From the NCBI RefSeq assembly GCF_023074835.1, contig NZ_JALLGW010000001.1, positions 2,604,001-2,668,000 of the forward strand: DNA of 64,000 nucleotides, read 5' to 3'. Positions 1 through 64,000 of the stretch are shown here, piece after piece (within the stretch, counting starts at the first letter, position 1; every line of letters starts with the position of its first letter). A program made the position numbers and the translations under genes. The DNA is from Halomarina salina (lineage in GTDB: Archaea > Halobacteriota > Halobacteria > Halobacteriales > Haloarculaceae). The notes below the pieces were generated by a model. The model saw only the letters and a list, made by a program, of their open reading frames with translations. It made no database searches and was not told where the DNA came from.

Positions 1-323
1 GCCTGCGCAGCGAGGAAGCAGTTGAACCCGGCACCCGACCCGAGGTCGAGGACCGCCTCGCCCGCTTCGAGACCTGCGATTGCCGTCGGGTTCCCACATC
101 CCAGACCCAGGTTCGCTCCCTCGGCGACCGTCTCCAGTTCCGCGTCGTCGTAGCCCAGCTCTCGGGTCCGAGCGTCGAGGCCGTCCGAGCCGCACCCACA
201 GCCGTCGCCCGCACAGCACCCCTCGTTCGTGGACCGAGTCGCGATGTCGGCGTACCGCTCCCGGACGGCGCTCCGCTGTTCGGTCGCCGACCGGGTTGCT
301 CGTCGCTCGTCACTCACTCCCAT
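1..323 (-). CDS. arsM: Arsenite S-adenosylmethyltransferase, N-terminal part (cut by window edge)
   Basis: Only the first 107 residues are inside the window. Reading leftward from ATG at 323 gives a Cys-rich stretch (GCCAGDGCGCG, about residues 35-45), then LGLGCGNPTA and the SAM-binding motif VLDLGSGAGFN. These are hallmarks of ArsM-type methyltransferases, which convert As(III) to methylated, volatile or less retained species using SAM and thiols. The start overlaps the end of the upstream arsR by 14 bases, so the two are co-transcribed. The As-binding cysteines of the C-terminal half lie outside the window. Confidence 0.85.
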   Translation of the reverse strand, partial: MGVSDERRATRSATEQRSAVRERYADIATRSTNEGCCAGDGCGCGSDGLDARTRELGYDDAELETVAEGANLGLGCGNPTAIAGLEAGEAVLDLGSGAGFNCFLAAQ

Positions 324-672
324 CACCCCGTAGGTCGTCGAGCGTGGCGAGCAGTGCCGTCGCGGATTCAGTGGCGCTGTAGTAGCGCCAGCGACCCTCT
401 TTCCGCCGCGTCACGAGCCCTGCGCTGCGGAGACGGGACAGCGCCTGACTGACCGCTCCCTGACTCACGCCCAGTGCTGGTTGGAGTTGACAGACGCAGA
501 CGCCGTCCTCGGCACCGGCGACGATGCGCAGCGCTTCGTACCGAGTGTCGTTGCCCAGCGCAGAGAGCAACTGCACGTCCGCGGCGAGCTGGTCGTCGTC
601 GGGCGCTGCAGGTACAGAGCAGCACTCGACCGCCGATTCTGGGTCCGTCCGACCGCCGGTCTGGCGAGTCAT
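310..672 (-). CDS. arsR: ArsR-family winged-helix repressor (first of two)
   Basis: A 120-residue ArsR/SmtB protein. The recognition region carries VCVCQL followed by a winged helix-turn-helix (GVSQGAVSQALSRLRSAGLV) and a wing (RRKEGRWRYYSA). The CVC pair at the start of the DNA-recognition helix is the classic As(III)-sensing site of ArsR (CxCxxC-like). It heads the leftward arsM operon and probably represses its own promoter and perhaps the divergent one until arsenite binds. An N-terminal CC pair (residues 17-18) could add a ligand. Confidence 0.88.
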   Translation of the reverse strand: MTRQTGGRTDPESAVECCSVPAAPDDDQLAADVQLLSALGNDTRYEALRIVAGAEDGVCVCQLQPALGVSQGAVSQALSRLRSAGLVTRRKEGRWRYYSATESATALLATLDDLRGDGSE

Positions 673-848
673 TTTAGCTATCTCTAATATTAGTGTCTAC
701 TCATATAGCCGTACCGGCAATCTCGGATCTGGTTGAGTGATACTTCAGCTATCTATCGGTCGAGCTATCGGTACGAGACGTTACTCAGACTAACAGTAGT
801 CGCAGAGAGCTAGCTAGTTTATGAGGTCGGAGCCAGAATAAATGAACA
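673..848. promoter_or_regulatory. Divergent arsR/arsR promoter region with palindrome
   Basis: This 176-base AT-richer spacer separates the two outward-reading arsR genes. For the leftward gene, a TATA-like TATATGAGT (reverse strand, about 699-707) lies about 30 bases before the ATG at 672, and a perfect 10-base palindrome CTAATATTAG (684-693) sits between TATA and start, a good position for a repressor. For the rightward gene, GTTTAT near 817-822 is about 29 bases before the GTG at 849. Both genes therefore look leaderless. Operator function is inferred. Confidence 0.55.
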
Positions 849-1244
849 GTGGCTCAATCGAATACTCGTCTCCGTCGTTATCTCGAAGACGAGATCGGCG
901 ACTGCTGTGACGAGGACGTAGAACAGCGACTCGCAGAACTCGATGCGTTCGACGTCGGGAGTCCCGAGCGAGTGACCGACCACGTCGTCGCGTTGTCGGC
1001 GCTGGCGAACGAGACGCGCTACCGACTGGTCGGCGCACTGCACGCTGCCGACGGAGAGCTCTGTGTCTGCGAACTCGTCCCGCTGGTCGACGTGAGCGAG
1101 AGCGCAGTGAGTCACGCGCTGTCGACGCTCACCGAGGCTGGCATCGTCACCAAGCGCAAGGACGGCAAGTGGCGCAAGTACCGCATCACGCCGCGGGGGA
1201 CCGCGCTGCTGGTCGCACTCGACGGGACGGAGCCACGACAGTGA
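849..1244 (+). CDS. arsR: ArsR-family winged-helix repressor (second)
   Basis: A 131-residue ArsR protein starting at GTG. The ATG at 842 is out of frame. It has the metal motif ELCVCELVPLV before the recognition helix (SESAVSHALSTLTEAG) and a wing (RKDGKWRKY). An N-terminal acidic segment with a CC pair (DCCDED) precedes the HTH domain. Its TGA is entered by the GTG of acr3 (GTGA overlap), so it is translationally coupled to the arsenite exporter and most likely controls this rightward operon. It is clearly related to the first arsR but not a recent copy. Confidence 0.88.
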   Translation: MAQSNTRLRRYLEDEIGDCCDEDVEQRLAELDAFDVGSPERVTDHVVALSALANETRYRLVGALHAADGELCVCELVPLVDVSESAVSHALSTLTEAGIVTKRKDGKWRKYRITPRGTALLVALDGTEPRQ

Positions 1245-2404
1245 ACACGAGTACGGAGCACGACCACGGGCCGAACTGCACGTGCGAGTCGTGTGGCGAC
1301 CCGCGGTCGATGGATTTCCTCGACAAGTACCTTACCGTCTGGATTTTCGGTGCGATGGCACTCGGCGTCGGTGTGGGCTACGCCGCGCCGTCAGTGACCG
1401 ACCCCATTCAGAACTTCTATCTGGTCGAAATCGGTCTCGTCGTGATGATGTACCCACCGCTGGCGAAGGCCGACTACTCACAGCTGCGGACGGTGTTCGG
1501 CAACTGGCGCGTCCTGGGGCTGAGCCTCGTGCAGAACTGGCTCATCGGCCCGACGCTGATGTTCGGCCTCGCGGTCGTGTTCTTCGGCGGTTTCGTGCCC
1601 GGACTCCCGGCCCGCCCCGAGTTCTTCCTCGGCCTCGTGTTCATCGGGATGGCCCGATGCATCGCGATGGTCCTCGTCTGGAACGAACTCGCCGAGGGCT
1701 CGACCGAGTACGTCACCGGACTGGTCGCCTTCAACAGCCTGTTCCAGATCGTCACCTACGGCGTCTACGTCTGGTTCTTCGGGCTGGTCCTGCCCCCGAT
1801 GTTGGGGATGGAGTCGCTGGTCGCGGGCATCGAGACGTTCGACGTCACCCCGATGCAGGTGTTCGGAGCTATCGCCGTCTTCCTCGGCATCCCGTTCGTC
1901 GCGGGGGTCCTCAGTCGGTACGTCGGCACGCGGGCGAAGAGCGAGGCGTGGTACGACGAATCGTTCGTCCCGCGTGTCGACCCTCTGACGCTGGTCGCGC
2001 TGCTGTTCACCATCGTCGTGATGTTCGCCACGCAGGGCGAGAACATCGTCGCCGCGCCCGGTGACGTCCTGCTCATCGCCGTCCCGCTCACCATCTACTT
2101 CGTCGTGATGTTCCTCGTGAGCTTCGGCATGGGCCGGGGCGTCGGCGCGGACTACTCGACGACCACCGCCATCGGCTTCACCGCCGCCTCGAACAACTTC
2201 GAACTGGCTATCGCCGTCGCAGTCGCCGTCTTCGGAGTCGGCTCCGGCGTCGCCTTCGCGACCGTCGTCGGCCCGCTCGTCGAGGTCCCCGTGTTGCTCG
2301 CACTGGTCAACGTCGCACTGCACTTCCAGCGCCGGTTCGACTGGAGCGAGAGCGACACCAGTTCCGGGAGCGCCTCCGGAACCAGCCCTCCTATCGACGA
2401 TTAA
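1241..2404 (+). CDS. acr3: ACR3-type arsenite efflux permease
   Basis: An integral membrane As(III)/H+ antiporter of the BART superfamily, 387 residues with about ten transmembrane segments. The start was set to GTG 1241, which overlaps the arsR stop; a longer in-frame start at 1169 would run through arsR and is rejected. The family's conserved substrate cysteine is in GMARCIAMVLVWNELA (Cys140), and the conserved late helix has AASNNFELAIAV. The N-terminal cytosolic tail carries HDHGPNCTCESC (Cys13, 15, 18), a CxCxxC metal-binding-like motif preceding the ACR3 core. Confidence 0.9.
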   Translation: MNTSTEHDHGPNCTCESCGDPRSMDFLDKYLTVWIFGAMALGVGVGYAAPSVTDPIQNFYLVEIGLVVMMYPPLAKADYSQLRTVFGNWRVLGLSLVQNWLIGPTLMFGLAVVFFGGFVPGLPARPEFFLGLVFIGMARCIAMVLVWNELAEGSTEYVTGLVAFNSLFQIVTYGVYVWFFGLVLPPMLGMESLVAGIETFDVTPMQVFGAIAVFLGIPFVAGVLSRYVGTRAKSEAWYDESFVPRVDPLTLVALLFTIVVMFATQGENIVAAPGDVLLIAVPLTIYFVVMFLVSFGMGRGVGADYSTTTAIGFTAASNNFELAIAVAVAVFGVGSGVAFATVVGPLVEVPVLLALVNVALHFQRRFDWSESDTSSGSASGTSPPIDD

Positions 2405-2410
2405 CGAACC

Positions 2411-2848
2411 ATGTCAACCGCAACCTCACGCCCGACTCGCATCGCCTTCGTCTGCGTCCAGAACGCCGGTCGCTCGCAGATGGCGACCGCCTTCGCCGAA
2501 CGGGAACGCGACCAGCGGGGTCTCGCCGATAGCGTCGAAATCGTAACGGGAGGAACGCATCCCGCCGACGAGGTCCACGATGTCGTCGTCGAGGCGATGC
2601 GCGAAGAGGGGTTGGACCTCGCCGACCGGACACCACGCGAGGTGTCGACCGACGAACTCGAAACCTGTGACCTCGTCGCGACGATGGGCTGTTCGACGCT
2701 CAGCCTCGACACGTCGGGCGGCGTCGACGTCCGCGACTGGGACCTCGACGACCCCCACGGGCAGGACGTCGACGCCGTTCGCGCGATTCGAGACGACGTC
2801 GAGCGCCGAGTGGCGGCGATGTTCGACGAACTCGAGCGAGACACCTGA
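2411..2848 (+). CDS. arsC: Arsenate reductase, low-molecular-weight phosphatase fold
   Basis: A 145-residue protein with the LMW-PTP P-loop CVQNAGR (Cys15-X5-Arg21) right after the first beta strand and the acid loop DWDLDDPHGQD. Enzymes of this class reduce As(V) to As(III), which the preceding ACR3 pump then exports. It starts 6 bases after acr3, so it is the third gene of the arsR-acr3-arsC operon. Two further cysteines (TCDLVATMGCS) could serve the thiol relay of thioredoxin-coupled ArsC, but a plain tyrosine phosphatase cannot be excluded without context; the context favours ArsC. Confidence 0.82.
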   Translation: MSTATSRPTRIAFVCVQNAGRSQMATAFAERERDQRGLADSVEIVTGGTHPADEVHDVVVEAMREEGLDLADRTPREVSTDELETCDLVATMGCSTLSLDTSGGVDVRDWDLDDPHGQDVDAVRAIRDDVERRVAAMFDELERDT

Positions 2849-2961
2849 TAGATCTCCCGTCGTGACTCGACACCCGAACTCGGTTCGGCCGGTTGAAACG
2901 ATCCGAACGGTTCCAGTCGCGTTCGTGCGGGTCGACGACGAGTGACCGCGGATGCGGTCCG

Positions 2962-3165
2962 TCACTCACCCTGGCTCGATACGGTGCGGTGAGCGACGAG
3001 GACCCCGCCACCGACGGCCAGAGCGAGCGCCGGTGGGGTCACCGTCGGGTCGGTCGGGTCCGGCGCGAACAGCGTGAACAGGACGAACAGCGCCGTGGCG
3101 ACGAATGCGGCCGCCACGGCGGTCCGGAGGGTGTCGGAGAGGGCGACGAGCGTGAGAGCGGACAC
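2962..3165 (-). CDS. Small two-helix membrane protein, unknown function
   Basis: A 67-residue protein with two hydrophobic stretches (AVAAAFVATALFVLFTLFA and PALALAVGGGVLVA) separated by a short polar loop. The composition is that of a genuine haloarchaeal membrane protein. It follows the cation exchanger gene on the same strand by 80 bases and could be read from the same transcript. No family was recognised. Confidence 0.5.
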   Translation of the reverse strand: MSALTLVALSDTLRTAVAAAFVATALFVLFTLFAPDPTDPTVTPPALALAVGGGVLVAHRTVSSQGE

Positions 3166-3245
3166 GAGTACCCGGCCGTTGCGCGTCGAGAAATATCCTA
3201 CACATCTCTCGTTCGTCAGCGTGCGCCCGTCGAGTGTGGTTCATC

Positions 3246-4262
3246 TCAGAGGCCTGGAACGAGACTCGTCACGTCGAGCGTTTCGGCGACCATCCAGCCG
3301 ACGAACCCGACGTAGACGGCGAGCAACACGCCGGACTCACGCGGCGTGAGTTCGAGTTCGGTCCTGAGAAGACCGAAGACGACGACGGTGGCGAGAGTCA
3401 GGAACCCCATCGTCGGGACGACGACGGAGAAATCCACTTCTACGGTCCCCCGGATGAGAACGGCGATGGGCACGACGACCAGCAGGTCGAAGATGTTGCT
3501 GCCGAAGACGTTGGCGAGACTGGTGACCCCGTCACCGCGTTGGGCGGCCCGAACGCTGACGAGGGTGTCGGGGAGGCTCGTCGCGGCCGCGAGGACCGTG
3601 ATTCCCCACAGCGCCGGGGGTGTGTCGAAGATGGTCCCGAGTTCGATGGCGGCGCTGACCAACTCCTCGACGGCGACGGCGATGACGACGAGACTGACGA
3701 GCAAGAACAGCCACTCCTTGAGTACCGAGAGGTCCTCGGGGGGTTCCTCGGCATCGTAGTCACTGGTGTCCTGATACTGGGTGAAGACGTAGACGCCGTA
3801 CAGCAAGATGGGGATGATGGCAAGTTCCCGCGTCACGGTTCCGAACAACTGCCCGTCGCTACCGGTCGGGTAGTAGATGACCGCGAGCGCGAAGGTGATT
3901 ATGAGCGCGCTGACGCTGACCATGTAGAACTGCGCTTCCTTGTAGACGATGTCGCGGTTCGCCCCCACGCCTTCGCCGTAGAGCCCGCTGATGGCGGGGA
4001 TGACGAGGACGTTGAAGATGGCGGAGCCGACGATGGCGGCCACGCCGAGGTCGAACGCACCCCTTGAGGCGGCGATGACGGTGGTCGCCAGTTCTGGGAA
4101 CGACGACCCGATGGCGACGACGATCGCGCCGTGGACGACCGGCGGGAGACCGTAGTACAGCGAGAGGTTCTCGGCGGCCCGTTCGAGGAGGGAGCTACCG
4201 CCCCAGACGAACGCCGTCGCGACGACGACGGTGAGGGCGATGACGAGGAGTTCGACGAGCAT
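3246..4262 (-). CDS. CaCA-family sodium/calcium (cation/proton) exchanger
   Basis: A 338-residue membrane protein with the two inverted alpha repeats of the Ca2+:cation antiporter superfamily. Alpha-1 reads GSSFPELATTVIAASRG followed by GSAIFNVLV; alpha-2 reads AAATSLPDTLVSVRAA followed by GSNIFDLLV. About ten transmembrane segments are arranged 5+5 around a central acidic cytosolic loop (DYDAEEPPEDLS). The second repeat has Asp in place of the usual Glu (SLPDT), seen in some family members and possibly affecting ion preference. The ion is most likely Ca2+ exchanged for Na+, fitting a halophile. Confidence 0.85.
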   Translation of the reverse strand: MLVELLVIALTVVVATAFVWGGSSLLERAAENLSLYYGLPPVVHGAIVVAIGSSFPELATTVIAASRGAFDLGVAAIVGSAIFNVLVIPAISGLYGEGVGANRDIVYKEAQFYMVSVSALIITFALAVIYYPTGSDGQLFGTVTRELAIIPILLYGVYVFTQYQDTSDYDAEEPPEDLSVLKEWLFLLVSLVVIAVAVEELVSAAIELGTIFDTPPALWGITVLAAATSLPDTLVSVRAAQRGDGVTSLANVFGSNIFDLLVVVPIAVLIRGTVEVDFSVVVPTMGFLTLATVVVFGLLRTELELTPRESGVLLAVYVGFVGWMVAETLDVTSLVPGL

Positions 4263-4334
4263 CCGGTCGGCGCAAGGGTGCCCCCGGACTTAACGGGTCT
4301 GAAGACAGACCGGACAGCGGATCGATGGGAACAG

Positions 4335-5819
4335 CTACTCGCCGGGTTTGTAGTTCGGCGCTTCGTCGGTGATGACGACGTCGTGGGCGTGGGACTCCTT
4401 CTGACCGGCCGAGGAGACGCGGACGAACGACGAGCGCTCCTTGAACGCGGGGATGGACTCGGCACCGACGTAGCCCATGCCCGACTGCATCCCGCCGACG
4501 AGCTGGTGGAGTTCGGAGGCGAGCGGCCCCTTGTACGGCGTCGCAGCCTCGACGCCCTCGGGGACGAACTCCTCGTCCTCGTCGGCGTCCTTCAGGTACC
4601 GGTCGCCGCCGCTCTCGCTCATCGCTCCGACCGAGCCCATGCCACGGTACTGCTTGTAGCGCTTGCCGTTCATCGTGATGACGCGTCCGGGTGCCTCGTC
4701 CGTCCCGGCGAAGTAGGACCCGAGCATCACGGCGTCGGCACCTGCCGCGATTGCCTTGATGGCGTCGCCCGAGTAGCGGATGCCCCCGTCGGCGATGACC
4801 GGGACGTCGTGTTCGCTCGCAACGTCTGCGACGCCCGCGACGGCCGTTATCTGGGGCATCCCGGAGCCGGAGACGACACGCGTCGTGCAGATGGAACCGG
4901 GACCGATGCCGACCTTCAGGCCGTCGGCGAAGTCGACGAGTTCTCGGGCGGCCTCGGGAGTGCCGATGTTCCCGACGACGACATCCGCGTCGACCTGCTC
5001 CTTGATGTCGCGGGCGGAGTCGACGACGTTCCGGTTGTGCGCGTGCGCGCAGTCGATGAACACGACGTCGGCCCCGGCGTCGTCGGCGGCCGTCGCACGG
5101 TCGACCTCGAAGGGACCGACGGCGACCCCGGCGCGGAGACGACCGTCGTCGTCGCGCGCGGCGTCGTCGTACTCGCGGCGCTGGAGGATGCCCTGCATCG
5201 TCACGAGCCCGGTGAGTTTCCCCTCGTCGTCGACGATGGGCACGCGCTCGATCTTGTGCTCGTACATCAGTTCGAGCGCCTCGCGTGCGCCGACGTCCTC
5301 GCTCGCCGTGATTACCTTCTCGGTCATCGCCTCCTGTACCTCGTCGGCCTCGCCGACCTCCAGATACGGCCGGATGTCGGTCCCGGAGATGATGCCGAGG
5401 ACGGTGCCGTCGTCGGCGACGACCGGTGCTCCGGAGACGCCCTCGCGCGCCATCATCGAGTCGACGTCGCGGACGGTCTGGTCGGGGGCGGCGGTGACGA
5501 CCTCGCGGATGATGAGTTCGTCCGCGCGCTTGACGCGGGTGACCGCCTCGGCCGTCTCCTCGACGGTCATGTTCCGGTGGAGGACCCCCAGACCACCGTT
5601 CCGGGCCATCGCGATGGCGAGGCCCGCCTCGGTCACGGTGTCCATCGCTGCCGAGAGGACGGGAATCGAGAGCGTGACGTTCTTCGAGACGCGCGTGCTG
5701 GTGTCCGCGTCGTCTGGTTCGACGTGGCTCTCCATCGGCCGTAACAGGACGTCGTCGAACGTCAGCGCCTCCGGAACTCGAAGCTTCTGCGAGAACGTAC
5801 CGTCGGGAGTCTCCGCCAT
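4335..5819 (-). CDS. guaB: Inosine-5'-monophosphate dehydrogenase
   Basis: A 494-residue cytosolic enzyme oxidising IMP to XMP with NAD+, the committed step to GMP. The start was placed at the ATG giving MAETPDGTFSQKL, because the 23 residues upstream are not family-like. Order: N-terminal barrel segment (LTFDDVLLRP), two CBS domains (about residues 95-210), then the rest of the TIM barrel with the catalytic loop GPGSICTTRVV (Cys311), the phosphate-binding DGGIRYSGD and the flap region MGSVGAM. No regulatory element was recognised upstream. Confidence 0.95.
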   Translation of the reverse strand: MAETPDGTFSQKLRVPEALTFDDVLLRPMESHVEPDDADTSTRVSKNVTLSIPVLSAAMDTVTEAGLAIAMARNGGLGVLHRNMTVEETAEAVTRVKRADELIIREVVTAAPDQTVRDVDSMMAREGVSGAPVVADDGTVLGIISGTDIRPYLEVGEADEVQEAMTEKVITASEDVGAREALELMYEHKIERVPIVDDEGKLTGLVTMQGILQRREYDDAARDDDGRLRAGVAVGPFEVDRATAADDAGADVVFIDCAHAHNRNVVDSARDIKEQVDADVVVGNIGTPEAARELVDFADGLKVGIGPGSICTTRVVSGSGMPQITAVAGVADVASEHDVPVIADGGIRYSGDAIKAIAAGADAVMLGSYFAGTDEAPGRVITMNGKRYKQYRGMGSVGAMSESGGDRYLKDADEDEEFVPEGVEAATPYKGPLASELHQLVGGMQSGMGYVGAESIPAFKERSSFVRVSSAGQKESHAHDVVITDEAPNYKPGE

Positions 5820-6048
5820 GTAAGCGGTGGTCGGCCGCCGCGCAAAAACGTTGCGAGAGAGGCATCGACGTATCAGCTCGGAGACCACTGAGACCGAGAA
5901 CGACGACTCGCAACTGGACGTTCGTGAGCCACATTACGGTTCTCCTTGCGTGAGAACCCATAACAAGTACCGATGTGGTTGAGAACGTTCCGTCGCGTGC
6001 GGACACGTCTCACACAACGCTTATTGGGTTATCTACAAATATTGCGAT

Positions 6049-6300
6049 ATGGACTCCGCACGTCCCGTCGGAGGTCGCCCCGGCACGCAACTTCTCGCCA
6101 CCGGAGAGACCAAACCGTTTACAGGGGTCGTGCGCACATCCGTCACGCTGTGGACTCGGATTCGGAACGCTGTCGGCATCGCGACTCCCGGCGAGTCGCA
6201 GGCGGACGGCGCGGTCGTCGACGACGCGACGGCCCGACTCCGGCCGCGGTATCGCGAGGATGTGCTCCACTCGGCCACTGGTGAGGCCGCCAGCGCCTGA
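6049..6300 (+). CDS. Conserved small hypothetical protein upstream of DUF5794 gene
   Basis: An 83-residue soluble protein of unknown function. The ATG sits about 30 bases after a TATA-like ATTGGGTTATC, compatible with a leaderless message. Its TGA is followed with zero spacing by the ATG of the DUF5794 membrane protein, so the two form an operon. It contains basic and mixed-polarity segments and no cysteine or catalytic motif that I can recognise. Confidence 0.6.
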   Translation: MDSARPVGGRPGTQLLATGETKPFTGVVRTSVTLWTRIRNAVGIATPGESQADGAVVDDATARLRPRYREDVLHSATGEAASA

Positions 6301-7314
6301 ATGAGTACCTCCAGACATCCGGTCGCGTTACGACTCGAGCAGCAGGTCGGTCGCGGTACCAGACTGCTGGCCACCGTGATGGCCCTCCCGCTGGTCGACG
6401 GTATCTTCGCCGCACTCGTCCTCGCCGGTGCACTCACCACGGCGAGCGGCGGCATCAACCCCGTCGGCGTCTTCGAGGTCGGACTGCTCGTCTTCGGGGG
6501 GAGTGCGACGCTCGCCGTCGTCCTCGCCGAGATGGAAGGGACGACCAGAGAGCGCGTCGTCAGCGCTCTCGCCGTCGGTGCGCTCGTCGTCCCCCTCGCC
6601 GCCGTCGAGGCGGCCATCGCCCCGACCATCGAGGCGGCCATCACCATCGACATCTTCAACCGGTTCGCCGCGCTCGTCATCCTCGCCATCGCGGCGAAGA
6701 CGGCGAGTTCGACCGTCGGCGAGTGGCTCCCACGACCGGGTGCCATCATCGGCCTCGGCCTCATCGCGAGTCTCGACCCGAGCGGTGCCGAACTCGTCGT
6801 CGACCCCGACCCGACTCTCATGGCAGCGGCCGCGGCAGCCGCCGGTGTCGGTGTCGGATTCGCACTCCTCGTCGCCATCGCGGGGCCGACGCTCCGCGGA
6901 CTGGTCGACATCGACCGCTTCCGATTCGGCAGTGCCGTCGCACTGGGCGTCCTCCCGCTCACGCTACTCCACGTCATCGAGACGGACGTCCCGCTGGCAC
7001 TGGCCGTCCTGGGGGTCACCTGTCTGCTGTCGCTCGACCCGGATTCCGAGGACGTCCCGTTCGGCATCGCGTCGGAGTCGAACGCGACGGCCAGCGGCGA
7101 CGGGTCCCAGTCGCGGCGACCCGCCCACGCACACCAGGGTGGGCCGCGCCACGGCACCAGCCCGAAGAACGCGCCCGTCGCGGGACCGCAGCGTGAGAGC
7201 ACGGCCGACCCGGAGGCCCGCGGTGCGAACGCGGGGAATCCGGCGACTGACGGCGGGTCGGAGTCGGGCGACACGGACGACTCCGAGGACTCCGAGCGCG
7301 CGCCGTGGCTGTAG
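6301..7314 (+). CDS. DUF5794-type haloarchaeal membrane protein
   Basis: A 337-residue protein: about seven hydrophobic segments between residues 20 and 255 (for example VDGIFAALVLAGAL, VLPLTLLHVIETDVPLALAVLGV), then a roughly 80-residue hydrophilic, disordered, Gly/Ser/Asp-rich tail. The opening (HPVALRLEQQVG, TRLLATVMALPLVDGIF) matches my memory of the haloarchaeal DUF5794 family. Function is unknown. It is the second gene of a two-gene operon with the 83-residue protein. Confidence 0.72.
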   Translation: MSTSRHPVALRLEQQVGRGTRLLATVMALPLVDGIFAALVLAGALTTASGGINPVGVFEVGLLVFGGSATLAVVLAEMEGTTRERVVSALAVGALVVPLAAVEAAIAPTIEAAITIDIFNRFAALVILAIAAKTASSTVGEWLPRPGAIIGLGLIASLDPSGAELVVDPDPTLMAAAAAAAGVGVGFALLVAIAGPTLRGLVDIDRFRFGSAVALGVLPLTLLHVIETDVPLALAVLGVTCLLSLDPDSEDVPFGIASESNATASGDGSQSRRPAHAHQGGPRHGTSPKNAPVAGPQRESTADPEARGANAGNPATDGGSESGDTDDSEDSERAPWL

Positions 7315-7353
7315 ACTGCAGGGCTTAAGGCGCTGACACTCCGCTGCTCTTCT

Positions 7354-7581
7354 ATGGAGAACCGCGTCGTTCAGGGCCGGATGGTCACGCCCCAGTCGCT
7401 GGCCGAACTCATCGAAGGCGACTCCGTGATGGACGCCGAGAACATCTCTGACGCCGACCGGGACTGCCCCGAGTGCGGCGAGAACGTCGTCGAGGTGGGA
7501 TACATGCCGTCGGTGACGGAGTTCGTCACCGGCTACAAGTGCCAGGAGTGCGACTGGGCGACGACCGACCGAGACGAGTAG
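7354..7581 (+). CDS. DUF5795-like small zinc-ribbon protein
   Basis: A 75-residue protein with two CxxC knuckles (DCPECGE and YKCQECDW), forming a probable zinc ribbon in the C-terminal half; the N-terminal half starts ENRVVQGRMVTP. It resembles the haloarchaeal DUF5795 family as I remember it. It lies just downstream of the DUF5794 gene and upstream of tRNA-Trp. A nucleic-acid or protein-binding role is possible but not shown. Confidence 0.7.
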   Translation: MENRVVQGRMVTPQSLAELIEGDSVMDAENISDADRDCPECGENVVEVGYMPSVTEFVTGYKCQECDWATTDRDE

Positions 7582-7687
7582 TCGAACAGCGATTCGGCCG
7601 GTAGCGCCTGTCGTGGGCGCGTTGCCGGGATTCACCCGTCTCCCGAATCGAAACCGCTTTAGGGCTCTTCCTCCTCGTCGGGAACGC

Positions 7688-7867
7688 GGGGACGTGGCCA
7701 AGCCAGGCATGGCGACTGACTCCAGAGGCCACGCGCCCGGTGACGAGACTCCAGACTGATATACCGAGCGGCCGACTGATCATCGGTTCGCGTTGACGAC
7801 CCTCTGGAGTACCGAGGCGCACACCGGAGATATCAGTCGATCGGGGGTTCAAATCCCTCCGTCCCCA
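7688..7867 (+). tRNA. trnW: tRNA-Trp (CCA) with 106-base intron
   Basis: Exon 1 is 7688-7725 and exon 2 is 7832-7867. The acceptor stem pairs GGGGACG with CGTCCCC, the discriminator is A7867 and the CCA tail is not encoded. The anticodon arm is ACTGA-CTCCAGA-TCAGT with CCA at positions 34-36. Splice sites follow the archaeal bulge-helix-bulge rule: CTCC (7720-7723) pairs with GGAG (7826-7829), leaving three-base bulges AGA and ATA, with cuts after G37 and before A38. The T arm is GGGGGTTCAAATCCCTC. The intron is annotated separately because it is itself an RNA gene. Confidence 0.96.
7726..7831 (+). ncRNA. Intron-encoded box C/D guide RNA for tRNA-Trp methylation
   Basis: The intron contains box C (GTGACGA, 7740-7746), box D' (CCGA, 7764-7767), box C' (TTGACGA, 7793-7799) and box D (CCGA, 7812-7815). 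The guide before D' (ACTGATAT, 7755-7762) is complementary to the pre-tRNA so that the fifth base upstream of D' faces U39. The guide before D (CTCTGGAG, 7802-7809) pairs with the anticodon loop so that its fifth base upstream of D faces C34. This reproduces the known haloarchaeal system in which the tRNA-Trp intron directs 2'-O-methylation of C34 and U39. Confidence 0.93.
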
Positions 7868-8242
7868 TTCTTCGCTGTCGCGAACGGACGTGAGCGACTG
7901 CAGGACTCACATCGGAGAATGTGAACCAGAGACCGTTCACGAGAGCCTCGCTCTCGTGATCCAACCGAACCCTCCGGTTTCGGTGACGAACGCCAGTGAG
8001 CGACCGTGGTTCAAATCCCCCGGCCCTCGGCGAGGTGGTGACGATACCATTGGATGGTTAGACCGCTAACAGTGACGAGTCGAAAGCTGTCCCGCTGTGG
8101 CGGTGTTTGACCGCGTAGTGGAGGTCCTGTAAACAGATCCCGGTGACTCGAGAGTCTCGAACGCCGACCCCACGCCGCCACAGAGTAACAGGCTACACTG
8201 ATACTCCCCAGCCTAATACATTCATGAATTCGATAACTAGGC
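7868..8242. other. Non-coding spacer with hairpins and a T-arm-like remnant
   Basis: No convincing gene was seen in these 375 bases. A perfect inverted repeat (CACGAGAGC / GCTCTCGTG, about 7938-7958) and a second imperfect one (ACCGAACC / GGTTTCGGT, about 7964-7985) could form terminator hairpins after the tRNA. Two related segments recur (around 7872-7900 and 7980-8007, both ending GTGAGCGAC). Near 8006-8025, GTGGTTCAAATCCCCC resembles a degenerate tRNA T arm. At the right end TAATACA (8214-8220) is a good TATA element about 26 bases before the ATG at 8243. Confidence 0.5.
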
Positions 8243-9847
8243 ATGGAAGACAGGCGGCTCGCCGTCGTCGTGCTGGGAGTGCTCGCACTCACCGGACTCG
8301 CGACGGCGGGAGTCACGAACGCGGGGGCGCTCGACGGTGACGACACGAGCCCGATAGCAGAGTGGCAAGCGGGGACCGACCCGTTCAGCGCGGACTCCGA
8401 CCAGGACGGACTGAACGACACGGTCGAACTCGGCGGACCGACCGACCCCAACGCGGCAGACACGGACTCCGACGGACTGCTCGACGGCGAGGAACTCGAC
8501 CTCGGGACGGACCCGACCGTGACGGACACCGACGGTGACGGTATCGACGACGCGACCGAAGCCGAGGGTAAGACCGACCCCACGAACGCCGACACGGACG
8601 GCGACGGTCTGGAGGACGCGGTCGAACGTGACGGCGACACCGACCCCGCGAACGCCGACACGGACGGTGACGGTCTGACCGACGGTCGAGAGGCCGACCT
8701 CCGCACCGACCCGACGGCGGTGGACACCGACAGCGACGGACTCGACGATGCGACCGAAGTCGACGGACCGACCGACCCGACCGACCCGGACACGGACGAC
8801 GATGGGCTCGACGACGGTGCGGAGCGAGATGCCGGGACCGACCCGGCCGACGCCGACTCGGACGACGACGGTATCCCTGACGGCCGAGAAGCCGACCTCG
8901 GTACCGACCCGACGCGATCCGACACGGACGGTGACACCATCGCCGACGGTCGGGAACTGGACCTCGACACCGACCCCACCGAGGCCGACACGGACGGCGA
9001 CGGACTGGACGACGCGGCCGAACTCGACGGACCGACCGACCCGACCAGGGCCGACACCGACAACGACGGCCTCGACGACGGCGCGGAGCAGGCGGCCGGC
9101 AGCGACCCCACCGTCGCCGATACGGACGAGGACGGCCTGACCGACGGCCGAGAAGCCGACCTCGGCACCGACCCCACTGCCACCGACACCGACGGCGACG
9201 GGTTCGGTGACGGCGAGGAGGTACTCGAGGAAGAACGGCTCCCGGACGCCGACCCGCTCCGGAAGGACGTCTACGTCGAGGTCGACTACCAGGCCGGAGC
9301 GACGATCTCGGACGAGGAGCGTCACCGCATCGTCGAGAGCTACGCCGACGCGCCGGTGTCGAACCCGAGCGGCGAGCGGGGAATCGCCCTCCACCTCGTC
9401 GTCGACGAGCAGGTCGGCGGTGACTCGCCTGTGTACTGGAACGGTAGACGCGGCGACTGGAACGACCTGGGCGACTTCTACTACGACCGGTTCGACAACT
9501 ACGGAGCGGGCTACCACTACGCGGTCGTCGTCGACGAACTGGACGACGACCGGACCATCGGCCTCGGAGCCGAGGGCGTGATGCTCGTCGAGGACCACCC
9601 GCGGGCCGAGACGGGGAGCACGCTGATGCACGAACTCGGTCACTCGCTGGGCATCGGGTCGGACACGTTCACCGGCGTCGACTCTCGGGAGCGGTCGGTC
9701 GCCGAGTACCCGTCGGTGATGAACTACAACGCGGACAACGACTTCTACGGCTACTCGGACGGGTCGAGCGGCGACGGCGACTTCGACGACTGGGGATACA
9801 TCGAGGAGCACCTCGACACGCCGCCGACGTACGACCGGTCGGGGTGA
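8243..9847 (+). CDS. Secreted protein with 13 thrombospondin type-3 calcium repeats and a HExxH protease-like domain
   Basis: 534 residues. A Sec-type signal (about residues 5-24, AVVVLGVLALTGLATAGV) precedes roughly 13 tandem units of about 23 residues with the TSP3 calcium pattern DxDxDGxxD (residues about 50-325). The C-terminal domain has HELGHSLGIGSD (His463, Glu464, His467) and a downstream YPSVMNYN resembling a metzincin Met-turn. The eleventh position of the zinc motif is Ser, not His/Asp, so the third zinc ligand is uncertain (Asp474 or a later Asp). Likely an extracellular, calcium-stabilised metalloprotease; substrate unknown. The message looks leaderless. Confidence 0.8.
   Translation: MEDRRLAVVVLGVLALTGLATAGVTNAGALDGDDTSPIAEWQAGTDPFSADSDQDGLNDTVELGGPTDPNAADTDSDGLLDGEELDLGTDPTVTDTDGDGIDDATEAEGKTDPTNADTDGDGLEDAVERDGDTDPANADTDGDGLTDGREADLRTDPTAVDTDSDGLDDATEVDGPTDPTDPDTDDDGLDDGAERDAGTDPADADSDDDGIPDGREADLGTDPTRSDTDGDTIADGRELDLDTDPTEADTDGDGLDDAAELDGPTDPTRADTDNDGLDDGAEQAAGSDPTVADTDEDGLTDGREADLGTDPTATDTDGDGFGDGEEVLEEERLPDADPLRKDVYVEVDYQAGATISDEERHRIVESYADAPVSNPSGERGIALHLVVDEQVGGDSPVYWNGRRGDWNDLGDFYYDRFDNYGAGYHYAVVVDELDDDRTIGLGAEGVMLVEDHPRAETGSTLMHELGHSLGIGSDTFTGVDSRERSVAEYPSVMNYNADNDFYGYSDGSSGDGDFDDWGYIEEHLDTPPTYDRSG
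8393..9220 (+). repeat. Imperfect tandem repeat encoding TSP3 units
   Basis: About 13 degenerate copies of a roughly 69-base unit, each encoding DTDGDGLxD plus a xTDPT linker. Identity is highest in the GACACCGACGGCGACGG-type core. This is a coding repeat inside the metalloprotease-like gene, not a CRISPR, and could change copy number between strains. Confidence 0.8.
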
Positions 9848-10015
9848 GCACACACGACGATTCGGCGAGACGACTCGTCGGCGTCGCCGACGGAAACCAC
9901 TCCTCAGCCGAACCGGCATCCTCGTGGCACGAACACCTCGTATAGCCACGTCTCGGGGACCGCCACTATCCAGTTAGACAGTATTCTTTTTATGCGATAC
10001 CCCCGCATTCCGGTG

Positions 10016-10276
10016 ATGACAGACCTACGCCCTTCCGTCGCGCTCGTCGAAGCGGTCGCAACTGAAGCAGGCTGCCACCCGGTCGACCTCCCCCCGCTGT
10101 ACGACACGCTCGACCCGGACGCGCTGGATCGACTGTTCCCGCTCCGCGGTGACGGCGAGATCGTCCTCCACTACCACGGCTACGAGGTGACGCTCCGGGA
10201 CGTCGACGACATCACCGTCGACGAACTCGATGCGACGAGCGACCGGAACGAACTCGCGGCCGGTGTCTCGAACTGA
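10016..10276 (+). CDS. Single-domain HalOD1 output protein
   Basis: An 86-residue protein matching the HalOD1 output-domain pattern: an N-terminal helix (VALVEAVATEAGC), HPVDLPPLYDTLDPDALDRLF, then a beta-rich end (IVLHYHGYEVTLRD). HalOD1 domains usually sit at the end of haloarchaeal signalling proteins or occur alone, with unknown biochemical role. ATG 10016 was preferred to 9992 because the T-rich element TTCTTTTTAT (9983-9992) overlaps the upstream ATG, while 10016 is at the expected leaderless distance. Two other single-domain HalOD1 genes occur at 40.2 and 56.1 kb. Confidence 0.75.
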   Translation: MTDLRPSVALVEAVATEAGCHPVDLPPLYDTLDPDALDRLFPLRGDGEIVLHYHGYEVTLRDVDDITVDELDATSDRNELAAGVSN

Positions 10277-10428
10277 CCAGCATCACGTCGTGAACTGCTC
10301 CCCGCACGGGTCGAGCCGAAGCGCTAGCGACGCGCGACCGTCTGCCGTCCTCCCGGTCCCCTCGCTGCGACGGACCACATTCACTCCGAACTGAACAACT
10401 ACTAACCGCTGGACGCGTACTCTCTACC

Positions 10429-11883
10429 ATGCACGGCGGTGGGGCGACCGACGCGCACGACGACGACCGGGTCGTCCTCCACGTCGATATGGACTGTTTC
10501 TACGCGGCGTGCGAGCGCCGACGCGAACCCGCACTCGAAGGGAAGCCCGTCGTCGTCGGCATGGGCTACGAGGACGGCGCGAGCCACGGCGCTGTGGCGA
10601 CGGCGAGCTACGAAGCCCGCGAACACGGCGTCGAGAGCGCCCAGCCCATCTCCCAGGCGCTCGACGCGCTCCCACGAGTCGAGTCCGGGTCCGAGTGCAA
10701 CGGCTCCGAGTGCGAGGAGTCGCCCGGCGACGACGACAACGAGGCAGACGTCGGGTCTGTGACCGAAACAACCGACGAAGAGACCCCACGCGGATACTAC
10801 CGGAGCGTGGACCTGGAGTACTACGAGTCGGTCAGCGCCGAGGTGAAGGCCATCCTCCACGAGGTGAGCGAGACGGTCCGGGAGGTGAGCATCGACGAGG
10901 CGTACCTCGACGTCACCGGACGGGTCGGCTGGCACAGCGTGGACGTGTTCGCCCGGAGCCTCCGCGAGCGAATCCACGAGGAGGTCGGCGTGCCCGCCAG
11001 CGTCGGCGTCGCGCCCAACATGTCGACGGCGAAGATCGCGAGCGACCACGACAAGCCGGACGGACTCGTCGTCGTCGAACCCGACGAGGTGCGGGAGTTC
11101 CTGGCTCCGTTGCCGGTGGACGACCTCCACGGCGTAGGCCCGGTCACCGCGCGCGAACTGCGTTCGATGGGCATCGAGACTGCCGGTGACCTCGCGGCCG
11201 CCGACCGGACGGAACTGGTCGACCGGTTCGGTGCTCGCGGCCGCGAGTTCCACGAGCGCGCCCGTGGCGTCGACCGCCGCGTGGTCGAACCGGTGGGCCG
11301 CCCCAAGAGCCTCTCCAGCGAGTCCGCGTTCACCGAGCAGACGGCCGACCCCGAGCGCATCCGCGGACGGCTGACCGACCTCGCGATGGAGGTGGTCGAG
11401 CGGGCCGACGCGCGGGGCGCGCTGTACAAGACCATCGGCATCAAAGTCGTCCGGCCTCCGTTCGACGTCAGCACCCGCGAGCGGTCGCTGTCGGGGCCGG
11501 TCGCGGATGCCGACCTCGTCCAGTCGGTCGTCGCCGACCTCGCCGAGGAGTTCGAGGGGGAGACGGTCCGCAAACTCGGCGTCCGCGTCTCGAACCTCTC
11601 GTTCGGCGAGGGGACGCAGTCCGGACTGGACCGCTGGGAGGGGATGGAGGAGGTGGGCGAGGAGACGGAACCGTCGGTCGAGGACGCCAGCGACCCACAC
11701 GCCACGAACGGGGACGAGGGCGTCGCCTCGCTCGACCGGTTCGTGCGGGACGGCGGAACCGACCCGGCGACCGACGACGCAGAGCCGAATGGGAGGACCA
11801 CCGACGACCCACCGGGAATGGGAGACCCACCGGCGACCCGTCGGCTACCCCCCGGGCAGACCACGGTGTTCGACTTCGTGTGA
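10429..11883 (+). CDS. dinB: Y-family DNA polymerase IV (translesion synthesis)
   Basis: 484 residues. Motifs: HVDMDCFYAACE (first catalytic Asp), VSIDEAYLDVTG (catalytic Asp-Glu), the HhH thumb region LHGVGPVTARELRSMGI and a little-finger domain ending VRVSNLSF. Two haloarchaeal additions are visible: an acidic insertion of about 40 residues (about 85-125, SECEESPGDDDNEAD) inside the palm/finger region, and a roughly 90-residue disordered acidic tail ending QTTVFDFV, a PCNA-interacting (PIP-like) box at the extreme C terminus. Stand-alone gene; bypass of DNA lesions is inferred from the family. Confidence 0.92.
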   Translation: MHGGGATDAHDDDRVVLHVDMDCFYAACERRREPALEGKPVVVGMGYEDGASHGAVATASYEAREHGVESAQPISQALDALPRVESGSECNGSECEESPGDDDNEADVGSVTETTDEETPRGYYRSVDLEYYESVSAEVKAILHEVSETVREVSIDEAYLDVTGRVGWHSVDVFARSLRERIHEEVGVPASVGVAPNMSTAKIASDHDKPDGLVVVEPDEVREFLAPLPVDDLHGVGPVTARELRSMGIETAGDLAAADRTELVDRFGARGREFHERARGVDRRVVEPVGRPKSLSSESAFTEQTADPERIRGRLTDLAMEVVERADARGALYKTIGIKVVRPPFDVSTRERSLSGPVADADLVQSVVADLAEEFEGETVRKLGVRVSNLSFGEGTQSGLDRWEGMEEVGEETEPSVEDASDPHATNGDEGVASLDRFVRDGGTDPATDDAEPNGRTTDDPPGMGDPPATRRLPPGQTTVFDFV

Positions 11884-11938
11884 GACCGTCTACCGCACCA
11901 TGGTAACGGTTTAGTGGGGTCGTCGAACAAGGTCAGGT

Positions 11939-12364
11939 ATGGTCCCTCAGAGCAGGTTTCTCTACTTCGTACTGTTCCTCGTCGGCATCACGCTCTTCCT
12001 GGCGGGTGGGCTGGGCTGGTTCATCACCGCCGACCAGGACTACTCCATCACGTTCCAGCAGGTCACCGACGAGGCTCCGCCTGGTGTCGCGAACGCACAA
12101 CTGAACGTCGAGACCTACGACGACCTGAACGAGCAACAACGTGCGGACTTCCAGCGAGCGGTCGAGGAACGGACGGTCGTCCACTACGACACGCACGAGA
12201 ACGTCTGGGCCGACGTCATCACGAAGGACGACAGGTACTACAAGTTCAAGAACGGCGGCCACGTCGACTGGCTCGACCCGATGACCTTCGGAACCGCCAT
12301 CGCCAGCCTCCTCGGCCTCGGCCTCGTCGTCCAGACGGCGCGCTGGGAGATTCGTATGTACTGA
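11939..12364 (+). CDS. Membrane-anchored hypothetical protein with two TM helices
   Basis: 141 residues: TM helix 1 (about 7-29, LYFVLFLVGITLFLAGGLGWF), an extracellular-type domain of about 80 residues (DYSITFQQVTDEAP, then YDDLNEQQRADFQRAVEE), and TM helix 2 near the C terminus (GTAIASLLGLGLVVQTA). The middle segment, with a DLNEQQRAxFxxA pattern and a YYKFKNGG strand, recurs in haloarchaeal membrane proteins of unknown function. The gene follows dinB by 55 bases on the same strand. Confidence 0.65.
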   Translation: MVPQSRFLYFVLFLVGITLFLAGGLGWFITADQDYSITFQQVTDEAPPGVANAQLNVETYDDLNEQQRADFQRAVEERTVVHYDTHENVWADVITKDDRYYKFKNGGHVDWLDPMTFGTAIASLLGLGLVVQTARWEIRMY

Positions 12365-12415
12365 ATCGCCCGGAGCGCAGACCCACGACCACCACAGTTC
12401 GTCACTGTTCTCGAC

Positions 12416-13468
12416 TCACTCGGGTCTGCGGTTCCTCTGGACCGACCGCTCCAGTTCGTCGAGCAGCGTGTGGTCGAACGGCGCTGCGGTCAGCACCGCC
12501 GTCAGTTCGTGGACCTCCTCGCGCGAGACCTTCACCGTCGCCCCGGAGAGGACGGCGTCGAGGTCGCCTTCGAGTTCGCGCAGCGTCGCCAGTGCGAGCA
12601 GGTACGGGAGTCCGAACGGCGGGAGCGAGAGCTGTGCGGTTCGGGCGCAGCGTTCGAGGTACTCGTGGGCGTCGACCCGGAACGACCGGGCGTGCCCGAT
12701 GACGCGCTGGAGCGCTCGACGCGTCCCGGCGCGGTGTTCGTCGGCGAGCAGTCGGTCCTGTGGCACGTCGTCGGCCAACCACTCCCGCGGGACGTAGACG
12801 TTGTCCTCCTCGTGGTAGTCGGCGTGGACGTCCTTGACGACGTTGACGAGCTGGAGCAGGCGGCCGAACCCCTCGGCGCGCTCGCGCAGGTAGCGCTCGG
12901 TCTCCGGGTCGCTGTCGAACGCGACCAGGTTCGTCACGAGGTGCCCGACGGTGCCGGCGACGACGTCGCAGTACCGGTCGAGGTCCTCCTGGGTGTCGAT
13001 GCGGAGGCCGACCCCCTGCGCGCTCTCCTCGACGAACCTCGCCATCCCGCAGACGAGTTCTCGAATCGGCGGCCGCATCGCGCCGCGCACGTCGGCGTCG
13101 AACGCGTCGAACGCGCTCACGACGCGCTTCGTCTCGCGGACGACCGTCCAGTCGTCGTCCACGTCGGCCGGAATCCACGGTTCGACGGCGTCGAGGAAGG
13201 CCTCGACGGTCGTCGGGTCGGACGGGTCGAGCGCCGCGTCGTACGTCCGGAGGAGTCGCACCTTCTCGTCGCTCGGAATGTGACGCGCGTCCTCGACGGT
13301 GTCGGGGACGCGACAGAGCAGGTAGCCGACGCAGATGTAGTCGTCCATCGGGGCGTCGAGCAGGCGGACGGTGACCGCGAACGACCGAGAGACCGTCGGG
13401 ACGACGTCGTGACACCACGAGAGTGGCGTCGGTTCCGTCCTGGCGGACTCGACGTGAGTGTCGGTCAT
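12416..13468 (-). CDS. Squalene/phytoene synthase-family prenyltransferase
   Basis: 350 residues of the trans-isoprenyl diphosphate synthase head-to-head class. Features: SRSFAVTVRLL (the family's substrate-binding SxSF), the first Asp motif VPDTVEDA, TVGHLVT, and the second Asp region NVVKDVHADYHEEDNVYVP. In squalene synthases the second motif is usually DxxED; here it is DVHAD. It condenses two C15 or C20 prenyl diphosphates; squalene synthase seems likelier than phytoene synthase from overall length and the YxPxEWL segment, but this is not certain. A TATA-like GTTATACGTTC lies about 27 bases upstream of the ATG. Confidence 0.8.
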   Translation of the reverse strand: MTDTHVESARTEPTPLSWCHDVVPTVSRSFAVTVRLLDAPMDDYICVGYLLCRVPDTVEDARHIPSDEKVRLLRTYDAALDPSDPTTVEAFLDAVEPWIPADVDDDWTVVRETKRVVSAFDAFDADVRGAMRPPIRELVCGMARFVEESAQGVGLRIDTQEDLDRYCDVVAGTVGHLVTNLVAFDSDPETERYLRERAEGFGRLLQLVNVVKDVHADYHEEDNVYVPREWLADDVPQDRLLADEHRAGTRRALQRVIGHARSFRVDAHEYLERCARTAQLSLPPFGLPYLLALATLRELEGDLDAVLSGATVKVSREEVHELTAVLTAAPFDHTLLDELERSVQRNRRPE

Positions 13469-13695
13469 CTACAGTCGACATAGGCGGCGGGAACGTATAA
13501 CCTGCCGGAAGCAGTCCGACAGGCCGAGAAGTCGGCGACTCGACGACGACCGCCTGCGGAGCACCAGCGACCTGGGCGGCACCGGTTTCCGTTCTGGTGA
13601 GTCTCGGCGCGCCCAACCGAGCGACTCGTGTCGCGTGTGTATCGTACGGCGACGCGTCTCCAGCCCTGCCGTCGAGAGTGTACGCGCAGACGGAC

Positions 13696-15390
13696 TCAAG
13701 AGCCCGGTCCCGTGCGCTCGAAACGCTGCATCGCCTGGTCGCTCCCGACGACCAGTAGCTCGTCTTCCGCTTCGATTACCGCCTCTCCAGCGGTGGAGAC
13801 CGACCCGTCGCGGACGAGTCCCAGCACCGTCCAGTCCCGGTCCGTACGACGCCGGACGTCTGCCAGTCGACGCCCCTCGAACGGGGCCGCATCGCTCCGC
13901 ACCAGACGAACCTGACGGACGGGGTTCATCACCCGCTCGCCGTGTACCTCGGCCGCGACGAGTCGCGCACAGATTCGCTGCACCGAGAGCACGTAGTCGG
14001 CTCCCGCTCTGAACGCGGGGGACGCCTTCTCCGTATCGACGACGCGTGCGAGAATCTCCACGTCGGGAGCGAGCGACCGGGCCAGCGCGACGGTCAGCAG
14101 GCCGGTCGAGTCGTCGTCGACGGTGACGACGAGCGCAGAGGCGTCGCCGATTTCGGCAGCACGAAGCGTCTCGGGTTCGGTGACGTCACCGACGACGTCC
14201 GGGTCTGCCTCCTGTCGTTCGTCGATCGTCGTCACCGACGCGTGGTCGCGAAGCACCTCGGTAGCAGCAGCGCCTCCGTCGCCGAGTCCAGCGACGACGA
14301 CACGAGACGGTGGGGTGGCACGCGGTGACTGTACCCCCGAGGTTTCGCTGATGACGTCGGTGATCGCACCCTCGTCTCCGGCGACGAGGAGGACGGTGTT
14401 CGGCGCGAGTCGGTCGTCGGGCGACGCCGGCAGTCGTAACTCCCCGTCGAACCAGCCGCCGACGAGCGTCAGCGACGGATGGTTCGCCAGCGGCGAATCC
14501 CCGACGCGAGCGCCGTGTAACGGGCTGCCTCTCCGGACGAGTATCTCCCGAACGACGAACCCGTCGTTGTCGCCCCCCGGTGCGTCGATGGATACCGGAG
14601 TGGTCGCCTTCTCGGCGAGCCGTCGTCCGATGAGGGCGTGCGGTGCGACGGTTCGGTCGACCCCGGCTTGCTCGAGCGCCGACCGTCGCCGGGTCGAACG
14701 CATGAAGCTGACGACGCGCAGGTCCTCGTTGGCCTCGCGTGCCGTCAACGCGATGCTCGCTGTCCTGTCTCCGGCGTCGGTGATGAGCAACGACGCGTCC
14801 TCGATGCTCGCGCGGTCGAGGTCGGCGCGCGATTCGGCGTCGCCGTTGATGGCCTGGTAGCCCTCGTCGGAGAGCCGTTTCGCCTCGGTCTGGTCCGGGT
14901 CGAGCAGCACGTACCCGACGTCGAGTCGCTCGAGTTCGTCGAGCAGCTCCTCCGTGTCGCGCTGGTACTCCGTGATGACCACGTGGTCGTTCTTGAGCGA
15001 GAGCCGGTCGTCCAGTTTGAGGGGCGCCCGTTCGAAGAGCGGGATGATGAGCACGCGCAGCGTCACGAACCCGATGACGACGCCGCCGAACTGCATCGTC
15101 ACCATGAGCAGGTTCATCGCCCGCGTCTGCCACGGTGCGTCGGCTCCGTACCCGGTCGTGGTCATCGTCGCGACGACGGCGTTCAACGAGCGGTAGATCG
15201 TTCGGGGTTCGTTCTCGAGCGTCCGCATCCCCCACCAGTAGGCCAGCGTGAAGGCGAGGACGGTCGAGACGAGCCCGAGGGCGTAGAGGAGGACGAACCA
15301 CTGCCGCCGCGTGTAGTCGCTGGGATGTAAGCCGCCGATGTTCCGGAGTTCGCGCATCTGATTCCTGTCGAGTTCGTTCTTCAGGAACAC
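13696..15390 (-). CDS. Potassium channel with paired RCK (TrkA-N/TrkA-C) domains
   Basis: 564 residues. An N-terminal pore module has two to three TM helices around the selectivity filter TTTGYGAD (77-84). It is followed by two Rossmann RCK domains (first near HVVITEYQRDTEELLDEL, second near RVVVAGLGDGGAAATEVL), each with a TrkA-C-like segment, the last ending DELLVVGSD. Such channels gate K+ flux in response to nucleotides or Ca2+. In a halophile this serves intracellular K+ control. The RCK domains are fused to the pore instead of encoded separately. The first RCK lacks a clean GxGxxG, so its nucleotide binding is doubtful. Confidence 0.85.
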   Translation of the reverse strand: MFLKNELDRNQMRELRNIGGLHPSDYTRRQWFVLLYALGLVSTVLAFTLAYWWGMRTLENEPRTIYRSLNAVVATMTTTGYGADAPWQTRAMNLLMVTMQFGGVVIGFVTLRVLIIPLFERAPLKLDDRLSLKNDHVVITEYQRDTEELLDELERLDVGYVLLDPDQTEAKRLSDEGYQAINGDAESRADLDRASIEDASLLITDAGDRTASIALTAREANEDLRVVSFMRSTRRRSALEQAGVDRTVAPHALIGRRLAEKATTPVSIDAPGGDNDGFVVREILVRRGSPLHGARVGDSPLANHPSLTLVGGWFDGELRLPASPDDRLAPNTVLLVAGDEGAITDVISETSGVQSPRATPPSRVVVAGLGDGGAAATEVLRDHASVTTIDERQEADPDVVGDVTEPETLRAAEIGDASALVVTVDDDSTGLLTVALARSLAPDVEILARVVDTEKASPAFRAGADYVLSVQRICARLVAAEVHGERVMNPVRQVRLVRSDAAPFEGRRLADVRRRTDRDWTVLGLVRDGSVSTAGEAVIEAEDELLVVGSDQAMQRFERTGPGS

Positions 15391-15546
15391 CTAAGCCACT
15401 TGTCTAAGGCGAACTCTGGACCGCTACCGTGGTCCCGGCGACGTGCGCCGACGGCGGTGACGGTGAAGTGTAGACAGTGTCACGTCGCCCTGTTCGTCCG
15501 TTCCTCGTGAACTACGTACGTAGCTAGTGGGGCGGCCGGGTGGTAC

Positions 15547-15789
15547 ATGTGTACGGAGAAGTGGTACGCTGTCACCGAGTCAGGGACGGATGTGGTTGGC
15601 ACCAACGAGACGATCGAGACGATCGACGAACTGAACACGAACCTTGCTTCCCTCATCGACGACCTCTCCGGAGCGGGCGTCGTGACCGGCGACGACGCGA
15701 CCGAGTTCCGATACCGGGCAGACATGCTCGCTGCCGAACTGACTGCGTGTGTCGAACACGCCGACACCGGGCCGCTGGGAGGCGACTGA
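15547..15789 (+). CDS. Small acidic hypothetical protein
   Basis: An 80-residue soluble protein, MCTEKWYAVTESGTD onward, dominated by two predicted helices (IETIDELNTNLASLIDDLSG and ATEFRYRADMLAAELTACVEHA). No known motif. The position between divergently placed genes and a coherent helical pattern support a real gene, but no family was recognised. Confidence 0.5.
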   Translation: MCTEKWYAVTESGTDVVGTNETIETIDELNTNLASLIDDLSGAGVVTGDDATEFRYRADMLAAELTACVEHADTGPLGGD

Positions 15790-15985
15790 CGACAGCGTTC
15801 ACGAACCTCTGTTCCCCTTCCCCGCGAACGTCCAGTCGGTGTGCGGGGAACGACTGCGACCGGGAGGCAAGAGAGACCCGTCCGAAGCTCACCGACCGCT
15901 CGGTTCGCGCCGAACAGCGGTCCGCCGGACCGACTCGACGAGGGCGACCCCCTCGGTTAAGCCCGTCCGGACGCAACTGCACGTC

Positions 15986-16267
15986 GTGAACCATCTGCAG
16001 CGCGTCGAGGCGGACGAGGAGAGCTACCGCCTCGCGCGACACGCGCACCTCGTCGTCTACACCGCCCGCGACGACGGCGACCTGCTGACGGTGTACGACT
16101 GCGGCGCGGCCCAGAAGCCGCCGAGCGCGCAGTTCATCGGGCACCTCGTCAACGTCGACGCCCCCGCCAGCACCGAGCGGACGCCGACGGGCTACATCGT
16201 CCGCCTCGAAGCGGGCGGCCGACTCGTCGAGCAGACCGACGGCGAGTGGGTCGTCCGTCCGGCCTGA
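15986..16267 (+). CDS. Small beta-rich hypothetical protein
   Basis: A 93-residue protein from GTG 15986 (VNHLQRVEADEESYRLARHAHLV) with alternating strands (LVVYTARDDGDLLTVYDCG, GYIVRLEAGGRLVEQTDGEWVV). The reading frame is open further upstream to 15749, but the protein there is Arg-rich and out of character, and it would overlap the preceding gene. The start remains uncertain. No family was recognised. Confidence 0.5.
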   Translation: MNHLQRVEADEESYRLARHAHLVVYTARDDGDLLTVYDCGAAQKPPSAQFIGHLVNVDAPASTERTPTGYIVRLEAGGRLVEQTDGEWVVRPA

Positions 16268-16312
16268 GTCGACACGCGGAGGGCAACGTTCCCGACCGTA
16301 CGCTACCCCGAC

Positions 16313-17995
16313 CTACTCCACGCGGTCCCGCAGTTCCGTCCGGCGAATCTTCCCGGTCACGGTCTTGGGTAACTCGTCGACGAACTCGACCTCGCGGGGG
16401 TACTCGTGTGCGGCGAGTTCGTTCCGCACGTGTTGCTGGATATCCTCGACCAGGTCGTCGCTCGGGTCGTGACCCGCAGACAGGACGACGAACGCCTTGA
16501 CGATGTTGCCGCGTTCGCGGTCGGACTTCGGGACGACGGCCGCCTCCGCGACGGCGGGGTGTTCGCCGAGCGAGGACTCGACCTCGAACGGACCGATGCG
16601 ATAGCCCGAGGAGATGATGACGTCGTCGGCCCGCCCCTCGAACCAGAAGTAGCCGTCCTCGTCGAGGTGGCCGAGGTCACCGGAGAGGTACCACTCGCCG
16701 TCCGGACCGTCGACGAAGCAGTCGGCGGTCTTCTCGGGTTGCTCCCAGTACTCCGCGAAGAAACACGGGAAGTCGCCGCGTTCGGCGATGACGCCCGTCT
16801 CGCCCGGTGGTAGCACCTCGCCGCTGTCCGGGTCGACGACGGCCGCCTCGACGCCGGGGAGGGGTTTCCCCATCGACCCGGGGCGAATCGCCATCTCGGG
16901 GTAGTTGTTGATAATCATGTTGCCCGTCTCGGTCTGGCCGTACGTGTCGAGGATGGTGACGCCGAGCGCGTCTCGACCCCACTCGACGACCCCCGCCGAG
17001 AGCGGTTCGCCGATGGAGAGCGCGTGTCGAACGTCGTGGTCGACCCCGTCCAGCACCGCCTCGTTCTCCCGGAGCATCCGGTAGGCCGTCGGGACGGAGA
17101 ACAGGACGCTGACGGGGAACTCGTCGAGCAGGTCGGCCCACGCCTCCGGGTCGAACTCGCCGTCGGTAGTGAACAGCGAGGTGCCCCAGTACCACGCGCC
17201 GAGCGTGTTGATGGGGCCGGTGAGCCACCCGAGGTCCGCGGTCGACCAGTAGAGGTCGTCCGGGGTGAGGTCGACGGACAGTTTCTGCGTCAGGGCGACG
17301 CCCGCGACCCAGCGGTGTCTGTGGAGGACGCCCTTCGCCTGCCCCGTCGTCCCCGAGGTGTAGTACAGCAGGGCGTCGTCCTCGCCGCTCGTCTCGACGA
17401 CGTCGAACTCGTCGTCGGCCGCGGCGGTCGCCTCGTGGAAGTCGAGGTGGCCGTCGTCGCGGCCACCGGGGTCGCCGCCCTGCTCGACGACGACCACCGT
17501 CTCGACGCTCGGGACGTCGTCGAGCGCCCGTTCGACCGTGTCGAGGTTGTCGCTCGTCGTGAACACGAGTCGCGCGTCGCAGTCCGCGAGACGGTAGGCG
17601 ATGCCGTCGGGACCGAACCGCTCGTTGACGCTGCCCCAGACGGCACCCGCCTTCAGCGTCCCGACCATCGCCGCGTAGTGCTGGGGGATGCGGGGCATGT
17701 ACGAGAACACGCGATCGCCCCGGTCGACGTGGTCGGCGACGACGTTCGCCACCCGGTTCGAGCGGTCCCGCAGGTGGCCGAACGTCACCGTCTCACGGTC
17801 ACCCTCGTCCCCAGCCCACTCCAGGGCGGTCCGGTCCGGGTCGGCCGCCGCGTGGCGGTCACACACCTCGTGCCCGACGTTGAGTCGGCTCGGGGCGTCC
17901 CAGTCGGCCTCGGCGTAGACGTCGTCCCACGTGAACTCGTCGCGGTCCGCTACGGGGTCGAAGCTCTCCCAGTCCATGGGTAACGAGTGGCACAT
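16313..17995 (-). CDS. AMP-forming acyl-CoA synthetase / acetate-CoA ligase-like
   Basis: 560 residues of the ANL adenylating superfamily. Motifs: LYYTSGTTGQAKGVLHRH (P-loop, A3), DTYGQTETGN (A5), YLSGDLGHLDEDGYFWFEGR (A7/A8) and PKTVTGKIRR with the catalytic Lys (A10). It activates a carboxylic acid to acyl-AMP and transfers it to CoA. Overall it resembles medium-chain or acetyl-type synthetases; the substrate cannot be read from sequence. A second start seven residues in (MDWESFDPVAD) is possible. Confidence 0.88.
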   Translation of the reverse strand: MCHSLPMDWESFDPVADRDEFTWDDVYAEADWDAPSRLNVGHEVCDRHAAADPDRTALEWAGDEGDRETVTFGHLRDRSNRVANVVADHVDRGDRVFSYMPRIPQHYAAMVGTLKAGAVWGSVNERFGPDGIAYRLADCDARLVFTTSDNLDTVERALDDVPSVETVVVVEQGGDPGGRDDGHLDFHEATAAADDEFDVVETSGEDDALLYYTSGTTGQAKGVLHRHRWVAGVALTQKLSVDLTPDDLYWSTADLGWLTGPINTLGAWYWGTSLFTTDGEFDPEAWADLLDEFPVSVLFSVPTAYRMLRENEAVLDGVDHDVRHALSIGEPLSAGVVEWGRDALGVTILDTYGQTETGNMIINNYPEMAIRPGSMGKPLPGVEAAVVDPDSGEVLPPGETGVIAERGDFPCFFAEYWEQPEKTADCFVDGPDGEWYLSGDLGHLDEDGYFWFEGRADDVIISSGYRIGPFEVESSLGEHPAVAEAAVVPKSDRERGNIVKAFVVLSAGHDPSDDLVEDIQQHVRNELAAHEYPREVEFVDELPKTVTGKIRRTELRDRVE

Positions 17996-18182
17996 GGCGA
18001 CTTAGCTGTTCTCCGGCCGGTCGGTAGGCGACACAGTCCCCCATCGACAACAGTACTTCGAAACGATAGGTCTCCCCTCCCTTCAGCGATAAAGCAGTGC
18101 TTGGGGCCACTCCCGACAGATATCACTCAGTTCAGGGGGTGGTACTATGTGTCTGTCACACGTCCGGTATCGTAGAGTCTGC

Positions 18183-18824
18183 ATGGTGACCGTGGTGGAC
18201 CTGACGCTGCCGGGCGACGCGTTACCGCTCGGTGACGTGCTCCTCGAGGACGAGGATGCGCGTATCAAACCCGAGCGGATGGCGCCCATCAGCGACGACG
18301 TCCTCCCCTTCTTCTGGATATCCGACGGCTCCGTCGGGAACATCGAGCGAGCCCTCGCCGAGGAGTCGACGGTCGAATCCACCGAGCGACTGGCGTCTGT
18401 CGACGGCCGCCACCTGTACGCGATGGAGTGGGCCGGCGACCTGGGAGTCGTGGTCGAGTCGCTCGAAGCGACGGACGGCGTCATCCTCGACGGCGTCGGT
18501 GAGCAGGGTCGGTGGGAGCTCCGCATCCGGTTCCCGAGTCACGACCGTCTGCGGGAGTTCGCCGACCGCTGCCGGGCGTCCGACGTCAGGTTCGACGTCG
18601 GTGGCATCTACAACCCGCACGTCCCGACGGCGAAGGACGTCCTCACGCCCACGCAGTGGGAGACGCTCAACGTCGCGTACGAACGCGGCTACTTCGAGGT
18701 GCCACGGCAGTCGACGCTCGCCGACCTCTCGGAACAGTTCGGCGTCACGGAGCAGGCCGTCTCCCAGCGACTCCGGCGCGCCCTCAACGGTCTCGTCGGG
18801 AGCGTTCGGTTCGACTCGCCGTAG
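18183..18824 (+). CDS. Bat-type transcriptional regulator with HTH-10 domain
   Basis: 213 residues from the ATG giving MVTVVDLTLPGDALPLGDVL. The N-terminal two thirds are the sensory-like half common to bacterio-opsin-activator relatives; the C terminus is the HTH-10 domain (LTPTQWETLNVAYERGYFEVPR, then LSEQFGVTEQAVSQRLRRAL). These proteins regulate transcription in haloarchaea in response to mostly unknown cues. No GAF or PAS domain is present, so this is the short form. A 12-residue longer start exists but is less family-like. Confidence 0.8.
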   Translation: MVTVVDLTLPGDALPLGDVLLEDEDARIKPERMAPISDDVLPFFWISDGSVGNIERALAEESTVESTERLASVDGRHLYAMEWAGDLGVVVESLEATDGVILDGVGEQGRWELRIRFPSHDRLREFADRCRASDVRFDVGGIYNPHVPTAKDVLTPTQWETLNVAYERGYFEVPRQSTLADLSEQFGVTEQAVSQRLRRALNGLVGSVRFDSP

Positions 18825-19184
18825 CGACGCTCAGAGAACAGGCGACAGCCGGTGGTGATACGACGAGCGGTGTCGAGACTCTCGGCCGAGTGGGTCGTGG
18901 TCCGTCGCCGACAGAAAACGGGGGCTGCGTGTCAGAGGCACAGCATCCCGTGGGCACGCCGGGGTCGTACCGGTCTCCCGCCTCCGCTCCCCACCAGTGG
19001 AGTGCCGGTGAACACGGACTGTACCTTCGTGCCCTACCCGAGAGGAGTGGTAGTGCGGCTTACGTTCGCGGGTTCAACAGTCTACGCGTTTATTAGCGGT
19101 GCTCGTCGGTGAACGGCGTCGAACCGGGTGGTATCGGGTCGCCGGACGGCGGTCGACCCGCCGCCGTCCGCCGTGCGTCTGACG
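18825..19184. other. Gene-free spacer
   Basis: 360 bases between the Bat-type regulator and the HerA-like ATPase. Only short, Arg-rich, shadow-like frames occur. A TATA-like GCGTTTATTAGCG near 19085-19097 may drive the ATPase gene with an untranslated leader of about 60-90 bases, depending on the start. I tried and failed to fold this stretch into a tRNA or another recognised RNA. Confidence 0.4.
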
Positions 19185-21239
19185 ATGAGTTATGACAGTT
19201 CGCACGTACGCGCGAACATGGGAGAGACCGAGACCATCACGGTGGCGGAGGTGAGCGACGGTGTCGGCGGCGTCGGCACCGCCGGCACCGACGTATCACT
19301 GCCCTCCGTCGAAGTGCTGACCGGTCGCGGGTTCGTCACCGGGAAGTCCGGGTCGGGGAAGTCGAACACCGCGAGCGTCGTCATCGAGAAACTGCTCGAC
19401 CGGGGGTTCCCGGTCCTCATCGTCGACATCGACGGCGAGTACTACGGGCTGAAGGAGAAGTACGAGATCCTCCACGTGGGCGACGACGAGGAGTGCGACA
19501 TCCAGGTGAGCGCCGAACACGCCGAGAAGATAGCCGACCTCGCGCTCGTCGAGAACGTCCCCATCATCCTCGACGTCTCCTCGTTCCTCGACGAACGGGA
19601 AGCCGCCGACCTGCTGACGGAGGTCGCGAAACAGCTGTTCGCGAAAGAGAAGAAGCTGAAGAAGCCGTTCCTCCTCGTCGTCGAAGAGGTCCACGAGTGG
19701 ATTCCCGAGGGCGGCGGGATGGGCGAGTGCGGTCGGATGCTCATCAAGGTCGGCAAGCGCGGTCGGAAACACGGCCTCGGTATCATGGGCATCAGCCAGC
19801 GGCCGGCCGACGTGAAGAAGGACTTCATCACGCAGTGCGACTGGCTCTGCTGGCACCGCCTGACGTGGCGTAACGACACGAAGGTCGTCAAGCGCGTGCT
19901 GGGGAGCGAGTACGCCGAAGCCGTCGAGGGACTGAACGACGGCGAGGCGTTCCTCGTCACCGACTGGGAGGAGGAGGTGCGGCGGGTGCAGTTCCAGCGC
20001 AAGAAGACGTTCGACGCGGGCGCGACGCCCGGTCTCGACGACTTCCAGCGCCCCGACCTGAAGAGCGTCAGCGACGACCTGGTCGGCGAACTCCAGACCA
20101 TCACCGAGGAGCAGAACGCCCGCGAGGACCGCATCGCCGAACTCGAAGCCGAGGTGCGCGAGAAGGAGAACCGCATCGAGATGCTCGAACGCGACCTGGA
20201 GGACGCCCGCGACCTCTCGCAGATGGCCGACCAGTTCGCCGCCGCGCTGTTCGACCACCCCGGTCGCTCGCGGATGCAACTGCGACGCGACCGTGAGCAC
20301 GAGGACGACGCCGAAGGGACCGAACAGGCGACGCTGGAGGAGTCCCACGACCCGGCGGTCGAGACGACGCCGTGGCCAGCGCCCGACGCCGACGACCCGT
20401 CGATGGTCGGAGGGAGCGACGACGCGACGGCGTCGGCCGAAGCGACGGACGCCGAGCGGGAAGCGGAGGCGTCGACCGCGGCGACGAACGGGACCGAGAA
20501 CACCGACGACGAGGCTGCCACCGACGAACGTATCGAGGCGGCGATGGCGAGCCTGACAGGTGCCGGAGCGGTTCCCGAGACGTCGTCCGGTGGCGACGAC
20601 ACCGCCGCCACGAACGGAACGTCCGGTACCACCGCGTCCGCGCCGACTGCGTCGGACGACTGGGCCGACGCAGGGATGCGCTCCACGTCCACGTCCGGCG
20701 AACGGGACGCGAGCGGTTCGACGTCCGCGGGAGCGGCCACGACGCCGTGGCCCGACGCTTCGCCCGCGGCCGCACGAGACGACTCGACGACAGCGGACGG
20801 GGCGAAGTCGAGCGACGCGGGCGGGAGCGACGGCGGCGAACACGGTGCGAGTGCCGCGCGAGCGGACGACGAACGACGGGACGGTGACGGTCGACACGGC
20901 GCAGAAGCGGACGGCGAGCGACCGGTCGTCGCCCGCGCCAGAGCAGTTCTCTCGGACCTCGACGAACCGACGCGGGAGATGCTCGTCGAGTACCGCGACC
21001 GCGGTCCCTGCACTCCTGTCGACGCGCACGTCGCGACGGGCGGTGACGGTGAGAGCGAACGGACGCTCGCGTACAGCAAGAACAGCGCGCTGCGGGAGGC
21101 CGGACTGATTCGACACGCGGGACGTGGGCGCTACGCCTACGCGCTCCCGACGTTCGTCGCCGCCGCCAGCGGCGACCATCTCGACGAGGGAGTGGCCGAG
21201 GACGTCGTCGAGGCCATCGAGGCGGGACTGCTCCGCTGA
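19185..21239 (+). CDS. HerA/DUF87-like ATPase with coiled coil and disordered tail
   Basis: 684 residues from ATG 19185 (MSYDSSHVRANMGETET); an ATG at 19218 is equally possible. The ATPase core has Walker A VTGKSGSGKSNT, Walker B LLVVEEVHEW, a sensor-like GIMGISQRPADVKKDF and an Arg-rich GKRGRKHG segment, typical of haloarchaeal relatives of the DNA-translocating HerA family. A coiled coil (about 300-350, EEQNAREDRIAELEAEVREK) and a long low-complexity Ala/Thr/Asp linker (about 370-580) follow, then a small C-terminal winged-helix-like domain. A DNA-pumping or repair role is inferred; no NurA nuclease is adjacent. Confidence 0.78.
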   Translation: MSYDSSHVRANMGETETITVAEVSDGVGGVGTAGTDVSLPSVEVLTGRGFVTGKSGSGKSNTASVVIEKLLDRGFPVLIVDIDGEYYGLKEKYEILHVGDDEECDIQVSAEHAEKIADLALVENVPIILDVSSFLDEREAADLLTEVAKQLFAKEKKLKKPFLLVVEEVHEWIPEGGGMGECGRMLIKVGKRGRKHGLGIMGISQRPADVKKDFITQCDWLCWHRLTWRNDTKVVKRVLGSEYAEAVEGLNDGEAFLVTDWEEEVRRVQFQRKKTFDAGATPGLDDFQRPDLKSVSDDLVGELQTITEEQNAREDRIAELEAEVREKENRIEMLERDLEDARDLSQMADQFAAALFDHPGRSRMQLRRDREHEDDAEGTEQATLEESHDPAVETTPWPAPDADDPSMVGGSDDATASAEATDAEREAEASTAATNGTENTDDEAATDERIEAAMASLTGAGAVPETSSGGDDTAATNGTSGTTASAPTASDDWADAGMRSTSTSGERDASGSTSAGAATTPWPDASPAAARDDSTTADGAKSSDAGGSDGGEHGASAARADDERRDGDGRHGAEADGERPVVARARAVLSDLDEPTREMLVEYRDRGPCTPVDAHVATGGDGESERTLAYSKNSALREAGLIRHAGRGRYAYALPTFVAAASGDHLDEGVAEDVVEAIEAGLLR

Positions 21240-21391
21240 CCGGTCGGTCCACGCTGGTCGACCATCTCGATGCGGGGCACTGTGACACAGGTGTTGGTGA
21301 AGAGTCGTCCGACCCGGACTCGATGCGGTTGCAGACGCTGGAGGAACCCCTATCGGTCGGCGGCCCTGCGGCGCGGTCGACCGTCGTTGTA

Positions 21392-21583
21392 CTACTCGGA
21401 GAGAACAGTGACGTCGTCGTTGCTACACTCCGTACAGCGGGCGATAGACGGTGAGACCGTCGTTCGCCACGTCGCTCCGCACGCGTCGCACTCGTACTCG
21501 TAGCGGGTCCGCTCCTCACCTCCACCGTCGAGGTCGTTTTCGATGTCGTCAAGTAGTCCCATGATACTCTCTGACTCGACCAT
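21392..21583 (-). CDS. Small zinc-ribbon protein
   Basis: 63 residues, or 56 if started at the second ATG (MGLLDDIENDLDGG). The C-terminal half holds a four-cysteine ribbon: YECDACGATWRTTV and ARCTECSNDD. It ends VLSE, with the stop at 21392. An AT-rich stretch just upstream (21583-21620) carries likely promoter elements. It belongs to the numerous tiny haloarchaeal zinc-finger proteins; the specific role is unknown. Confidence 0.7.
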   Translation of the reverse strand: MVESESIMGLLDDIENDLDGGGEERTRYEYECDACGATWRTTVSPSIARCTECSNDDVTVLSE

Positions 21584-21676
21584 ATTCCTTCACAGAAATA
21601 AGTCTTTCTTCGATTCGTATTAGTTTCGCCGAGCTGTCTAGGAACACGGCGCTGGACGGAACCCGCTCCCGACCGC

Positions 21677-22321
21677 TCAGATGCCGGAGACGAGGTCTCT
21701 GAGCACTTCCTCGGGGTCGTCTGCCTTGGCGACGCCGCTGGCGAGGAGGACCCCTTCGCTCCCGAGGTCCGCCGCCGCCTCGACGTCGTCGCCCGACGTG
21801 ATACCGGCCCCGCAGAGCACCGGGACCGGGGGGTTGACCTCGTCGGCGGCGGCGACGGCGTCGCGGACGATGTCGGGGTCCGCGCGACTGACCGGCGTCC
21901 CGGAGCCGATGAGTTCCGGCGGTTCGACGGCGACCATGTCCGGACCGAGCGTCGCGGCGGCAGCCACCTGCCGCGGGTTGTTCGCACAGACGATGGTATC
22001 GAGGCCGGTGTCCTCGGCCGCGCGAAGCGACCCGTCGATGTCCGCCAGTTTGAGTCGGCGCTCGGAGTGGTTGAGGAGCGCGCCGGTCGCGCCCGCGTCC
22101 GCGACGGCGGGGGCGAGCGTGCTCCCGGTGTGACTGCCGTGGCCAGAGGACGAGACGTGCTGTGCCCACGTCTCGACGCCCGTCTCCGCGACGGGTTCGA
22201 TGTGGGCGGCCTGCGGGGCGACGGCGATGCGCGCGCCGGTGTCGTCGGCGACGGTCGCTGCTGCCTCGGCGACGGCGACGGCGTCACAGGGGTACGCCTT
22301 CAGGTTGACGAGAACGAACAT
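21677..22321 (-). CDS. tpiA: Triosephosphate isomerase (archaeal type)
   Basis: 214 residues, the compact archaeal form lacking helices found in bacterial and eukaryal enzymes. Catalytic motifs: NLKAY (active-site Lys), LLNHSERR (His electrophile region), [12 protein letters not shown] (catalytic Glu and the flexible loop) and CGAGI (phosphate binding). It interconverts dihydroxyacetone phosphate and glyceraldehyde 3-phosphate in the cytosol, linking glycerol use (a glycerol kinase is at 45.5 kb) and gluconeogenesis. Confidence 0.93.
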
Positions 22322-22425
22322 ACAGGAGGGGCACTCGCGGCTGGCAAATAACTACTCACTCCGTCCCGGAACGACTCGGCGAAAACGCTGCTCGACACGG
22401 ACCCGACGCGGCGGGAGCGGGGCGC

Positions 22426-22953
22426 TCAGTCCTTCCGCTTGACCACGTCGCCGAGCGTGTACGACCCGGAGGAGGAGCCACCCTCCCACTCGTCGTCGTC
22501 GCTGCTCGACCCCTCGGTCAGCGAGATGCCGAGTTTCCGTTCGAGCTTCTTGCGCACGTCGTCGCTCGGGAGGATGTCGCCGCGTTCGAGCTTGCGGATG
22601 AGACTCGCCTTCTCGTTGAGTTCTCCGGCGAGCTCCTCCTGCGTGAGGTTCGATCCCTCCCGCGCGTTGCGGATGCGGTCGTCGTAGTCCTGTGCGACCT
22701 CGTCCATCTGGTCGAACATGTCCCGGCGGCGTCGTTGCTGTGAGGACGAGGAGGAACTCGACGACGAGGACGACGAAGACGAGGAGGACGACGAGGAGTC
22801 TGTCGAGTACTTGGAGGTCGACCCGGACGACGACTGGGTCTTCACCTCCGTCCCGAACTGAGCACAGGCGTCACACACCTGTATCTCGGCCCCTTCGATC
22901 TTCACGGTCTTCGGCGACGAGGTCTCCGCTCCGCACATCTCACACTGCGGCAT
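22426..22953 (-). CDS. MBF1-like transcription factor with poly-serine tract
   Basis: 175 residues. The N-terminal zinc ribbon (CEMCGAE, then CDACAQFG) and C-terminal HTH-3 domain (NLTQEELAGELNEKASLIRKLERGDILPS) define archaeal multiprotein bridging factor 1, a general coactivator-like protein associated with transcription or translation. Unusual: the linker contains an almost uninterrupted run of about 20 serines (residues about 52-71), encoded by mixed TCC/TCG/AGC codons (22744-22800), followed by QQRRRR. The linker is normally short in archaeal MBF1. Confidence 0.85.
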   Translation of the reverse strand: MPQCEMCGAETSSPKTVKIEGAEIQVCDACAQFGTEVKTQSSSGSTSKYSTDSSSSSSSSSSSSSSSSSSSQQRRRRDMFDQMDEVAQDYDDRIRNAREGSNLTQEELAGELNEKASLIRKLERGDILPSDDVRKKLERKLGISLTEGSSSDDDEWEGGSSSGSYTLGDVVKRKD

Positions 22954-23060
22954 GCGAGGTCCTTTGCCACGCCCACGGATAAATCGTCCGACGGAGCCAG
23001 CGTCGACGACGAATCAGCCGGTGACCACCCTCCTCGCCGCTCGCGGCGGCCAGGACGCCC

Positions 23061-23684
23061 CTACAGCCTGTCCGTCGACTCGAACGCCCGCATCGCGTAG
23101 TAGAACCGCTGGAGCGCGGTGAAGTGACCCACGATGGCGAAGAACACCAGCGTCCACCCGACGACGGTGAGACCCGCTATCGAGTCGGTGTAGAGCCACG
23201 CCACCACGCCCACCACGCCGACGATGACGAGTCGGTCCGCGCGGCCGACGAGGCCGCCGTACACCCGGTCGAGACCGACAGCCTGGGCCTGCGTCCCGAG
23301 GTACGACGTCATCACGACGCCCGTCACGGCCGCGAGGCCGAGCGCCCACTCGTCGACGCCCGCGGCGAGACCGACCAGGATGAAGATGTCCGCGTAGCGG
23401 TCGAGGACGTGGTCGAGCAGGTCACCGGCAGCCGAGGCGACCTGCAGGCGACGCGCCAGCGCGCCGTCGAGGATGTCGAGCCACCCGTTCAGGAAGACGA
23501 GTACCGACCCGACGAGGTAGAGTATCGGCGTACCCTGCCCGAACGCGAACGCGAGGCCCGCGCCCGCGGCGAGCGCGATGGCCGCGACGCTCACCGCGTT
23601 CGGGGTCAGGCCGGCCTGCTCGGAGACGTCCACGAACGGTTCCAGGAACCGGTCGGCGACCGACCGGAACTGGTCGAGCGTCAT
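23061..23684 (-). CDS. CDP-alcohol phosphatidyltransferase
   Basis: 207 residues, membrane-embedded with about six TM helices. The full class signature is present: DILDGALARRLQ, then GDLLDHVLDRYAD (D-G-x2-AR-x8-G-x3-D-x3-D). These enzymes transfer a phosphoalcohol from a CDP-lipid or CDP-alcohol. In archaea the products include archaetidyl-glycerol phosphate, -serine and -inositol phosphate; which one cannot be told here. The ATG overlaps the stop of the kinase upstream by 4 bases (ATGA), making it the last gene of the hisC operon. Confidence 0.85.
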   Translation of the reverse strand: MTLDQFRSVADRFLEPFVDVSEQAGLTPNAVSVAAIALAAGAGLAFAFGQGTPILYLVGSVLVFLNGWLDILDGALARRLQVASAAGDLLDHVLDRYADIFILVGLAAGVDEWALGLAAVTGVVMTSYLGTQAQAVGLDRVYGGLVGRADRLVIVGVVGVVAWLYTDSIAGLTVVGWTLVFFAIVGHFTALQRFYYAMRAFESTDRL

Positions 23685-24223
23685 AGCCACCCCGTAAAGT
23701 CGACCGTCCCGGCGCTCGGTTCTCGTTCGCCGTCGAGTACCGCACGAATCTCGTCGGCGACCGCCTCGGGCGAGCGGTCGGTCGCGTCTATCTCGTACAC
23801 CGCGTCCGTCCCGTGGCGGTCGACCGCCTCGGCGAGAATCACGTCGAGGGCCTCGGCGTCCGCGTTCTCCTCCGCCTTCTCTTCCGTCTCTCCGCGCTCC
23901 AGGAGCCGCGATTCGAGCGTCTCGGGGGCGCACCGCAACACGACGACCCGGTGGGCGTCGAAGTGGTGGGCGAGGTGCGACTCGACGACGACGTCCTCGT
24001 CGGTGCCCGCCGCGTGCTCGTCGAGCCACTCTCCCAGCGCCTCGAAGTCGGCGTAGAGGCTGGCCCGGTCGGGGTCCTCGCCGTCGTGGAGTCCCGCCTC
24101 CCGGATGACGTCGTTCAGGTGGACGACGCGCGTGTCCTGCGCTCGCTCGCTGGCACGGTCGTCGAGGTGCTCGGTGGCCGTCGTCTTCCCGGTGCCGGGC
24201 GTCCCGGTAACGGCGAGCCTCAC
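23681..24223 (-). CDS. Adenylate kinase 6 (Fap7)-like nucleotide kinase
   Basis: 180 residues from GTG 24223, which overlaps the hisC stop (GTGA). The N terminus RLAVTGTPGTGKTTAT is the P-loop; a lid-like segment has RLLERGETEEKAEENADAEALDVI, characteristic of the AK6/Fap7 family. Members phosphorylate AMP or dAMP, and in eukaryotes and archaea also assist late small-subunit rRNA maturation by binding the protein uS11 (family knowledge). It lies between histidine biosynthesis and lipid head-group synthesis with overlaps on both sides. Confidence 0.82.
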   Translation of the reverse strand: MRLAVTGTPGTGKTTATEHLDDRASERAQDTRVVHLNDVIREAGLHDGEDPDRASLYADFEALGEWLDEHAAGTDEDVVVESHLAHHFDAHRVVVLRCAPETLESRLLERGETEEKAEENADAEALDVILAEAVDRHGTDAVYEIDATDRSPEAVADEIRAVLDGEREPSAGTVDFTGWL

Positions 24224-25335
24224 GCCTCGGGCACCTCCGCGAGAACGCCGTTGACGACCTCGACGGCTCGTTTCGTCTCCTCGCGGGTGCCCGTCGTGAT
24301 GCGGACGCAGTCGGGGAGGCCGAAACTCGAACAGTCCCGGACGATGAGGCCGCGGCGCTGGGTCGCAGCCGCGACGGCGCTCCCCGCGCCCTCGTCGGCG
24401 TCGAGCGGTGCGGCCTCGCCCACGTCCACGAGGACGAAGTTCCCGCCGCTCTCGAACGTCGGCGCGTCGAGATGCTCGTGCAGGTACTCGCGCGCCCAGC
24501 GGGCGGTCTCGACCGTCTCCGTGACGAACTCGTCGTCGGAGAGCGCCGCGAGTCCGGCCCGGCAGGCGAGTTCGTTGACCGAGAACGGCGTGTTGACGCG
24601 GGCGTAGACGTCGGCCCACGACTCCGGCGTCAGGAGATAGCCGAGTCGGAGACCGGCCAGCCCGTACGCCTTCGAGAACGTGCGGAGGACGGCGACGTCG
24701 TCTCGTTCGTCGAGAAGTCGCCGCTTGCTCTCGCTCGTCGAGAACTCGGCGTACGCCTCGTCGACGACGACGAGCGTGTCGTCGGCCGTCTCGTCGGCCA
24801 GTCGCTCCACCTCGGCCATCGGCATCTCGGTGCCGACGGGGCTGTGCGGGCTGATGACGAACACGACGCGCTCGCCGTCGTAGGACGCGAGGACGGTGTC
24901 GGCGGTCTGCTCGAAGCCGTCGGCCTTCGACAGACTGTACGTCGAGACGTCGCCGTGGTGGTAGCGCGCGCTCATCGCGTAGTAGGCGAACCCCGGTCGC
25001 GGGACGAGAATCTCGTCGCCGGGGTCGAGCATCGCCCGGTGGAGGAAGTCGAGTGCCCCGTCGCCGCCGGGGGCCAGCCACGCCTGTTCCGGCGCGAAGT
25101 CCCACTCCTCTGCGATGGCCTCGGTGAGGTCGACGTGCGAGGACTTCGGGTAGCGGTTGACGCCGCCCGCGTGGTCGCGGATTGCCTCGACGGCCGCTGG
25201 CGACGGCCCGAGAGCGTTCTCGTTCGAGGAGAGCACCACGAACTCCTCGGGGTCCCGGTCGAGTTCGCGGGCCACCTCCTCGATGCCCCGCCCGGCCTGG
25301 TACACCGAGTACGACGAGCGGTCCCGTGGTTCCAT
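24220..25335 (-). CDS. hisC: Histidinol-phosphate aminotransferase
   Basis: 371 residues from the ATG giving MEPRDRSSYSVYQAG; an ATG 13 codons further upstream is less likely. A fold-type I PLP enzyme: LSSNENALGPSP (substrate region), VVVDEAYAEF (PLP ring Asp), TFSKAYGLAGLRLGY (Schiff-base Lys) and a C-terminal Arg in DCVRITTGT. It converts imidazole acetol phosphate plus glutamate to histidinol phosphate. Divergent from hisH across 167 bases, so the two histidine genes may share a control region. Confidence 0.9.
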   Translation of the reverse strand: MEPRDRSSYSVYQAGRGIEEVARELDRDPEEFVVLSSNENALGPSPAAVEAIRDHAGGVNRYPKSSHVDLTEAIAEEWDFAPEQAWLAPGGDGALDFLHRAMLDPGDEILVPRPGFAYYAMSARYHHGDVSTYSLSKADGFEQTADTVLASYDGERVVFVISPHSPVGTEMPMAEVERLADETADDTLVVVDEAYAEFSTSESKRRLLDERDDVAVLRTFSKAYGLAGLRLGYLLTPESWADVYARVNTPFSVNELACRAGLAALSDDEFVTETVETARWAREYLHEHLDAPTFESGGNFVLVDVGEAAPLDADEGAGSAVAAATQRRGLIVRDCSSFGLPDCVRITTGTREETKRAVEVVNGVLAEVPEA

Positions 25336-25502
25336 ACCGGAAGGCAACGGACGGCGCGGCTTAAGCGTGCTCACACGAATCGCGGGCCCCGCTCCAGGCT
25401 CGCGTCGGTACGGCCGTCCGGCCGCGATGCCTCCCCCGTCGCCACGGCGGCGACGACTGCCACGACCTGAAGCTACTTGCGTGGTCGTCGGCTAGCCTCG
25501 TC

Positions 25503-26153
25503 GTGAACGTCGACGTCACCGTCATCGACTACGGCGTCGGGAACCTCCGCAGTCTCCGGCGCGGCCTCGAACGCGCGGGAGCGACCGTCACCGAGTCGAG
25601 CGACCCCGACGCGATACGAACCGCCGACGCCCTCGTCCTCCCCGGCGTCGGCGCGTTCGAGGAGTGCATGCGCAACTCTCGACCGTTCCACGACGTACTC
25701 CGGGAGGTGGCCGAGGACACGCCCGTCCTCGGCATCTGCGTCGGCCTCCAGTTGCTCATGACCGACTCGACGGAGGACGCCCCCGAGGGAGACGTCGTCG
25801 AAGGACTGGACCTCGTCGAGGGTCACGTCACGCGCGTCGCGGGCGACGTGAAGGTGCCACACATGGGCTGGAACACGCTGACCGTCGAACGCGACCACCC
25901 CGTCGTCGCGGACGTGGAGACGGGCGACTACGCGTACTTCGTCCACTCCTACCGGACGGACGCGGGCGAGCACACCGTCGCGTCCTGTGACTACGGTGGC
26001 GGGTTCGCCGCCATCGCGGCCAACGAGCGCGGGAACGTCGTCGGGACGCAGTTCCACCCGGAGAAGTCCGGCGACACCGGTCTCGCCGTCCTCGACGGGT
26101 TCGTCTCGTTCGCGGCCGACTGGAACGCGGGGCGGACGCCTCTCGCGGACTGA
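25503..26153 (+). CDS. hisH: Imidazole glycerol phosphate synthase, glutaminase subunit
   Basis: 216 residues from GTG 25503. A class I glutamine amidotransferase with the nucleophile in LGICVGLQLL (Cys79) and the His-Glu pair in GTQFHPEKSG. It supplies ammonia to HisF for closing the imidazole ring in histidine biosynthesis. Start DVTVIDYGVGNLRSL is fully family-like. HisF is not in the window. Confidence 0.93.
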   Translation: MNVDVTVIDYGVGNLRSLRRGLERAGATVTESSDPDAIRTADALVLPGVGAFEECMRNSRPFHDVLREVAEDTPVLGICVGLQLLMTDSTEDAPEGDVVEGLDLVEGHVTRVAGDVKVPHMGWNTLTVERDHPVVADVETGDYAYFVHSYRTDAGEHTVASCDYGGGFAAIAANERGNVVGTQFHPEKSGDTGLAVLDGFVSFAADWNAGRTPLAD

Positions 26154-26253
26154 GACCGGTCCCTCGGGAGGCAGAGTCGCCCGGTGAGACGGACACGGCG
26201 ACGGACCGGTCGACTTCCGAACCGTTCTTTGCGGTGCCGCCGTCTCCTCCGCT

Positions 26254-26712
26254 ATGGCTCTGGTCGACGCCGTCGCGTACGCGACGCACCTCCTGTTCGC
26301 CGGCCTCTGGTCGGGCACCGTCCTGTTCGTCACCGTCGGTATCCTCCCGCTGGGGCTCCGGGGAGAGATTCGCCCCGACCCGTTCGCCTTCGTCGTGTCG
26401 CGGCTCTCGACGGTGAGCCGTGCGAGTGCACTGCTCCTGTTCCTCTCGGGCGGGCACATGGCCGCGAACGCCTACACCGTCGAGTCGCTCACGGGGACGC
26501 AGCGCGGCTACCAGGTGCTCGCGATGGTCGTCCTCTGGTTCCTCCTGGCGGGCCTCGTCGAGGCCGGGAGCGCCCGGATGCGCGACGGCCTGGCGGAGGA
26601 GAAGGTGCGGACGCCCGCACGCGACGGGAAGCCGTTCCTCTACGCGGGGAGCGTCGTCGCCCTGCTCCTGTTGCTCGACGCGGGCCTCCTCGCCAGCGGC
26701 GTCACGTTCTGA
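26254..26712 (+). CDS. Four-helix membrane protein (CopD-like, tentative)
   Basis: 152 residues with four hydrophobic segments (AYATHLLFAGLWSGTVLFVTV, SALLLFLSGGHMAANAY, VLAMVVLWFLLAGLVEAG, GSVVALLLLLDAGLLASG). Conserved-looking His residues occur in helix 1 (THLLFAGLW) and helix 2 (GGHMAANAY). This layout recalls CopD/DUF2269-like proteins that may bind copper or heme, but the match is only by eye. Confidence 0.6.
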   Translation: MALVDAVAYATHLLFAGLWSGTVLFVTVGILPLGLRGEIRPDPFAFVVSRLSTVSRASALLLFLSGGHMAANAYTVESLTGTQRGYQVLAMVVLWFLLAGLVEAGSARMRDGLAEEKVRTPARDGKPFLYAGSVVALLLLLDAGLLASGVTF

Positions 26713-26774
26713 ATCGGGCTACATCTCCTCGTCGCCCCCGGAACTGCTAATACGCCGACAGTTCGACGCCCCGT

Positions 26775-27614
26775 ATGCGCCCTCCCCACCTCGCCGTCGT
26801 GCTGACGGCCCTCGTCCTCCTCGCCGGCTGTGGCGGCGTCTTCGACGGTGATGCGAACGCCCCCGCGTCGTCGACGCCCGCGAACGTTCCGACCGACGAC
26901 CCGATGGCCGACCCGCCGGCCGGTCTCGACGCGGACGGTATCACCGACTCGTTCGCGCTCGTCGACACGCACGATAGAGCGGTAGCGAACACGAGCTACA
27001 CTGTCCGTGGTCGGCAGACCGTCACCGCGACGAACGGGACGCGGCTTGGCAACCTGACCACAGTGTCTCGCGTCTCGGCGGACCACGAGCGGGCGAGGAC
27101 GCGACTCTCGCTGGATGGGACCCCACCTTCGTACGCGGCGAACGTCCTGACGATAGAGAGCTGGGCGACTGGCGAGCAGTTCTACGAGGAACGGACCGGT
27201 GAGAACGGGACGACGTACTTCGGTGGACAGCAGTGGCTCGGTGGTACTGTGTCACCGGCCGCCACACTCCGGCCGTACTACACCAACGCGGAGTCGGCAT
27301 CGACGGTCAGCGAGGACGGCCGCATCCGCCTCCGAATCGACGCCACACCAGGTGACCTGTACGTGGCAGGGTGGCCGGTCGACGTGACGGAAGCACGAGT
27401 GAACGTCACGATGACCGACGAGGGGCGACTCGTCGACTACCGCATCGAGCACGACGGCACCCTCGCTGACACCGACACCGCGGTCCGTGGGGTGTACACC
27501 GCGCGCTTCACCGACATCGGCGAGACCAGCGTCGAACCGCCGGAGTGGCTCGACGAGGCGCGAAACGGCACGGCGAGGCCCGAGGGGCGCAACCCTCCGG
27601 TCCAGGTCGAGTGA
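26775..27614 (+). CDS. Haloarchaeal lipoprotein, unknown function
   Basis: 279 residues with a signal peptide ending in a lipobox (LLAGCGG, Cys near residue 18), a low-complexity Pro/Ala/Thr linker, and an extracellular beta-rich domain with many NxS/T sequons (NTSY, NGT, NVT). It resembles the numerous haloarchaeal lipoproteins whose domain folds like LolA/LprG-type lipid-binding proteins, but this is inference. N-glycosylation is plausible given the Agl genes in the window. Confidence 0.7.
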   Translation: MRPPHLAVVLTALVLLAGCGGVFDGDANAPASSTPANVPTDDPMADPPAGLDADGITDSFALVDTHDRAVANTSYTVRGRQTVTATNGTRLGNLTTVSRVSADHERARTRLSLDGTPPSYAANVLTIESWATGEQFYEERTGENGTTYFGGQQWLGGTVSPAATLRPYYTNAESASTVSEDGRIRLRIDATPGDLYVAGWPVDVTEARVNVTMTDEGRLVDYRIEHDGTLADTDTAVRGVYTARFTDIGETSVEPPEWLDEARNGTARPEGRNPPVQVE

Positions 27615-27619
27615 ACAGG

Positions 27620-27660
27620 GAGAGACAGACGAGGCGTGAGGAGAGACAGACGAGGCGTGA
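27620..27660. repeat. Tandem 20-base duplication after lipoprotein gene
   Basis: Two identical copies of GAGAGACAGACGAGGCGTGA (27620-27639 and 27641-27660), period 21, begin 6 bases after the lipoprotein stop codon. Confidence 0.9.
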
Positions 27661-27667
27661 CAGTTGC

Positions 27668-27782
27668 CAGTTCGAAACTGTCTGGCCCCAGTCGGACCCC
27701 GCCCTGGTCACCTCGCATCAGAAAACCGCATGATGCGAACCTTTTTGCTAACATGGTTAGATAATAGCACGAGAGTACTTAG
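27668..27782. promoter_or_regulatory. Promoter region of the cox-like operon with three inverted repeats
   Basis: Upstream of coxG lie CAGTT-CGA-AACTG (27668-27680), CGCATCA-N10-TGATGCG (27714-27737) and CTAAC-ATG-GTTAG (27748-27760), followed by AT-rich ATAATAG and AGTACTTAG. The last, near 27774-27782, is about 33 bases before the ATG at 27814 and may serve as TATA box. The palindromes are candidate operators; no regulator gene is adjacent. Confidence 0.5.
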
Positions 27783-27813
27783 CATGTGCCACGGCAAGAA
27801 CGGAGTGACGTAG

Positions 27814-28446
27814 ATGGAGTTCAGTGGGACGTTCGAACTGGAGGACACGACTGTCGACGAGGTGTGGCTCGCGCTCTCGGACCCGGTGCTCATCGCCGAC
27901 TCGCTACCGGGGTGCGAGTTCCTCCTGCACGTCGAGGGTGACGACGTTGACTTCGACGCCCTCCAGGAACGAGCCGACGAACAGGACGCCGAACTGAGCG
28001 GTGACCCGGAGGTCATCGCGGAGCGAGCGTTCAGGGAGGGCGAACAGTACGCCGTGCTCATGCAGATCAGCGTCGGGCCGGTGAACCCGACGTTCGAGAC
28101 GGTGGTGACCATCGACGAGCGCGACCAGCCGCGAATGCGTGCGTCGGGCGAGGGGAGTTCCGGGGACAGCTCCTTCGAGATGTCCTCCGGGATGGACCTC
28201 GAACCGACGGACGACGGCGTGGCGGTCCACTGGGAGACGGACGCCGACGTGTTCGGCAAGGTCGCCGGGATGGGCCAGCGCGTCATCAACCCGGTGGCGA
28301 ACCGCGTCGTCAAGCGGTTCTTCTCGTCGGTGCAGGAGCGCCTGCGAGAGCTGACGATGGCGGACGTGGAGGAGGCGGCGGAACCGGCCGACGAAGACGA
28401 CGACCGAGGGCTCATCGACCGGGTCCTCGGCCGCTCGAAGGACTGA
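27814..28446 (+). CDS. coxG: CoxG-like SRPBCC protein of molybdenum hydroxylase operon
   Basis: 210 residues. The start EFSGTFELEDTTVDEVWLALSDPVLIADSLPGCE is the CoxG signature (normally GxxxVxAPxxxVWxxLxDPxxLxxxxPGC). The SRPBCC fold is followed by a short amphipathic C-terminal extension that, in the bacterial homologue, helps recruit CO dehydrogenase to the membrane. It heads the operon here, unlike in many bacterial cox clusters where coxG is distal. An acidic insertion (residues about 45-70) is likely a halophilic feature. Confidence 0.85.
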   Translation: MEFSGTFELEDTTVDEVWLALSDPVLIADSLPGCEFLLHVEGDDVDFDALQERADEQDAELSGDPEVIAERAFREGEQYAVLMQISVGPVNPTFETVVTIDERDQPRMRASGEGSSGDSSFEMSSGMDLEPTDDGVAVHWETDADVFGKVAGMGQRVINPVANRVVKRFFSSVQERLRELTMADVEEAAEPADEDDDRGLIDRVLGRSKD

Positions 28447-28452
28447 TACGAA

Positions 28453-29034
28453 ATGACAGACCACGACATCTCGCTGACGGTGAACGGGACAGACCACGAC
28501 CTGACAGTCGAATCGCGGACCCTGCTGGTCCACGCGATTCGAGACCAACTCGGCTATACGGGGACCAACGTCGGCTGCGAGTCGAGCACCTGCGGCGCGT
28601 GTACCGTCCACGTCGACGGTGACGCGGTGAAGTCCTGCACGATGCTCGCCGTACAGGCCGACGGCACGGAGGTCGACACCGTCGAAGGACTCGCCGAGGG
28701 CGGCGAGTTCCATCCCATCCAGACCGGCTTCCAGGAGGAACACGGCCTCCAGTGTGGCTACTGCACGCCGGGGATGATGATGACCGCGACGGACTTCCTC
28801 GAGTCCAACCCGGACCCGAGTCGCGAGGAGATTCGGGAGGGGCTCGAAGGCAACCTCTGTCGCTGCACCGGCTACCAGAACATCGTCAACGCCGTCGAGA
28901 ACGCCGCGGAGTCCATGAGTAGCGGGGCCGTCACCGACGGCGGCACGCGCACGGACGGCGAGCCGCGTACCGACGGCGGCACGGTCGAAGACGCTCCGTG
29001 TGACGTCGACGCCACCGAGGAGGACGGAGAATGA
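28453..29034 (+). CDS. coxS: [2Fe-2S] small subunit of xanthine oxidase-family dehydrogenase
   Basis: 193 residues. Plant-type ferredoxin cluster ligands Cys42, 47, 50 and 62 ([12 protein letters not shown]) and the C-terminal cluster ligands Cys101, 104, 136 and 138 ([19 protein letters not shown]) are all present. It passes electrons from the molybdenum site in CoxL to FAD in CoxM. An unusual tail of about 40 residues, Thr/Asp/Gly-rich ([16 protein letters not shown]), follows the conserved end. Six bases after coxG; the stop overlaps coxL (ATGA). Confidence 0.92.
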
Positions 29035-31496
29035 GCATCGAGTCCCTCGACCCGGACGAGGTGAGCGCGGCGGACATCCTCGGGTCGGCCATCGAACGCC
29101 GCGAGGACCCGGCGCTCGTCACCGGCACGGGCGAGTACACCGACGACCTGCAGTTCAACAACACGGCCCACATGGCCGTCAAGCGCAGCCAGTACGGCAA
29201 CGCGCGCATCGAGAGCGTCGACACGAGCGAGGCCGAGGAGATGCCGGGCGTCGTCGGCGTCTACACGCACGACGACCTGTGGAGCGACGACACGCCGGGC
29301 GGTGGGTCGTTCGAACTCCCGGTCGGCTGGCTCCTCCCGAGCCTCAACAACGTCTCCCACCCCATCCTCGTGGACGACCACGCGCGCTACCAGGGCGACG
29401 CCATCGCCGTCGTAATCGCCGAGAACCGGTACCAGGCGCAGGACGCGCTCGACGGCATCGACGTCAGCTACGAGCGCCAGGACGCCGTCACCTCGCCCGG
29501 CGAGGCGCTGGAAGACGGCGCGCCACAGCTCCACGACGACGCGGAGGGCAACGTCGCGTTCGACTGGGAGATCGGCGACGAGGAGAAGACCGCCGACGCG
29601 TTCGACTCGGCGGCCCACACCGTGAGCACCGACATCGAGAACCAGCTACTCATCGCCAACGCGATGGAGCCGCGAGCGGCCGTCGCCCGGTACAACTCCG
29701 GAACCGACGAGCTGGAGGTGTTCATGACGTCGCAGAACCCGCACCTCCACCGCCTGCTCATGTCGGGCGTCATCGGCCAGCCCGAGCACAAGCTCCGCAT
29801 CAAGGCACCCGAAGTGGGCGGCGGGTTCGGGAGCAAGATCCACCACTACGCCGACGAGGCGCTCGTCGCGTGGTGCTCGAAGCTGCTCCAGCGGCCCGTC
29901 AAGTGGACCGCGACGCGCTCGGAGACGTACCTCACGGACGCTCCGGGTCGTGGCCACGAGACCACCGCGGAACTCGCGATGGACGACACGGGTCGCATCA
30001 CCGGGCTGCGCGTCGACACGAAGGCGAACCTCGGCGCGTACCTCTCGACGTTCGCCCCGGCCGTCCCGACGTACCTGTACGGGACGCTCCTGTCGGGCCA
30101 GTACGACATCCCGGCCATCTACGGCCACGTCACCGGCGCGTACACGAACGTCCCGCCGGTCGACGCCTACCGCGGGGCGGGTCGCCCCGAGGCGTCGTTC
30201 CTCGTCGAGCGCCTGATGTACCTCGGCGCGAAGGAGATGGGGATGGACCAGGCGGAGTTCCGCCGTCACAACTTCGTCCCGAACGACAAGTTCCCGTACG
30301 AGACGCAGGTCGCGGTCGTCTACGACAGCGGCGACTACGAGAAACCGATGGACAAGGCGCTGGAACTGGTGGACTACGAGAACTTCCGCCAGCGTCAGGA
30401 GGAGGCCCGCGAGGAGGGCAAGTACCTCGGTATCGGCTTCTCCTGTTACATCGAGGCCTGCGGACTGGCACCCTCGGAACTCGCCGGGCAACTCGGCGCG
30501 CAGGCGGGGCTCTGGGAGTCCAGCCTCGTGCGCTTCCACCCGTCCGGGACGGTGACGGCCCACTGTGGCACGTCCGGCCACGGGCAGGGCCACGAGACGA
30601 CGTACGCTCAGATCGTCGCCAACGAACTCGGCGTCGACTACGACGACGTGGAGGTCGTCGAGGGCGACACCGACGAGATACCCCACGGGATGGGGACGTA
30701 CGGCTCGCGCTCCGCCGCGGTCGGCGGCTCCTCGCTCGTGATGAGCGCCCGGAAGCTCGTCGACAAGGCGAAGGAGATAGCCGCCCACCAGCTCGAAGCC
30801 GACCCCGACGACATCGAGTTCGAGGCCGGTGAGTTCCAGGTCGCCGGTGCGCCCGACCGCTCCATCGGCATCCAGGCGGTCGCCCAGCAGGCGTACCTCG
30901 CCCACGACATCCCCGAGGGGATGGAACCGGGTCTCGAGGCGACCTCGTTCTACGACCCGGACAACTTCGTGTTCCCGTTCGGGACGCACGTCGCCATCGT
31001 CGAGGTGGACCCCGAGTCCGGCGAGATAACATTCGAGAAGTACGCCGCCGTCGACGACGTCGGCAACCAGATCAACCCCAAGATCGTCGAAGGACAGATC
31101 CACGGCGGCGTCGCGCAGGGCGTCGGCCAGGCGATGTACGAGGGCGCCGAGTACGACGACAACGGGACGCTCATGACGGGGTCGATGCAGGACTACGCGG
31201 TCCCGAAGGCCGAGCACGTCCCCGAGATGGAGACAGAGTCGACGGTGACGCCGAGCCCGCACAACCCGCTGGGCGTGAAGGGCGTCGGCGAGGCGGGCAC
31301 CATCGCCGCGCCGCAGGCCATCGTCAACGCCGTCGCGGACGCGCTGGAACCGTTCGGCGTGGACGGCGTCGAGATGCCGATGAGCGCCGAGAACGTCTGG
31401 CAGGCCGTCCAGGACAACACGGCCGCCGACGGCGGCGCTCCAACGGAGGAGTCCGACCCGGCCGACGACGCCGCGGACGACGGAGGTGACCGCTGA
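29031..31496 (+). CDS. coxL: Molybdopterin large subunit, form II CO dehydrogenase-like
   Basis: 821 residues. The N-terminal a/b hammerhead ([16 protein letters not shown]) precedes Mo-binding domains with GGGFGSK, and the active-site loop is AYRGAGR (379-385). The catalytic base is Glu754 in GVGEAGTI. The loop identifies form II (AYRGAGR), not form I (AYxCSFR, whose Cys binds Cu with Mo for aerobic CO oxidation). With no Cu-binding Cys the substrate may be CO only poorly, or another compound such as a purine or aldehyde. It is coupled by overlap to coxS and coxM. The acidic C-terminal tail is halophile-specific. Confidence 0.9.
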
Positions 31497-32386
31497 TGTT
31501 CCCGGACCAGTTCGACTACTACAAGGCAGAGAGCGTGAGCGAGGCGCTGGACCTCATGGACGAGCACTCCGGCGAGGAGACGGAACTGCTCGCCGGGGGC
31601 CACAGCCTGCTCCCGGCGATGAAGAGCGGGCTGTCGAGTCCGGACGTGCTCATCGACATCGGGAGCATCGACTCGATGCACGGCGTGAGCGTGGAGGGCG
31701 ACACGCTCTCCATCGGCGCGATGACGCCGTACGACGACTTCATCGAGTCCGAGGACGCACGGACCCACGCGCCGGCGCTGGTCGCCGCGGTGGAGCAGGT
31801 CGGCGACACGCAGGTCCGGAACATGGGGACCGTCGGCGGGAACCTCGCGCACGCGGACCCGGCCTCGGACCTGCCAGCACCCGCGCTGGTGTCCGACGTG
31901 ACGCTCGTCGCCGAGGGACCGGACGGCGAGCGCGAGATACCCGTCGACGACTACTTCTTCGGGATGTACGCGACGGCGCTCGGCCCCGACGAACTGCTGA
32001 CGCGCATCGAGGTACCGTCGGCGGGCGACGCCGTCGGCACGTACGCGAAGAAGGCGTCGCCGTCCTCGGGGTACGCGATGACGGGCGTCGCGGCGCTCGT
32101 CGAGACGGACGGCGACTCGGTCCAGTCGATTCGCGTCGGCGCGAACGGCGTGATGGACCACGGCGTCCGTCTGGAGGGCGTCGAGGACGCGCTGACGGGC
32201 GAGACGCTGGACGACGACGCCATCGAGGCGGCCGCGGAGCGCGCGACGGACGGCCTCGACACGGACATGTTCATGTCCGACCTGCAGGCGTCGGCGACGT
32301 TCCGCGAGCAACTGCTGCGCGTCTACACGAAGCGTGCGCTGAGCGAAGCGGCCGAACAGACGGCGTCCCCGGCCGCGGCCGACTGA
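31496..32386 (+). CDS. coxM: FAD-binding medium subunit
   Basis: 296 residues of the PCMH-type flavoprotein family. FAD motifs AGGHSLLP (33-40) and TVGGNLAHADPASD (from 112) are intact, followed by the CO_deh_flav_C domain (FREQLLRVYTKRAL near the end). It accepts electrons from the iron-sulfur subunit and passes them to quinone or another acceptor. The ATG overlaps the coxL stop by one base. It completes an S-L-M gene order, whereas M-S-L is typical of bacterial form I operons. Confidence 0.9.
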   Translation: MFPDQFDYYKAESVSEALDLMDEHSGEETELLAGGHSLLPAMKSGLSSPDVLIDIGSIDSMHGVSVEGDTLSIGAMTPYDDFIESEDARTHAPALVAAVEQVGDTQVRNMGTVGGNLAHADPASDLPAPALVSDVTLVAEGPDGEREIPVDDYFFGMYATALGPDELLTRIEVPSAGDAVGTYAKKASPSSGYAMTGVAALVETDGDSVQSIRVGANGVMDHGVRLEGVEDALTGETLDDDAIEAAAERATDGLDTDMFMSDLQASATFREQLLRVYTKRALSEAAEQTASPAAAD

Positions 32387-32387
32387 C

Positions 32388-32468
32388 GTGGTTCTCCCCC
32401 AGCCGACGGCGTCGTCGTCACGGTCGCCGTGGCCGTCGCTGACGACGCGGCGCTGGGGGGAGAACCAC
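32388..32468. repeat. Long imperfect inverted repeat (hairpin) between coxM and moxR
   Basis: The outer arms GTGGTTCTCCCCCAGC (from 32388) and GCTGGGGGGAGAACCAC (to 32468) are complementary except for one extra G/C; inner sequences GCGTCGTC and GACGACGC extend the stem. The whole element, about 81 bases, begins one base after the coxM stop. It may terminate or process the transcript, or stabilise the coxGSLM mRNA relative to the maturation genes. Confidence 0.8.
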
Positions 32469-32527
32469 GGCCGACCGACGCGGCTGCTAGCGAACGACAT
32501 AGTATCCATGACCTACTATCGACTAGC

Positions 32528-33442
32528 ATGACCGACCGACCGGCGACGGCGTTCGCGGACGTGACGGAGGACGACCTCCGGGCCGTCTTCGACGACCAGT
32601 CGTACGTCGCCGAGGACGACATCGTGACGACCGTCCTGCTGGCGCTCCGCCTCGGCAAGCCGCTCCTGGTGGAGGGCGAACCGGGGGCCGGCAAGACCGA
32701 ACTGGCGAAGGTGCTCGCGGCGGGGTTCGACACCGACCTCGTCCGCCTGCAGTGTTACGAGGGGCTGGCCGCCGAGAGCGCGCTGTACGAGTGGAACTAC
32801 ACGAAACAGCTGCTGGCGGTGCAGTCGGGCGACGACGACGGCTCGGTGTTCGACGAGGACTACCTCCTCGAACGCCCGCTGCTGCGCGCCCTGCGCGGCG
32901 AGGACGGCCCGCGCGTCCTGCTCATCGACGAGGTGGACCGCGCCGACGAGGAGTTCGAGGCGCTCCTGCTGGAGGTGCTGAGCGACTTCCAGGTGACCGT
33001 TCCGGAGTTCGGTACGGTCAGCGCGACGACGCCGCCCATCGTCGTCATCACGTCGAACCGGACGCGCGCGCTGAGCGACGCGCTGAAGCGACGCTGCCTC
33101 TACCTCCACGTCGAACCGCCGTCGTTCGAGAAGGAGCGCGAGATACTCGCGCGGAAGGTGCCCGAACTCGACGGCGCGGTGGCCGCCGAACTCTGCGGGA
33201 TGACGAGCGAACTCCGAGAGGAACCGCTCCGGAAGCCGCCCGGCGCGGCCGAGACCATCGACTGGGCGCGGGCGGTCGCCGAACTCCGTCGAGACGACGG
33301 CACCGACCCGCTGACGGCGGGGGAGATTCGCAGCACCCTCGGCTGTCTGCTGAAGGAGGTCGAGGACATCGAACGCGTCGACGACGCGATGCTCGAACGA
33401 CTCGCCGAGGCGGCCGAGACCGCCCGGCTGGAGGCGGAATGA
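32528..33442 (+). CDS. MoxR-family AAA+ ATPase (CoxD-like maturation factor)
   Basis: 304 residues from ATG 32528 (MTDRPATAFADVTEDD); an earlier in-frame start would include the inverted repeat and is rejected. Walker A GEPGAGKTEL, Walker B LLIDEVDR, sensor 1 ITSNRTR. In bacteria CoxD helps assemble the CuSMo(=O)OH centre of CO dehydrogenase; related MoxR proteins act as chaperones with VWA partners. The next gene, encoding such a partner, overlaps by 4 bases. Confidence 0.88.
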   Translation: MTDRPATAFADVTEDDLRAVFDDQSYVAEDDIVTTVLLALRLGKPLLVEGEPGAGKTELAKVLAAGFDTDLVRLQCYEGLAAESALYEWNYTKQLLAVQSGDDDGSVFDEDYLLERPLLRALRGEDGPRVLLIDEVDRADEEFEALLLEVLSDFQVTVPEFGTVSATTPPIVVITSNRTRALSDALKRRCLYLHVEPPSFEKEREILARKVPELDGAVAAELCGMTSELREEPLRKPPGAAETIDWARAVAELRRDDGTDPLTAGEIRSTLGCLLKEVEDIERVDDAMLERLAEAAETARLEAE

Positions 33443-34731
33443 CCGACCCTCCGGACTTCGTCGCCGCGCGCGACCACGTCCGCGACGAACTCGTCCGGTT
33501 CGTCCGCTCGCTGCGGCGGGCGGGCGTCCACGTCCCAGCCAACAGCGGGACGACGGCGGCCCGCGCGCTGGTCGAAATCGGGTTCGACGACGAGGCGACG
33601 GCTCGCGTCGCCCTCCGGGCGTGTCTGGTCACCGACGCCGACGACTTCGCGACGTTCGAGCGCCAGTTCTCGGAGTTCTGGCGACGGCTCACCGCCGGCC
33701 TCGACCCCGAGGGGCCGGCACCGCGCCGCGACGACGGTCCGGAGGGGACGCTCGCTCCGCTGGGTGGGGACCCCGCACCGGGGGAGTCGGGCGACGACAG
33801 GGCGGCGAAGAACGACCGCGAGCAGGCTGACGACGAGGGCGGAGAGGATAGCTGGCGGACGACGTCGGCCGAGGGTGCCATCGTCTCGTCGCGACTGGAC
33901 GAGGAGGAACGCGAGCGGACGGAGGCGGCGTGGTACAGTCCGACCGCAGGCACGGAGCGCGTCGCCGCGGCGACGGCAGAGAACCCGACGGGCGGGTTCG
34001 ACGAGGTGACGGACGCCCTCGCCTCGCTGCGGGGGCGACGCTGGCGCGGTGGCGGCGACGACGGCGCCGACGTCCGTCGGGCCATGCGGACGAGTTTCGA
34101 GACGGGCGGCACCGTCGTCACGCTCCCGCAGCGCCAGCGCCCGCCGACGGCGGTCCGGGCGCTCTGGCTGGTCGACGTCAGTCGCTCGGTGCTCGACACC
34201 GTCGACCGGTCGTTCCTGCTGAGCGTGCTGCGCCGGGCGCGCGCAGACTGGCGCGACTGCCGGGTGTTCTTCTTCGACGAGGACTGCCGCGAGGTGTCCG
34301 CGTCGTTCGACCACCCGACGGCCGCCGCTGCGCTGGACGCGCTGGACCGGGCGGAGGCGGAGTGGGGCGGCGGCACCCGCATCGGGCAGTCGCTCGCCGG
34401 ACTCCGTCAGGAGGCCCCCGACGCCGTCGACGCGCGGACAGTCGTGTTCGTCGTCAGCGACGGCCTGGAGATGGGCGACACGGACGTGCTGGAGCGGGAA
34501 CTGGCGTGGGTCTCGCGGCGCGCCGAGGCCGTGCTGTGGCTCAACCCGCTGGCGTCGTCGCCGGGCTACGAACCGACGGCGCGGGGGATGGCCGCCGCAC
34601 TGCCGTTCGTCGACGGCCTGTTCGCCTTCGGGACGCCCGCCGACCTCGCGGAACTCGGGCGGCAGGTCCGCCGCCACGGCACCACCGGACGCATCGGCTA
34701 CGAGTACGACCCGCGACGGGGGGTCTCGTGA
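33439..34731 (+). CDS. VWA-domain protein, CoxE-like
   Basis: 430 residues from ATG 33439, overlapping the MoxR stop (ATGA). The N-terminal helical part is followed by an acidic disordered stretch (about 85-150), then a von Willebrand A-like domain with an intact MIDAS: LVDVSRSV (DxSxS), the GGGTRIG threonine and VVSDG. It ends near RIGYEYDPRRG. CoxE works with CoxD in metal-centre maturation. A much longer open frame starting inside moxR was rejected as non-coding in its N-terminal half. Confidence 0.87.
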   Translation: MTDPPDFVAARDHVRDELVRFVRSLRRAGVHVPANSGTTAARALVEIGFDDEATARVALRACLVTDADDFATFERQFSEFWRRLTAGLDPEGPAPRRDDGPEGTLAPLGGDPAPGESGDDRAAKNDREQADDEGGEDSWRTTSAEGAIVSSRLDEEERERTEAAWYSPTAGTERVAAATAENPTGGFDEVTDALASLRGRRWRGGGDDGADVRRAMRTSFETGGTVVTLPQRQRPPTAVRALWLVDVSRSVLDTVDRSFLLSVLRRARADWRDCRVFFFDEDCREVSASFDHPTAAAALDALDRAEAEWGGGTRIGQSLAGLRQEAPDAVDARTVVFVVSDGLEMGDTDVLERELAWVSRRAEAVLWLNPLASSPGYEPTARGMAAALPFVDGLFAFGTPADLAELGRQVRRHGTTGRIGYEYDPRRGVS

Positions 34732-34761
34732 CCCGGCGGCCATCGGCCGGGCACCCCGAAC

Positions 34762-34791
34762 CCCGTCACTCACCAGAAACCCGTCACTCAC
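34762..34791. repeat. Direct 12-base repeat between VWA gene and xdhC
   Basis: CCCGTCACTCAC occurs at 34762-34773 and 34780-34791, separated by CAGAAA (period 18), a few bases before the ATG of xdhC at 34796. Confidence 0.85.
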
Positions 34792-34795
34792 GACC

Positions 34796-35935
34796 ATGAC
34801 AGAGAACGACTGGAGCGTCCCCGAGACGGACCTCTTCGACCGACTCCGTACCGCCATCGAGACAGACGCCGACGCGGTCCTCGCCACCGTCGTCGCCGTC
34901 GAGGGCAGCGCCTACCGCCGCCCCGGCGCGAAGATGCTCGTCGACGCCGACCGCGGCGGCGCGGGCAGCATCACCGCCGGCTGCCTGGAGGACGAGGTCC
35001 GCCTGCTCGCGGAGGACGTCCTGGAGGCTGGCGAACCGCACGTCGAGACCTGGGACCTGACCGGCGACGACGAGATCTGGGGCCGGGGCGTCGGCTGTAA
35101 CGGCGTCATCACCGTCCTCCTCGAACTGGTCGACGACACGCTCGCACCGGCGCTCGACGCGGTAGCCGGCGGGACCGACGTCGGCGTCGCCACCGTCGTG
35201 GGCGGCGACCTGCCGACCGGCGACCGGAGCGTCTACCGGCCCGACGACGGATTCGGCGACGCCGAGGGCACCGGACTCCCCGACTGGCTCACCGACCGCG
35301 TCGAAGCGCCCCTCGCGGACCTCGTCGAAGACGGGAAGAGCGAGACGCTCACGGTCGAGGCCGAGGAGGGCACCGTCGAGGTGTTCCTCGACGGTATCAC
35401 CGCGCCGCCGGACCTCGTCGTGTTCGGCTCCGGGCACGACGTCGGCCCGGTCGTCGAACTGGCGAAACTCGTCGACTTTCGCGTGACCGTGGTCGCCTTC
35501 CGCGGCGCGCAGGCGCTCCAGGAGCGCTTCCCGCAGGCCGACGAGGTGGTCTCGGCGTCGCCGCGCGACGTGGCCGACCTCCGGGAGTGGGACGACGACA
35601 CCTACGCCGTCGTGATGAGTCACAACTTCGTCGACGACCGGTTCACGCTCGCGGAACTGCTCGACACACCCGTCCCGTACATCGGACTGATGGGGCCGCG
35701 CGACCGCTTCGAGGAGATGCGCGAGGAGTTCGACGAGGAGGGCGTCGAGTTCAGCCGCGACCAGCTCGACCGCGTCCACACGCCAATCGGCCTCGACCTC
35801 GGGGGCGACGCGCCGTACCAGATAGCGTACAGCATCGTCGCCGAACTGCTCGCGGTGGCGAACGACCGGACGCCGCGACACCTCAGCGACCGCGCCGGCC
35901 CCATCCACGACCGGGTGAGTCTGTCGACCGAGTGA
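34796..35935 (+). CDS. xdhC: XdhC/CoxF-family molybdenum cofactor insertion protein
   Basis: 379 residues. The N-terminal XdhC_CoxI domain has VEGSAYRRPGAKMLV, SITAGCLEDEV and GVGCNGVITVLLE; the C-terminal Rossmann domain has LVVFGSGHDVGPVVELAKL and ends with PIGLDLGGDAPYQIAYSIVAE, the classic xdhC signature. It binds Moco, promotes its sulfuration and delivers it to the hydroxylase. Last recognised gene of the cox-like operon, about 64 bases after the VWA gene. Confidence 0.9.
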   Translation: MTENDWSVPETDLFDRLRTAIETDADAVLATVVAVEGSAYRRPGAKMLVDADRGGAGSITAGCLEDEVRLLAEDVLEAGEPHVETWDLTGDDEIWGRGVGCNGVITVLLELVDDTLAPALDAVAGGTDVGVATVVGGDLPTGDRSVYRPDDGFGDAEGTGLPDWLTDRVEAPLADLVEDGKSETLTVEAEEGTVEVFLDGITAPPDLVVFGSGHDVGPVVELAKLVDFRVTVVAFRGAQALQERFPQADEVVSASPRDVADLREWDDDTYAVVMSHNFVDDRFTLAELLDTPVPYIGLMGPRDRFEEMREEFDEEGVEFSRDQLDRVHTPIGLDLGGDAPYQIAYSIVAELLAVANDRTPRHLSDRAGPIHDRVSLSTE

Positions 35936-35980
35936 GCCGGCATCCCAAGCTACATCACCGTCTTCGGCGGTAGGTCCCCC

Positions 35981-36259
35981 ATGAGTCCGACGGTCCACGA
36001 ACTACGCAACGAGATCCGACTGGCGGTCGGCCGGTACGAGCGCGTCGAACAGACGGGGTTCACGAAGGAGTCGCTGGCCGCCATCGCCGAGGCCGTCGGC
36101 TACACGCCCGAGACGGTCTCGCGCCCGCCGAAGGGGCAGGTGCGGGCGGGCATCCGCTGGAAGGTCGGTCTCCGCGAGGACGACGACCCGGACGCTGGCG
36201 GTGGGACGTTCAGGAAGGCCGACCTGCAGGCGATAGCCGAGTTCCTCCGAGAGGAGTAG
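35981..36259 (+). CDS. Conserved small hypothetical protein
   Basis: 92 residues, probably soluble and helical: ELRNEIRLAVGRYERV, SLAAIAEAVGYTPETVSRPPKGQVRAGIRWKVG, KADLQAIAEFLREE. The pattern with a helix and turn (AIAEAVGYTP) resembles a short DNA-binding or regulatory protein, but no specific family is recognised. It follows xdhC by 45 bases and could be part of the same transcript. Confidence 0.6.
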   Translation: MSPTVHELRNEIRLAVGRYERVEQTGFTKESLAAIAEAVGYTPETVSRPPKGQVRAGIRWKVGLREDDDPDAGGGTFRKADLQAIAEFLREE

Positions 36260-36403
36260 GGTCGTCGGGGACCGGTACTCCGGCGACTCGGGCACGACGT
36301 GACCGCAGATTCTCATCGACTACCGGTCGAGACGTGTGTGGGTCACACAGCAGCGGTGGCACGTCGCGGGAACGTTATCCCCTCCCCCAGCGAATCCTCG
36401 GGT

Positions 36404-36640
36404 ATGGCCCTGCTCGAAGCGCTGGTCATCTTCGTCGTCGGCTACGTCAGCGGGACGGTAACGCGCTGGTTCGCCGGGTTGGCGGCCATCTTCGCCCTCC
36501 TGCTCGCGATCCTCGGCCTCGCGGCCCCGGGCTGGTTCCTGAACCTCCTCGACCCGGTGCTCACGTTCTACGAGGGCAACGAACTGCTGTTCCTCTCGGG
36601 GTTCCTGTTCGCTATCGCACACCGAGAGCGCGGGGAGTGA
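36404..36640 (+). CDS. Small membrane protein
   Basis: 78 residues from ATG 36404 (MALLEALVIFVVGYVSG). Two hydrophobic hairpin-like segments (TRWFAGLAAIFALLLAILGLAA and LLFLSGFLFAIAHR). The frame is open upstream to 36299, but that part lacks family character. Function unknown. Confidence 0.6.
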   Translation: MALLEALVIFVVGYVSGTVTRWFAGLAAIFALLLAILGLAAPGWFLNLLDPVLTFYEGNELLFLSGFLFAIAHRERGE

Positions 36641-36665
36641 GGGAGACGGTCGGTCGTTCCGTCGC

Positions 36666-37256
36666 TCAGTCGTCGCGTTGCAGTGACGCGAGCCACCGGT
36701 CGACGCCCTCGCGGGTCCGCGTCATCACGTCGTCGTCCGTCGTCGCCTGCCGGAGCATCGCGCCGTCGATGGTCGAGAGGAGGGTGTCCGCGGCCACCTC
36801 CGGGTCGACGTCGTGGAACCGGCCGCGTTCGACGTCCTGCCGGACGAGTTCGACGAGCGTCTCGCGGAACAGGCGGTCGAACAGCGTGAACTGCTCGCGG
36901 TAGTCGGCGTCGGAGGCCGCCTCCGCCCGCATCTGGATGAACGCCGCGCGGAACCCGGCACGTTCGTCGTCCAGTTCGCGGGGGAGGATGCGGTCGACGA
37001 GTCGCTCGGTCGAGTCGATGTCGTCGCCCTCCAGCACCTCGGCGTTGCGGTCGATGAGCCACGAGATGAACTCGACGAGCAGGTCGTCTTTCGTCTCGTA
37101 GTGGTAGTACAGCAGCGACTTCGACTTCTCGAACTCGTCGGCGATGTTCTGGATGGTGAGGTCCGCCGTCCCGTTGTCCCGGAGCGCGCGGTACGTCGCC
37201 TCCATGATGGCCTCGCGCGTGCCCTGACACCCACCCTCGCCGTCGTCCCCGCTCAT
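36666..37256 (-). CDS. TetR/AcrR-family transcriptional regulator
   Basis: 196 residues. The N-terminal HTH reads LTIQNIADEFEKSKSLLYYHYETKDDLLVEF, the diagnostic TetR helix pattern; the C-terminal ligand domain ends VMTRTREGVDRWLASL. A perfect 18-base palindrome lies 3 bases before its start codon, so autorepression is very likely. The inducer is unknown; neighbours include an alpha/beta hydrolase transcribed away from it, a possible target. Confidence 0.88.
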   Translation of the reverse strand: MSGDDGEGGCQGTREAIMEATYRALRDNGTADLTIQNIADEFEKSKSLLYYHYETKDDLLVEFISWLIDRNAEVLEGDDIDSTERLVDRILPRELDDERAGFRAAFIQMRAEAASDADYREQFTLFDRLFRETLVELVRQDVERGRFHDVDPEVAADTLLSTIDGAMLRQATTDDDVMTRTREGVDRWLASLQRDD

Positions 37257-37259
37257 TAT

Positions 37260-37277
37260 TGACTGAATATTCAGTCA
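37260..37277. promoter_or_regulatory. Perfect palindromic operator for the TetR regulator
   Basis: TGACTGAATATTCAGTCA is an exact 18-base inverted repeat, beginning 4 bases upstream of the TetR ATG. This is the form of known TetR-family operators and lies where it would block promoter or start access. Confidence 0.8.
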
Positions 37278-37434
37278 GTACCGAAAAGCGTTACGAGTGA
37301 GCGGACGACGCCGATACCGGCGCAGTCTACCCGAACCGACAGCGACGGAGCCCATCAAAGTCCCGGTAGTCGGCTGGCCGCTCCCTTCGTTTCACTGGGC
37401 GAATAGTTTTCTCTGAACGACGCCTCTTCGGGGT

Positions 37435-38361
37435 ATGCCAGTCGCTGCAGTACCCGACCTGTCCGTCGAATCCGTCGACCTCCCGACCGGTGAGACCGTC
37501 ACCTACCGCCACCGAGAGGGCGAGATACCCCTGCTCCTGCTCCACGGGAACATGACCTCCTCGAAGCACTGGGACCTCGTGCTCGACGCCATCGACGAGC
37601 GGTTCGACTGCTACGCGATGGACATGCGCGGGTTCGGCGGGTCGACCTACGAGACGCCGGTCGAGTCGCTCGCCGACTTCGCCGAGGACGTCGGGCCGTT
37701 CGCCGATTCGGTCGGCCTCGACTCGTTCCACCTCTGGGGCTGGTCGACCGGTGGGGGCGTCGCGATGGCGTTCGCCGCGCGTCACCCCGAACGCGTCCGG
37801 CGACTCGTCCTGATGGCCTCCGTCGGCACGCGGGGCTACCCGATGTACCGGACCGACGAGCAGGGCACCCCCACGGACGAACCGCTCACCACCCGCGAGG
37901 ACATCGCCGCGGCCCCGGCGCTCGTCCCGCTCCTCCAGGCCCACGAGACCGAGGACCGCGAGACGTTCAAGGCGGTCTGGAACCAGCTCATCTACACGGA
38001 CGAGCAGCCAGAGGAGGACCTCTACGACGACTACGTCGACGACATGCTCACCCAGCGGAACCTCGTCGACGTCTACCACGCGCTCGCTCACTTCAACGTC
38101 AGCGACGAGGCGAACGACTACGGCGAGGGGTCTGGACGCGCCGCCGATATCACCCACCCGACGCTCGTCGTCCACGGGGACCGCGACCTGGTCATCCCCC
38201 GCGAGATGGTCGAACAGACGGTCGACGACCTGCCGAACGCGGAGTTCGTGGAACTGTCCGACTGCGGTCACTCGCCGCCCGTCGACGCGCTGGGCGACCT
38301 GCTGGCCGTCGCCGAACCGTTCCTGCTGGAGGAGGTCGAAGCGGACGTCGAGAGCGAGTAG
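37435..38361 (+). CDS. Alpha/beta hydrolase
   Basis: 308 residues. [11 protein letters not shown] (oxyanion region), nucleophile elbow GWSTGG (Ser104), acid HGDRDLVIP and catalytic His CGHSPP are all present and correctly ordered, with a helical cap domain between residues about 135 and 235. Close in layout to epoxide/haloalkane hydrolases and haloperoxidase-like esterases; the substrate is not readable. Divergent from the TetR gene across 178 bases. Confidence 0.88.
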
Positions 38362-38393
38362 ATCCGAGAGATCGGTCAGAACCCGCCGCGACG

Positions 38394-39131
38394 CTACGGA
38401 ATCCGCACGTCGTTGCGGAGCGTCCCGATACCCTCGACCTCGACCTCGACCGTGTCGCCGTCTTCGAGCGGAGCGACGCCCGCGGGCGTCCCCGTCGAGA
38501 TGACGTCGCCGGGTTCGAGGGTCACGTACGTCGTGATCTCCTCGACGAGTTCCTCGACGGAGAAGATGAACTGGTCGCGCGAGGAGTCCTGTCGCGTCTC
38601 GCCGTTCACGCGGAGGCTGACGCGGGCGTCCTCCGGCACCTCGTCGGGCGTGGCGACGACGGGGCCGAACGGTGCGGCCTGGTCGAACGCCTTCCCGCGG
38701 ACCCAGTTCTGCTCGATGTTCTGGTCGTCGCGGTTCGAGAGGTCGTTGAGGCAGGTGTAGCCCTCGACGTACTCCATCGCCTCGTCCGCAGAGACGCCCT
38801 TCGCTCGCTCGCCCATCACGACGGCGAACTCCGCCTCGTGGTCGATGCGCTCCTTGCCGCTCGGGAGCGTCACCGTCTCCTCGTGGGCGGCCACGGTGTT
38901 CGGCCCCTTCAGGAACAGCATCGGGCGGTCGGGGAGGTCGGCGTCCTGTTCCTCCGCGTGGTCCGCGTAGTTCAGGCCGACGCAGACGATCTTCGAGGGG
39001 TCGCTCGGCGGGAGGAACTCGACGGACGCGGCGTCGTACGTCTCGCCGTCGGCCGTGAGTTCGCTGTCGTCGTCGCTCAGTTCGCCCCGGTGGACGGTGC
39101 CGTCGGCGTCGCGGAAACGTGCGAGTCGCAT
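38394..39131 (-). CDS. Fumarylacetoacetate hydrolase-family protein
   Basis: 245 residues with the FAH C-terminal domain: [15 protein letters not shown], metal ligands in [12 protein letters not shown] (two Glu) and NDLSNRD (Asp), [11 protein letters not shown], and [19 protein letters not shown]. Members hydrolyse or decarboxylate beta-diketo acids (acylpyruvases, oxaloacetate decarboxylases, catechol meta-cleavage hydratases). The exact reaction is undetermined. Confidence 0.9.
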
Positions 39132-39230
39132 GGCTTCGCCTTCGGTGCCCGCGTGTTAACTCTAGCTCAAACCGAGGTCCCTGCCCCCAGGCGTACCGTT
39201 AAGCAGCCGGCCCGAGTGGACGCGACCGAC

Positions 39231-39953
39231 ATGGAACTTACCTGGCACGGCCACTCGACGTGGCACGTCACGGTCGGCGACACCGACCTCCTCATCGACC
39301 CGTTCTTCGACAACCCGAAGACCGAGAAGGGACCTGACGACTTCGACCCGGACTACCTGCTGCTCACCCACGCCCACCAGGACCACATCGCCCACGCGGG
39401 CGAGTTCACCGACGCCACCGTCGTGGCGACGCCCGAGGTCTGCGGGTACGTGGAGGCCGAGATGGGACTGGAAGACCACATCGGCGGGATGGGGATGAAC
39501 CTCGGCGGCACCGTCGAGTGCGGCGACGCGTTCGTCACGATGCACCGCTCGGACCACACGAACGGCGCGAACACCGGTTACGAGTACGACCTCGGGATGC
39601 CCGCGGGGTTCGTCATCGCGGACACGAAGCCGACGCAGGTCGCTGACGAGGAGTCCACCTCGTTCTACCACGCCGGCGACACCGCGCTGATGCCGGAGAT
39701 GCGCGACATCATCGGCCCCTACCTCGAACCCGACGCCGCAGCACTGCCCGTCGGCGACCACTTCACGATGGGGCCGTGGCAGGCCGCCGTCGCGGCCGAC
39801 TGGCTGAACGTCGACCACGCGTTCCCGATGCACTACGACACGTTCCCGCCCATCGAGATCGACACCGACGAGTTCGTCGACGAGGTGAAGGCGACCGGCG
39901 GGTCCGCCGAGGTCCACGTCCTCGACGGCGACGAGTCGTTCACGCTGGAGTGA
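39231..39953 (+). CDS. Metallo-beta-lactamase-fold hydrolase (UPF0173-like)
   Basis: 240 residues from ATG 39231. Zinc ligands in [12 protein letters not shown] (HxHxDH), HRSDHTNG and [10 protein letters not shown]; the start [13 protein letters not shown] is typical of UPF0173. A TATA-like CGTTAAGC lies about 30 bases upstream. Substrate unknown. The frame is open far upstream across the FAH gene, but this is antisense and not used. Confidence 0.88.
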
Positions 39954-40165
39954 GCGGGTCGTCTCACGTCTGCCCCCGGTCGCCGGTGGGCGTGTGTCAC
40001 CCCGTATACTGCGATTCCGAGTCTCAGTAGATTTATGCTGAGTCGCACCTTAATTAGCCCGAAGAACGCGGGACTCTCGGTCTCTCGAACGGCGCCCTCT
40101 CGACTCGTTGCGTCGACGTGATTACTCGAACACCAGCGACCGTAGTCACCGCTTCGCCACCACCC

Positions 40166-40516
40166 ATGACACACCACCGTACCAGCCACCTGGCCGAAGA
40201 GGCGTGGAAGACCGACGGCTCCGACGTGCAGGTTCCGTTCGTCCCGGGAGACGAGTCCATCTGCGAGACGGTCGTGCTGGCCATCGCCCGTCGAATCGGC
40301 GACGCTCCGGCGCGGATTCCGCTGCTACACGACGCGGTGGACGTCGACGCCCTGGAGGCGCTGTTCGACGGCCGGTACGAGGGGACCGCGCTCGACACGG
40401 TCCGCGCGGTGTCGTTTCGGTACGCCGACCACCTCGTCCGTATCTACTCGACGGGATGTGTCACGCTCACCCAGCTGGACGACCCCGGAACGTCGTCGGG
40501 TGGCGCCACGGCGTAG
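40166..40516 (+). CDS. Single-domain HalOD1 protein
   Basis: 116 residues from ATG 40166 (MTHHRTSHLAEEAWKTDG). It contains the HalOD1 core: ICETVVLAIARRIGDAPARIPLLHDAVDVDALEALF and FRYADHLVRIYSTGCVTL. Second of three such genes in the window. Upstream there is an AT-rich patch (40025-40055, with CTCAG/CTGAG inverted repeat around GATTTATG) about 110 bases away, which may be the promoter with a leader, or belong to another element. Confidence 0.72.
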   Translation: MTHHRTSHLAEEAWKTDGSDVQVPFVPGDESICETVVLAIARRIGDAPARIPLLHDAVDVDALEALFDGRYEGTALDTVRAVSFRYADHLVRIYSTGCVTLTQLDDPGTSSGGATA

Positions 40517-40608
40517 GGTCGTCGGGCACCGCCGGGACAGGGCCGTCGTCGAACCCACCGCGAAACGGCGCATCTTTTTGTGTACGTCGCGCGCACGTGA
40601 CGAACGCT

Positions 40609-41007
40609 ATGGCAGATGTCGAAGCCACTACCACGTCAGAAGAGGGGTACACGAGCGTCAGTCGCGTCGGCGACTTCGAACTGACCATCGACGCGACGGG
40701 GGAGGACGGTCCCGACCCGAACCAGGTGCTCGCGGCGGACTACGCCTCCTGTTTCATCCCGGCGTTCCGCGTCGGCGGGAACAAGGAGGGCCACGAGGAC
40801 CTCGGCAAGATCACCGTCGAGGTAGAGGGCGACCTGAACGACGACGACGACCTCACCGCGGTTCGCTTCGTCATGCACGTCGAGGCGGACCTCGACGACG
40901 ACGAGTTCGACGCCATCGTCGAGCGCGCCGAGGACATCTGTCACGTCCACGACTCGCTCAAGGAGTCGCTCCACGCCGAGATTACGGTCCACGGCGGCCA
41001 GTTCTGA
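40609..41007 (+). CDS. OsmC/Ohr-family peroxide reductase-like protein
   Basis: 132 residues from ATG 40609. The OsmC fold has both redox cysteines: ADYASCFIPAF and AEDICHVHDSLK. Members reduce organic hydroperoxides in the cytosol with dithiol cofactors. A T-rich TATA-like CATCTTTTTG (40571-40580) lies about 30 bases before the start, so the message is probably leaderless. Confidence 0.87.
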   Translation: MADVEATTTSEEGYTSVSRVGDFELTIDATGEDGPDPNQVLAADYASCFIPAFRVGGNKEGHEDLGKITVEVEGDLNDDDDLTAVRFVMHVEADLDDDEFDAIVERAEDICHVHDSLKESLHAEITVHGGQF

Positions 41008-41153
41008 GCGGCCCGTCCGACCTCGTTTTTCTTCGCAGTGTCGTCGAGGGAGGTAGCGTATCGAGCGACTGCTGGACCGGTGCGGTCACTCGGAGGCGTC
41101 CGGTCGAGAAATCCGGACGGAGCCCGTAGACGCGGACCCCGCGGAACCGCCGC

Positions 41154-41303
41154 TTACTCGCGGGCGACGGCGATGTTCTTCGTCTCGCCCCCACACTCCG
41201 GGCACGGCCCGACGTACTCCTCGGAGACGATGCGGTTCTGGCACGCCAGGCACTCGAACACGGCCTCCTCGGGCGTGTACGGATCGACAGTGTTCAGGCT
41301 CAT
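41154..41303 (-). CDS. Rubrerythrin-like-domain mini protein (49 residues)
   Basis: A very short gene: ATG 41303, stop TAA 41154. The protein MSLNTVDPYTPEEAVFECL onward has four cysteines in two CxxC pairs (FECLACQN and GPCPECGG), forming a rubredoxin-like zinc or iron knuckle, and ends KNIAVARE. Closely similar tiny proteins annotated as rubrerythrin-like domain proteins are common in haloarchaea (from memory). The role is unknown; metal-site or redox protection is conceivable. Confidence 0.78.
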   Translation of the reverse strand: MSLNTVDPYTPEEAVFECLACQNRIVSEEYVGPCPECGGETKNIAVARE

Positions 41304-41379
41304 ACGCGCGAGTCGAGAGTCCTCGGACAAAGATGTTACGAGTTAACACACCACAAGAGACGAAGGATGTACTAGCAGA

Positions 41380-41934
41380 TTAAGGTTCGCGACGGAGCGA
41401 ACAGACGAACGTCTCCCGGCGTTCGGAGGCGAACTCGACCGAAAACCCGGCAGCCTCGAACGCCGACGTGCAGTCGTCGAGCATGAACCGTTCGTCGAGC
41501 GGCGGTCCCTCGCCGCCGTCACCGTTGGCGGTCCAGTCGGCGATGCCGACCCGCGCGTCGGGTGCGAGGGTGCGGTGGAGTTCCGCGAGCGCCTCGTCGC
41601 TGTGAAACTCGTGGTACGTCATCGTCGAGAACGCGCCGTCGAGGTGGCCGTCGGGGAACGGCAGGTCGTCGACGGCCGCCTCGACGAGTTCGACGCTCTC
41701 GGGGACGCCCTTCTCCCGGTAGAAGTCGTGCATCTCGTGTTGCACGTCGACGGCGTAGCAGGTCTCGACGTACGGGGCCACGTCGTCGGTGTAGAACCCC
41801 GTCCCGCTCCCGAGGTCCGCGACGACGCCGCCCTGGTCGAACAGCGCGAGGAGTTCCTCGGCCGAGCAGTACCGGTAACGCGAGGCGTCTTCGAGGTTCG
41901 GCGCACGCTCCGGGTCGTACGTGTGGAAGCCCAT
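41380..41934 (-). CDS. Class I SAM-dependent methyltransferase
   Basis: 184 residues from the ATG giving MGFHTYDPERAPNLEDASRY. Motif I VADLGSGTGFYTDD, post-I YAVDVQHEMHDFYREKG, motif II/III DLPFPDGHLDGAFSTMTYHEF and ARVGIADWTANGD. It belongs to the Methyltransf_11 group (UbiE-like), acting on an unknown small molecule. The C-terminal segment ends TFVCSLRREP. The longer upstream frame overlaps the divergent HEWD gene and is rejected. Confidence 0.85.
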   Translation of the reverse strand: MGFHTYDPERAPNLEDASRYRYCSAEELLALFDQGGVVADLGSGTGFYTDDVAPYVETCYAVDVQHEMHDFYREKGVPESVELVEAAVDDLPFPDGHLDGAFSTMTYHEFHSDEALAELHRTLAPDARVGIADWTANGDGGEGPPLDERFMLDDCTSAFEAAGFSVEFASERRETFVCSLRREP

Positions 41935-42054
41935 GGCGGGTGGAGGCGGCGCGGGCACATAGTCCTGCACCGTCGCCACGCCGTTTCCGGCACCGTCACG
42001 AAGCCGCCCACTGCTGGCGTCGGATTGATACCGCTGGGCGCGTTTCTGGTTCCT

Positions 42055-42219
42055 ATGGTGCGAATCACACCGCCGACCGAGCGGGCCTGCGAACGCTGTG
42101 GACGCGAGGACGTCTGGGACACGGACGTACAGTCGTGGGTCATCGGCGGCGCGGAGGGCGACCCCTACTGCCTCCACGAGTGGGACATCAACGGAACCTA
42201 CAACCCCGTCGCGGAGTGA
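42055..42219 (+). CDS. HEWD family mini protein (54 residues)
   Basis: MVRITPPTERACERCGRED onward, with CERCGRED (CxxC) and the defining C-terminal CLHEWDINGTYNPV. It is one of the conserved haloarchaeal tiny proteins named for the HEWD motif, with unknown function. It is divergent from the methyltransferase gene across 120 bases. Confidence 0.82.
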   Translation: MVRITPPTERACERCGREDVWDTDVQSWVIGGAEGDPYCLHEWDINGTYNPVAE

Positions 42220-42311
42220 CCGAGGCGCGGCGGAGGCCGTCGTCACTGTGAAACACTGCTCGTCGAACTCTGTGAAGGAACTGCGCTCGTGTCAAACGGA
42301 CGAGCGACGGC

Positions 42312-43394
42312 TCAGAACGGGAGACTCGTGACGACGCCGGCCAGGTCGAGGACGGCGACGACGAGACTGCAGACGAAGACGGCGGCGAACGGCGCGTCGA
42401 AGTGCGTGTCGCCGTGAGCGTAGAACGCGCGTTCGAGGAGTTCCGAGCAGAGCGCCGTCGCGAGACCGGCGACGGTACCGACTCCCAGCGCGACGGGGAG
42501 CGACACCGACTCGGCGAGCGTCGCCGCCGTCGCGTCCGCCGGAGCGAGAGCGAGGACGGCGATTCCCGCCACGAAGGCGACGTGGTACGCGACGGGCACC
42601 TCTTCGGTGAAGGCGAACCCGAGGAGCGCCGCGGCCGCGAGTCCGAACGGCAGGAACGCGCTGGCGGTGACGTAGGCGAGGGCTGACGCGACCAGACCAG
42701 CGCCGACGCCGAGCGCAGCGACGGTCCGCCACTCGCACTGGTAGGGGAGGAACGGTTCGACTACGAGGCGCGTCGTCGGGTCGGTCGGCCGGTCGCTGGT
42801 CGCCGAGCGCTCGCCCGTCTGCCGGGACGGTCCGTTGCCGAGCGTGCTCCCGCCGTCGGTCATCGGTTCGCGGCGCTCGCCCCGGTCGTACGGCGAGACG
42901 TCGAGCAGTCCCCCGCGAATCTCCCCGACCAGCGGGTAGCCGAGGGCGACGCGGTGGGCGAACGCCGAGACGACGACGGTGGCCGCGACGGGGTCGAACG
43001 GCGCGCCGACGGTCGCGTACACCCAGGCGACGCCCGCACCGAAGACGCCGAAGACGGCTCCGACGAGCAGCGCCTTCGACTCGCCGCCGAGCGGTCGCGT
43101 GACGTCCTTCGCCGGGTGGTAGCGGAAGGAGGGGTCCATGTAGCCGCGGCGAGCGGCGAACGCCGCCGCCGCGACGCCGCCCCCGAGGACGACGTGGGGA
43201 CCGAGCCAGACGCTGTACCCGAGCGGCGTCGGGACGGCGGCCGGGACCGACACGTCGAGCGCGGCGAGCAGTTCGCCGACGAGGACGAGACAGCCCAGCG
43301 CACCGAGCGCGAGGTAGCCGCCGAGCGCCGCACCGACCGCACCGCCGAGCGCCGCGACGGCGACCAGCACCGCGACCGTCACCGGGTCCACCAC
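42312..43394 (-). CDS. Polytopic membrane protein of unknown function
   Basis: 360 residues with about nine TM helices in two blocks (residues about 5-170 and 225-355), separated by a hydrophilic loop of about 55 residues (YDRGERREPMTDGGS). A polar YMDPSFRYHPAKDVTRPLGGESKALLVGA segment lies between TM groups. The two blocks both begin with Ala/Gly/Val-rich helices, possibly an internal duplication. No family was recognised. Confidence 0.7.
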   Translation of the reverse strand: MVDPVTVAVLVAVAALGGAVGAALGGYLALGALGCLVLVGELLAALDVSVPAAVPTPLGYSVWLGPHVVLGGGVAAAAFAARRGYMDPSFRYHPAKDVTRPLGGESKALLVGAVFGVFGAGVAWVYATVGAPFDPVAATVVVSAFAHRVALGYPLVGEIRGGLLDVSPYDRGERREPMTDGGSTLGNGPSRQTGERSATSDRPTDPTTRLVVEPFLPYQCEWRTVAALGVGAGLVASALAYVTASAFLPFGLAAAALLGFAFTEEVPVAYHVAFVAGIAVLALAPADATAATLAESVSLPVALGVGTVAGLATALCSELLERAFYAHGDTHFDAPFAAVFVCSLVVAVLDLAGVVTSLPF

Positions 43395-43555
43395 TACCGC
43401 TCACCTCGCCGACGCACGTACATGTCACCCACTGGTGGGGAGGGGCAGAAAGGCGTGTCTACTTCCCTCGGAGAACGGACCGTTCAACGGGTTTATGTGC
43501 GTCAATCGATGGAGAGGAGGTATGCATCGGCGAGGGAGAGGGAGGGCGACCGTGG

Positions 43556-43981
43556 ATGCGTGACTCGCTGTGTCGAGACCTGACCGGCACGTTCGTCGGC
43601 TGCGACGGCGAGCCGACGCGCGCGACCTGTAGCTTCCACGACCGGCCCTGCGTCCTCGGGGCTGGCGACGTCCTCCAGCTAGAGGTCGAACGGATGGACG
43701 GCGAGTGGACGCCCCTGTTCCACCGCTGTGACAGCCACGCCGTCGACGAGTTTCCCGACGAACACTCCGTTCACGGTACCGACCAGGCGCTGGTCACCGC
43801 CCGCCTCGAACCGACCGGCGCACACCTCCCCGCGACGGGTCACTACGATCCGGACGCGCTCACCATCGGCAACGTCGAGGTGCAGGACGTCTCGGCAGCG
43901 ACCGAGGGTCGACGCTCGCCGCTCGCCGACCGGGACACGCTCACCGACGGGGACGCGCTGTCGGAGGGCGACGAACGGTAG
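43556..43981 (+). CDS. Hypothetical protein with Cys/His-containing N terminus
   Basis: 141 residues. The N-terminal half has CRDLTGTFVGCDG, TCSFHDRPC and FHRCDSHAVDE, giving spaced Cys and His residues that could bind a metal; the C-terminal 40 residues are acidic and disordered (DRDTLTDGDALSEGDE). No family was recognised. It follows a divergent promoter-like region after the membrane protein gene. Confidence 0.55.
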   Translation: MRDSLCRDLTGTFVGCDGEPTRATCSFHDRPCVLGAGDVLQLEVERMDGEWTPLFHRCDSHAVDEFPDEHSVHGTDQALVTARLEPTGAHLPATGHYDPDALTIGNVEVQDVSAATEGRRSPLADRDTLTDGDALSEGDER

Positions 43982-44029
43982 CCGGGAGAGAACGGGTGAC
44001 GCGCAGCGAGGAGGTTCAGTTCTCGGTGT

Positions 44030-44812
44030 TCAGACGAGTCCGCCGGCGCAGTCCTCGTGGAGGGTCGTCGACAGGTCGTCCATCAGCGTCCGGAGGTTGA
44101 CCGCGTCGTCGCGGTTGTACGACACCAGCGTCTCCAGGGAGCCGGTCTGCCCGCGTTCGTACTCCTTCCACAGGCGCACCGCGTCGCGCCCCGAGATGTC
44201 GGGGCGGTCGCGCTCGATACCGACGTCGTTCTCGATGGCCTTCAGCCCGCCAGAGAGACCGACGCGCTTGCAGGCGTAGCGCAGGTCGAGGTGCGCCGCG
44301 TCGAGGTCGATGTCGTAGCTGGTCTCCAGGAAGGGGACGTCGAACGTCGTCCCGTTGAACGTGACGAGCAGCGGCGCGTCGAGCGCCTCGCGGAGCGCCT
44401 CGCGGGTCAGCGGTTCGCCGACGATGGGGTCGGGGTCGTTGACGAGCGTCCGGACCTCGCCGTCGCGGAGCAGGCTCACCGTCGTCACCTGGTCGCGGTG
44501 GTGGGAGAGGCCGGTCGTCTCGATGTCGAAGTAGCACGCCGCGTCGCGGAAGTCCTCGTACAGTCGCCAGCGCTCCTGGCTCGGGAACGCCTCGTCGAAG
44601 AAGCGGGCGTCGCTCGCCGCGAGGTGGTCGCGACCCTGCTCGATGAACGTCGCGATGCGCTCGCCGGTCGTCTCGCCGACCGCGTCGCGTTCGAACTCGT
44701 CCCAGTGGGTGATGCCCTGCTCCCACAGGCGGCGCTCGGTCGTCTCGCCGACGCCCCGAACGGGGATGAAGCTGTTCTCGATTCGCACGCCTCCACTCGG
44801 ATTCGCCGACAA
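44030..44812 (-). CDS. RNase H-fold exonuclease-like protein (YprB/RNase_H_2 type)
   Basis: 260 residues. An N-terminal helix-hairpin-like portion (SFIPVRGVGETTERRLWEQGITHWDEF) precedes a DEDD-type core with CYFDIETTGLS (Asp, Glu), VTFNGTTFDVPFLE (Asp) and VSYNRDDAVNLRTLM (Asp). Such proteins act on RNA or DNA 3' ends; in haloarchaea they are conserved and uncharacterised. The HhH-like region suggests nucleic acid binding. Confidence 0.8.
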   Translation of the reverse strand: MSANPSGGVRIENSFIPVRGVGETTERRLWEQGITHWDEFERDAVGETTGERIATFIEQGRDHLAASDARFFDEAFPSQERWRLYEDFRDAACYFDIETTGLSHHRDQVTTVSLLRDGEVRTLVNDPDPIVGEPLTREALREALDAPLLVTFNGTTFDVPFLETSYDIDLDAAHLDLRYACKRVGLSGGLKAIENDVGIERDRPDISGRDAVRLWKEYERGQTGSLETLVSYNRDDAVNLRTLMDDLSTTLHEDCAGGLV

Positions 44813-44858
44813 CTAAGGGCTTCGATGAGTTCATCTCCTCGGCGGCGAATACGGTCGC

Positions 44859-45431
44859 GTGAATTCTCGCACGGCGGCTACCCTCCTCGTAGCTCTCTGT
44901 CTGCTCCTCGCTGGCTGTCTCTCCCCTGCGGTCGCCGACGAGTCGACGCCGACACCCGACGGCGTAGCGACGCCCGACGACCGGTTCGACCTCCGGGTCG
45001 CGAACGACGCGGACCGCGAGGTATCCGTCGTCGTCTGGTTCGTCACCGGTAGTCTGGACGACGTCGTCGTGACGAGCGCCGACGGGACGAACGCGACGTA
45101 CTCCGTCGCCGACCTCCGGGGAGCCCCGGTCGCCGTCGAGAACGCGACGAGCGTGACGCCTCGCGGCGACGTCGACCGCTCGGTCGGTCTGCGCCTCTCC
45201 GCCGGCGTCGACGGTGTCGCGCAGGCCGACGTCTCCGGCGTCGAGTCCGTCGTCTACGCGGTGTCGGCAGGCGGTGACCAGGTGGACGACGGCGAGGCCG
45301 TCCGCGCCGGCGTGAACGAGACGGTCCAGTACGTCGGCGTCGGCAGCTGTTCGGCTGGCGGGGTCGTCACCGGTCTGACGCTGAACGTCGACGGGGCCTC
45401 CGCTACCGCACAGGTCACCTGCGACGGCTGA
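44859..45431 (+). CDS. Small lipoprotein
   Basis: 190 residues from GTG 44859. The signal peptide ends in a lipobox LLLAGC (Cys about 20), followed by a Pro/Thr linker and a beta-sandwich-like domain (DLRVANDADREVSVVVWFV). Two C-terminal cysteines (SCSAGG, VTCDG) may form a disulfide. Function unknown. Confidence 0.65.
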   Translation: MNSRTAATLLVALCLLLAGCLSPAVADESTPTPDGVATPDDRFDLRVANDADREVSVVVWFVTGSLDDVVVTSADGTNATYSVADLRGAPVAVENATSVTPRGDVDRSVGLRLSAGVDGVAQADVSGVESVVYAVSAGGDQVDDGEAVRAGVNETVQYVGVGSCSAGGVVTGLTLNVDGASATAQVTCDG

Positions 45432-45464
45432 CGTGGACCCGCTCCACTCAGCCCGAAGCGCTCC

Positions 45465-46934
45465 TCACTCCTCGCGTGCCCAGTCTCGCGCTCGCTCGAC
45501 CGCCTCCTGCCAGCGGTCGTACCGTCCGGCGACGGCCTCGTCGCTCGGGACGAACCGGGCGTCCCCGCGCCACTGCTCGCGCAGGTCGTCGGTCGAGTCC
45601 CAGAACCCGACCGAGAGACCGGCGGCGTAGGCCGCGCCGAGCGCCGTCGTCTCACCGACCGCCGACCGGACCACCTCGACGTCGAGCGCGTCGGCCTGGA
45701 TGCGACAGAGCGCGTCGTTCTCCACCGCGCCGCCGTCGACGCGGAGCGCGTCCATCGAGCGGCCGCTGTCCGCCTCCATCGCCTCGGCGACGGCGCGCGT
45801 CTGGAACGCGATGGCCTCCAGCGTGGCGCGGGCGAGGTGCGCGCTGGTCGTCCCCCGGGTGAGACCGACGACGGTCCCGCGGGCGCGCTGGTCCCAGTGT
45901 GGCGCGCCGAGTCCCGAGAACGCCGGGACGCCGAACACGCCCTCGGGCGACTCGACGCTCTCCGCCAGCGACGCGCACTCCTCGGGGTCGTCGACGATAC
46001 CGACGTCGGCCAGCCACTCGACGGCCGCGCCGGTGGTGAATACGGAGCCCTCCAGCGCGTACTGGGGCGGTTCGCCCTCTCGCTGGTACGCGACGGTCGT
46101 CAGCAGGCCGTGGTCGCTCCGCACCGGTTCCTCGCCCGTGTGCTGCAGGAGGAACGACCCCGTGCCGTAGGTGGTCTTCGCGCTGCCGGGGTCGAAGCAA
46201 GCCTGGCCGAACAGGGCGGCCTGCTGGTCGCCGAGGACGCCCGCGATGGGGACCGGTTCGGTGAACATCCCCTGTGCCGTCGTCTCGCCGAACGACCCGC
46301 TGGAAGGTCGTACGTCCGGGAGCGCCGCCATCGGGACGCCGAACTCCTCGCAGAGCGTCTCGTCCCACGCACAGCGCTCGATGTCGAACAGCATCGTCCG
46401 GGAGGCGTTCGTCACGTCCGTCGCGTGCTCGCCGCCCAGCGACCAGCAGAGCCACGCGTCGACGGTGCCGACGAGCACCTCGCCAGACCGCGCCCGCTCG
46501 CGGTGGTCCTCACGGTCCAGCAGTCGCTCGAACTTCGTCGCCGAGAAGTAGGCGTCCGGTTCGAGGCCGGTCCGCTCCCTGATGGTCGCGCGCAGGTCGT
46601 CGGCGAGTCCGTCGATACGGTCGGTCGTCCGGCGGTCCTGCCGGACGATGGCGGGCGCGAGCGGTTGGCCGGTCTCGGCGTCCCACGCGACGGCCGTCTC
46701 GCGCTGGTTCGTGATACCCAGTGCGACGGGGTCCTCGCTGAACCCCGACCGGAGGCGCGCCAGCACGTAGTTCACGTTCGCCAGTAATTGGGTCGCGTCG
46801 TGTTCGACCCACCCCGGTTCCGGGTACGACTGTTCGTGTTCGAGGTACTCGCGAGCGTGGACCGCCCCCGACCGGTCGACGGCCATCGCCCGCGTCCCGG
46901 TCGTGCTCTGGTCGACGGCGACGACGTACTCCAT
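45465..46934 (-). CDS. glpK: Glycerol kinase (FGGY family)
   Basis: 489 residues, close to the usual length. DQSTTGTRAMAVD (phosphate 1), ITNQRET, GTVDAWLCWSLGG, GDQQAALFGQ, KTTYGTGSFLL and LRVDGGAVENDALCRIQAD fit glycerol kinase. It phosphorylates glycerol to glycerol-3-phosphate, a main carbon source in hypersaline waters where Dunaliella releases glycerol. Typical enzymes begin with DQGTTSSR; here DQSTTGTR, a mild variant. The glpABC dehydrogenase is not in the window. Confidence 0.87.
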   Translation of the reverse strand: MEYVVAVDQSTTGTRAMAVDRSGAVHAREYLEHEQSYPEPGWVEHDATQLLANVNYVLARLRSGFSEDPVALGITNQRETAVAWDAETGQPLAPAIVRQDRRTTDRIDGLADDLRATIRERTGLEPDAYFSATKFERLLDREDHRERARSGEVLVGTVDAWLCWSLGGEHATDVTNASRTMLFDIERCAWDETLCEEFGVPMAALPDVRPSSGSFGETTAQGMFTEPVPIAGVLGDQQAALFGQACFDPGSAKTTYGTGSFLLQHTGEEPVRSDHGLLTTVAYQREGEPPQYALEGSVFTTGAAVEWLADVGIVDDPEECASLAESVESPEGVFGVPAFSGLGAPHWDQRARGTVVGLTRGTTSAHLARATLEAIAFQTRAVAEAMEADSGRSMDALRVDGGAVENDALCRIQADALDVEVVRSAVGETTALGAAYAAGLSVGFWDSTDDLREQWRGDARFVPSDEAVAGRYDRWQEAVERARDWAREE

Positions 46935-47001
46935 ACTCGTCCGCGGCAGGCGGACGGTTAAACTGTCGGGGCTACGAGTATCGTCCGAGAACGAACGTCG
47001 G

Positions 47002-47059
47002 CTCTTCGTGAACGACTAGTCGCTACTCCTGAACGACCGTGTTCTACTCCTGGACGACC
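47002..47059. repeat. Triplicated 3' end of dtxR-like gene
   Basis: On the plus strand CTACTCCTGGACGACC (47044-47059, containing the gene's stop) is repeated with one mismatch at 47023-47038 and more weakly at 47002-47016 (CTCTTCGTGAACGAC). The copies correspond to the last codons VVQE-stop, so the gene end appears duplicated in tandem. Confidence 0.75.
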
Positions 47060-47733
47060 TCGGCCTCGGGCGAGACGCGGATGAGCCGAGCGACGTCCGC
47101 GGGGAGGCTCTGCTCGCCGCTCGGTCCGGTGACGGTGACCATCCCGAACGGGGCCACCTCGACGACCTCCAGTGCTGCGCCGGGGCGGACGCCCGCGTCC
47201 GCGAGGTAGTGAAGTTCCTCGTCCTTGCGGTGTCTGACCCGCTGGACGACGACGCGGTCGCCGACGGCGCACTCGTCGAGTCGCTTGCCGGGGGCGTCCT
47301 CGGGGCGCGAGAGGTCGGCGCCGGGGATGGGGTCGCCGTGCGGGTCGACGACCGGGTCGCCGAGCGCTTCGGCGATGCGCGCCTCGAACGTCTCGCTGAT
47401 GTGGTGTTCGAGCCGGTCGGCCTCCTCGTGGACGTCGGTCCACTCGTAGTCGAGCGCCTCGGCGAGGTACGCCTCGATGAGCCGGTGGTGGCGGAGCACC
47501 TCGATGGCGACCGTCTCGCCCTCGGGCGTGAGACGGACGCCCTTGTACTTCTCCCGGTCGACGAGCCCACGGTCCTCGAGTTTGTCGAGCATGCTGGTCA
47601 CCGTCGGCGCGGTGACGTCGAGCCGGTCCGCGATGGCGGAGGTGGCGATGCGCTCGGCGGAGGCGTCGTCGCCCGCCTCGCGTTCGAGGACGTAGATGGT
47701 CTTCAGGTAGTCCTCCATCACGGCACTGAGCAT
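47044..47733 (-). CDS. DtxR/MntR-family metal-dependent regulator
   Basis: 229 residues. N-terminal winged HTH (AIADRLDVTAPTVTSMLDKLEDRGLV), dimerisation/metal domain (RHHRLIEAYLAEAL, EADRLEHHISETF) with the usual His and Glu ligands, and a C-terminal FeoA/SH3-like domain (VGDRVVVQRVRHRKDEELHYL). It represses metal uptake genes when Fe2+ or Mn2+ is plentiful, as the SirR/Idr proteins of haloarchaea do. No transporter is adjacent. An alternative start lies five codons in (MEDYLKTIY). Confidence 0.87.
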   Translation of the reverse strand: MLSAVMEDYLKTIYVLEREAGDDASAERIATSAIADRLDVTAPTVTSMLDKLEDRGLVDREKYKGVRLTPEGETVAIEVLRHHRLIEAYLAEALDYEWTDVHEEADRLEHHISETFEARIAEALGDPVVDPHGDPIPGADLSRPEDAPGKRLDECAVGDRVVVQRVRHRKDEELHYLADAGVRPGAALEVVEVAPFGMVTVTGPSGEQSLPADVARLIRVSPEAEVVQE

Positions 47734-47817
47734 ACTGGAGAGAGCGGACAGGTGGGTAAAAACGGTTCCCCTCGAACCGGGTCGCCGGTCGTCGGTCGCC
47801 GGTCCCCGGGTGCCCGA

Positions 47818-48789
47818 CTACTTCGCAGTCGGGGCTGGGCGCTCCTCGCCGTCCGCGTCGAGGTCGATGTCGCCGGTGACGTAGTCGACGCCGAGGACGA
47901 GGACTGCGCCGACGACGAACGAGGCGAGGATGGCGAGCGTCGTCGTCGTCGTCCACGCCTCGACGTTCACGAGCACCTGCTCGGCGGGGTAGTACAGCGC
48001 CCCGACCATCAGCGCGACGAGGAACGTGAGCGTCGCCCTGCGGTAGTGGGTCAACGCGTACTTCACGGCGTGAGCGACCGAGAGCAGGCCGACGACCGCG
48101 CCCAGGCAGAACGTGACGACGACGGTGCCCGGTTCGACGAGCGTGTCGAGACTCCCCCCGCGGGCGACGTCGAGCAGTCGGTCGGTGAACGCCGACAGCG
48201 TCCCCGTCAGGTAGGTGTACTGCCCGAGCAACAGCAGGATGAGCGACCCGGAGATGCCGGGGAGGATCATCGCCGAGATGGCGATGGCCCCGACGACGAA
48301 CAGTACCGGGAGGCTGTTCGGGAGCGCGGTACCCACCTCGACGGCTGCCACGACGGCCAGCGCGAACCCGGCGAGGCCCGCGAGCACCCGCCCCCACGAG
48401 CCGAGGTCGATCTCGTCCCGGAGGACGACGGCGCTGGCCGCGATGAGGCCGAGGAAGAACGCGAACATCAGCGCCGGCGCGTGCTCCTGGGCGTACTCGA
48501 CGATTCGCGCCACGGACACCAGGGCGGTGACGATGCCGAGGCCGAGGGCCATCAGGAACGGGATATCCATCTCGACGAGGCGCTCGCGGAGGCGGGTCCG
48601 CCCCGCCGCCCTCGTGACGCCCGGCAGGAGCGCGAGTGCGCGCGGGTCGAGTTCGGTGATGGCGGTCACCAGTCGCTCGTAGATGCCCGTGATGAGGGCG
48701 ATGGTCCCGCCCGAGACGCCGGGGACCGCGTCGGCGGCCCCCATCGCGATACCCCGGAGGTAGACACCGAGGTACGCTCGAACGGACAT
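47818..48789 (-). CDS. DUF368 membrane protein, candidate polyprenyl-phosphate flippase
   Basis: 323 residues with about nine TM helices. GAADAVPGVSGGTIALITGIYERL and the second copy ISAMILPGISGSLILLLLGQY are the paired DUF368 signatures. Bacterial DUF368 proteins (PopT) were recently shown to recycle undecaprenyl phosphate across the membrane. Here the ATG overlaps the stop of aglB (TGATG), so it is co-expressed with the oligosaccharyltransferase that releases dolichol phosphate outside the cell. A role in returning dolichol phosphate is therefore a strong inference. Confidence 0.85.
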   Translation of the reverse strand: MSVRAYLGVYLRGIAMGAADAVPGVSGGTIALITGIYERLVTAITELDPRALALLPGVTRAAGRTRLRERLVEMDIPFLMALGLGIVTALVSVARIVEYAQEHAPALMFAFFLGLIAASAVVLRDEIDLGSWGRVLAGLAGFALAVVAAVEVGTALPNSLPVLFVVGAIAISAMILPGISGSLILLLLGQYTYLTGTLSAFTDRLLDVARGGSLDTLVEPGTVVVTFCLGAVVGLLSVAHAVKYALTHYRRATLTFLVALMVGALYYPAEQVLVNVEAWTTTTTLAILASFVVGAVLVLGVDYVTGDIDLDADGEERPAPTAK

Positions 48790-51700
48790 CAGGCGACCTG
48801 CGGTCGGGTCGCGTAGACGCCCGGTGCGGCGAGCGCCGACGCGTTCGACGCGTTACCCGACCCGTTCGTCGACGTGTTACCAGACCCGTTCGTCGAGTCG
48901 TTTCCGGTCGCGTCGGTGCCGGTCGTGTTCGCGGTCTCGTTCTCCGAGACCGACGTTCCGGGGTCGGCGGTGGCGTTGGTCGCGTTACCGGACGCGTTTC
49001 CGCTCTGGTTGCCTTCGGGCTGGATGGTCGTCGTCTGGTCGAGCGACACCTGCACCGGCGCGTCGTCCTGGCCGAGCACCTGCGCCTCGGTCACGTCCGT
49101 CGTCGTGTTGTAGACGGTCTGCGAGCCGTTCTCGTTGCCCTGCACCGTCCGGAACTCGTACTGACCGGTGGCACGGACGCTGACGTTCGTCTGCCCGCCG
49201 TCCGGGCCGACCTGATCGTAGCCCGTCGAGGAGTACGGCAGCGTCATCGTGAACTGCCCGTCCTCGCCGGTCTCGGCCTGCTGGACGTAGTTGAACGTCT
49301 CCGACTGCGTCCCGTTCTGCGTCGGGATGCGCATCGTCACGCTCGCGGTCACCGTCGAGTTGGCTGGGCCGGTCCCCTCGACGGTCGCCCCGTCGACGCG
49401 CTCGAACGTCTTCACCCACGGGCCGACCTGGTTGGCCGCCTCGCTGGCGTGGACGAGCCGGTAGTGTTCGAGGGCCGGGACGTACTCGGTCGGGATGCCC
49501 TGCAGGCCACCGATCTGGGAGGTGCTGTCGGTCTGGACGTACTCTCTGGCCTCGGCCATCGTGTCGAACTGCATCGTGCTCGCGTTGGTCGGGAGGTTCC
49601 TGCTGCCGCCACCCCACGAGACGTCCTCGTTGGACCAGTCGAGCACGAGCACGTTCCCGTTCGGTAGCGTCGGACTCGTCGCGCTGCCGTGGAACTTGTA
49701 GAGACGCACCCGCATCGACTCGTAGTGCGCCTGGTTGCGGACGTAGACCGCCGCCTGTGGCTGCGTTCCGGGAGCGTACTGCGTGTAGAGGGGCGTCCGG
49801 AGCAGCGCGTTCTCGCCGCTGCCGTAGGCGTCGACGCCGATGTCGTCGAACTGCGTGGGAGCGGTGTACTTCGCGGACCGCGGGTCGGCGAGTTTCCAGT
49901 CGACCATGACGTACCGGGTGCCCTCACCCTCGCCTTCGGTCGTCATGATCTCGTTCGCCGCGGACTCGTTGGTGTTCAGCAGGAAGTTCGCCGCCGTACT
50001 GGCCCCCTGCTGGAACGGGTTGGCGTTCGGGATGCGGTTCCCCTCGACCGTGATGAAGTGACCGTAGTCCCACCACGACATGACGCCGTAGGTTCCCGGT
50101 CCGTACTCGTAGTCGCCCGTACGGGCGAACTGCCCGTAGTACTCCAGCTGCTCGTTGTTCGCGTTGGCGGCGCCGTACTGGCCCTCGTCGGGCGTGTTGT
50201 TCGCGAGCCACCCGAGGCTCCCCTCCCACTGGGTGACCTCTCCGGGGCCGTTCGACTCGGCGGACTGGACCGACTGGAGCGACAGCCCACCGTTCAGAAG
50301 CGGTCCGCTGATGGCGGCGAACGGTGCCACGACGACGAGGAGCAGGACGAACACGGTCAGCACCTGCGCGGTGTCGAGGTCGGTTGCCGACTCGGTCGCG
50401 CCGAGACCGGCGAGGCGCACGACGTAACCGACGACGAACGCCGTCAGCGCAGCGACCGGGACGGCCACGTAGTAGTCGAAGCGGTTCTGGGTCAGCGTCG
50501 CCAGCACCATCAGGACGAACCAGGTGACGAGCAGCAGCGACTCGCCGCTCGGTTCGTCGTCGAGCAGGTACTTCGCGAGGAGCAGGATGCTCCCGATGCC
50601 CGCGATGAAGAACGTGAACCCGTAGCGAGCGGAGAAGAACTGGCCCGCATCCCCGAGGGGGACGGGCTGTGCTTCGTTGACCGTCCGGACCTGCGCGTTC
50701 GCGTCCAGCCCGTAGATGCGGAGGAACTGGTCGACGAAGTACGAGAACGTGTCGGGGACGACGAGCCAAGCGAGCAGTGCGACCGCCGCGATTCCCCCTA
50801 CGAGCGCACCGGGGAACAGCGTCCGGGCGTCGTCACGGCCCTCGACGACGCGAGCGAGTGCCGCCACGACGACGAGGACGGCCGCGAGACCGAGGAAGGC
50901 GACCGGCTGGAGCAGGGTGAAGTCCGACGCGGAGAGGGCGAACTCGGAGATGCGCACCGCCGAGAGGAGGGCCGCGACGACCGACATGACGACGCCGGCG
51001 ATGGCGACGTGTTCGGGACTGTGGCCCTTGAGGAAGACGACCACGAGGTGCAGGAGGAAGAAGAGCCCGAGCACGGAGACGAAGAAGATGGCGGGCGGCC
51101 ACACCCAGACGTAGAGCGCGAGCGCGACGCCGGCGAGCACGGCGTAGCCGACGGTGCGACGGAGCGTACCCCACTCGCGTGCGCGGAACTGTTCGTAGAC
51201 GGGGCGTTCGCGCTGGGCGACGCCGACCGAGACCATCACCGCGAGGACGGCGACGACCTGGAACAGCACCTCGGCGATGTGGTGGTCCGAGAAGCCGACG
51301 AGACTCCGGAAGAGGAACGCACCCGGAGTCAGCGCCAGCACGAGGACGGCGATGACGCCGCCGAGTCGGCCGCCGAATCGCTTCGCGATGAAGTACGCCG
51401 GGATGGCGACGAGCGTCCCGAAGACCGCGGGGGCGAACAGGAGGGCGGTCGTCGTCGCCTGGTCCTGGGGCATGAACAGTCCGAGGACGAGCGCGCCGAG
51501 TGCGATGAGCTGGTCGAACAGCGTCCCGAACTGCCCCGACGCGGTCCCGACGGGGAAGCGCGTCCACGGGTCGAACGGCATGGTGAACGGGAAGTTCCGG
51601 ACGGTGTAACTCGTCGCGCGGAGGTGGTACCAGGCGTCGTTCCCTCGGAACAGGAACTCGCCGCTCGACGAGAAGTTCTCCCACGTCTTCACCCGGTTCC

Positions 51701-51818
51701 ACAGCATGAACACGAGAAGCAAGGCGACCGCGGGGATGTGATACAGCTCCCGGACGCGTCCGAGGACGGAGTCGGTGTCGAACGTCAGCCCGTCCTCACG
51801 CTCCGTTGGCTGACTCAT
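48789..51818 (-). CDS. aglB: Archaeal oligosaccharyltransferase
   Basis: 1009 residues from ATG 51818 (MSQPTEREDGLTFDTDS). STT3 family: about 13 TM helices in the first 550 residues (with GNDAWYHLRATSYTVRNFPF containing the metal-binding Asp), then a soluble domain with the catalytic WWDYG motif (582-586). It transfers lipid-linked glycans to Asn in NxS/T of S-layer and other surface proteins. The C-terminal tail is rich in Asn/Thr/Ser sequons (NDSTNGSGNTSTNGSGN) and is probably glycosylated itself. The frame extends further upstream but is antisense to aglG and not used. Confidence 0.95.
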   Translation of the reverse strand: MSQPTEREDGLTFDTDSVLGRVRELYHIPAVALLLVFMLWNRVKTWENFSSSGEFLFRGNDAWYHLRATSYTVRNFPFTMPFDPWTRFPVGTASGQFGTLFDQLIALGALVLGLFMPQDQATTTALLFAPAVFGTLVAIPAYFIAKRFGGRLGGVIAVLVLALTPGAFLFRSLVGFSDHHIAEVLFQVVAVLAVMVSVGVAQRERPVYEQFRAREWGTLRRTVGYAVLAGVALALYVWVWPPAIFFVSVLGLFFLLHLVVVFLKGHSPEHVAIAGVVMSVVAALLSAVRISEFALSASDFTLLQPVAFLGLAAVLVVVAALARVVEGRDDARTLFPGALVGGIAAVALLAWLVVPDTFSYFVDQFLRIYGLDANAQVRTVNEAQPVPLGDAGQFFSARYGFTFFIAGIGSILLLAKYLLDDEPSGESLLLVTWFVLMVLATLTQNRFDYYVAVPVAALTAFVVGYVVRLAGLGATESATDLDTAQVLTVFVLLLVVVAPFAAISGPLLNGGLSLQSVQSAESNGPGEVTQWEGSLGWLANNTPDEGQYGAANANNEQLEYYGQFARTGDYEYGPGTYGVMSWWDYGHFITVEGNRIPNANPFQQGASTAANFLLNTNESAANEIMTTEGEGEGTRYVMVDWKLADPRSAKYTAPTQFDDIGVDAYGSGENALLRTPLYTQYAPGTQPQAAVYVRNQAHYESMRVRLYKFHGSATSPTLPNGNVLVLDWSNEDVSWGGGSRNLPTNASTMQFDTMAEAREYVQTDSTSQIGGLQGIPTEYVPALEHYRLVHASEAANQVGPWVKTFERVDGATVEGTGPANSTVTASVTMRIPTQNGTQSETFNYVQQAETGEDGQFTMTLPYSSTGYDQVGPDGGQTNVSVRATGQYEFRTVQGNENGSQTVYNTTTDVTEAQVLGQDDAPVQVSLDQTTTIQPEGNQSGNASGNATNATADPGTSVSENETANTTGTDATGNDSTNGSGNTSTNGSGNASNASALAAPGVYATRPQVA

Positions 51819-51911
51819 TGGTTTCACAAACCCCAAAACCCGCATAAGCCTTTTGACCTCGCCCCGAGGTGAATGGAAAACCCCTTGCCACGGCGCGGTA
51901 GAGCCACTCCT

Positions 51912-52892
51912 ATGCGTGTCTCGGTCGTCGTCTGTACACACACGACAGAGCGGTACCCCGACCTGAAGGAGGCGGTCGAGAGCGTCCTCGCCAACGACTA
52001 CCCGGACCGCGAGGTGGTCGTCGTCAGCGACGGGAGCGAGGCAGTCCACGAGTCCGCACTGGCCGACTTCGGCGACCACGACGACGTGGTCGTCCACATG
52101 CACGAGACGAACGACGGTCTCCTGACGGTCCGGAACGTCGGTGCGAGCGTCGCGTCGGGCGACGTGGTCGCGTTCATCGACGACGACGCCATCGCCGAGG
52201 AGGACTGGCTGGACGAACTCGTCTCGGTGTACGACCGGTCCCTCTGGCCGTGGCTACCCAACGGGGGTGACGCCGAGGGTGGTTCTGAGAGCGACGAAGA
52301 CGACATTCTCGCCGTCGGCGGCAGGATGGTCCCCGCGTGGGTGGCCGGTGAGCCGTCGTTCCTCCCGGAGGAGTTCTACTGGCTCATCGGCGTCACCCAC
52401 CAGGGGTTCGCCGACGGGCCTGGCGAGGTGCGCAACACGAACGGGTCGAACATCTCGTTTCGCGCCGAGGTGTTCGAGGCGCTCTCGGGGTTCGACACCG
52501 ACGTCGGCGGCCGCCAGGGTGACAACCACCTCCAGGGCGGCGAGACGGAACTGTGCGCGCGCCTACGCGAGGAGTACGACGTGGGCGTCCAGTACAACCC
52601 GGACGCGGTGGTGGCGCACAAGATATTCGACTACCGAACGGACCCGCGCTGGCTGGTCGAACGCGCGTTCTGGCAGGGCTACTCGAAGCGGGGGATGGAG
52701 GTGTTCGTTCCCGAGTCGACGGGCGAGGAGGCCGAGTTCCTCTCGGCCCTGCTGTTCCGGTTCGTCCCCGGACGGGTGCGCGACCTCGTCGACGAGTTCT
52801 CGGCGGCGAAGCTGTCACAGCTCGTGATGCTGGTCGTCCTCACCGGTGCCGTCGGTCTCGGCTACCTCTACGGCGTCGTCAAGTGGCGGTAG
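51912..52892 (+). CDS. aglG: GT2 glycosyltransferase, AglG-like
   Basis: 326 residues from ATG 51912. GT-A fold: VSVVVCTHTTERYPDLKEAVESV, the nucleotide-sugar DDD motif VVAFIDDDAIAEEDWL, GETELCARLRE (acceptor region), and a C-terminal membrane helix (LVMLVVLTGAVGLGYLYGV). It is the divergent neighbour of aglB. In Haloferax the comparable enzyme, AglG, adds a hexuronic acid to the dolichol-linked glycan; this specific donor is inferred. Confidence 0.75.
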   Translation: MRVSVVVCTHTTERYPDLKEAVESVLANDYPDREVVVVSDGSEAVHESALADFGDHDDVVVHMHETNDGLLTVRNVGASVASGDVVAFIDDDAIAEEDWLDELVSVYDRSLWPWLPNGGDAEGGSESDEDDILAVGGRMVPAWVAGEPSFLPEEFYWLIGVTHQGFADGPGEVRNTNGSNISFRAEVFEALSGFDTDVGGRQGDNHLQGGETELCARLREEYDVGVQYNPDAVVAHKIFDYRTDPRWLVERAFWQGYSKRGMEVFVPESTGEEAEFLSALLFRFVPGRVRDLVDEFSAAKLSQLVMLVVLTGAVGLGYLYGVVKWR

Positions 52893-52938
52893 GCGCCGTC
52901 ACAGGCAGCCGCAGGGATATCTCGGGCGGAAACGACCG

Positions 52939-53280
52939 GTGAGCGTGGGCATCGTGAACCGGGACGACCTGGACAGGAGGACGAGGAGGGCAACGCACGG
53001 TTCCGGCGCACGCAACTCGGCACTGCGGCCGGTGGCGAGGAACTGGGCTGTGACCTGTTCGAACTCGACCCCGGCGACGAGGCGTGGCCCTACCACTACC
53101 ACACCGCGAACGAGGAGTCACTCTGGTACCTGCTACTCTCGACGATGAACGACCCGGACGTGGCCGTCTACCCCGACTCGGGGAAGGTCGGCCTGTTCGT
53201 CGCGCCACCCGGCGCTCGCGGTGAGCGCTCCGTCCACGGCTACTACCGCATCGACGACGACGTGGACTACTGGGAGGGTG
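52939..53280 (+). pseudogene. Broken cupin-domain protein gene
   Basis: The frame starts at GTG 52939 (VSVGIVNRDDLD), shifts near 52975, then continues in a second frame through RFRRTQLGTAAGGEELGCDLFELDPGDEAWPYHYH-type sequence, a typical cupin first motif. At about 53123-53140 the text jumps from NEESLWYL to LSTMNDPDVAVYPDS, skipping the cupin core that normally separates these parts (roughly 50 residues, from memory of the family). The rest (KVGLFVAPPGARGE, HGYYRIDDDVDYWEGE) is recognisable. A frameshift plus an internal deletion make this a pseudogene. Confidence 0.8.
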
Positions 53281-53319
53281 AGTGGGCGTCTCGTCGCCGC
53301 CGGACACCGGGGCGTAGCG

Positions 53320-54165
53320 TCAGGTTCCGTCTCGCACCGCCGCGCCCTCGCTCTCGTACTGCCACGTCAGGTCGAAGAACCGGCCGAGACCGGCGACGAA
53401 CGCGCCGTTCTCCGTGATCGCCGCCTGCCGGAGGTGGTTCGGCACGTCGTCCTCCTGGACCAGCAGGATGGCCTCGCCGCCCTCGTAGGAGAACGTCGGG
53501 TCGGCGAACGTCCCGCGCCACGGTAGCTGTTCGGTGGAGTAGCGGACCGCCACGTCGTGGTCGGCGAGGCGGTCGACGACGGCCGCCTGTCGCCCGCGCT
53601 CGTCGGTCGACAGGAGGTCCGGGTGGAGCAACAGCACCTGCACCTCGACGCCCCGGTCGAGCGCGTCGAGGAGCGCCGGTTCGACGGTGTCGAAGTACTC
53701 GAACCCCTTCGAGAGGATGCAGATGCGGTCGCTCGCCTCGCGGTAGATGCGCCGGGTCTCGCGTTCGGAGGGGTCGCCGACGTCGACGACGTAGAACAGT
53801 TCCTCGGTGGCGGTGATGTCCTCGCCCGCGGCCTCGAACCGTGGCTGGAACTCGTCGAGGAACGCCTCGCGGTCGGCGTCGACGTCCTGCACGAACGACT
53901 CCAGTTCCTGCCGTCGGTTCTCCTTGGCGCGGTCGAGGATCGACGCCGGGTCGTGGGGCTGGTAGTGCTTCGGGCGACCGGGGATGATCTTCACGTACCC
54001 CTCGTCGGCGAGCGAATCGAGGACCCCGTACACCCGCGCCTTCGGGATACCGGCGGCCTCCGCGAGGTTCGGCGCGGTCGTCCGCCCCAGCGTCATCAGT
54101 TCCACGAGCGCCGTCTGCTCGTACTCGGTCAACCCGAGGCGGTCGAACACGTCCGTCTCGCTCAT
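53320..54165 (-). CDS. TrmB-family transcriptional regulator
   Basis: 281 residues. N-terminal TrmB HTH (LGLTEYEQTALVELMTLGRTTAPNLAEAAGIPKARVYGVLDSLADEGYVKI), a coiled linker (ILDRAKENRRQELESFV), and a C-terminal domain with a PLD-like effector region (REASDRICILSKGFEYFDTVEPALLDALDRGVEVQVLLLHPD). It is shorter than sugar-sensing TrmB proteins, which have a longer maltose-binding-like C terminus. Possible targets are the flanking agl genes and the small gene at 54324. Confidence 0.87.
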   Translation of the reverse strand: MSETDVFDRLGLTEYEQTALVELMTLGRTTAPNLAEAAGIPKARVYGVLDSLADEGYVKIIPGRPKHYQPHDPASILDRAKENRRQELESFVQDVDADREAFLDEFQPRFEAAGEDITATEELFYVVDVGDPSERETRRIYREASDRICILSKGFEYFDTVEPALLDALDRGVEVQVLLLHPDLLSTDERGRQAAVVDRLADHDVAVRYSTEQLPWRGTFADPTFSYEGGEAILLVQEDDVPNHLRQAAITENGAFVAGLGRFFDLTWQYESEGAAVRDGT

Positions 54166-54301
54166 ACGGAACCTGACCAGCGCTCGGTGGTAAAACCGCC
54201 GGTCACACGGCCGTACAGCACCGACGGGGGCGTCGAGTGCGCGCCATCCAGGGCCGGGGCGACCCGACCGACACCCAGAAAGAGTTATACGTCCGGGGTG
54301 A

Positions 54302-54322
54302 GTTACTCAGATAACGAGTAAC
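54302..54322 (+). promoter_or_regulatory. TrmB-type operator (TACT-N8-GAGTA) before the 41-residue gene
   Basis: The inverted repeat GTTACTC-AGATAAC-GAGTAAC ends 2 bases before the ATG at 54324. It contains TACT, eight bases, GAGTA, fitting the TACT(N7-8)GAGTA consensus reported for Halobacterium TrmB. A TATA-like AGTTATAC lies just upstream (about 54283-54290). A TrmB-family gene starts divergently 150 bases away, making an autoregulated pair plausible. Confidence 0.65.
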
Positions 54323-54323
54323 C

Positions 54324-54449
54324 ATGAGCGACACTACGAAAGAGGACGACCGGGCACATCTCGAAGGCGTCGAGGACGGCTGTGGCTGCGCGGAGATCAT
54401 GGACCACCTCTCGGAACAGCGCGCCGCGGCGGCCTCGGACGACGACTGA
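54324..54449 (+). CDS. 41-residue acidic protein with CGC motif
   Basis: A short gene: ATG 54324, TGA 54447-54449. The protein MSDTTKEDDRAHLEGVEDG continues CGCAEIMDHLSEQRAA and an Asp-rich end. The only cysteines are in GCGC. The operator-like palindrome and TATA element directly upstream support expression. I recall similar tiny haloarchaeal proteins ending in a CGCAEIWEHLSEQR-type motif, of unknown function. Confidence 0.72.
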   Translation: MSDTTKEDDRAHLEGVEDGCGCAEIMDHLSEQRAAAASDDD

Positions 54450-54604
54450 GTCGGCGACGCGAAATCGACTCCCGTCTCTCTCCTCGCCCTCCCCCTGGCG
54501 ACCGGACCCCCCGACAGACCGCAGCAGTACCGAAGCGCGCGCCGTATCGACCGACGGGGGCCGGAGGGTTTTTCAGCACGTGCGGTCGAACTTCCTCCAA
54601 CCAG

Positions 54605-55624
54605 ATGACCAACTCCGACGTGTGCGTGCTCATCCCGACCCTCGACGAGGCCGAGACCATCGGTCCGGTCATCGACGGGTTCGTCGAGGAGGGGTTCGAG
54701 AACATTCTGGTGGTCGACGGCGGGTCGACCGACGGGACGGCCGACATCGCACGTGACCACGGCGCACGCGTCGTCCAGCAGAGCGGAGAGGGGAAGGGAC
54801 AGGCCGTCAGGGAGGCGTTCCGGTACGTCGACGTGCCGTACGTCCTGATGCTCGACGGTGACATGACGTACGACCCGGCCGACGCACCGAAGATGCTGGA
54901 ACCGCTGTTCGAAGGGCGGGCCGAACACGTCATCGGCGACCGGTTCGCGGACATGCACGACGGCGCGATGCCCCGAGTGAACCAGTTCGGGAACCGCATC
55001 ATCAACGGCGCGTTCGCGACCATCCACGGTCGGAACCTCGGCGACATCCTCAGCGGTTACCGGGCGTTCACGGTCGACTCCATCCGACGCATCGAACTGG
55101 AGTCCGACGGGTTCACCATCGAGACCGAACTCGCCGTCGAGTGCGTCAAACACGGCGTCCCGACGGCCGTCGTCCCCGTCTCCTACCACCCCCGGCCGGA
55201 CGAGTCCGACACGAACCTCCACCCGGTCAAGGACGGGGGTCGCATCATCTTCGCGCTCTACAGCCTCGCGAAGACGAACAACCCGCTGTTCTACTTCGGG
55301 AGCGTCGGGACGGCGAGCGTCCTCGTCGGAACGCTCCTCGGCGCGTGGGTCGGCTACGAGTGGTGGTTCGCCGGCATCTCCCACCAGGTGTACGCCGTCG
55401 CCGCGGGCGTCGCCATCCTGCTCGGAGCGCAGCTCCTGATGTTCGCGGTGCTCTCGGACATGATCGTCGCCGTCAACCGGGAGCAGACGAACCGCCTCGA
55501 AGGGTTGGCCGACCGTATCAACGCCGACGGGCGCGACGTCTCCCGTCGTGCAGGGCCACTGACGGACGAGGACGTCAGGGAGCGAACCGCCGCCGAGCAG
55601 CGGGAACTGCGCGCCGAAGACTGA
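54605..55624 (+). CDS. aglJ: Dolichol-phosphate hexosyltransferase, AglJ-like
   Basis: 339 residues. GT2/GT-A: VCVLIPTLDEAETIGPVIDGF, VVDGGSTDGT, VLMLDGDMTYDP (DxD), HVIGDRFADM, GDILSGYRAFT, and two C-terminal TM helices (FYFGSVGTASVLVGTLLGAWV and VAAGVAILLGAQLLMFAVL). This pattern matches Haloferax AglJ, which adds the first hexose to dolichol phosphate in S-layer N-glycosylation. It lies 155 bases after the 41-residue gene on the same strand. Confidence 0.85.
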   Translation: MTNSDVCVLIPTLDEAETIGPVIDGFVEEGFENILVVDGGSTDGTADIARDHGARVVQQSGEGKGQAVREAFRYVDVPYVLMLDGDMTYDPADAPKMLEPLFEGRAEHVIGDRFADMHDGAMPRVNQFGNRIINGAFATIHGRNLGDILSGYRAFTVDSIRRIELESDGFTIETELAVECVKHGVPTAVVPVSYHPRPDESDTNLHPVKDGGRIIFALYSLAKTNNPLFYFGSVGTASVLVGTLLGAWVGYEWWFAGISHQVYAVAAGVAILLGAQLLMFAVLSDMIVAVNREQTNRLEGLADRINADGRDVSRRAGPLTDEDVRERTAAEQRELRAED

Positions 55625-55672
55625 GACCGGGGACCGACGCCGAAGACTGAGACCGGGGACCGACGCCGAAGA
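55613..55672. repeat. Tandem 26-base duplication covering the aglJ stop codon
   Basis: The unit GCCGAAGACTGAGACCGGGG plus ACCGAC (26 bases) starts at 55613, is repeated exactly at 55639, and a third partial copy (GCCGAAGA) starts at 55665. The first copy contains the aglJ stop codon. Confidence 0.93.
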
Positions 55673-55679
55673 CCGGCGT

Positions 55680-56009
55680 TCAGAAGGGGACGAACGAACG
55701 GAGGCGGCCGACGATACCCGCCCGGTTCTTCTCGCGGGCCGTCTCGAAGACGGGGTGGAGCGCGTTGAGGAACGCCTGTTCGTTGTCGAACTGGGTCGTG
55801 GACACCTCGTCGAGTGCCTCACCGACGGTCATCGTCCCGCCAGAGGCGTCGAACGGCACCGAGACGTCGCCGACCGACTCGCGGATGGTCGCGGCGTCCG
55901 CCGGGAAGGAGAGGTCCGACCGGTCGAGTCGGGCGTCGAGTGCGGCGATGCCGAAGGCGACGGTGTCCGGTTCGTCGTCCAGGTCGTCCGTCGGTGGCCG
56001 TGCTCTCAT
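55680..56009 (-). CDS. DUF5789-like small haloarchaeal protein
   Basis: 109 residues, acidic, with DLSFPADAATIRESVGDVSVPFDASGGTMTVGEALDEV in the middle and NAGIVGRL-like end (EKNRAGIVGRLRSFVPF). The arrangement (FPADAATIRE, then a short beta part, then GEALDEV) is what I remember for DUF5789 proteins; the assignment is tentative and the function unknown. Confidence 0.55.
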   Translation of the reverse strand: MRARPPTDDLDDEPDTVAFGIAALDARLDRSDLSFPADAATIRESVGDVSVPFDASGGTMTVGEALDEVSTTQFDNEQAFLNALHPVFETAREKNRAGIVGRLRSFVPF

Positions 56010-56054
56010 TGGAGCGAGCTACGGGCGACAGCACTGAAAAGCCTGCGACCGACG

Positions 56055-56330
56055 TCAGTCGGTCGCGAACAGTTCGATTGTCCCGCTCGCCGAGACGACG
56101 ACACGGTAGCCCTCGTACGGAAAGCGGACGGTCGTCCCCCGGTCCCTGCAGACGACCGCGTCGAGCGCGTCCGGGTCGACGCTGTACGCCAGCGGTGTGA
56201 GGCTCGTCGGGTCGACGTTCTCGGCGACGGCGATAGCACGGACGAGCACGTCGCTCGGCAGGTCGACCGCCGGATCGAAGTGCGTCTCTAGCTCTGACAC
56301 CTCCTCCCCCTCGGTCTGGTTTCCGGTCAC
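56055..56330 (-). CDS. Single-domain HalOD1 protein
   Basis: 91 residues from GTG 56330, overlapping the stop of the DUF7344-like gene (GTGA). HalOD1 core: DVLVRAIAVAENVDPTSLTPLAYSVDPDALDAVV, then VRFPYEGYRVVVSASGTIEL. Third HalOD1 gene in this window. Coupling to a putative winged-helix protein suggests a regulatory pair. Confidence 0.75.
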   Translation of the reverse strand: MTGNQTEGEEVSELETHFDPAVDLPSDVLVRAIAVAENVDPTSLTPLAYSVDPDALDAVVCRDRGTTVRFPYEGYRVVVSASGTIELFATD

Positions 56331-56659
56331 AACCAGCCGGGAGGGAGCTTCGAGGGGTTGTCGGCGAGCAGCGTCAACATCGGTTCGACGGCGTCGAACG
56401 CCTCGCCTCGGGAGACGACCCCGCGGTGGCGGTCCCAGTCGACGACCTCCGCGTCGTCGAGTTTGGGGAGGTGGACGTGGTGGAGGCGGGTCGGGACCTC
56501 CCCGTCCGCCTGCGGCACCAGTTCGTCGGGTTCGACCGACGACTCGGAGAGCAACGAGACCAGCAGACGGCGACGAAGGACGTCGTCGAGCAGTGTGAAC
56601 GCTTCGTCAGTCGTTGGCGTGGTGACTGCGGTGTCACCCTCGGTGTTGGCTACGTTCAT
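56327..56659 (-). CDS. DUF7344-like winged-helix protein
   Basis: 110 residues from the ATG giving MNVANTEGDTAVTTPTTDEA. The core AFTLLDDVLRRRLLVSLLSES, TRLHHVHLPKLDDAEVVDWDRHRGVVSRGE is a typical haloarchaeal ArsR-like winged helix (the HxHLPKLxDAxVVxW pattern), called DUF7344 as I recall. The longer upstream frame overlaps the promoter region and is not used. Function is probably DNA binding. Confidence 0.75.
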   Translation of the reverse strand: MNVANTEGDTAVTTPTTDEAFTLLDDVLRRRLLVSLLSESSVEPDELVPQADGEVPTRLHHVHLPKLDDAEVVDWDRHRGVVSRGEAFDAVEPMLTLLADNPSKLPPGWL

Positions 56660-56861
56660 GGTTGACGGAACGCGTGTGAACCGTGTGATGCGGCCCGTCA
56701 CGATGAGACGCGATGTTCGTATCGAAGCCTGGGTGGCTCGTACGCACACTGTGTAATCTCGGTTCCGGAACACTGTCGCGCGTCCCGACGCAAAAATCTG
56801 ATGCTGGCGAGTCGAACCGGAATCGAAAACCGATAAGCGACTCCGGGACGACCCGGTGAGC

Positions 56862-57071
56862 ATGACCGAGTACACCACGGTCTCGATTCCGAAGGACCTC
56901 GCCGCACGGGTCGAAGAGACCATCGAGGGGACGAGTTTCTCCTCGACCAGCGACCTCGTCCGGTTCCTCCTCCGGAGCATCGTCATCCAGCACCAGCGCG
57001 AGGGCCAGCTCAGCGAGGCCGAGTTCGAGGAGATCGCCCAGCAGTTGCGGGACCTCGGCTACCTCCAGTAA
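56862..57071 (+). CDS. Ribbon-helix-helix (CopG-like) protein
   Basis: 69 residues from ATG 56862. The N-terminal strand TEYTTVSIPKDLAARVEETI and helix SFSSTSDLVRFLLRSIVIQHQ are typical of RHH DNA-binding proteins, here with a short helical tail (SEAEFEEIAQQLRDLGYL). A GTG two codons upstream (56856) is an alternative start. It is divergent from the DUF7344-HalOD1 pair across about 200 bases, so it may control it. Confidence 0.8.
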   Translation: MTEYTTVSIPKDLAARVEETIEGTSFSSTSDLVRFLLRSIVIQHQREGQLSEAEFEEIAQQLRDLGYLQ

Positions 57072-57132
57072 CGTCGTTCGACCGCTGGGGCGACGAGACG
57101 GACGCTCCAGTCCGCCGGCGACTCCAGCAACG

Positions 57133-57528
57133 TCAGGTGACGGACTCCGACGGCGGCACGGCGTCGACAACCTGGACGGGGAGTTCCGACCCGGAGCGGT
57201 CGTACGCGACGACGGCGTCCCACGGGGGTACGGCGACGAACACCACCTCGTGGAGGTCGTCGCGCTTGCGTAGCCGGTCGTCGCCGTCCGGGTGGGAGAC
57301 GAACCGGCCCTGCGTCCGGGGACTGGCGAGGTCCATCCCGAACACCGCCTGGACCGAACCGCCGGCGTCCGGGTGGTAGAAGTGCGTGAACACCGGCGTC
57401 TCCGGGTCGAGGTCGGTGTCGAGGTCGGCGGCCGTCGTCACCGTCAACCCGACCGTCACCCCCTGTGGGTCCCGGTCGTCGGCCATCGAGAGGAGGACGT
57501 CGACGAGCCCGGTCGTGATGTAGACCAC
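57133..57528 (-). CDS. Hypothetical protein near the CHAT locus
   Basis: About 132 residues if started at GTG 57528 (VYITTGLVDVLLSMADDRDPQ onward). The sequence alternates strands and helices: GVTVGLTVTTAADLDTDLDPETPVFTHFYHP, VQAVFGMDLASPRTQGRFVSHPDGD, LHEVVFVAVPPWDAVVAYDRSG. It looks like a real alpha/beta protein of unknown family. The start is unsure: ATG 57486, GTG 57528 and TTG 57555 are all possible. An AT-rich promoter-like patch lies at 57590-57615. Confidence 0.55.
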   Translation of the reverse strand: MVYITTGLVDVLLSMADDRDPQGVTVGLTVTTAADLDTDLDPETPVFTHFYHPDAGGSVQAVFGMDLASPRTQGRFVSHPDGDDRLRKRDDLHEVVFVAVPPWDAVVAYDRSGSELPVQVVDAVPPSESVT

Positions 57529-57648
57529 ACGTCGCGGGAGGGCGCCGGGCGCCAAGAACGCGTCGGCTTCGAAGGACTTGTGAACACCGCGTAATGTTAA
57601 TTTATCATACAATATGCTTTTGAATGGTGGACGTTGTTGATTGACACG

Positions 57649-57780
57649 ATGGTGGGAGACAGCATGAAGTCGTTCCTCGTGTCGCACCCGAAACTGTTCG
57701 AACTCGCGTTCGCGGGGGCTGTGGCCCTTCCGCTCATCGGGGCACAGCTCAACGGTGTCACGGGGAACGCCGGCCCCTAG
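57649..57780 (+). CDS. 43-residue single-helix membrane peptide (DUF7503-like)
   Basis: ATG 57649, TAG 57778-57780. The peptide MVGDSMKSFLVSHPKLFEL is followed by one hydrophobic helix (AFAGAVALPLIGAQL) and NGVTGNAGP. It resembles the tiny haloarchaeal DUF7503 proteins (an xxFLxxHPxxxxxxF start) as I remember them. It is transcribed towards, and overlaps by 4 bases, the 3' end of the CHAT gene. An AT-rich TATA-like TAATTTATCATAC lies about 50 bases upstream (57598-57610). Confidence 0.65.
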   Translation: MVGDSMKSFLVSHPKLFELAFAGAVALPLIGAQLNGVTGNAGP

Positions 57781-60005
57781 AACTCGGCGTCGAGTAGTCC
57801 GCTGCTCCAGAAACACTCCCCGTCGAGGTAGACGGGACAGGAACTCATCTCCAGGAGCGACCGGAGTTCGCTCCGGCGAATCTCGTAGTCCGGAGTCGTA
57901 CTCCCGAACAGGAAGCTCTGCGTCAGGCCGTCGAGGACCGGCCGACCGAGACTCCCCATCCCGTAGAGGCGGTTGGGGTACAACTGGAACGACGCGTGGT
58001 ACGTGACGTCGTCGTCGGCCGCCCGACTGGTCGCAGGCTCGCAGCCGGTCCCGACAGCGTCCCCTGCACCACCGTCCGCCCGTCCGCAGTCGTCACCCGT
58101 CTCGTCCGCACGTCCACCGTGGGCGACTCCGCCGTCCGTCCGACCGTCTGCGGGTCGCTCCGCCTGTCGTTCGAGTCGGAGGACGAACGTCACGCCGCCC
58201 TCCGACTGGGCGATCTCCGTGTTACCGTCGCCGACGACGAGGTACTGCGCGCCGATGAGGCTCTCGTCGCTGGCGACGTCGAGCGCCGACTGGAGCGGGA
58301 ACCCGGCGTTCAGCATCCGTGCCAGCATTCGACCGACGGCCGTCGCCCCGGTGTTCACGACGTCGTCGACGGTGACGACGCCGCCGACGGCCCCCGCTTC
58401 GATGAGCGCCATCCCCTGCTGGTAGGAGGTACAGGCGTTGAGGAAGAACGCGTCGATACCGACCCCCGCCAGCGCGTTCGCGTCCAGGTGGCCGTCGTGG
58501 CAGCGGAACCCTCGCTCGTCGACGTGGCCGATGTAGTGGACGAAGTCCACGTCGGACTGGAAGACTGCGGCGAGGTCGGCGGTTGACGCGTCCCGGTGGA
58601 CGGTGACGTCGAAGGGCAGCGACTCGCGGGAGCCGTAGACGTCGCTCGCCGTCTGGTGTTCGGAGAGCATCGTCTGGTCGTTGCAGATGACGGCGATGGA
58701 GAGGTCGCCGTCCGTCGGTTCCTGGTTCAGTCGGTTGCGGAACGCGGCCGCGCTGACCTTGCTCGCACCGATGGGCACGTCGGGGGCGACCCACGCCTGT
58801 TCGAGCGAGTCGGTCCGCTCCGGACGGACGAGGCGCGGCGGCGTCGGTGGCGTCTTCGACCGGGTCGCGCCGTCGCTCATGAACGACTCGATGGCCGCCG
58901 ACTGCGCCTCTGCGAGCGTTATCTCCCGTGCGTTCGGCGTTCGAATCACCGAGAGGTCGTCGACGAGGTAGGGGAGCGTCTCCAGGTTCGACGGCGTCGG
59001 GGCGACGTGGCTCGTCAGTTTCCACGTCGGCATGTGCGGTTCGAGCGACTCGAACGGGACCGCCAGGTACGCCCGTAGCTGTTCGGGGAGCGAGCGGTCG
59101 TACGTCGCCGAGAGGTCGAAGGGGAGTTCGGGCTCGACGGCGCTGCGTTCGTGTAGGTCGACGGGGTAGTACCCTTCCGTCCGGACGATACAGTCCAGGA
59201 AGTGGACCTGCTTCAGCGTGCGTTCGACGCCCCGTTCGAACCCGTGCGGATCGTCGCTCTCGTCGGGGGTCGCGAGTGCGTGGTCGACGCCGTCGGCGAC
59301 CAGTCTCGGCTCGGACCCGGCGACCACCTCCGCGCCGAGGTAGTACGCCAGCGGCGCGACGACGTACGACGCCTCCAGCGTGGGCGGTATCTCGATGCGG
59401 ACGCCGGTGTCCGGGAGGACCAGGCCGTCGGGGACGTCGAGTTCGTCGCCGAGTTCCAGCGCCGGTGGATGTCCGCGCAGCGTCGGGAAGGAGCGCTCGG
59501 GGGTCGTCGTCTTCAGCGCCGACCCGAGGTGCGAGACGGCGGTCATCACGTCCGCCGGGTCGGTCGTGGTGGTGATGGTCGCGGCCGGTCGTTCGTGGTA
59601 CGAGCGGGCACCGACCAGCACCTCGCCCGTCTCGGCCAACGAGATGGACGTCGTGTCGCCGTCCGAGTCGACGGCGAGGGGACCGCGGACGCGGAGGTAG
59701 AGTTTGATGGGCGAGCAGAGTTCGACCCCGAACTCGCCCTCGGGGAGGTCGTGGCGCTCGAAGTGGCGGACCTGGTGGATGACCGTCCCGGTGTGGTCCC
59801 GGACGTACGTCTCAACTACCTCGGGGAAGGTGAGTTCCGCGACGTCGACGGCCACCGCCGCGTCGACGGGCGCGTCGAACAGGTCTCCGTCGACGGGACG
59901 GGGCGACACCTCGCGGTCGGTGAACAGGTCACAGCGCCGACGTTCGATGCTGTCTCGAACGCGGAGTTGCCCCTCCGGCCCCCGTTCGATGGCGACGAAG
60001 GTCAC
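57777..60005 (-). CDS. CHAT-domain (caspase-fold) protein
   Basis: 742 residues from GTG 60005; a longer start at 60128 would overlap the next gene and its extra residues lack character. The N-terminal about 300 residues form a beta-rich domain (ERGPEGQLRVRDSIERRRCDL, then FGVELCSPIKLYLRV). The CHAT core shows FVHYIGHVDERG (His494) and AFFLNACTSYQQG (Cys525), the expected catalytic dyad positions, with further strands before the C terminus and a low-complexity insertion (about 630-690). CHAT proteases in other systems cleave gasdermins or partner proteins during immunity. Substrate unknown. Confidence 0.75.
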   Translation of the reverse strand: MTFVAIERGPEGQLRVRDSIERRRCDLFTDREVSPRPVDGDLFDAPVDAAVAVDVAELTFPEVVETYVRDHTGTVIHQVRHFERHDLPEGEFGVELCSPIKLYLRVRGPLAVDSDGDTTSISLAETGEVLVGARSYHERPAATITTTTDPADVMTAVSHLGSALKTTTPERSFPTLRGHPPALELGDELDVPDGLVLPDTGVRIEIPPTLEASYVVAPLAYYLGAEVVAGSEPRLVADGVDHALATPDESDDPHGFERGVERTLKQVHFLDCIVRTEGYYPVDLHERSAVEPELPFDLSATYDRSLPEQLRAYLAVPFESLEPHMPTWKLTSHVAPTPSNLETLPYLVDDLSVIRTPNAREITLAEAQSAAIESFMSDGATRSKTPPTPPRLVRPERTDSLEQAWVAPDVPIGASKVSAAAFRNRLNQEPTDGDLSIAVICNDQTMLSEHQTASDVYGSRESLPFDVTVHRDASTADLAAVFQSDVDFVHYIGHVDERGFRCHDGHLDANALAGVGIDAFFLNACTSYQQGMALIEAGAVGGVVTVDDVVNTGATAVGRMLARMLNAGFPLQSALDVASDESLIGAQYLVVGDGNTEIAQSEGGVTFVLRLERQAERPADGRTDGGVAHGGRADETGDDCGRADGGAGDAVGTGCEPATSRAADDDVTYHASFQLYPNRLYGMGSLGRPVLDGLTQSFLFGSTTPDYEIRRSELRSLLEMSSCPVYLDGECFWSSGLLDAEF

Positions 60006-60081
60006 CGCGGCCGCCCCCTCCCGCTCGGTACCCCAGACATAGCAAGCAGAGACTGTCGACGTTTCGGCAAAAGTCTTCGGC

Positions 60082-60756
60082 TCAGTCCAGTAGTCCGCGG
60101 AGCATCTGGAAGTACGCCGTCGGAGCACGCCGCCGCGACCCGCCGACTGCGTCCCGAATCGCGCTCGTCGCGCGGTCCATCACGCCCGGGCCGTGACCGA
60201 CGAGCAGTCGGTCGACGTCGTACGCCGTCAGTTCGCGCGGCGGCGTCATCCGGAGCATCGGGTGGACGCCGACGCGCTCGTCGCCCGCCCGGAAGTACTC
60301 GGCTCCCCCCAGCGCTTCGGGGACGACCAGCGTCTTCTCCTCGGGGTGGTAGAGGTACGCCTCGCTCCAGAACGGCGTGTCGTACAGCTGGAACACCTCG
60401 TACCCCGTGTCGCCGAGTTCGACGCCGATGTCCTCGACGGGTGCGAGGTAGTTCGGGTCGATGGACTCCATCCACGCCGGTCGATACACGGACACGTCGT
60501 GGCGACGGGCGAGCGCGTCGGCGTCGCGGTTGTGTCTGTCGAGGAGGACGACGCAGCCCGCGACGTCGCCGTACTCGTCGAGCAGGTCGTCGAGCCCCTC
60601 ACAGTCGACCGGGTCGACCAGGTAGAGACCCTCGTCGGTCACGAGCGCGTGACTCGCACGCTCCATCCGTTCGTCGGGGTACGCCAGCCAGCCGACGCCG
60701 CCGTCGAACCGGTCTATCTCCGCCATCGTCGTCGCTCCGGACCCTTTCATCGGCAT
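60082..60756 (-). CDS. Metallo-beta-lactamase-like fold protein lacking zinc ligands
   Basis: 224 residues. The pattern (VTDEGLYLVDPVDCEGLDDLL, AGCVVLLDRHNRDADALARRHD, TPFWSEAYLYHPEEKTLVVPEALG, RLLVGHGPGV) follows an MBL-type fold, but the usual HxHxDH is replaced by LLDRHNRDAD and only GHGPG remains, so catalysis is doubtful. A second in-frame ATG (60726, MAEIDRFDGG) may be the true start. It is upstream of the CHAT gene on the same strand, with a 76-base gap to GTG 60005. Confidence 0.65.
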   Translation of the reverse strand: MPMKGSGATTMAEIDRFDGGVGWLAYPDERMERASHALVTDEGLYLVDPVDCEGLDDLLDEYGDVAGCVVLLDRHNRDADALARRHDVSVYRPAWMESIDPNYLAPVEDIGVELGDTGYEVFQLYDTPFWSEAYLYHPEEKTLVVPEALGGAEYFRAGDERVGVHPMLRMTPPRELTAYDVDRLLVGHGPGVMDRATSAIRDAVGGSRRRAPTAYFQMLRGLLD

Positions 60757-60908
60757 ACGGGAATGGAGGGCCGCTCGGCGTATAAACGGTGGCGAGGGGG
60801 CAGAAACCCCACCGTTCTCGGCTGGCCAGTGACCCGGTTAGTCTCCTCGGCGTGCCCGGTCGCGCCGTCGGCCCCGTAGTTATTACCACACGGGACCGAC
60901 CCGCGGGT

Positions 60909-61622
60909 ATGACGTCGCTCCGGTGGCTCGCACTCGAGACGAAGTCCCTCGGCCGGATGGGTGAGTTCTACGACGAGCACCTCGACCTGCCGACCGAACG
61001 GGGCGACGAGGGAGAGCTGGTCGCGCAGGTCGGCGACACCGAACTCGTGTTCCGCCGGCCGAGCGGCGTCCCGCGCGGCGGCGTCCACACGCACTACGCC
61101 TTCTCGACGCCGTTCGACCGGTACGACGAGTGGTACGACCGCCTCTCCCGGCGGTTCGACCTCTCGGAGTTCACCTTCGGCGACGCGCGGTCGCTGTACT
61201 TCTACGACCCCGAGGGCAACTGCGTCGAGATCGGGCAGGTCGAACGCGACTCCTCCTCCCGCGCCGCGACTGACGCTCCCAGCGCGCTCACCGGCATCTT
61301 CGAGGTCGTCCTCGAGGTCGCCGACCTCGACCGCGCGGTGGCGTTCTACACCGAACTCGGTCTGGAGGTCGTCGACGAAGGCGAGGAGCGGCGACGCGTC
61401 AGGCTCACCGCAGGCCCGTTCGACCTGGAGCTCTGGGAACCACACCTCGGCATCGCCGACGCGCGCGGTGGACTCCACGTCGACCTCGGCGTCGGCGTCG
61501 CGGACCCGACCGAGACGGCCCAGCGGCTCCGGAGCCTCGCGGTCGACGTCGCTCCCGTCGACGACGGCGTCCGCGTCCGCGACGCGGACGGTCACTACGT
61601 CACGCTCCTCGAAGACGAGTGA
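60909..61622 (+). CDS. Two-domain VOC (glyoxalase/dioxygenase) protein
   Basis: 237 residues from ATG 60909. Two vicinal-oxygen-chelate units: LRWLALETKSLGRMGEFYDEHLDL with SLYFYDPEGNCVEIGQ, and FEVVLEVADLDRAVAFYTELGL with VRDADGHYVTLLE. Likely a metal-dependent dioxygenase or glyoxalase-like enzyme. Substrate unknown. TATA-like GTAGTTATTACC lies about 30 bases upstream. Confidence 0.87.
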   Translation: MTSLRWLALETKSLGRMGEFYDEHLDLPTERGDEGELVAQVGDTELVFRRPSGVPRGGVHTHYAFSTPFDRYDEWYDRLSRRFDLSEFTFGDARSLYFYDPEGNCVEIGQVERDSSSRAATDAPSALTGIFEVVLEVADLDRAVAFYTELGLEVVDEGEERRRVRLTAGPFDLELWEPHLGIADARGGLHVDLGVGVADPTETAQRLRSLAVDVAPVDDGVRVRDADGHYVTLLEDE

Positions 61623-61665
61623 GGTCGTCCAGCGACCCGCGGACGCGGTTCAGTCCAGTCGGTCC

Positions 61666-61959
61666 TCAGTCCAGTCGGTCGGTGTCGATGAGGACGCCGG
61701 GTGGCGTGACGATGAGGAACCCCCGGAAGTGGACGAGGTGACCGCCCATGTCCCTGATGTCCCGCGCGAACCCGGAGGCGAGGTCGTTCAGGTCGCCGTC
61801 GACGGACAGCACCAGCACTGCACCGTCGCGCACGAGGCGCTGCCACTCCGCCGACCCCGTCTCACCGTCGAGGACGCCGAGAACCACCTCGCCGCTGCCA
61901 CCCTCCTCGTCCGATATCTCGCGCTCGACCGCACCCAGGTCGAGGTCGAAGCTACCCAT
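61666..61959 (-). CDS. DUF5779 family protein
   Basis: 97 residues from ATG 61959. GEVVLGVLDGETGSAEWQRLVRDGAVLVLSVDGDLNDLASGFARDIRDMGGHLVHFRGFLIVTPPGVLIDTDRL is the recognisable haloarchaeal DUF5779 pattern as I remember it. Function unknown. It is convergent with the VOC gene across about 45 bases. Confidence 0.82.
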   Translation of the reverse strand: MGSFDLDLGAVEREISDEEGGSGEVVLGVLDGETGSAEWQRLVRDGAVLVLSVDGDLNDLASGFARDIRDMGGHLVHFRGFLIVTPPGVLIDTDRLD

Positions 61960-62188
61960 GAGCGTCGGTTCGAGAGGTGGGGTAAAAAGTTGCGCTCGTC
62001 CGAGGCGAGCCGAGGCGCTCGCTTCGTTCGCACCGCTGTAAATATCACCTGCATCGACAGAATCGTCCCGCAGGTCTCTCGTACTTGCGGAATGTAGCGG
62101 TCGCTGTGGTCGAACAGTCAACGGCACGGCGCGATGCAGCACTACCCGGCAAGCACCCACCTCGTACCACAGGTCGTCTCTTCCTGTG

Positions 62189-62614
62189 ATGGATCTCCCC
62201 GACGTCGGTCCCGGTGTTCTCTTCGGCGCGATCACGATGGTCGCGTGGGGCGTCTGGTTAGTGCTCGGTAACGCCGCGTCCGAATCTATCGACCCGCGGA
62301 CCGCCGCCGCTATCTCGTACGTGGTCGCGGCGACCCTCGCCGTCGTCTACGTGCTCGTCTCCGACGCATCGCTCGTCGTCACGCCACGGGGCGGCCTGCT
62401 CGCGGTCGTCGCTGGCGTCTTCACCGCGATCGGTCTCGTCTCGACGTACATCGGACTCTCCGTGGGGACGACGACGACCGTCTCGACCGTCGGCGCGATG
62501 TACTTCGTCGTCGCGGCGCTCATCGGGATGGCCGTCCTCGGGGACGAACTCACGGCGAGGAAGGTCGCCGGGCTCGCGTTCGCCGCCCTCGGCGTGGCCC
62601 TCATCGCTCGATAG
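62189..62614 (+). CDS. EamA/DMT-superfamily permease (single-domain)
   Basis: 141 residues with five hydrophobic stretches (GVLFGAITMVAWGVWLVLG, TAAAISYVVAATLAVVYVLV, LLAVVAGVFTAIGLVSTYIGLSVG, VSTVGAMYFVVAALIGMAVLG, KVAGLAFAALGVALIA). It has one EamA repeat, so it must dimerise. The ATG at 62189 was chosen over GTG 62186. Substrate unknown. Confidence 0.8.
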   Translation: MDLPDVGPGVLFGAITMVAWGVWLVLGNAASESIDPRTAAAISYVVAATLAVVYVLVSDASLVVTPRGGLLAVVAGVFTAIGLVSTYIGLSVGTTTTVSTVGAMYFVVAALIGMAVLGDELTARKVAGLAFAALGVALIAR

Positions 62615-62926
62615 CCACCGACCGCTCCGATACGCGCACGCTTCCAGTCTCGCCGGACTCGTCAGCCGTGCGGCAAGTGAGACTCGTCGGAACTGTCATC
62701 GACGAGGGAGCCTCGGGTCGACTCCACCTATCTCGGAGAGACCGGTCACGGCAGAAAATTCGCATCACTGCGGACTACTCGGGGGGATACGATTACGAGG
62801 ATCGTAGATACATATTGTGCACCCAGCAGATTGGGACTATCTCGAAAGTAGATAATACATCAAATAAGGAATTATCTAATATATGATAATTATAAGTCGG
62901 TGTGGCCGCACGTACCCGGTAGGGAA
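62615..62926. other. AT-rich non-coding spacer before Tat protein gene
   Basis: 312 bases without a convincing gene; from about 62745 to 62900 the DNA is strikingly AT-rich for this genome. TATA-like AATTATAAG (62888-62896) lies about 31-39 bases before the ATG at 62927. The 72-codon open frame here is not gene-like. Confidence 0.5.
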
Positions 62927-63553
62927 ATGGACGACAACACAGAGTCCGGACGACGCGACCTTCTCAATAAATCGGTCGGTATCGGCGCCGCAGCGCTCCT
63001 CGGTGCCGGTGGCGCACTGACGTTCTCCGATGGAGCACGAGCACAGGCGACGACGAACATCGATATCGCGGACGCGAGCGTCGTCACGAACGACGGCAGC
63101 GTCGACGAAGTCTGGATCACGCCGACCGGGAGCATCAACTGGGAGGGGTTCGACAAACCCGTGTCGGTCATCCGGGTGCAGTTCCGCTCGAAGGTCGACG
63201 GGCAGACGTCGTTCACCACCGCACTGGACAAGACGTACCCGATCGGGACGAACGGGGGCTCCGGTGGCACGTTCAGCGACGTGAAGTACCCGGAGAACAA
63301 CGGCAGGGTCGTCCTCTACAGCGGTACCGAGGCCAACGACCTCTTCGGCGTCCCCGAGGACGGCGAGACCCGCACACGAACCGTGACCGTCGAACTCCAC
63401 ATCGAACTCCTCAACGCCGGCAAGCAGCGCGTCACCCCGCCGGAAGCCGCCGAGGTGGTCGTCACCGACACGTTCGAGGCGACGACCACGAACCAGGCCG
63501 GGTCTGTCACGACGAACACGAACGCGGACGCCGGGATGAGCGGGGGGTCGTAA
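62927..63553 (+). CDS. Tat-exported hypothetical protein
   Basis: 208 residues from ATG 62927. A twin-arginine signal (SGRRDLLNKSVGIGAAALLGAGGALTF) ending near ARAQA, then a beta-rich domain of about 150 residues (NIDIADASVVTNDGSVDEVWITP, PVSVIRVQFRSKVDGQ), and an Asn/Thr/Ala-rich tail. No family was recognised. Export as a folded protein is typical of haloarchaea. Confidence 0.7.
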   Translation: MDDNTESGRRDLLNKSVGIGAAALLGAGGALTFSDGARAQATTNIDIADASVVTNDGSVDEVWITPTGSINWEGFDKPVSVIRVQFRSKVDGQTSFTTALDKTYPIGTNGGSGGTFSDVKYPENNGRVVLYSGTEANDLFGVPEDGETRTRTVTVELHIELLNAGKQRVTPPEAAEVVVTDTFEATTTNQAGSVTTNTNADAGMSGGS

Positions 63554-63726
63554 ACCGGTGAGGCCACAGTAGCGTTCCGGTGAACGCCGTCGGGAGGTAC
63601 GACCGGGGTAACCCCCGTCGTCTCAGGGGGAGACGGCGGACGCACACCGCGTGACCATCGAACGGTACGACGGTGGTCACCCACGAGTCTCGTATCGCTG
63701 TCTCACCGACAGCCGTTGGGCCGGGA

Positions 63727-64000
63727 CTACTCTCGGCGCACGCCCGGATTCGTCACCGCGCCGTCGGCCGCCGAACCGAACGTCGCACCGTACTTCGCCA
63801 GCACGCCGTTCGTGTAGTTCGGGTCCGGGCGCTCCCACGCGTCGCGCCGCTCCGCGAGTTCCTCCTCGCTCACGTCGACCGACAGGTCCCGCTCCTCCAC
63901 GTCGATGGTGACGACGTCGCCGTCTTCGAGCAGGCCGATGGGGCCGCCGACGAACGCCTCCGGCGCGACGTGGCCGATGGAGAACCCGCGGGTGGCCCCG
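63727..64000 (-). CDS. ilvD: Dihydroxy-acid dehydratase, C-terminal part (cut by window edge)
   Basis: The last 90 codons of a leftward gene: GFSIGHVAPEAFVGGPIGLLEDGDVV, ERPDPNYTNGVLAKYGATFGSAADGAVT are typical of the C terminus of IlvD, the Fe-S dehydratase of valine, leucine and isoleucine synthesis. The stop is TAG at 63727-63729. The catalytic parts lie outside. Confidence 0.92.
   Translation of the reverse strand, partial: GATRGFSIGHVAPEAFVGGPIGLLEDGDVVTIDVEERDLSVDVSEEELAERRDAWERPDPNYTNGVLAKYGATFGSAADGAVTNPGVRRE

Follow-up and report, generated by a model that had tools for sequence, protein, structure and literature searches.

A predicted CHAT protease and a convergent single-helix micropeptide are kept side by side across most haloarchaea

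Background

In the bacterial gasdermin systems a clan CD protease (caspase-like or CHAT) is paired with a membrane-acting protein, and SAVED-CHAT is part of a CRISPR-linked signalling cascade. Craspase, of type III-E CRISPR, combines a CHAT protein (TPR-CHAT, or Csx29) with a dedicated protein partner, Csx30. Here we analyse a 64,000-nucleotide stretch of the Halomarina salina genome (the window), in which the gene for a CHAT protein converges on that for a very small peptide, and we compare this pair with the systems above. The window CHAT has the protease fold in common with SAVED-CHAT (8tl0), but no SAVED domain was matched, and its partner is a convergent 43-residue membrane peptide. With Craspase (7y84, 7xsq, 8eey) the locus shares the CHAT fold and a dedicated protein partner; however, no TPR or Cas genes were found, the genes that recur near CHAT in the fetched loci include neither Cas7-11 nor Csx30, and in place of Csx30 the partner is a micropeptide with a single helix. 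The likeness to the gasdermin systems lies in the union of a clan CD protease with a membrane-acting protein, whereas the one-helix peptide is too short for a gasdermin fold, and its gene is convergent, has a promoter-like region of its own and lies in a syntenic locus instead of a patchy defence island. The peptide family is DUF7503 (PF24335) and the protein frequently encoded upstream of CHAT is DUF7504 (PF24336), both of them Pfam families of unknown function. Open-access PMC text yielded no paper that names DUF7503, and the open-access literature none combining 'CHAT domain' with haloarchaea. We found no description of a CHAT-peptide system, and the link between DUF7503 and CHAT is newly shown here.

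Results

A divergent CHAT protein with a conserved His/Cys pair

The initial annotation had recognised a 742-residue CHAT protein in the window (Table 1), and this was right, though the usual profile misses the protein. It has no match to any Pfam, NCBIfam or PADLOC model, and no solved structure was found for it by sequence. Because PF12770 gives only a weak match below the cut-off on a paralogue (E = 0.034) and none on the window protein, the latter is, as judged from its sequence, a divergent subfamily of CHAT/clan CD; the CHAT label itself is based on the predicted fold together with this weak match. The AlphaFold (AF2) model obtained with 76 sequences (pLDDT 89.5, pTM 0.90) has a caspase-type alpha/beta fold and reveals no obvious membrane helix. 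Foldseek searches with the model retrieved SAVED-CHAT as the top match (8tl0; E = 1.8e-7, prob 1.00), as well as separase, Craspase TPR-CHAT and gingipain R, the matches at E <= 0.001 being nearly all to clan CD. Upstream starts are also present in the frame (783 aa from 60128), and alignment with relatives prefers the start near 60005.

Conservation was examined in 188 CHAT ORFs from the fetched loci, some of which are the same gene fetched twice. His494 and Cys525, the dyad that had been described as apparently intact, are invariant in this set, together with His490, Cys502 and Asn523, and in the AlphaFold model they stand at the ends of two central strands, ordered as is usual for clan CD. 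In the model the clan CD fold and its His/Cys pair are thereby intact, proteolysis itself being a prediction. Helix alpha-1 carries an acid at position 443 (Asp/Glu in 185/188) and another at position 449. In clan CD an alpha-1 acid contributes to the basic P1 preference of gingipain R and MALT1 (PMC4357240), and by analogy the acids at 443 and 449 point to Arg or Lys as the favoured P1 residue, with Glu449 assigned to the S1 pocket by secondary-structure position only. A caspase-type activity on Asp-ending substrates has been reported in Haloferax volcanii without clear gene homologues (Seth-Pasricha et al. 2012, PMC3615174). Since that activity is Asp-directed, whereas the acidic alpha-1 of the window CHAT points to Arg/Lys, CHAT would not explain it and is a candidate only.

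Table 1. Features of the CHAT-peptide locus, in coordinates of the window
Feature	Position	Strand	Evidence or remarks
RHH_1 (CopG-like) protein	56862-57071	+	PF01402, E=3e-4; 14 loci; 85-97% identical in best
131-aa protein, no Pfam match	57133-57528	-	13 loci; 55-81% identical in best related loci
AT-rich promoter-like stretch 5' of peptide gene	57592-57625	+	
Single-helix micropeptide, 43 aa, probable divergent DUF7503 member, ends Gly-Pro	57649-57780	+	
ctag, overlapping stop codons of both convergent genes	57777-57780	.	
CHAT protein, 742 aa, cysteine-protease-like (clan CD, caspase fold)	57777-60005	-	GTG start; fold and Foldseek
Putative catalytic Cys525 codon	58431-58433	-	motif LNACxS; 188/188; after strand 519-523
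Putative catalytic His494 codon	58524-58526	-	motif HYxGH; 188/188; after strand 488-492
Glu449 codon, helix alpha-1, candidate S1-pocket acid	58659-58661	-	Glu in 186/188
214-aa protein, CHAT-upstream, syntenic	60082-60726	-	homologues in 12 loci; weak Lactamase_B_5, E=0.18

The micropeptide and its gene

The peptide of the window (MVGDSMKSFLVSHPKLFELAFAGAVALPLIGAQLNGVTGNAGP) and its 4-base convergent overlap with the CHAT gene are confirmed as initially annotated. As to its proposed likeness to DUF7503, the window copy has no Pfam match at E <= 1, but it has the landmarks HPK, Phe, Gly and C-terminal GP in common with DUF7503 peptides, and four other peptides of the same genome, in the same position, match the family with E values of 1e-18 to 2e-12. 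Orthologues of the window peptide, 49-51% identical, occur in two Halomarina species, and a DUF7503 match was also obtained in Haloferax volcanii, which served as a control. For detection across loci we used an HMM, as a regular expression had missed many peptides; the seed contains the window peptide, whose own score is thus no evidence. A convergent peptide was found by HMM at 150 of the 188 CHAT ORFs and none at the other 38, and at two loci (L255, L266) a short hydrophobic convergent ORF missed by the HMM, with terminal GP, lies 1-2 bp from CHAT.

The window peptide has the form of the family, namely some 42-46 residues with a single hydrophobic helix preceded by P-[R/K], and usually a terminal GP. 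P-[R/K] stands right before the helix in all 145 distinct peptides. The [HN]P[RK] motif is present in 142 of them, and in 131 of these no R/K follows it. Terminal Pro is present in 128/145 (131/150 before duplicate removal), nearly always as Gly-Pro (~88%), and Natrialba-type relatives end in NGG-x-x. The gene is a conserved coding gene under purifying selection, as indicated by a median dN/dS of 0.27 over 151 non-independent pairs. Peptide genes (106 examined) have an AT content of about 0.67-0.85 at -70 to -26 in G+C-rich genomes, and this AT-rich upstream stretch makes it probable that the peptide is transcribed from a promoter of its own. Such a gene is easily overlooked: one RefSeq-annotated plasmid shows no gene at the expected stretch.

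The two genes end close to each other, with a median stop-to-stop gap of 2 bp over 150 CHAT-peptide pairs (-4 in 37 and 0 in 18), against a median of 64 bp and a minimum of 15 for background convergent pairs (n = 16, a small set counted by hand from three annotated haloarchaeal plasmid stretches). The 4-bp overlap, which is the commonest arrangement, is formed by four different tetramers (TTAG 14, CTAA 10, TTAA 7 and CTAG 6), which speaks for repeated compaction and not for one inherited sequence.

Linkage of the peptide to CHAT across haloarchaea

Among 116 haloarchaeal genomes the CHAT profile was found in 103 and DUF7503 in 95, all of the latter CHAT-bearing, since the family is absent from 13/13 CHAT-less genomes. 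The initial annotation had asked whether the peptide is kept beside CHAT homologues, and it is, nearly always adjacent: 127 of 129 peptides are convergent with a CHAT gene (125 with a listed CHAT and two more in genomes G032 and G088), and the remaining two (in G049 and at the sixth CHAT of H. salina) are encoded on the CHAT strand, at distances of 1.4 and 2.1 kb. CHAT occurs without DUF7503 in eight genomes, two of which (G048 and G072) hold CHAT fragments only. These fragments were located at G072:C94:13109-13948 and G048:C12:4275-5209, and the peptide is missing in both genomes. No peptide is hence much farther than 2 kb from a CHAT gene and CHAT is sometimes alone, an asymmetry that favours a peptide depending on the protease over one restraining it.

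The best 80 contig matches were all haloarchaeal, and CHAT was present on 25 haloarchaeal plasmid records. On a tree of 181 CHAT sequences (FastTree, with several long branches) peptide presence needs only 8 changes. One clade (clade B; L089-L105 and L108) accounts for 18 peptide-less CHATs, and 16 other CHATs also lack the peptide. Clade B differs near the active-site motifs (Asp508 to Ser/Ala, Gln530 to Glu), and no recurring substitute peptide was found beside its 18 members. The existence of full-length CHATs without a peptide means that CHAT has other substrates or that the peptide is accessory. Comparison of partner distances in 11 multi-copy genomes gave a modest to weak signal of coevolution, with r = 0.21 for true neighbours against 0.064 +- 0.078 for swapped paralogues (65/2000 permutations).

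The genome of H. salina has seven CHAT genes, six with a peptide close by. Five of these, including that of the window, have a convergent 3' peptide (window, L002, L003, L004 and L008). At the sixth (L005) an IS200/605-type element occupies the 3' end, and the peptide is encoded some 2.1 kb upstream in the same orientation; the seventh (L006, the paralogue with the weak PF12770 match) is short and without peptide. At L175 7599-10299 the IS200/605-type genes seen at the 3' end of a CHAT gene comprise a TnpB-like fragment and a tnpA/tnpB-like pair, with a peptide gene about 2.1 kb upstream and also on the CHAT strand. At L176 5252-10759 (C1 2.891-2.897 Mb of the same genome) a DUF7504 gene separates two complete CHAT-peptide modules in head-to-head orientation.

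The occurrence of the arrangement at more than 120 loci, the purifying selection and the promoter-like region argue that it is not due to chance, and the peptide-CHAT pairing extends across most salt-loving archaea.

Gene neighbourhood

In the window the CHAT and peptide genes are followed by those for the 131-residue and RHH proteins, with the proteins at 60082-60726 and 60849-61622 on the other side. This order is kept in Halomarina, Haladaptatus and Halorussus, and in Halomicrococcus it holds for most of the genes. With regard to the neighbours named in the initial annotation, the RHH protein and the protein at 57133-57528 are indeed syntenic in some 13 related loci, but the DUF7344/HalOD1 pair is kept only in Halomarina. 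The HalOD1 protein (56055-56330) resembles the NCBIfam disk-determining factor DdfA, scoring 58.8 bits where the cut-off is 70. Connected components of neighbours, which mix in antisense ORFs, served as a lead only.

A DUF7504 protein, with a predicted KaiC/RecA-like fold, is encoded directly upstream of CHAT in 61/186 loci. We considered it as an obligatory third member and rejected this, as it is found upstream at those 61 loci only and belongs to a multi-copy family that occurs in 32/32 genomes tested, CHAT-less ones included. At one locus (L130) the upstream protein is a DUF7504 fused to HalOD1 domains (Pfam), and at another (L144) it is similarly long. An AAA/Cdc6-like ATPase takes the upstream position in 12 loci, and at L164, L168, L170 and L173, where it lies directly upstream, it has a winged-helix-like end.

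A role in immunity, which the initial annotation had mentioned for CHAT proteases elsewhere, is not borne out, and we rejected the reading of the locus as a defence island: none of seven window proteins scanned had a PADLOC match, no phage or viral relatives were found, and gene order is kept across several genera.

Discussion

The results taken together make it very probable that CHAT and the peptide act jointly, the one as a protease and the other as the membrane partner dedicated to it. What the partner does is a matter of more graded judgement. That the peptide is a CHAT substrate is plausible, and to a two-gene module, in which it would be dedicated to a protease predicted to cleave it, as membrane substrate or effector, we give a probability slightly under even. 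In such a module the peptide would be made separately and located in the membrane with its N-terminus inside. CHAT would be activated, possibly in the context of DUF7504 (KaiC-like, about one third of the loci) or of the AAA/Cdc6-like ATPase (12 loci), and would then cut the peptide after its invariant Pro-Arg/Lys at the membrane edge, thereby changing or freeing the membrane helix. The mRNAs of the overlapping convergent genes would be mutually antisense, so that one may go up as the other goes down. The correspondence between the acidic alpha-1 of CHAT and the single invariant Arg/Lys of the peptide at the membrane edge is suggestive only, because the positive-inside rule could also account for Arg/Lys at that place. 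A point against the module is that the genes of known protease-effector pairs mostly form co-directional operons instead of converging. Its fullest form, a minimal archaeal protease-membrane effector circuit in which the cut after Pro-Arg/Lys sets free either a membrane-active helix or a short tail that is secreted and the convergent overlapping transcripts act as a switch, is tentative and in our judgement rather unlikely.

Strict linkage would also fit a peptide that anchors or regulates CHAT, recruiting it to the membrane or holding it inactive through the conserved C-terminus or the N-terminal region, and the terminal Gly-Pro, the conserved N-terminal half of the peptides and the CHAT model lacking an obvious membrane helix would agree with this. 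We nevertheless consider it doubtful, as peptide-less CHATs should be rare if the peptide were an essential inhibitor, yet the 18 of clade B and 16 others exist, and peptides without CHAT should be tolerated, yet none was found. The C-terminal region of the peptide speaks to a different possibility, that of a precursor in which the helix serves as a signal sequence with A-x-A at its end and the Gly-Pro tail of 8-10 residues is secreted as a short signal; CHAT would then act either on the leader or in the response. An A-x-A-like stretch precedes the tail in 136/145 peptides by a loose pattern and in 87/145 by a strict one, and would also fit a cleavable signal sequence, which is a point against the substrate reading. 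The tail is moreover of fixed length (93/103 HP-motif peptides have 30-32 residues from His to the C-terminus), and its sequence varies between paralogues while helix and end are constant. Such a precursor is unlikely all the same, given that no receptor or exporter is kept among the recurring neighbours, that the loose pattern is easily satisfied by Ala-rich helix ends and that the Natrialba-type tails have a different terminus.

The small size and hydrophobicity of the peptide, the convergent overlap and the constant proximity to CHAT would also suit a pair of the type I-like toxin-antitoxin kind, with a toxic peptide removed by the CHAT protein and by the CHAT transcript, which would extend antisense over the peptide gene; the several copies in some genomes and the presence of CHAT on plasmids are in line with this. 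The gene order of the window is, however, kept across genera, unlike that of mobile addiction modules, and we regard such a pair as quite improbable. Least credible of all is a peptide gene that hitch-hikes, being kept by shared transcription ends. Proximity alone would suggest it, and the initial annotation had allowed that the peptide might simply be a neighbour, but joint presence and absence over 116 genomes and the repetition of the pair in paralogues at different genomic places, beside different upstream genes, effectively exclude it.

Conclusions

By their association at these loci two families of unknown function gain a shared context, and an orphan haloarchaeal caspase-fold protein can be tested as a protease, with the peptide as the evident substrate to try first. 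The old question of the role of caspase-type proteins in archaea thereby receives a concrete gene set. If the proposed effector circuit is real, most of the class Halobacteria would possess it.
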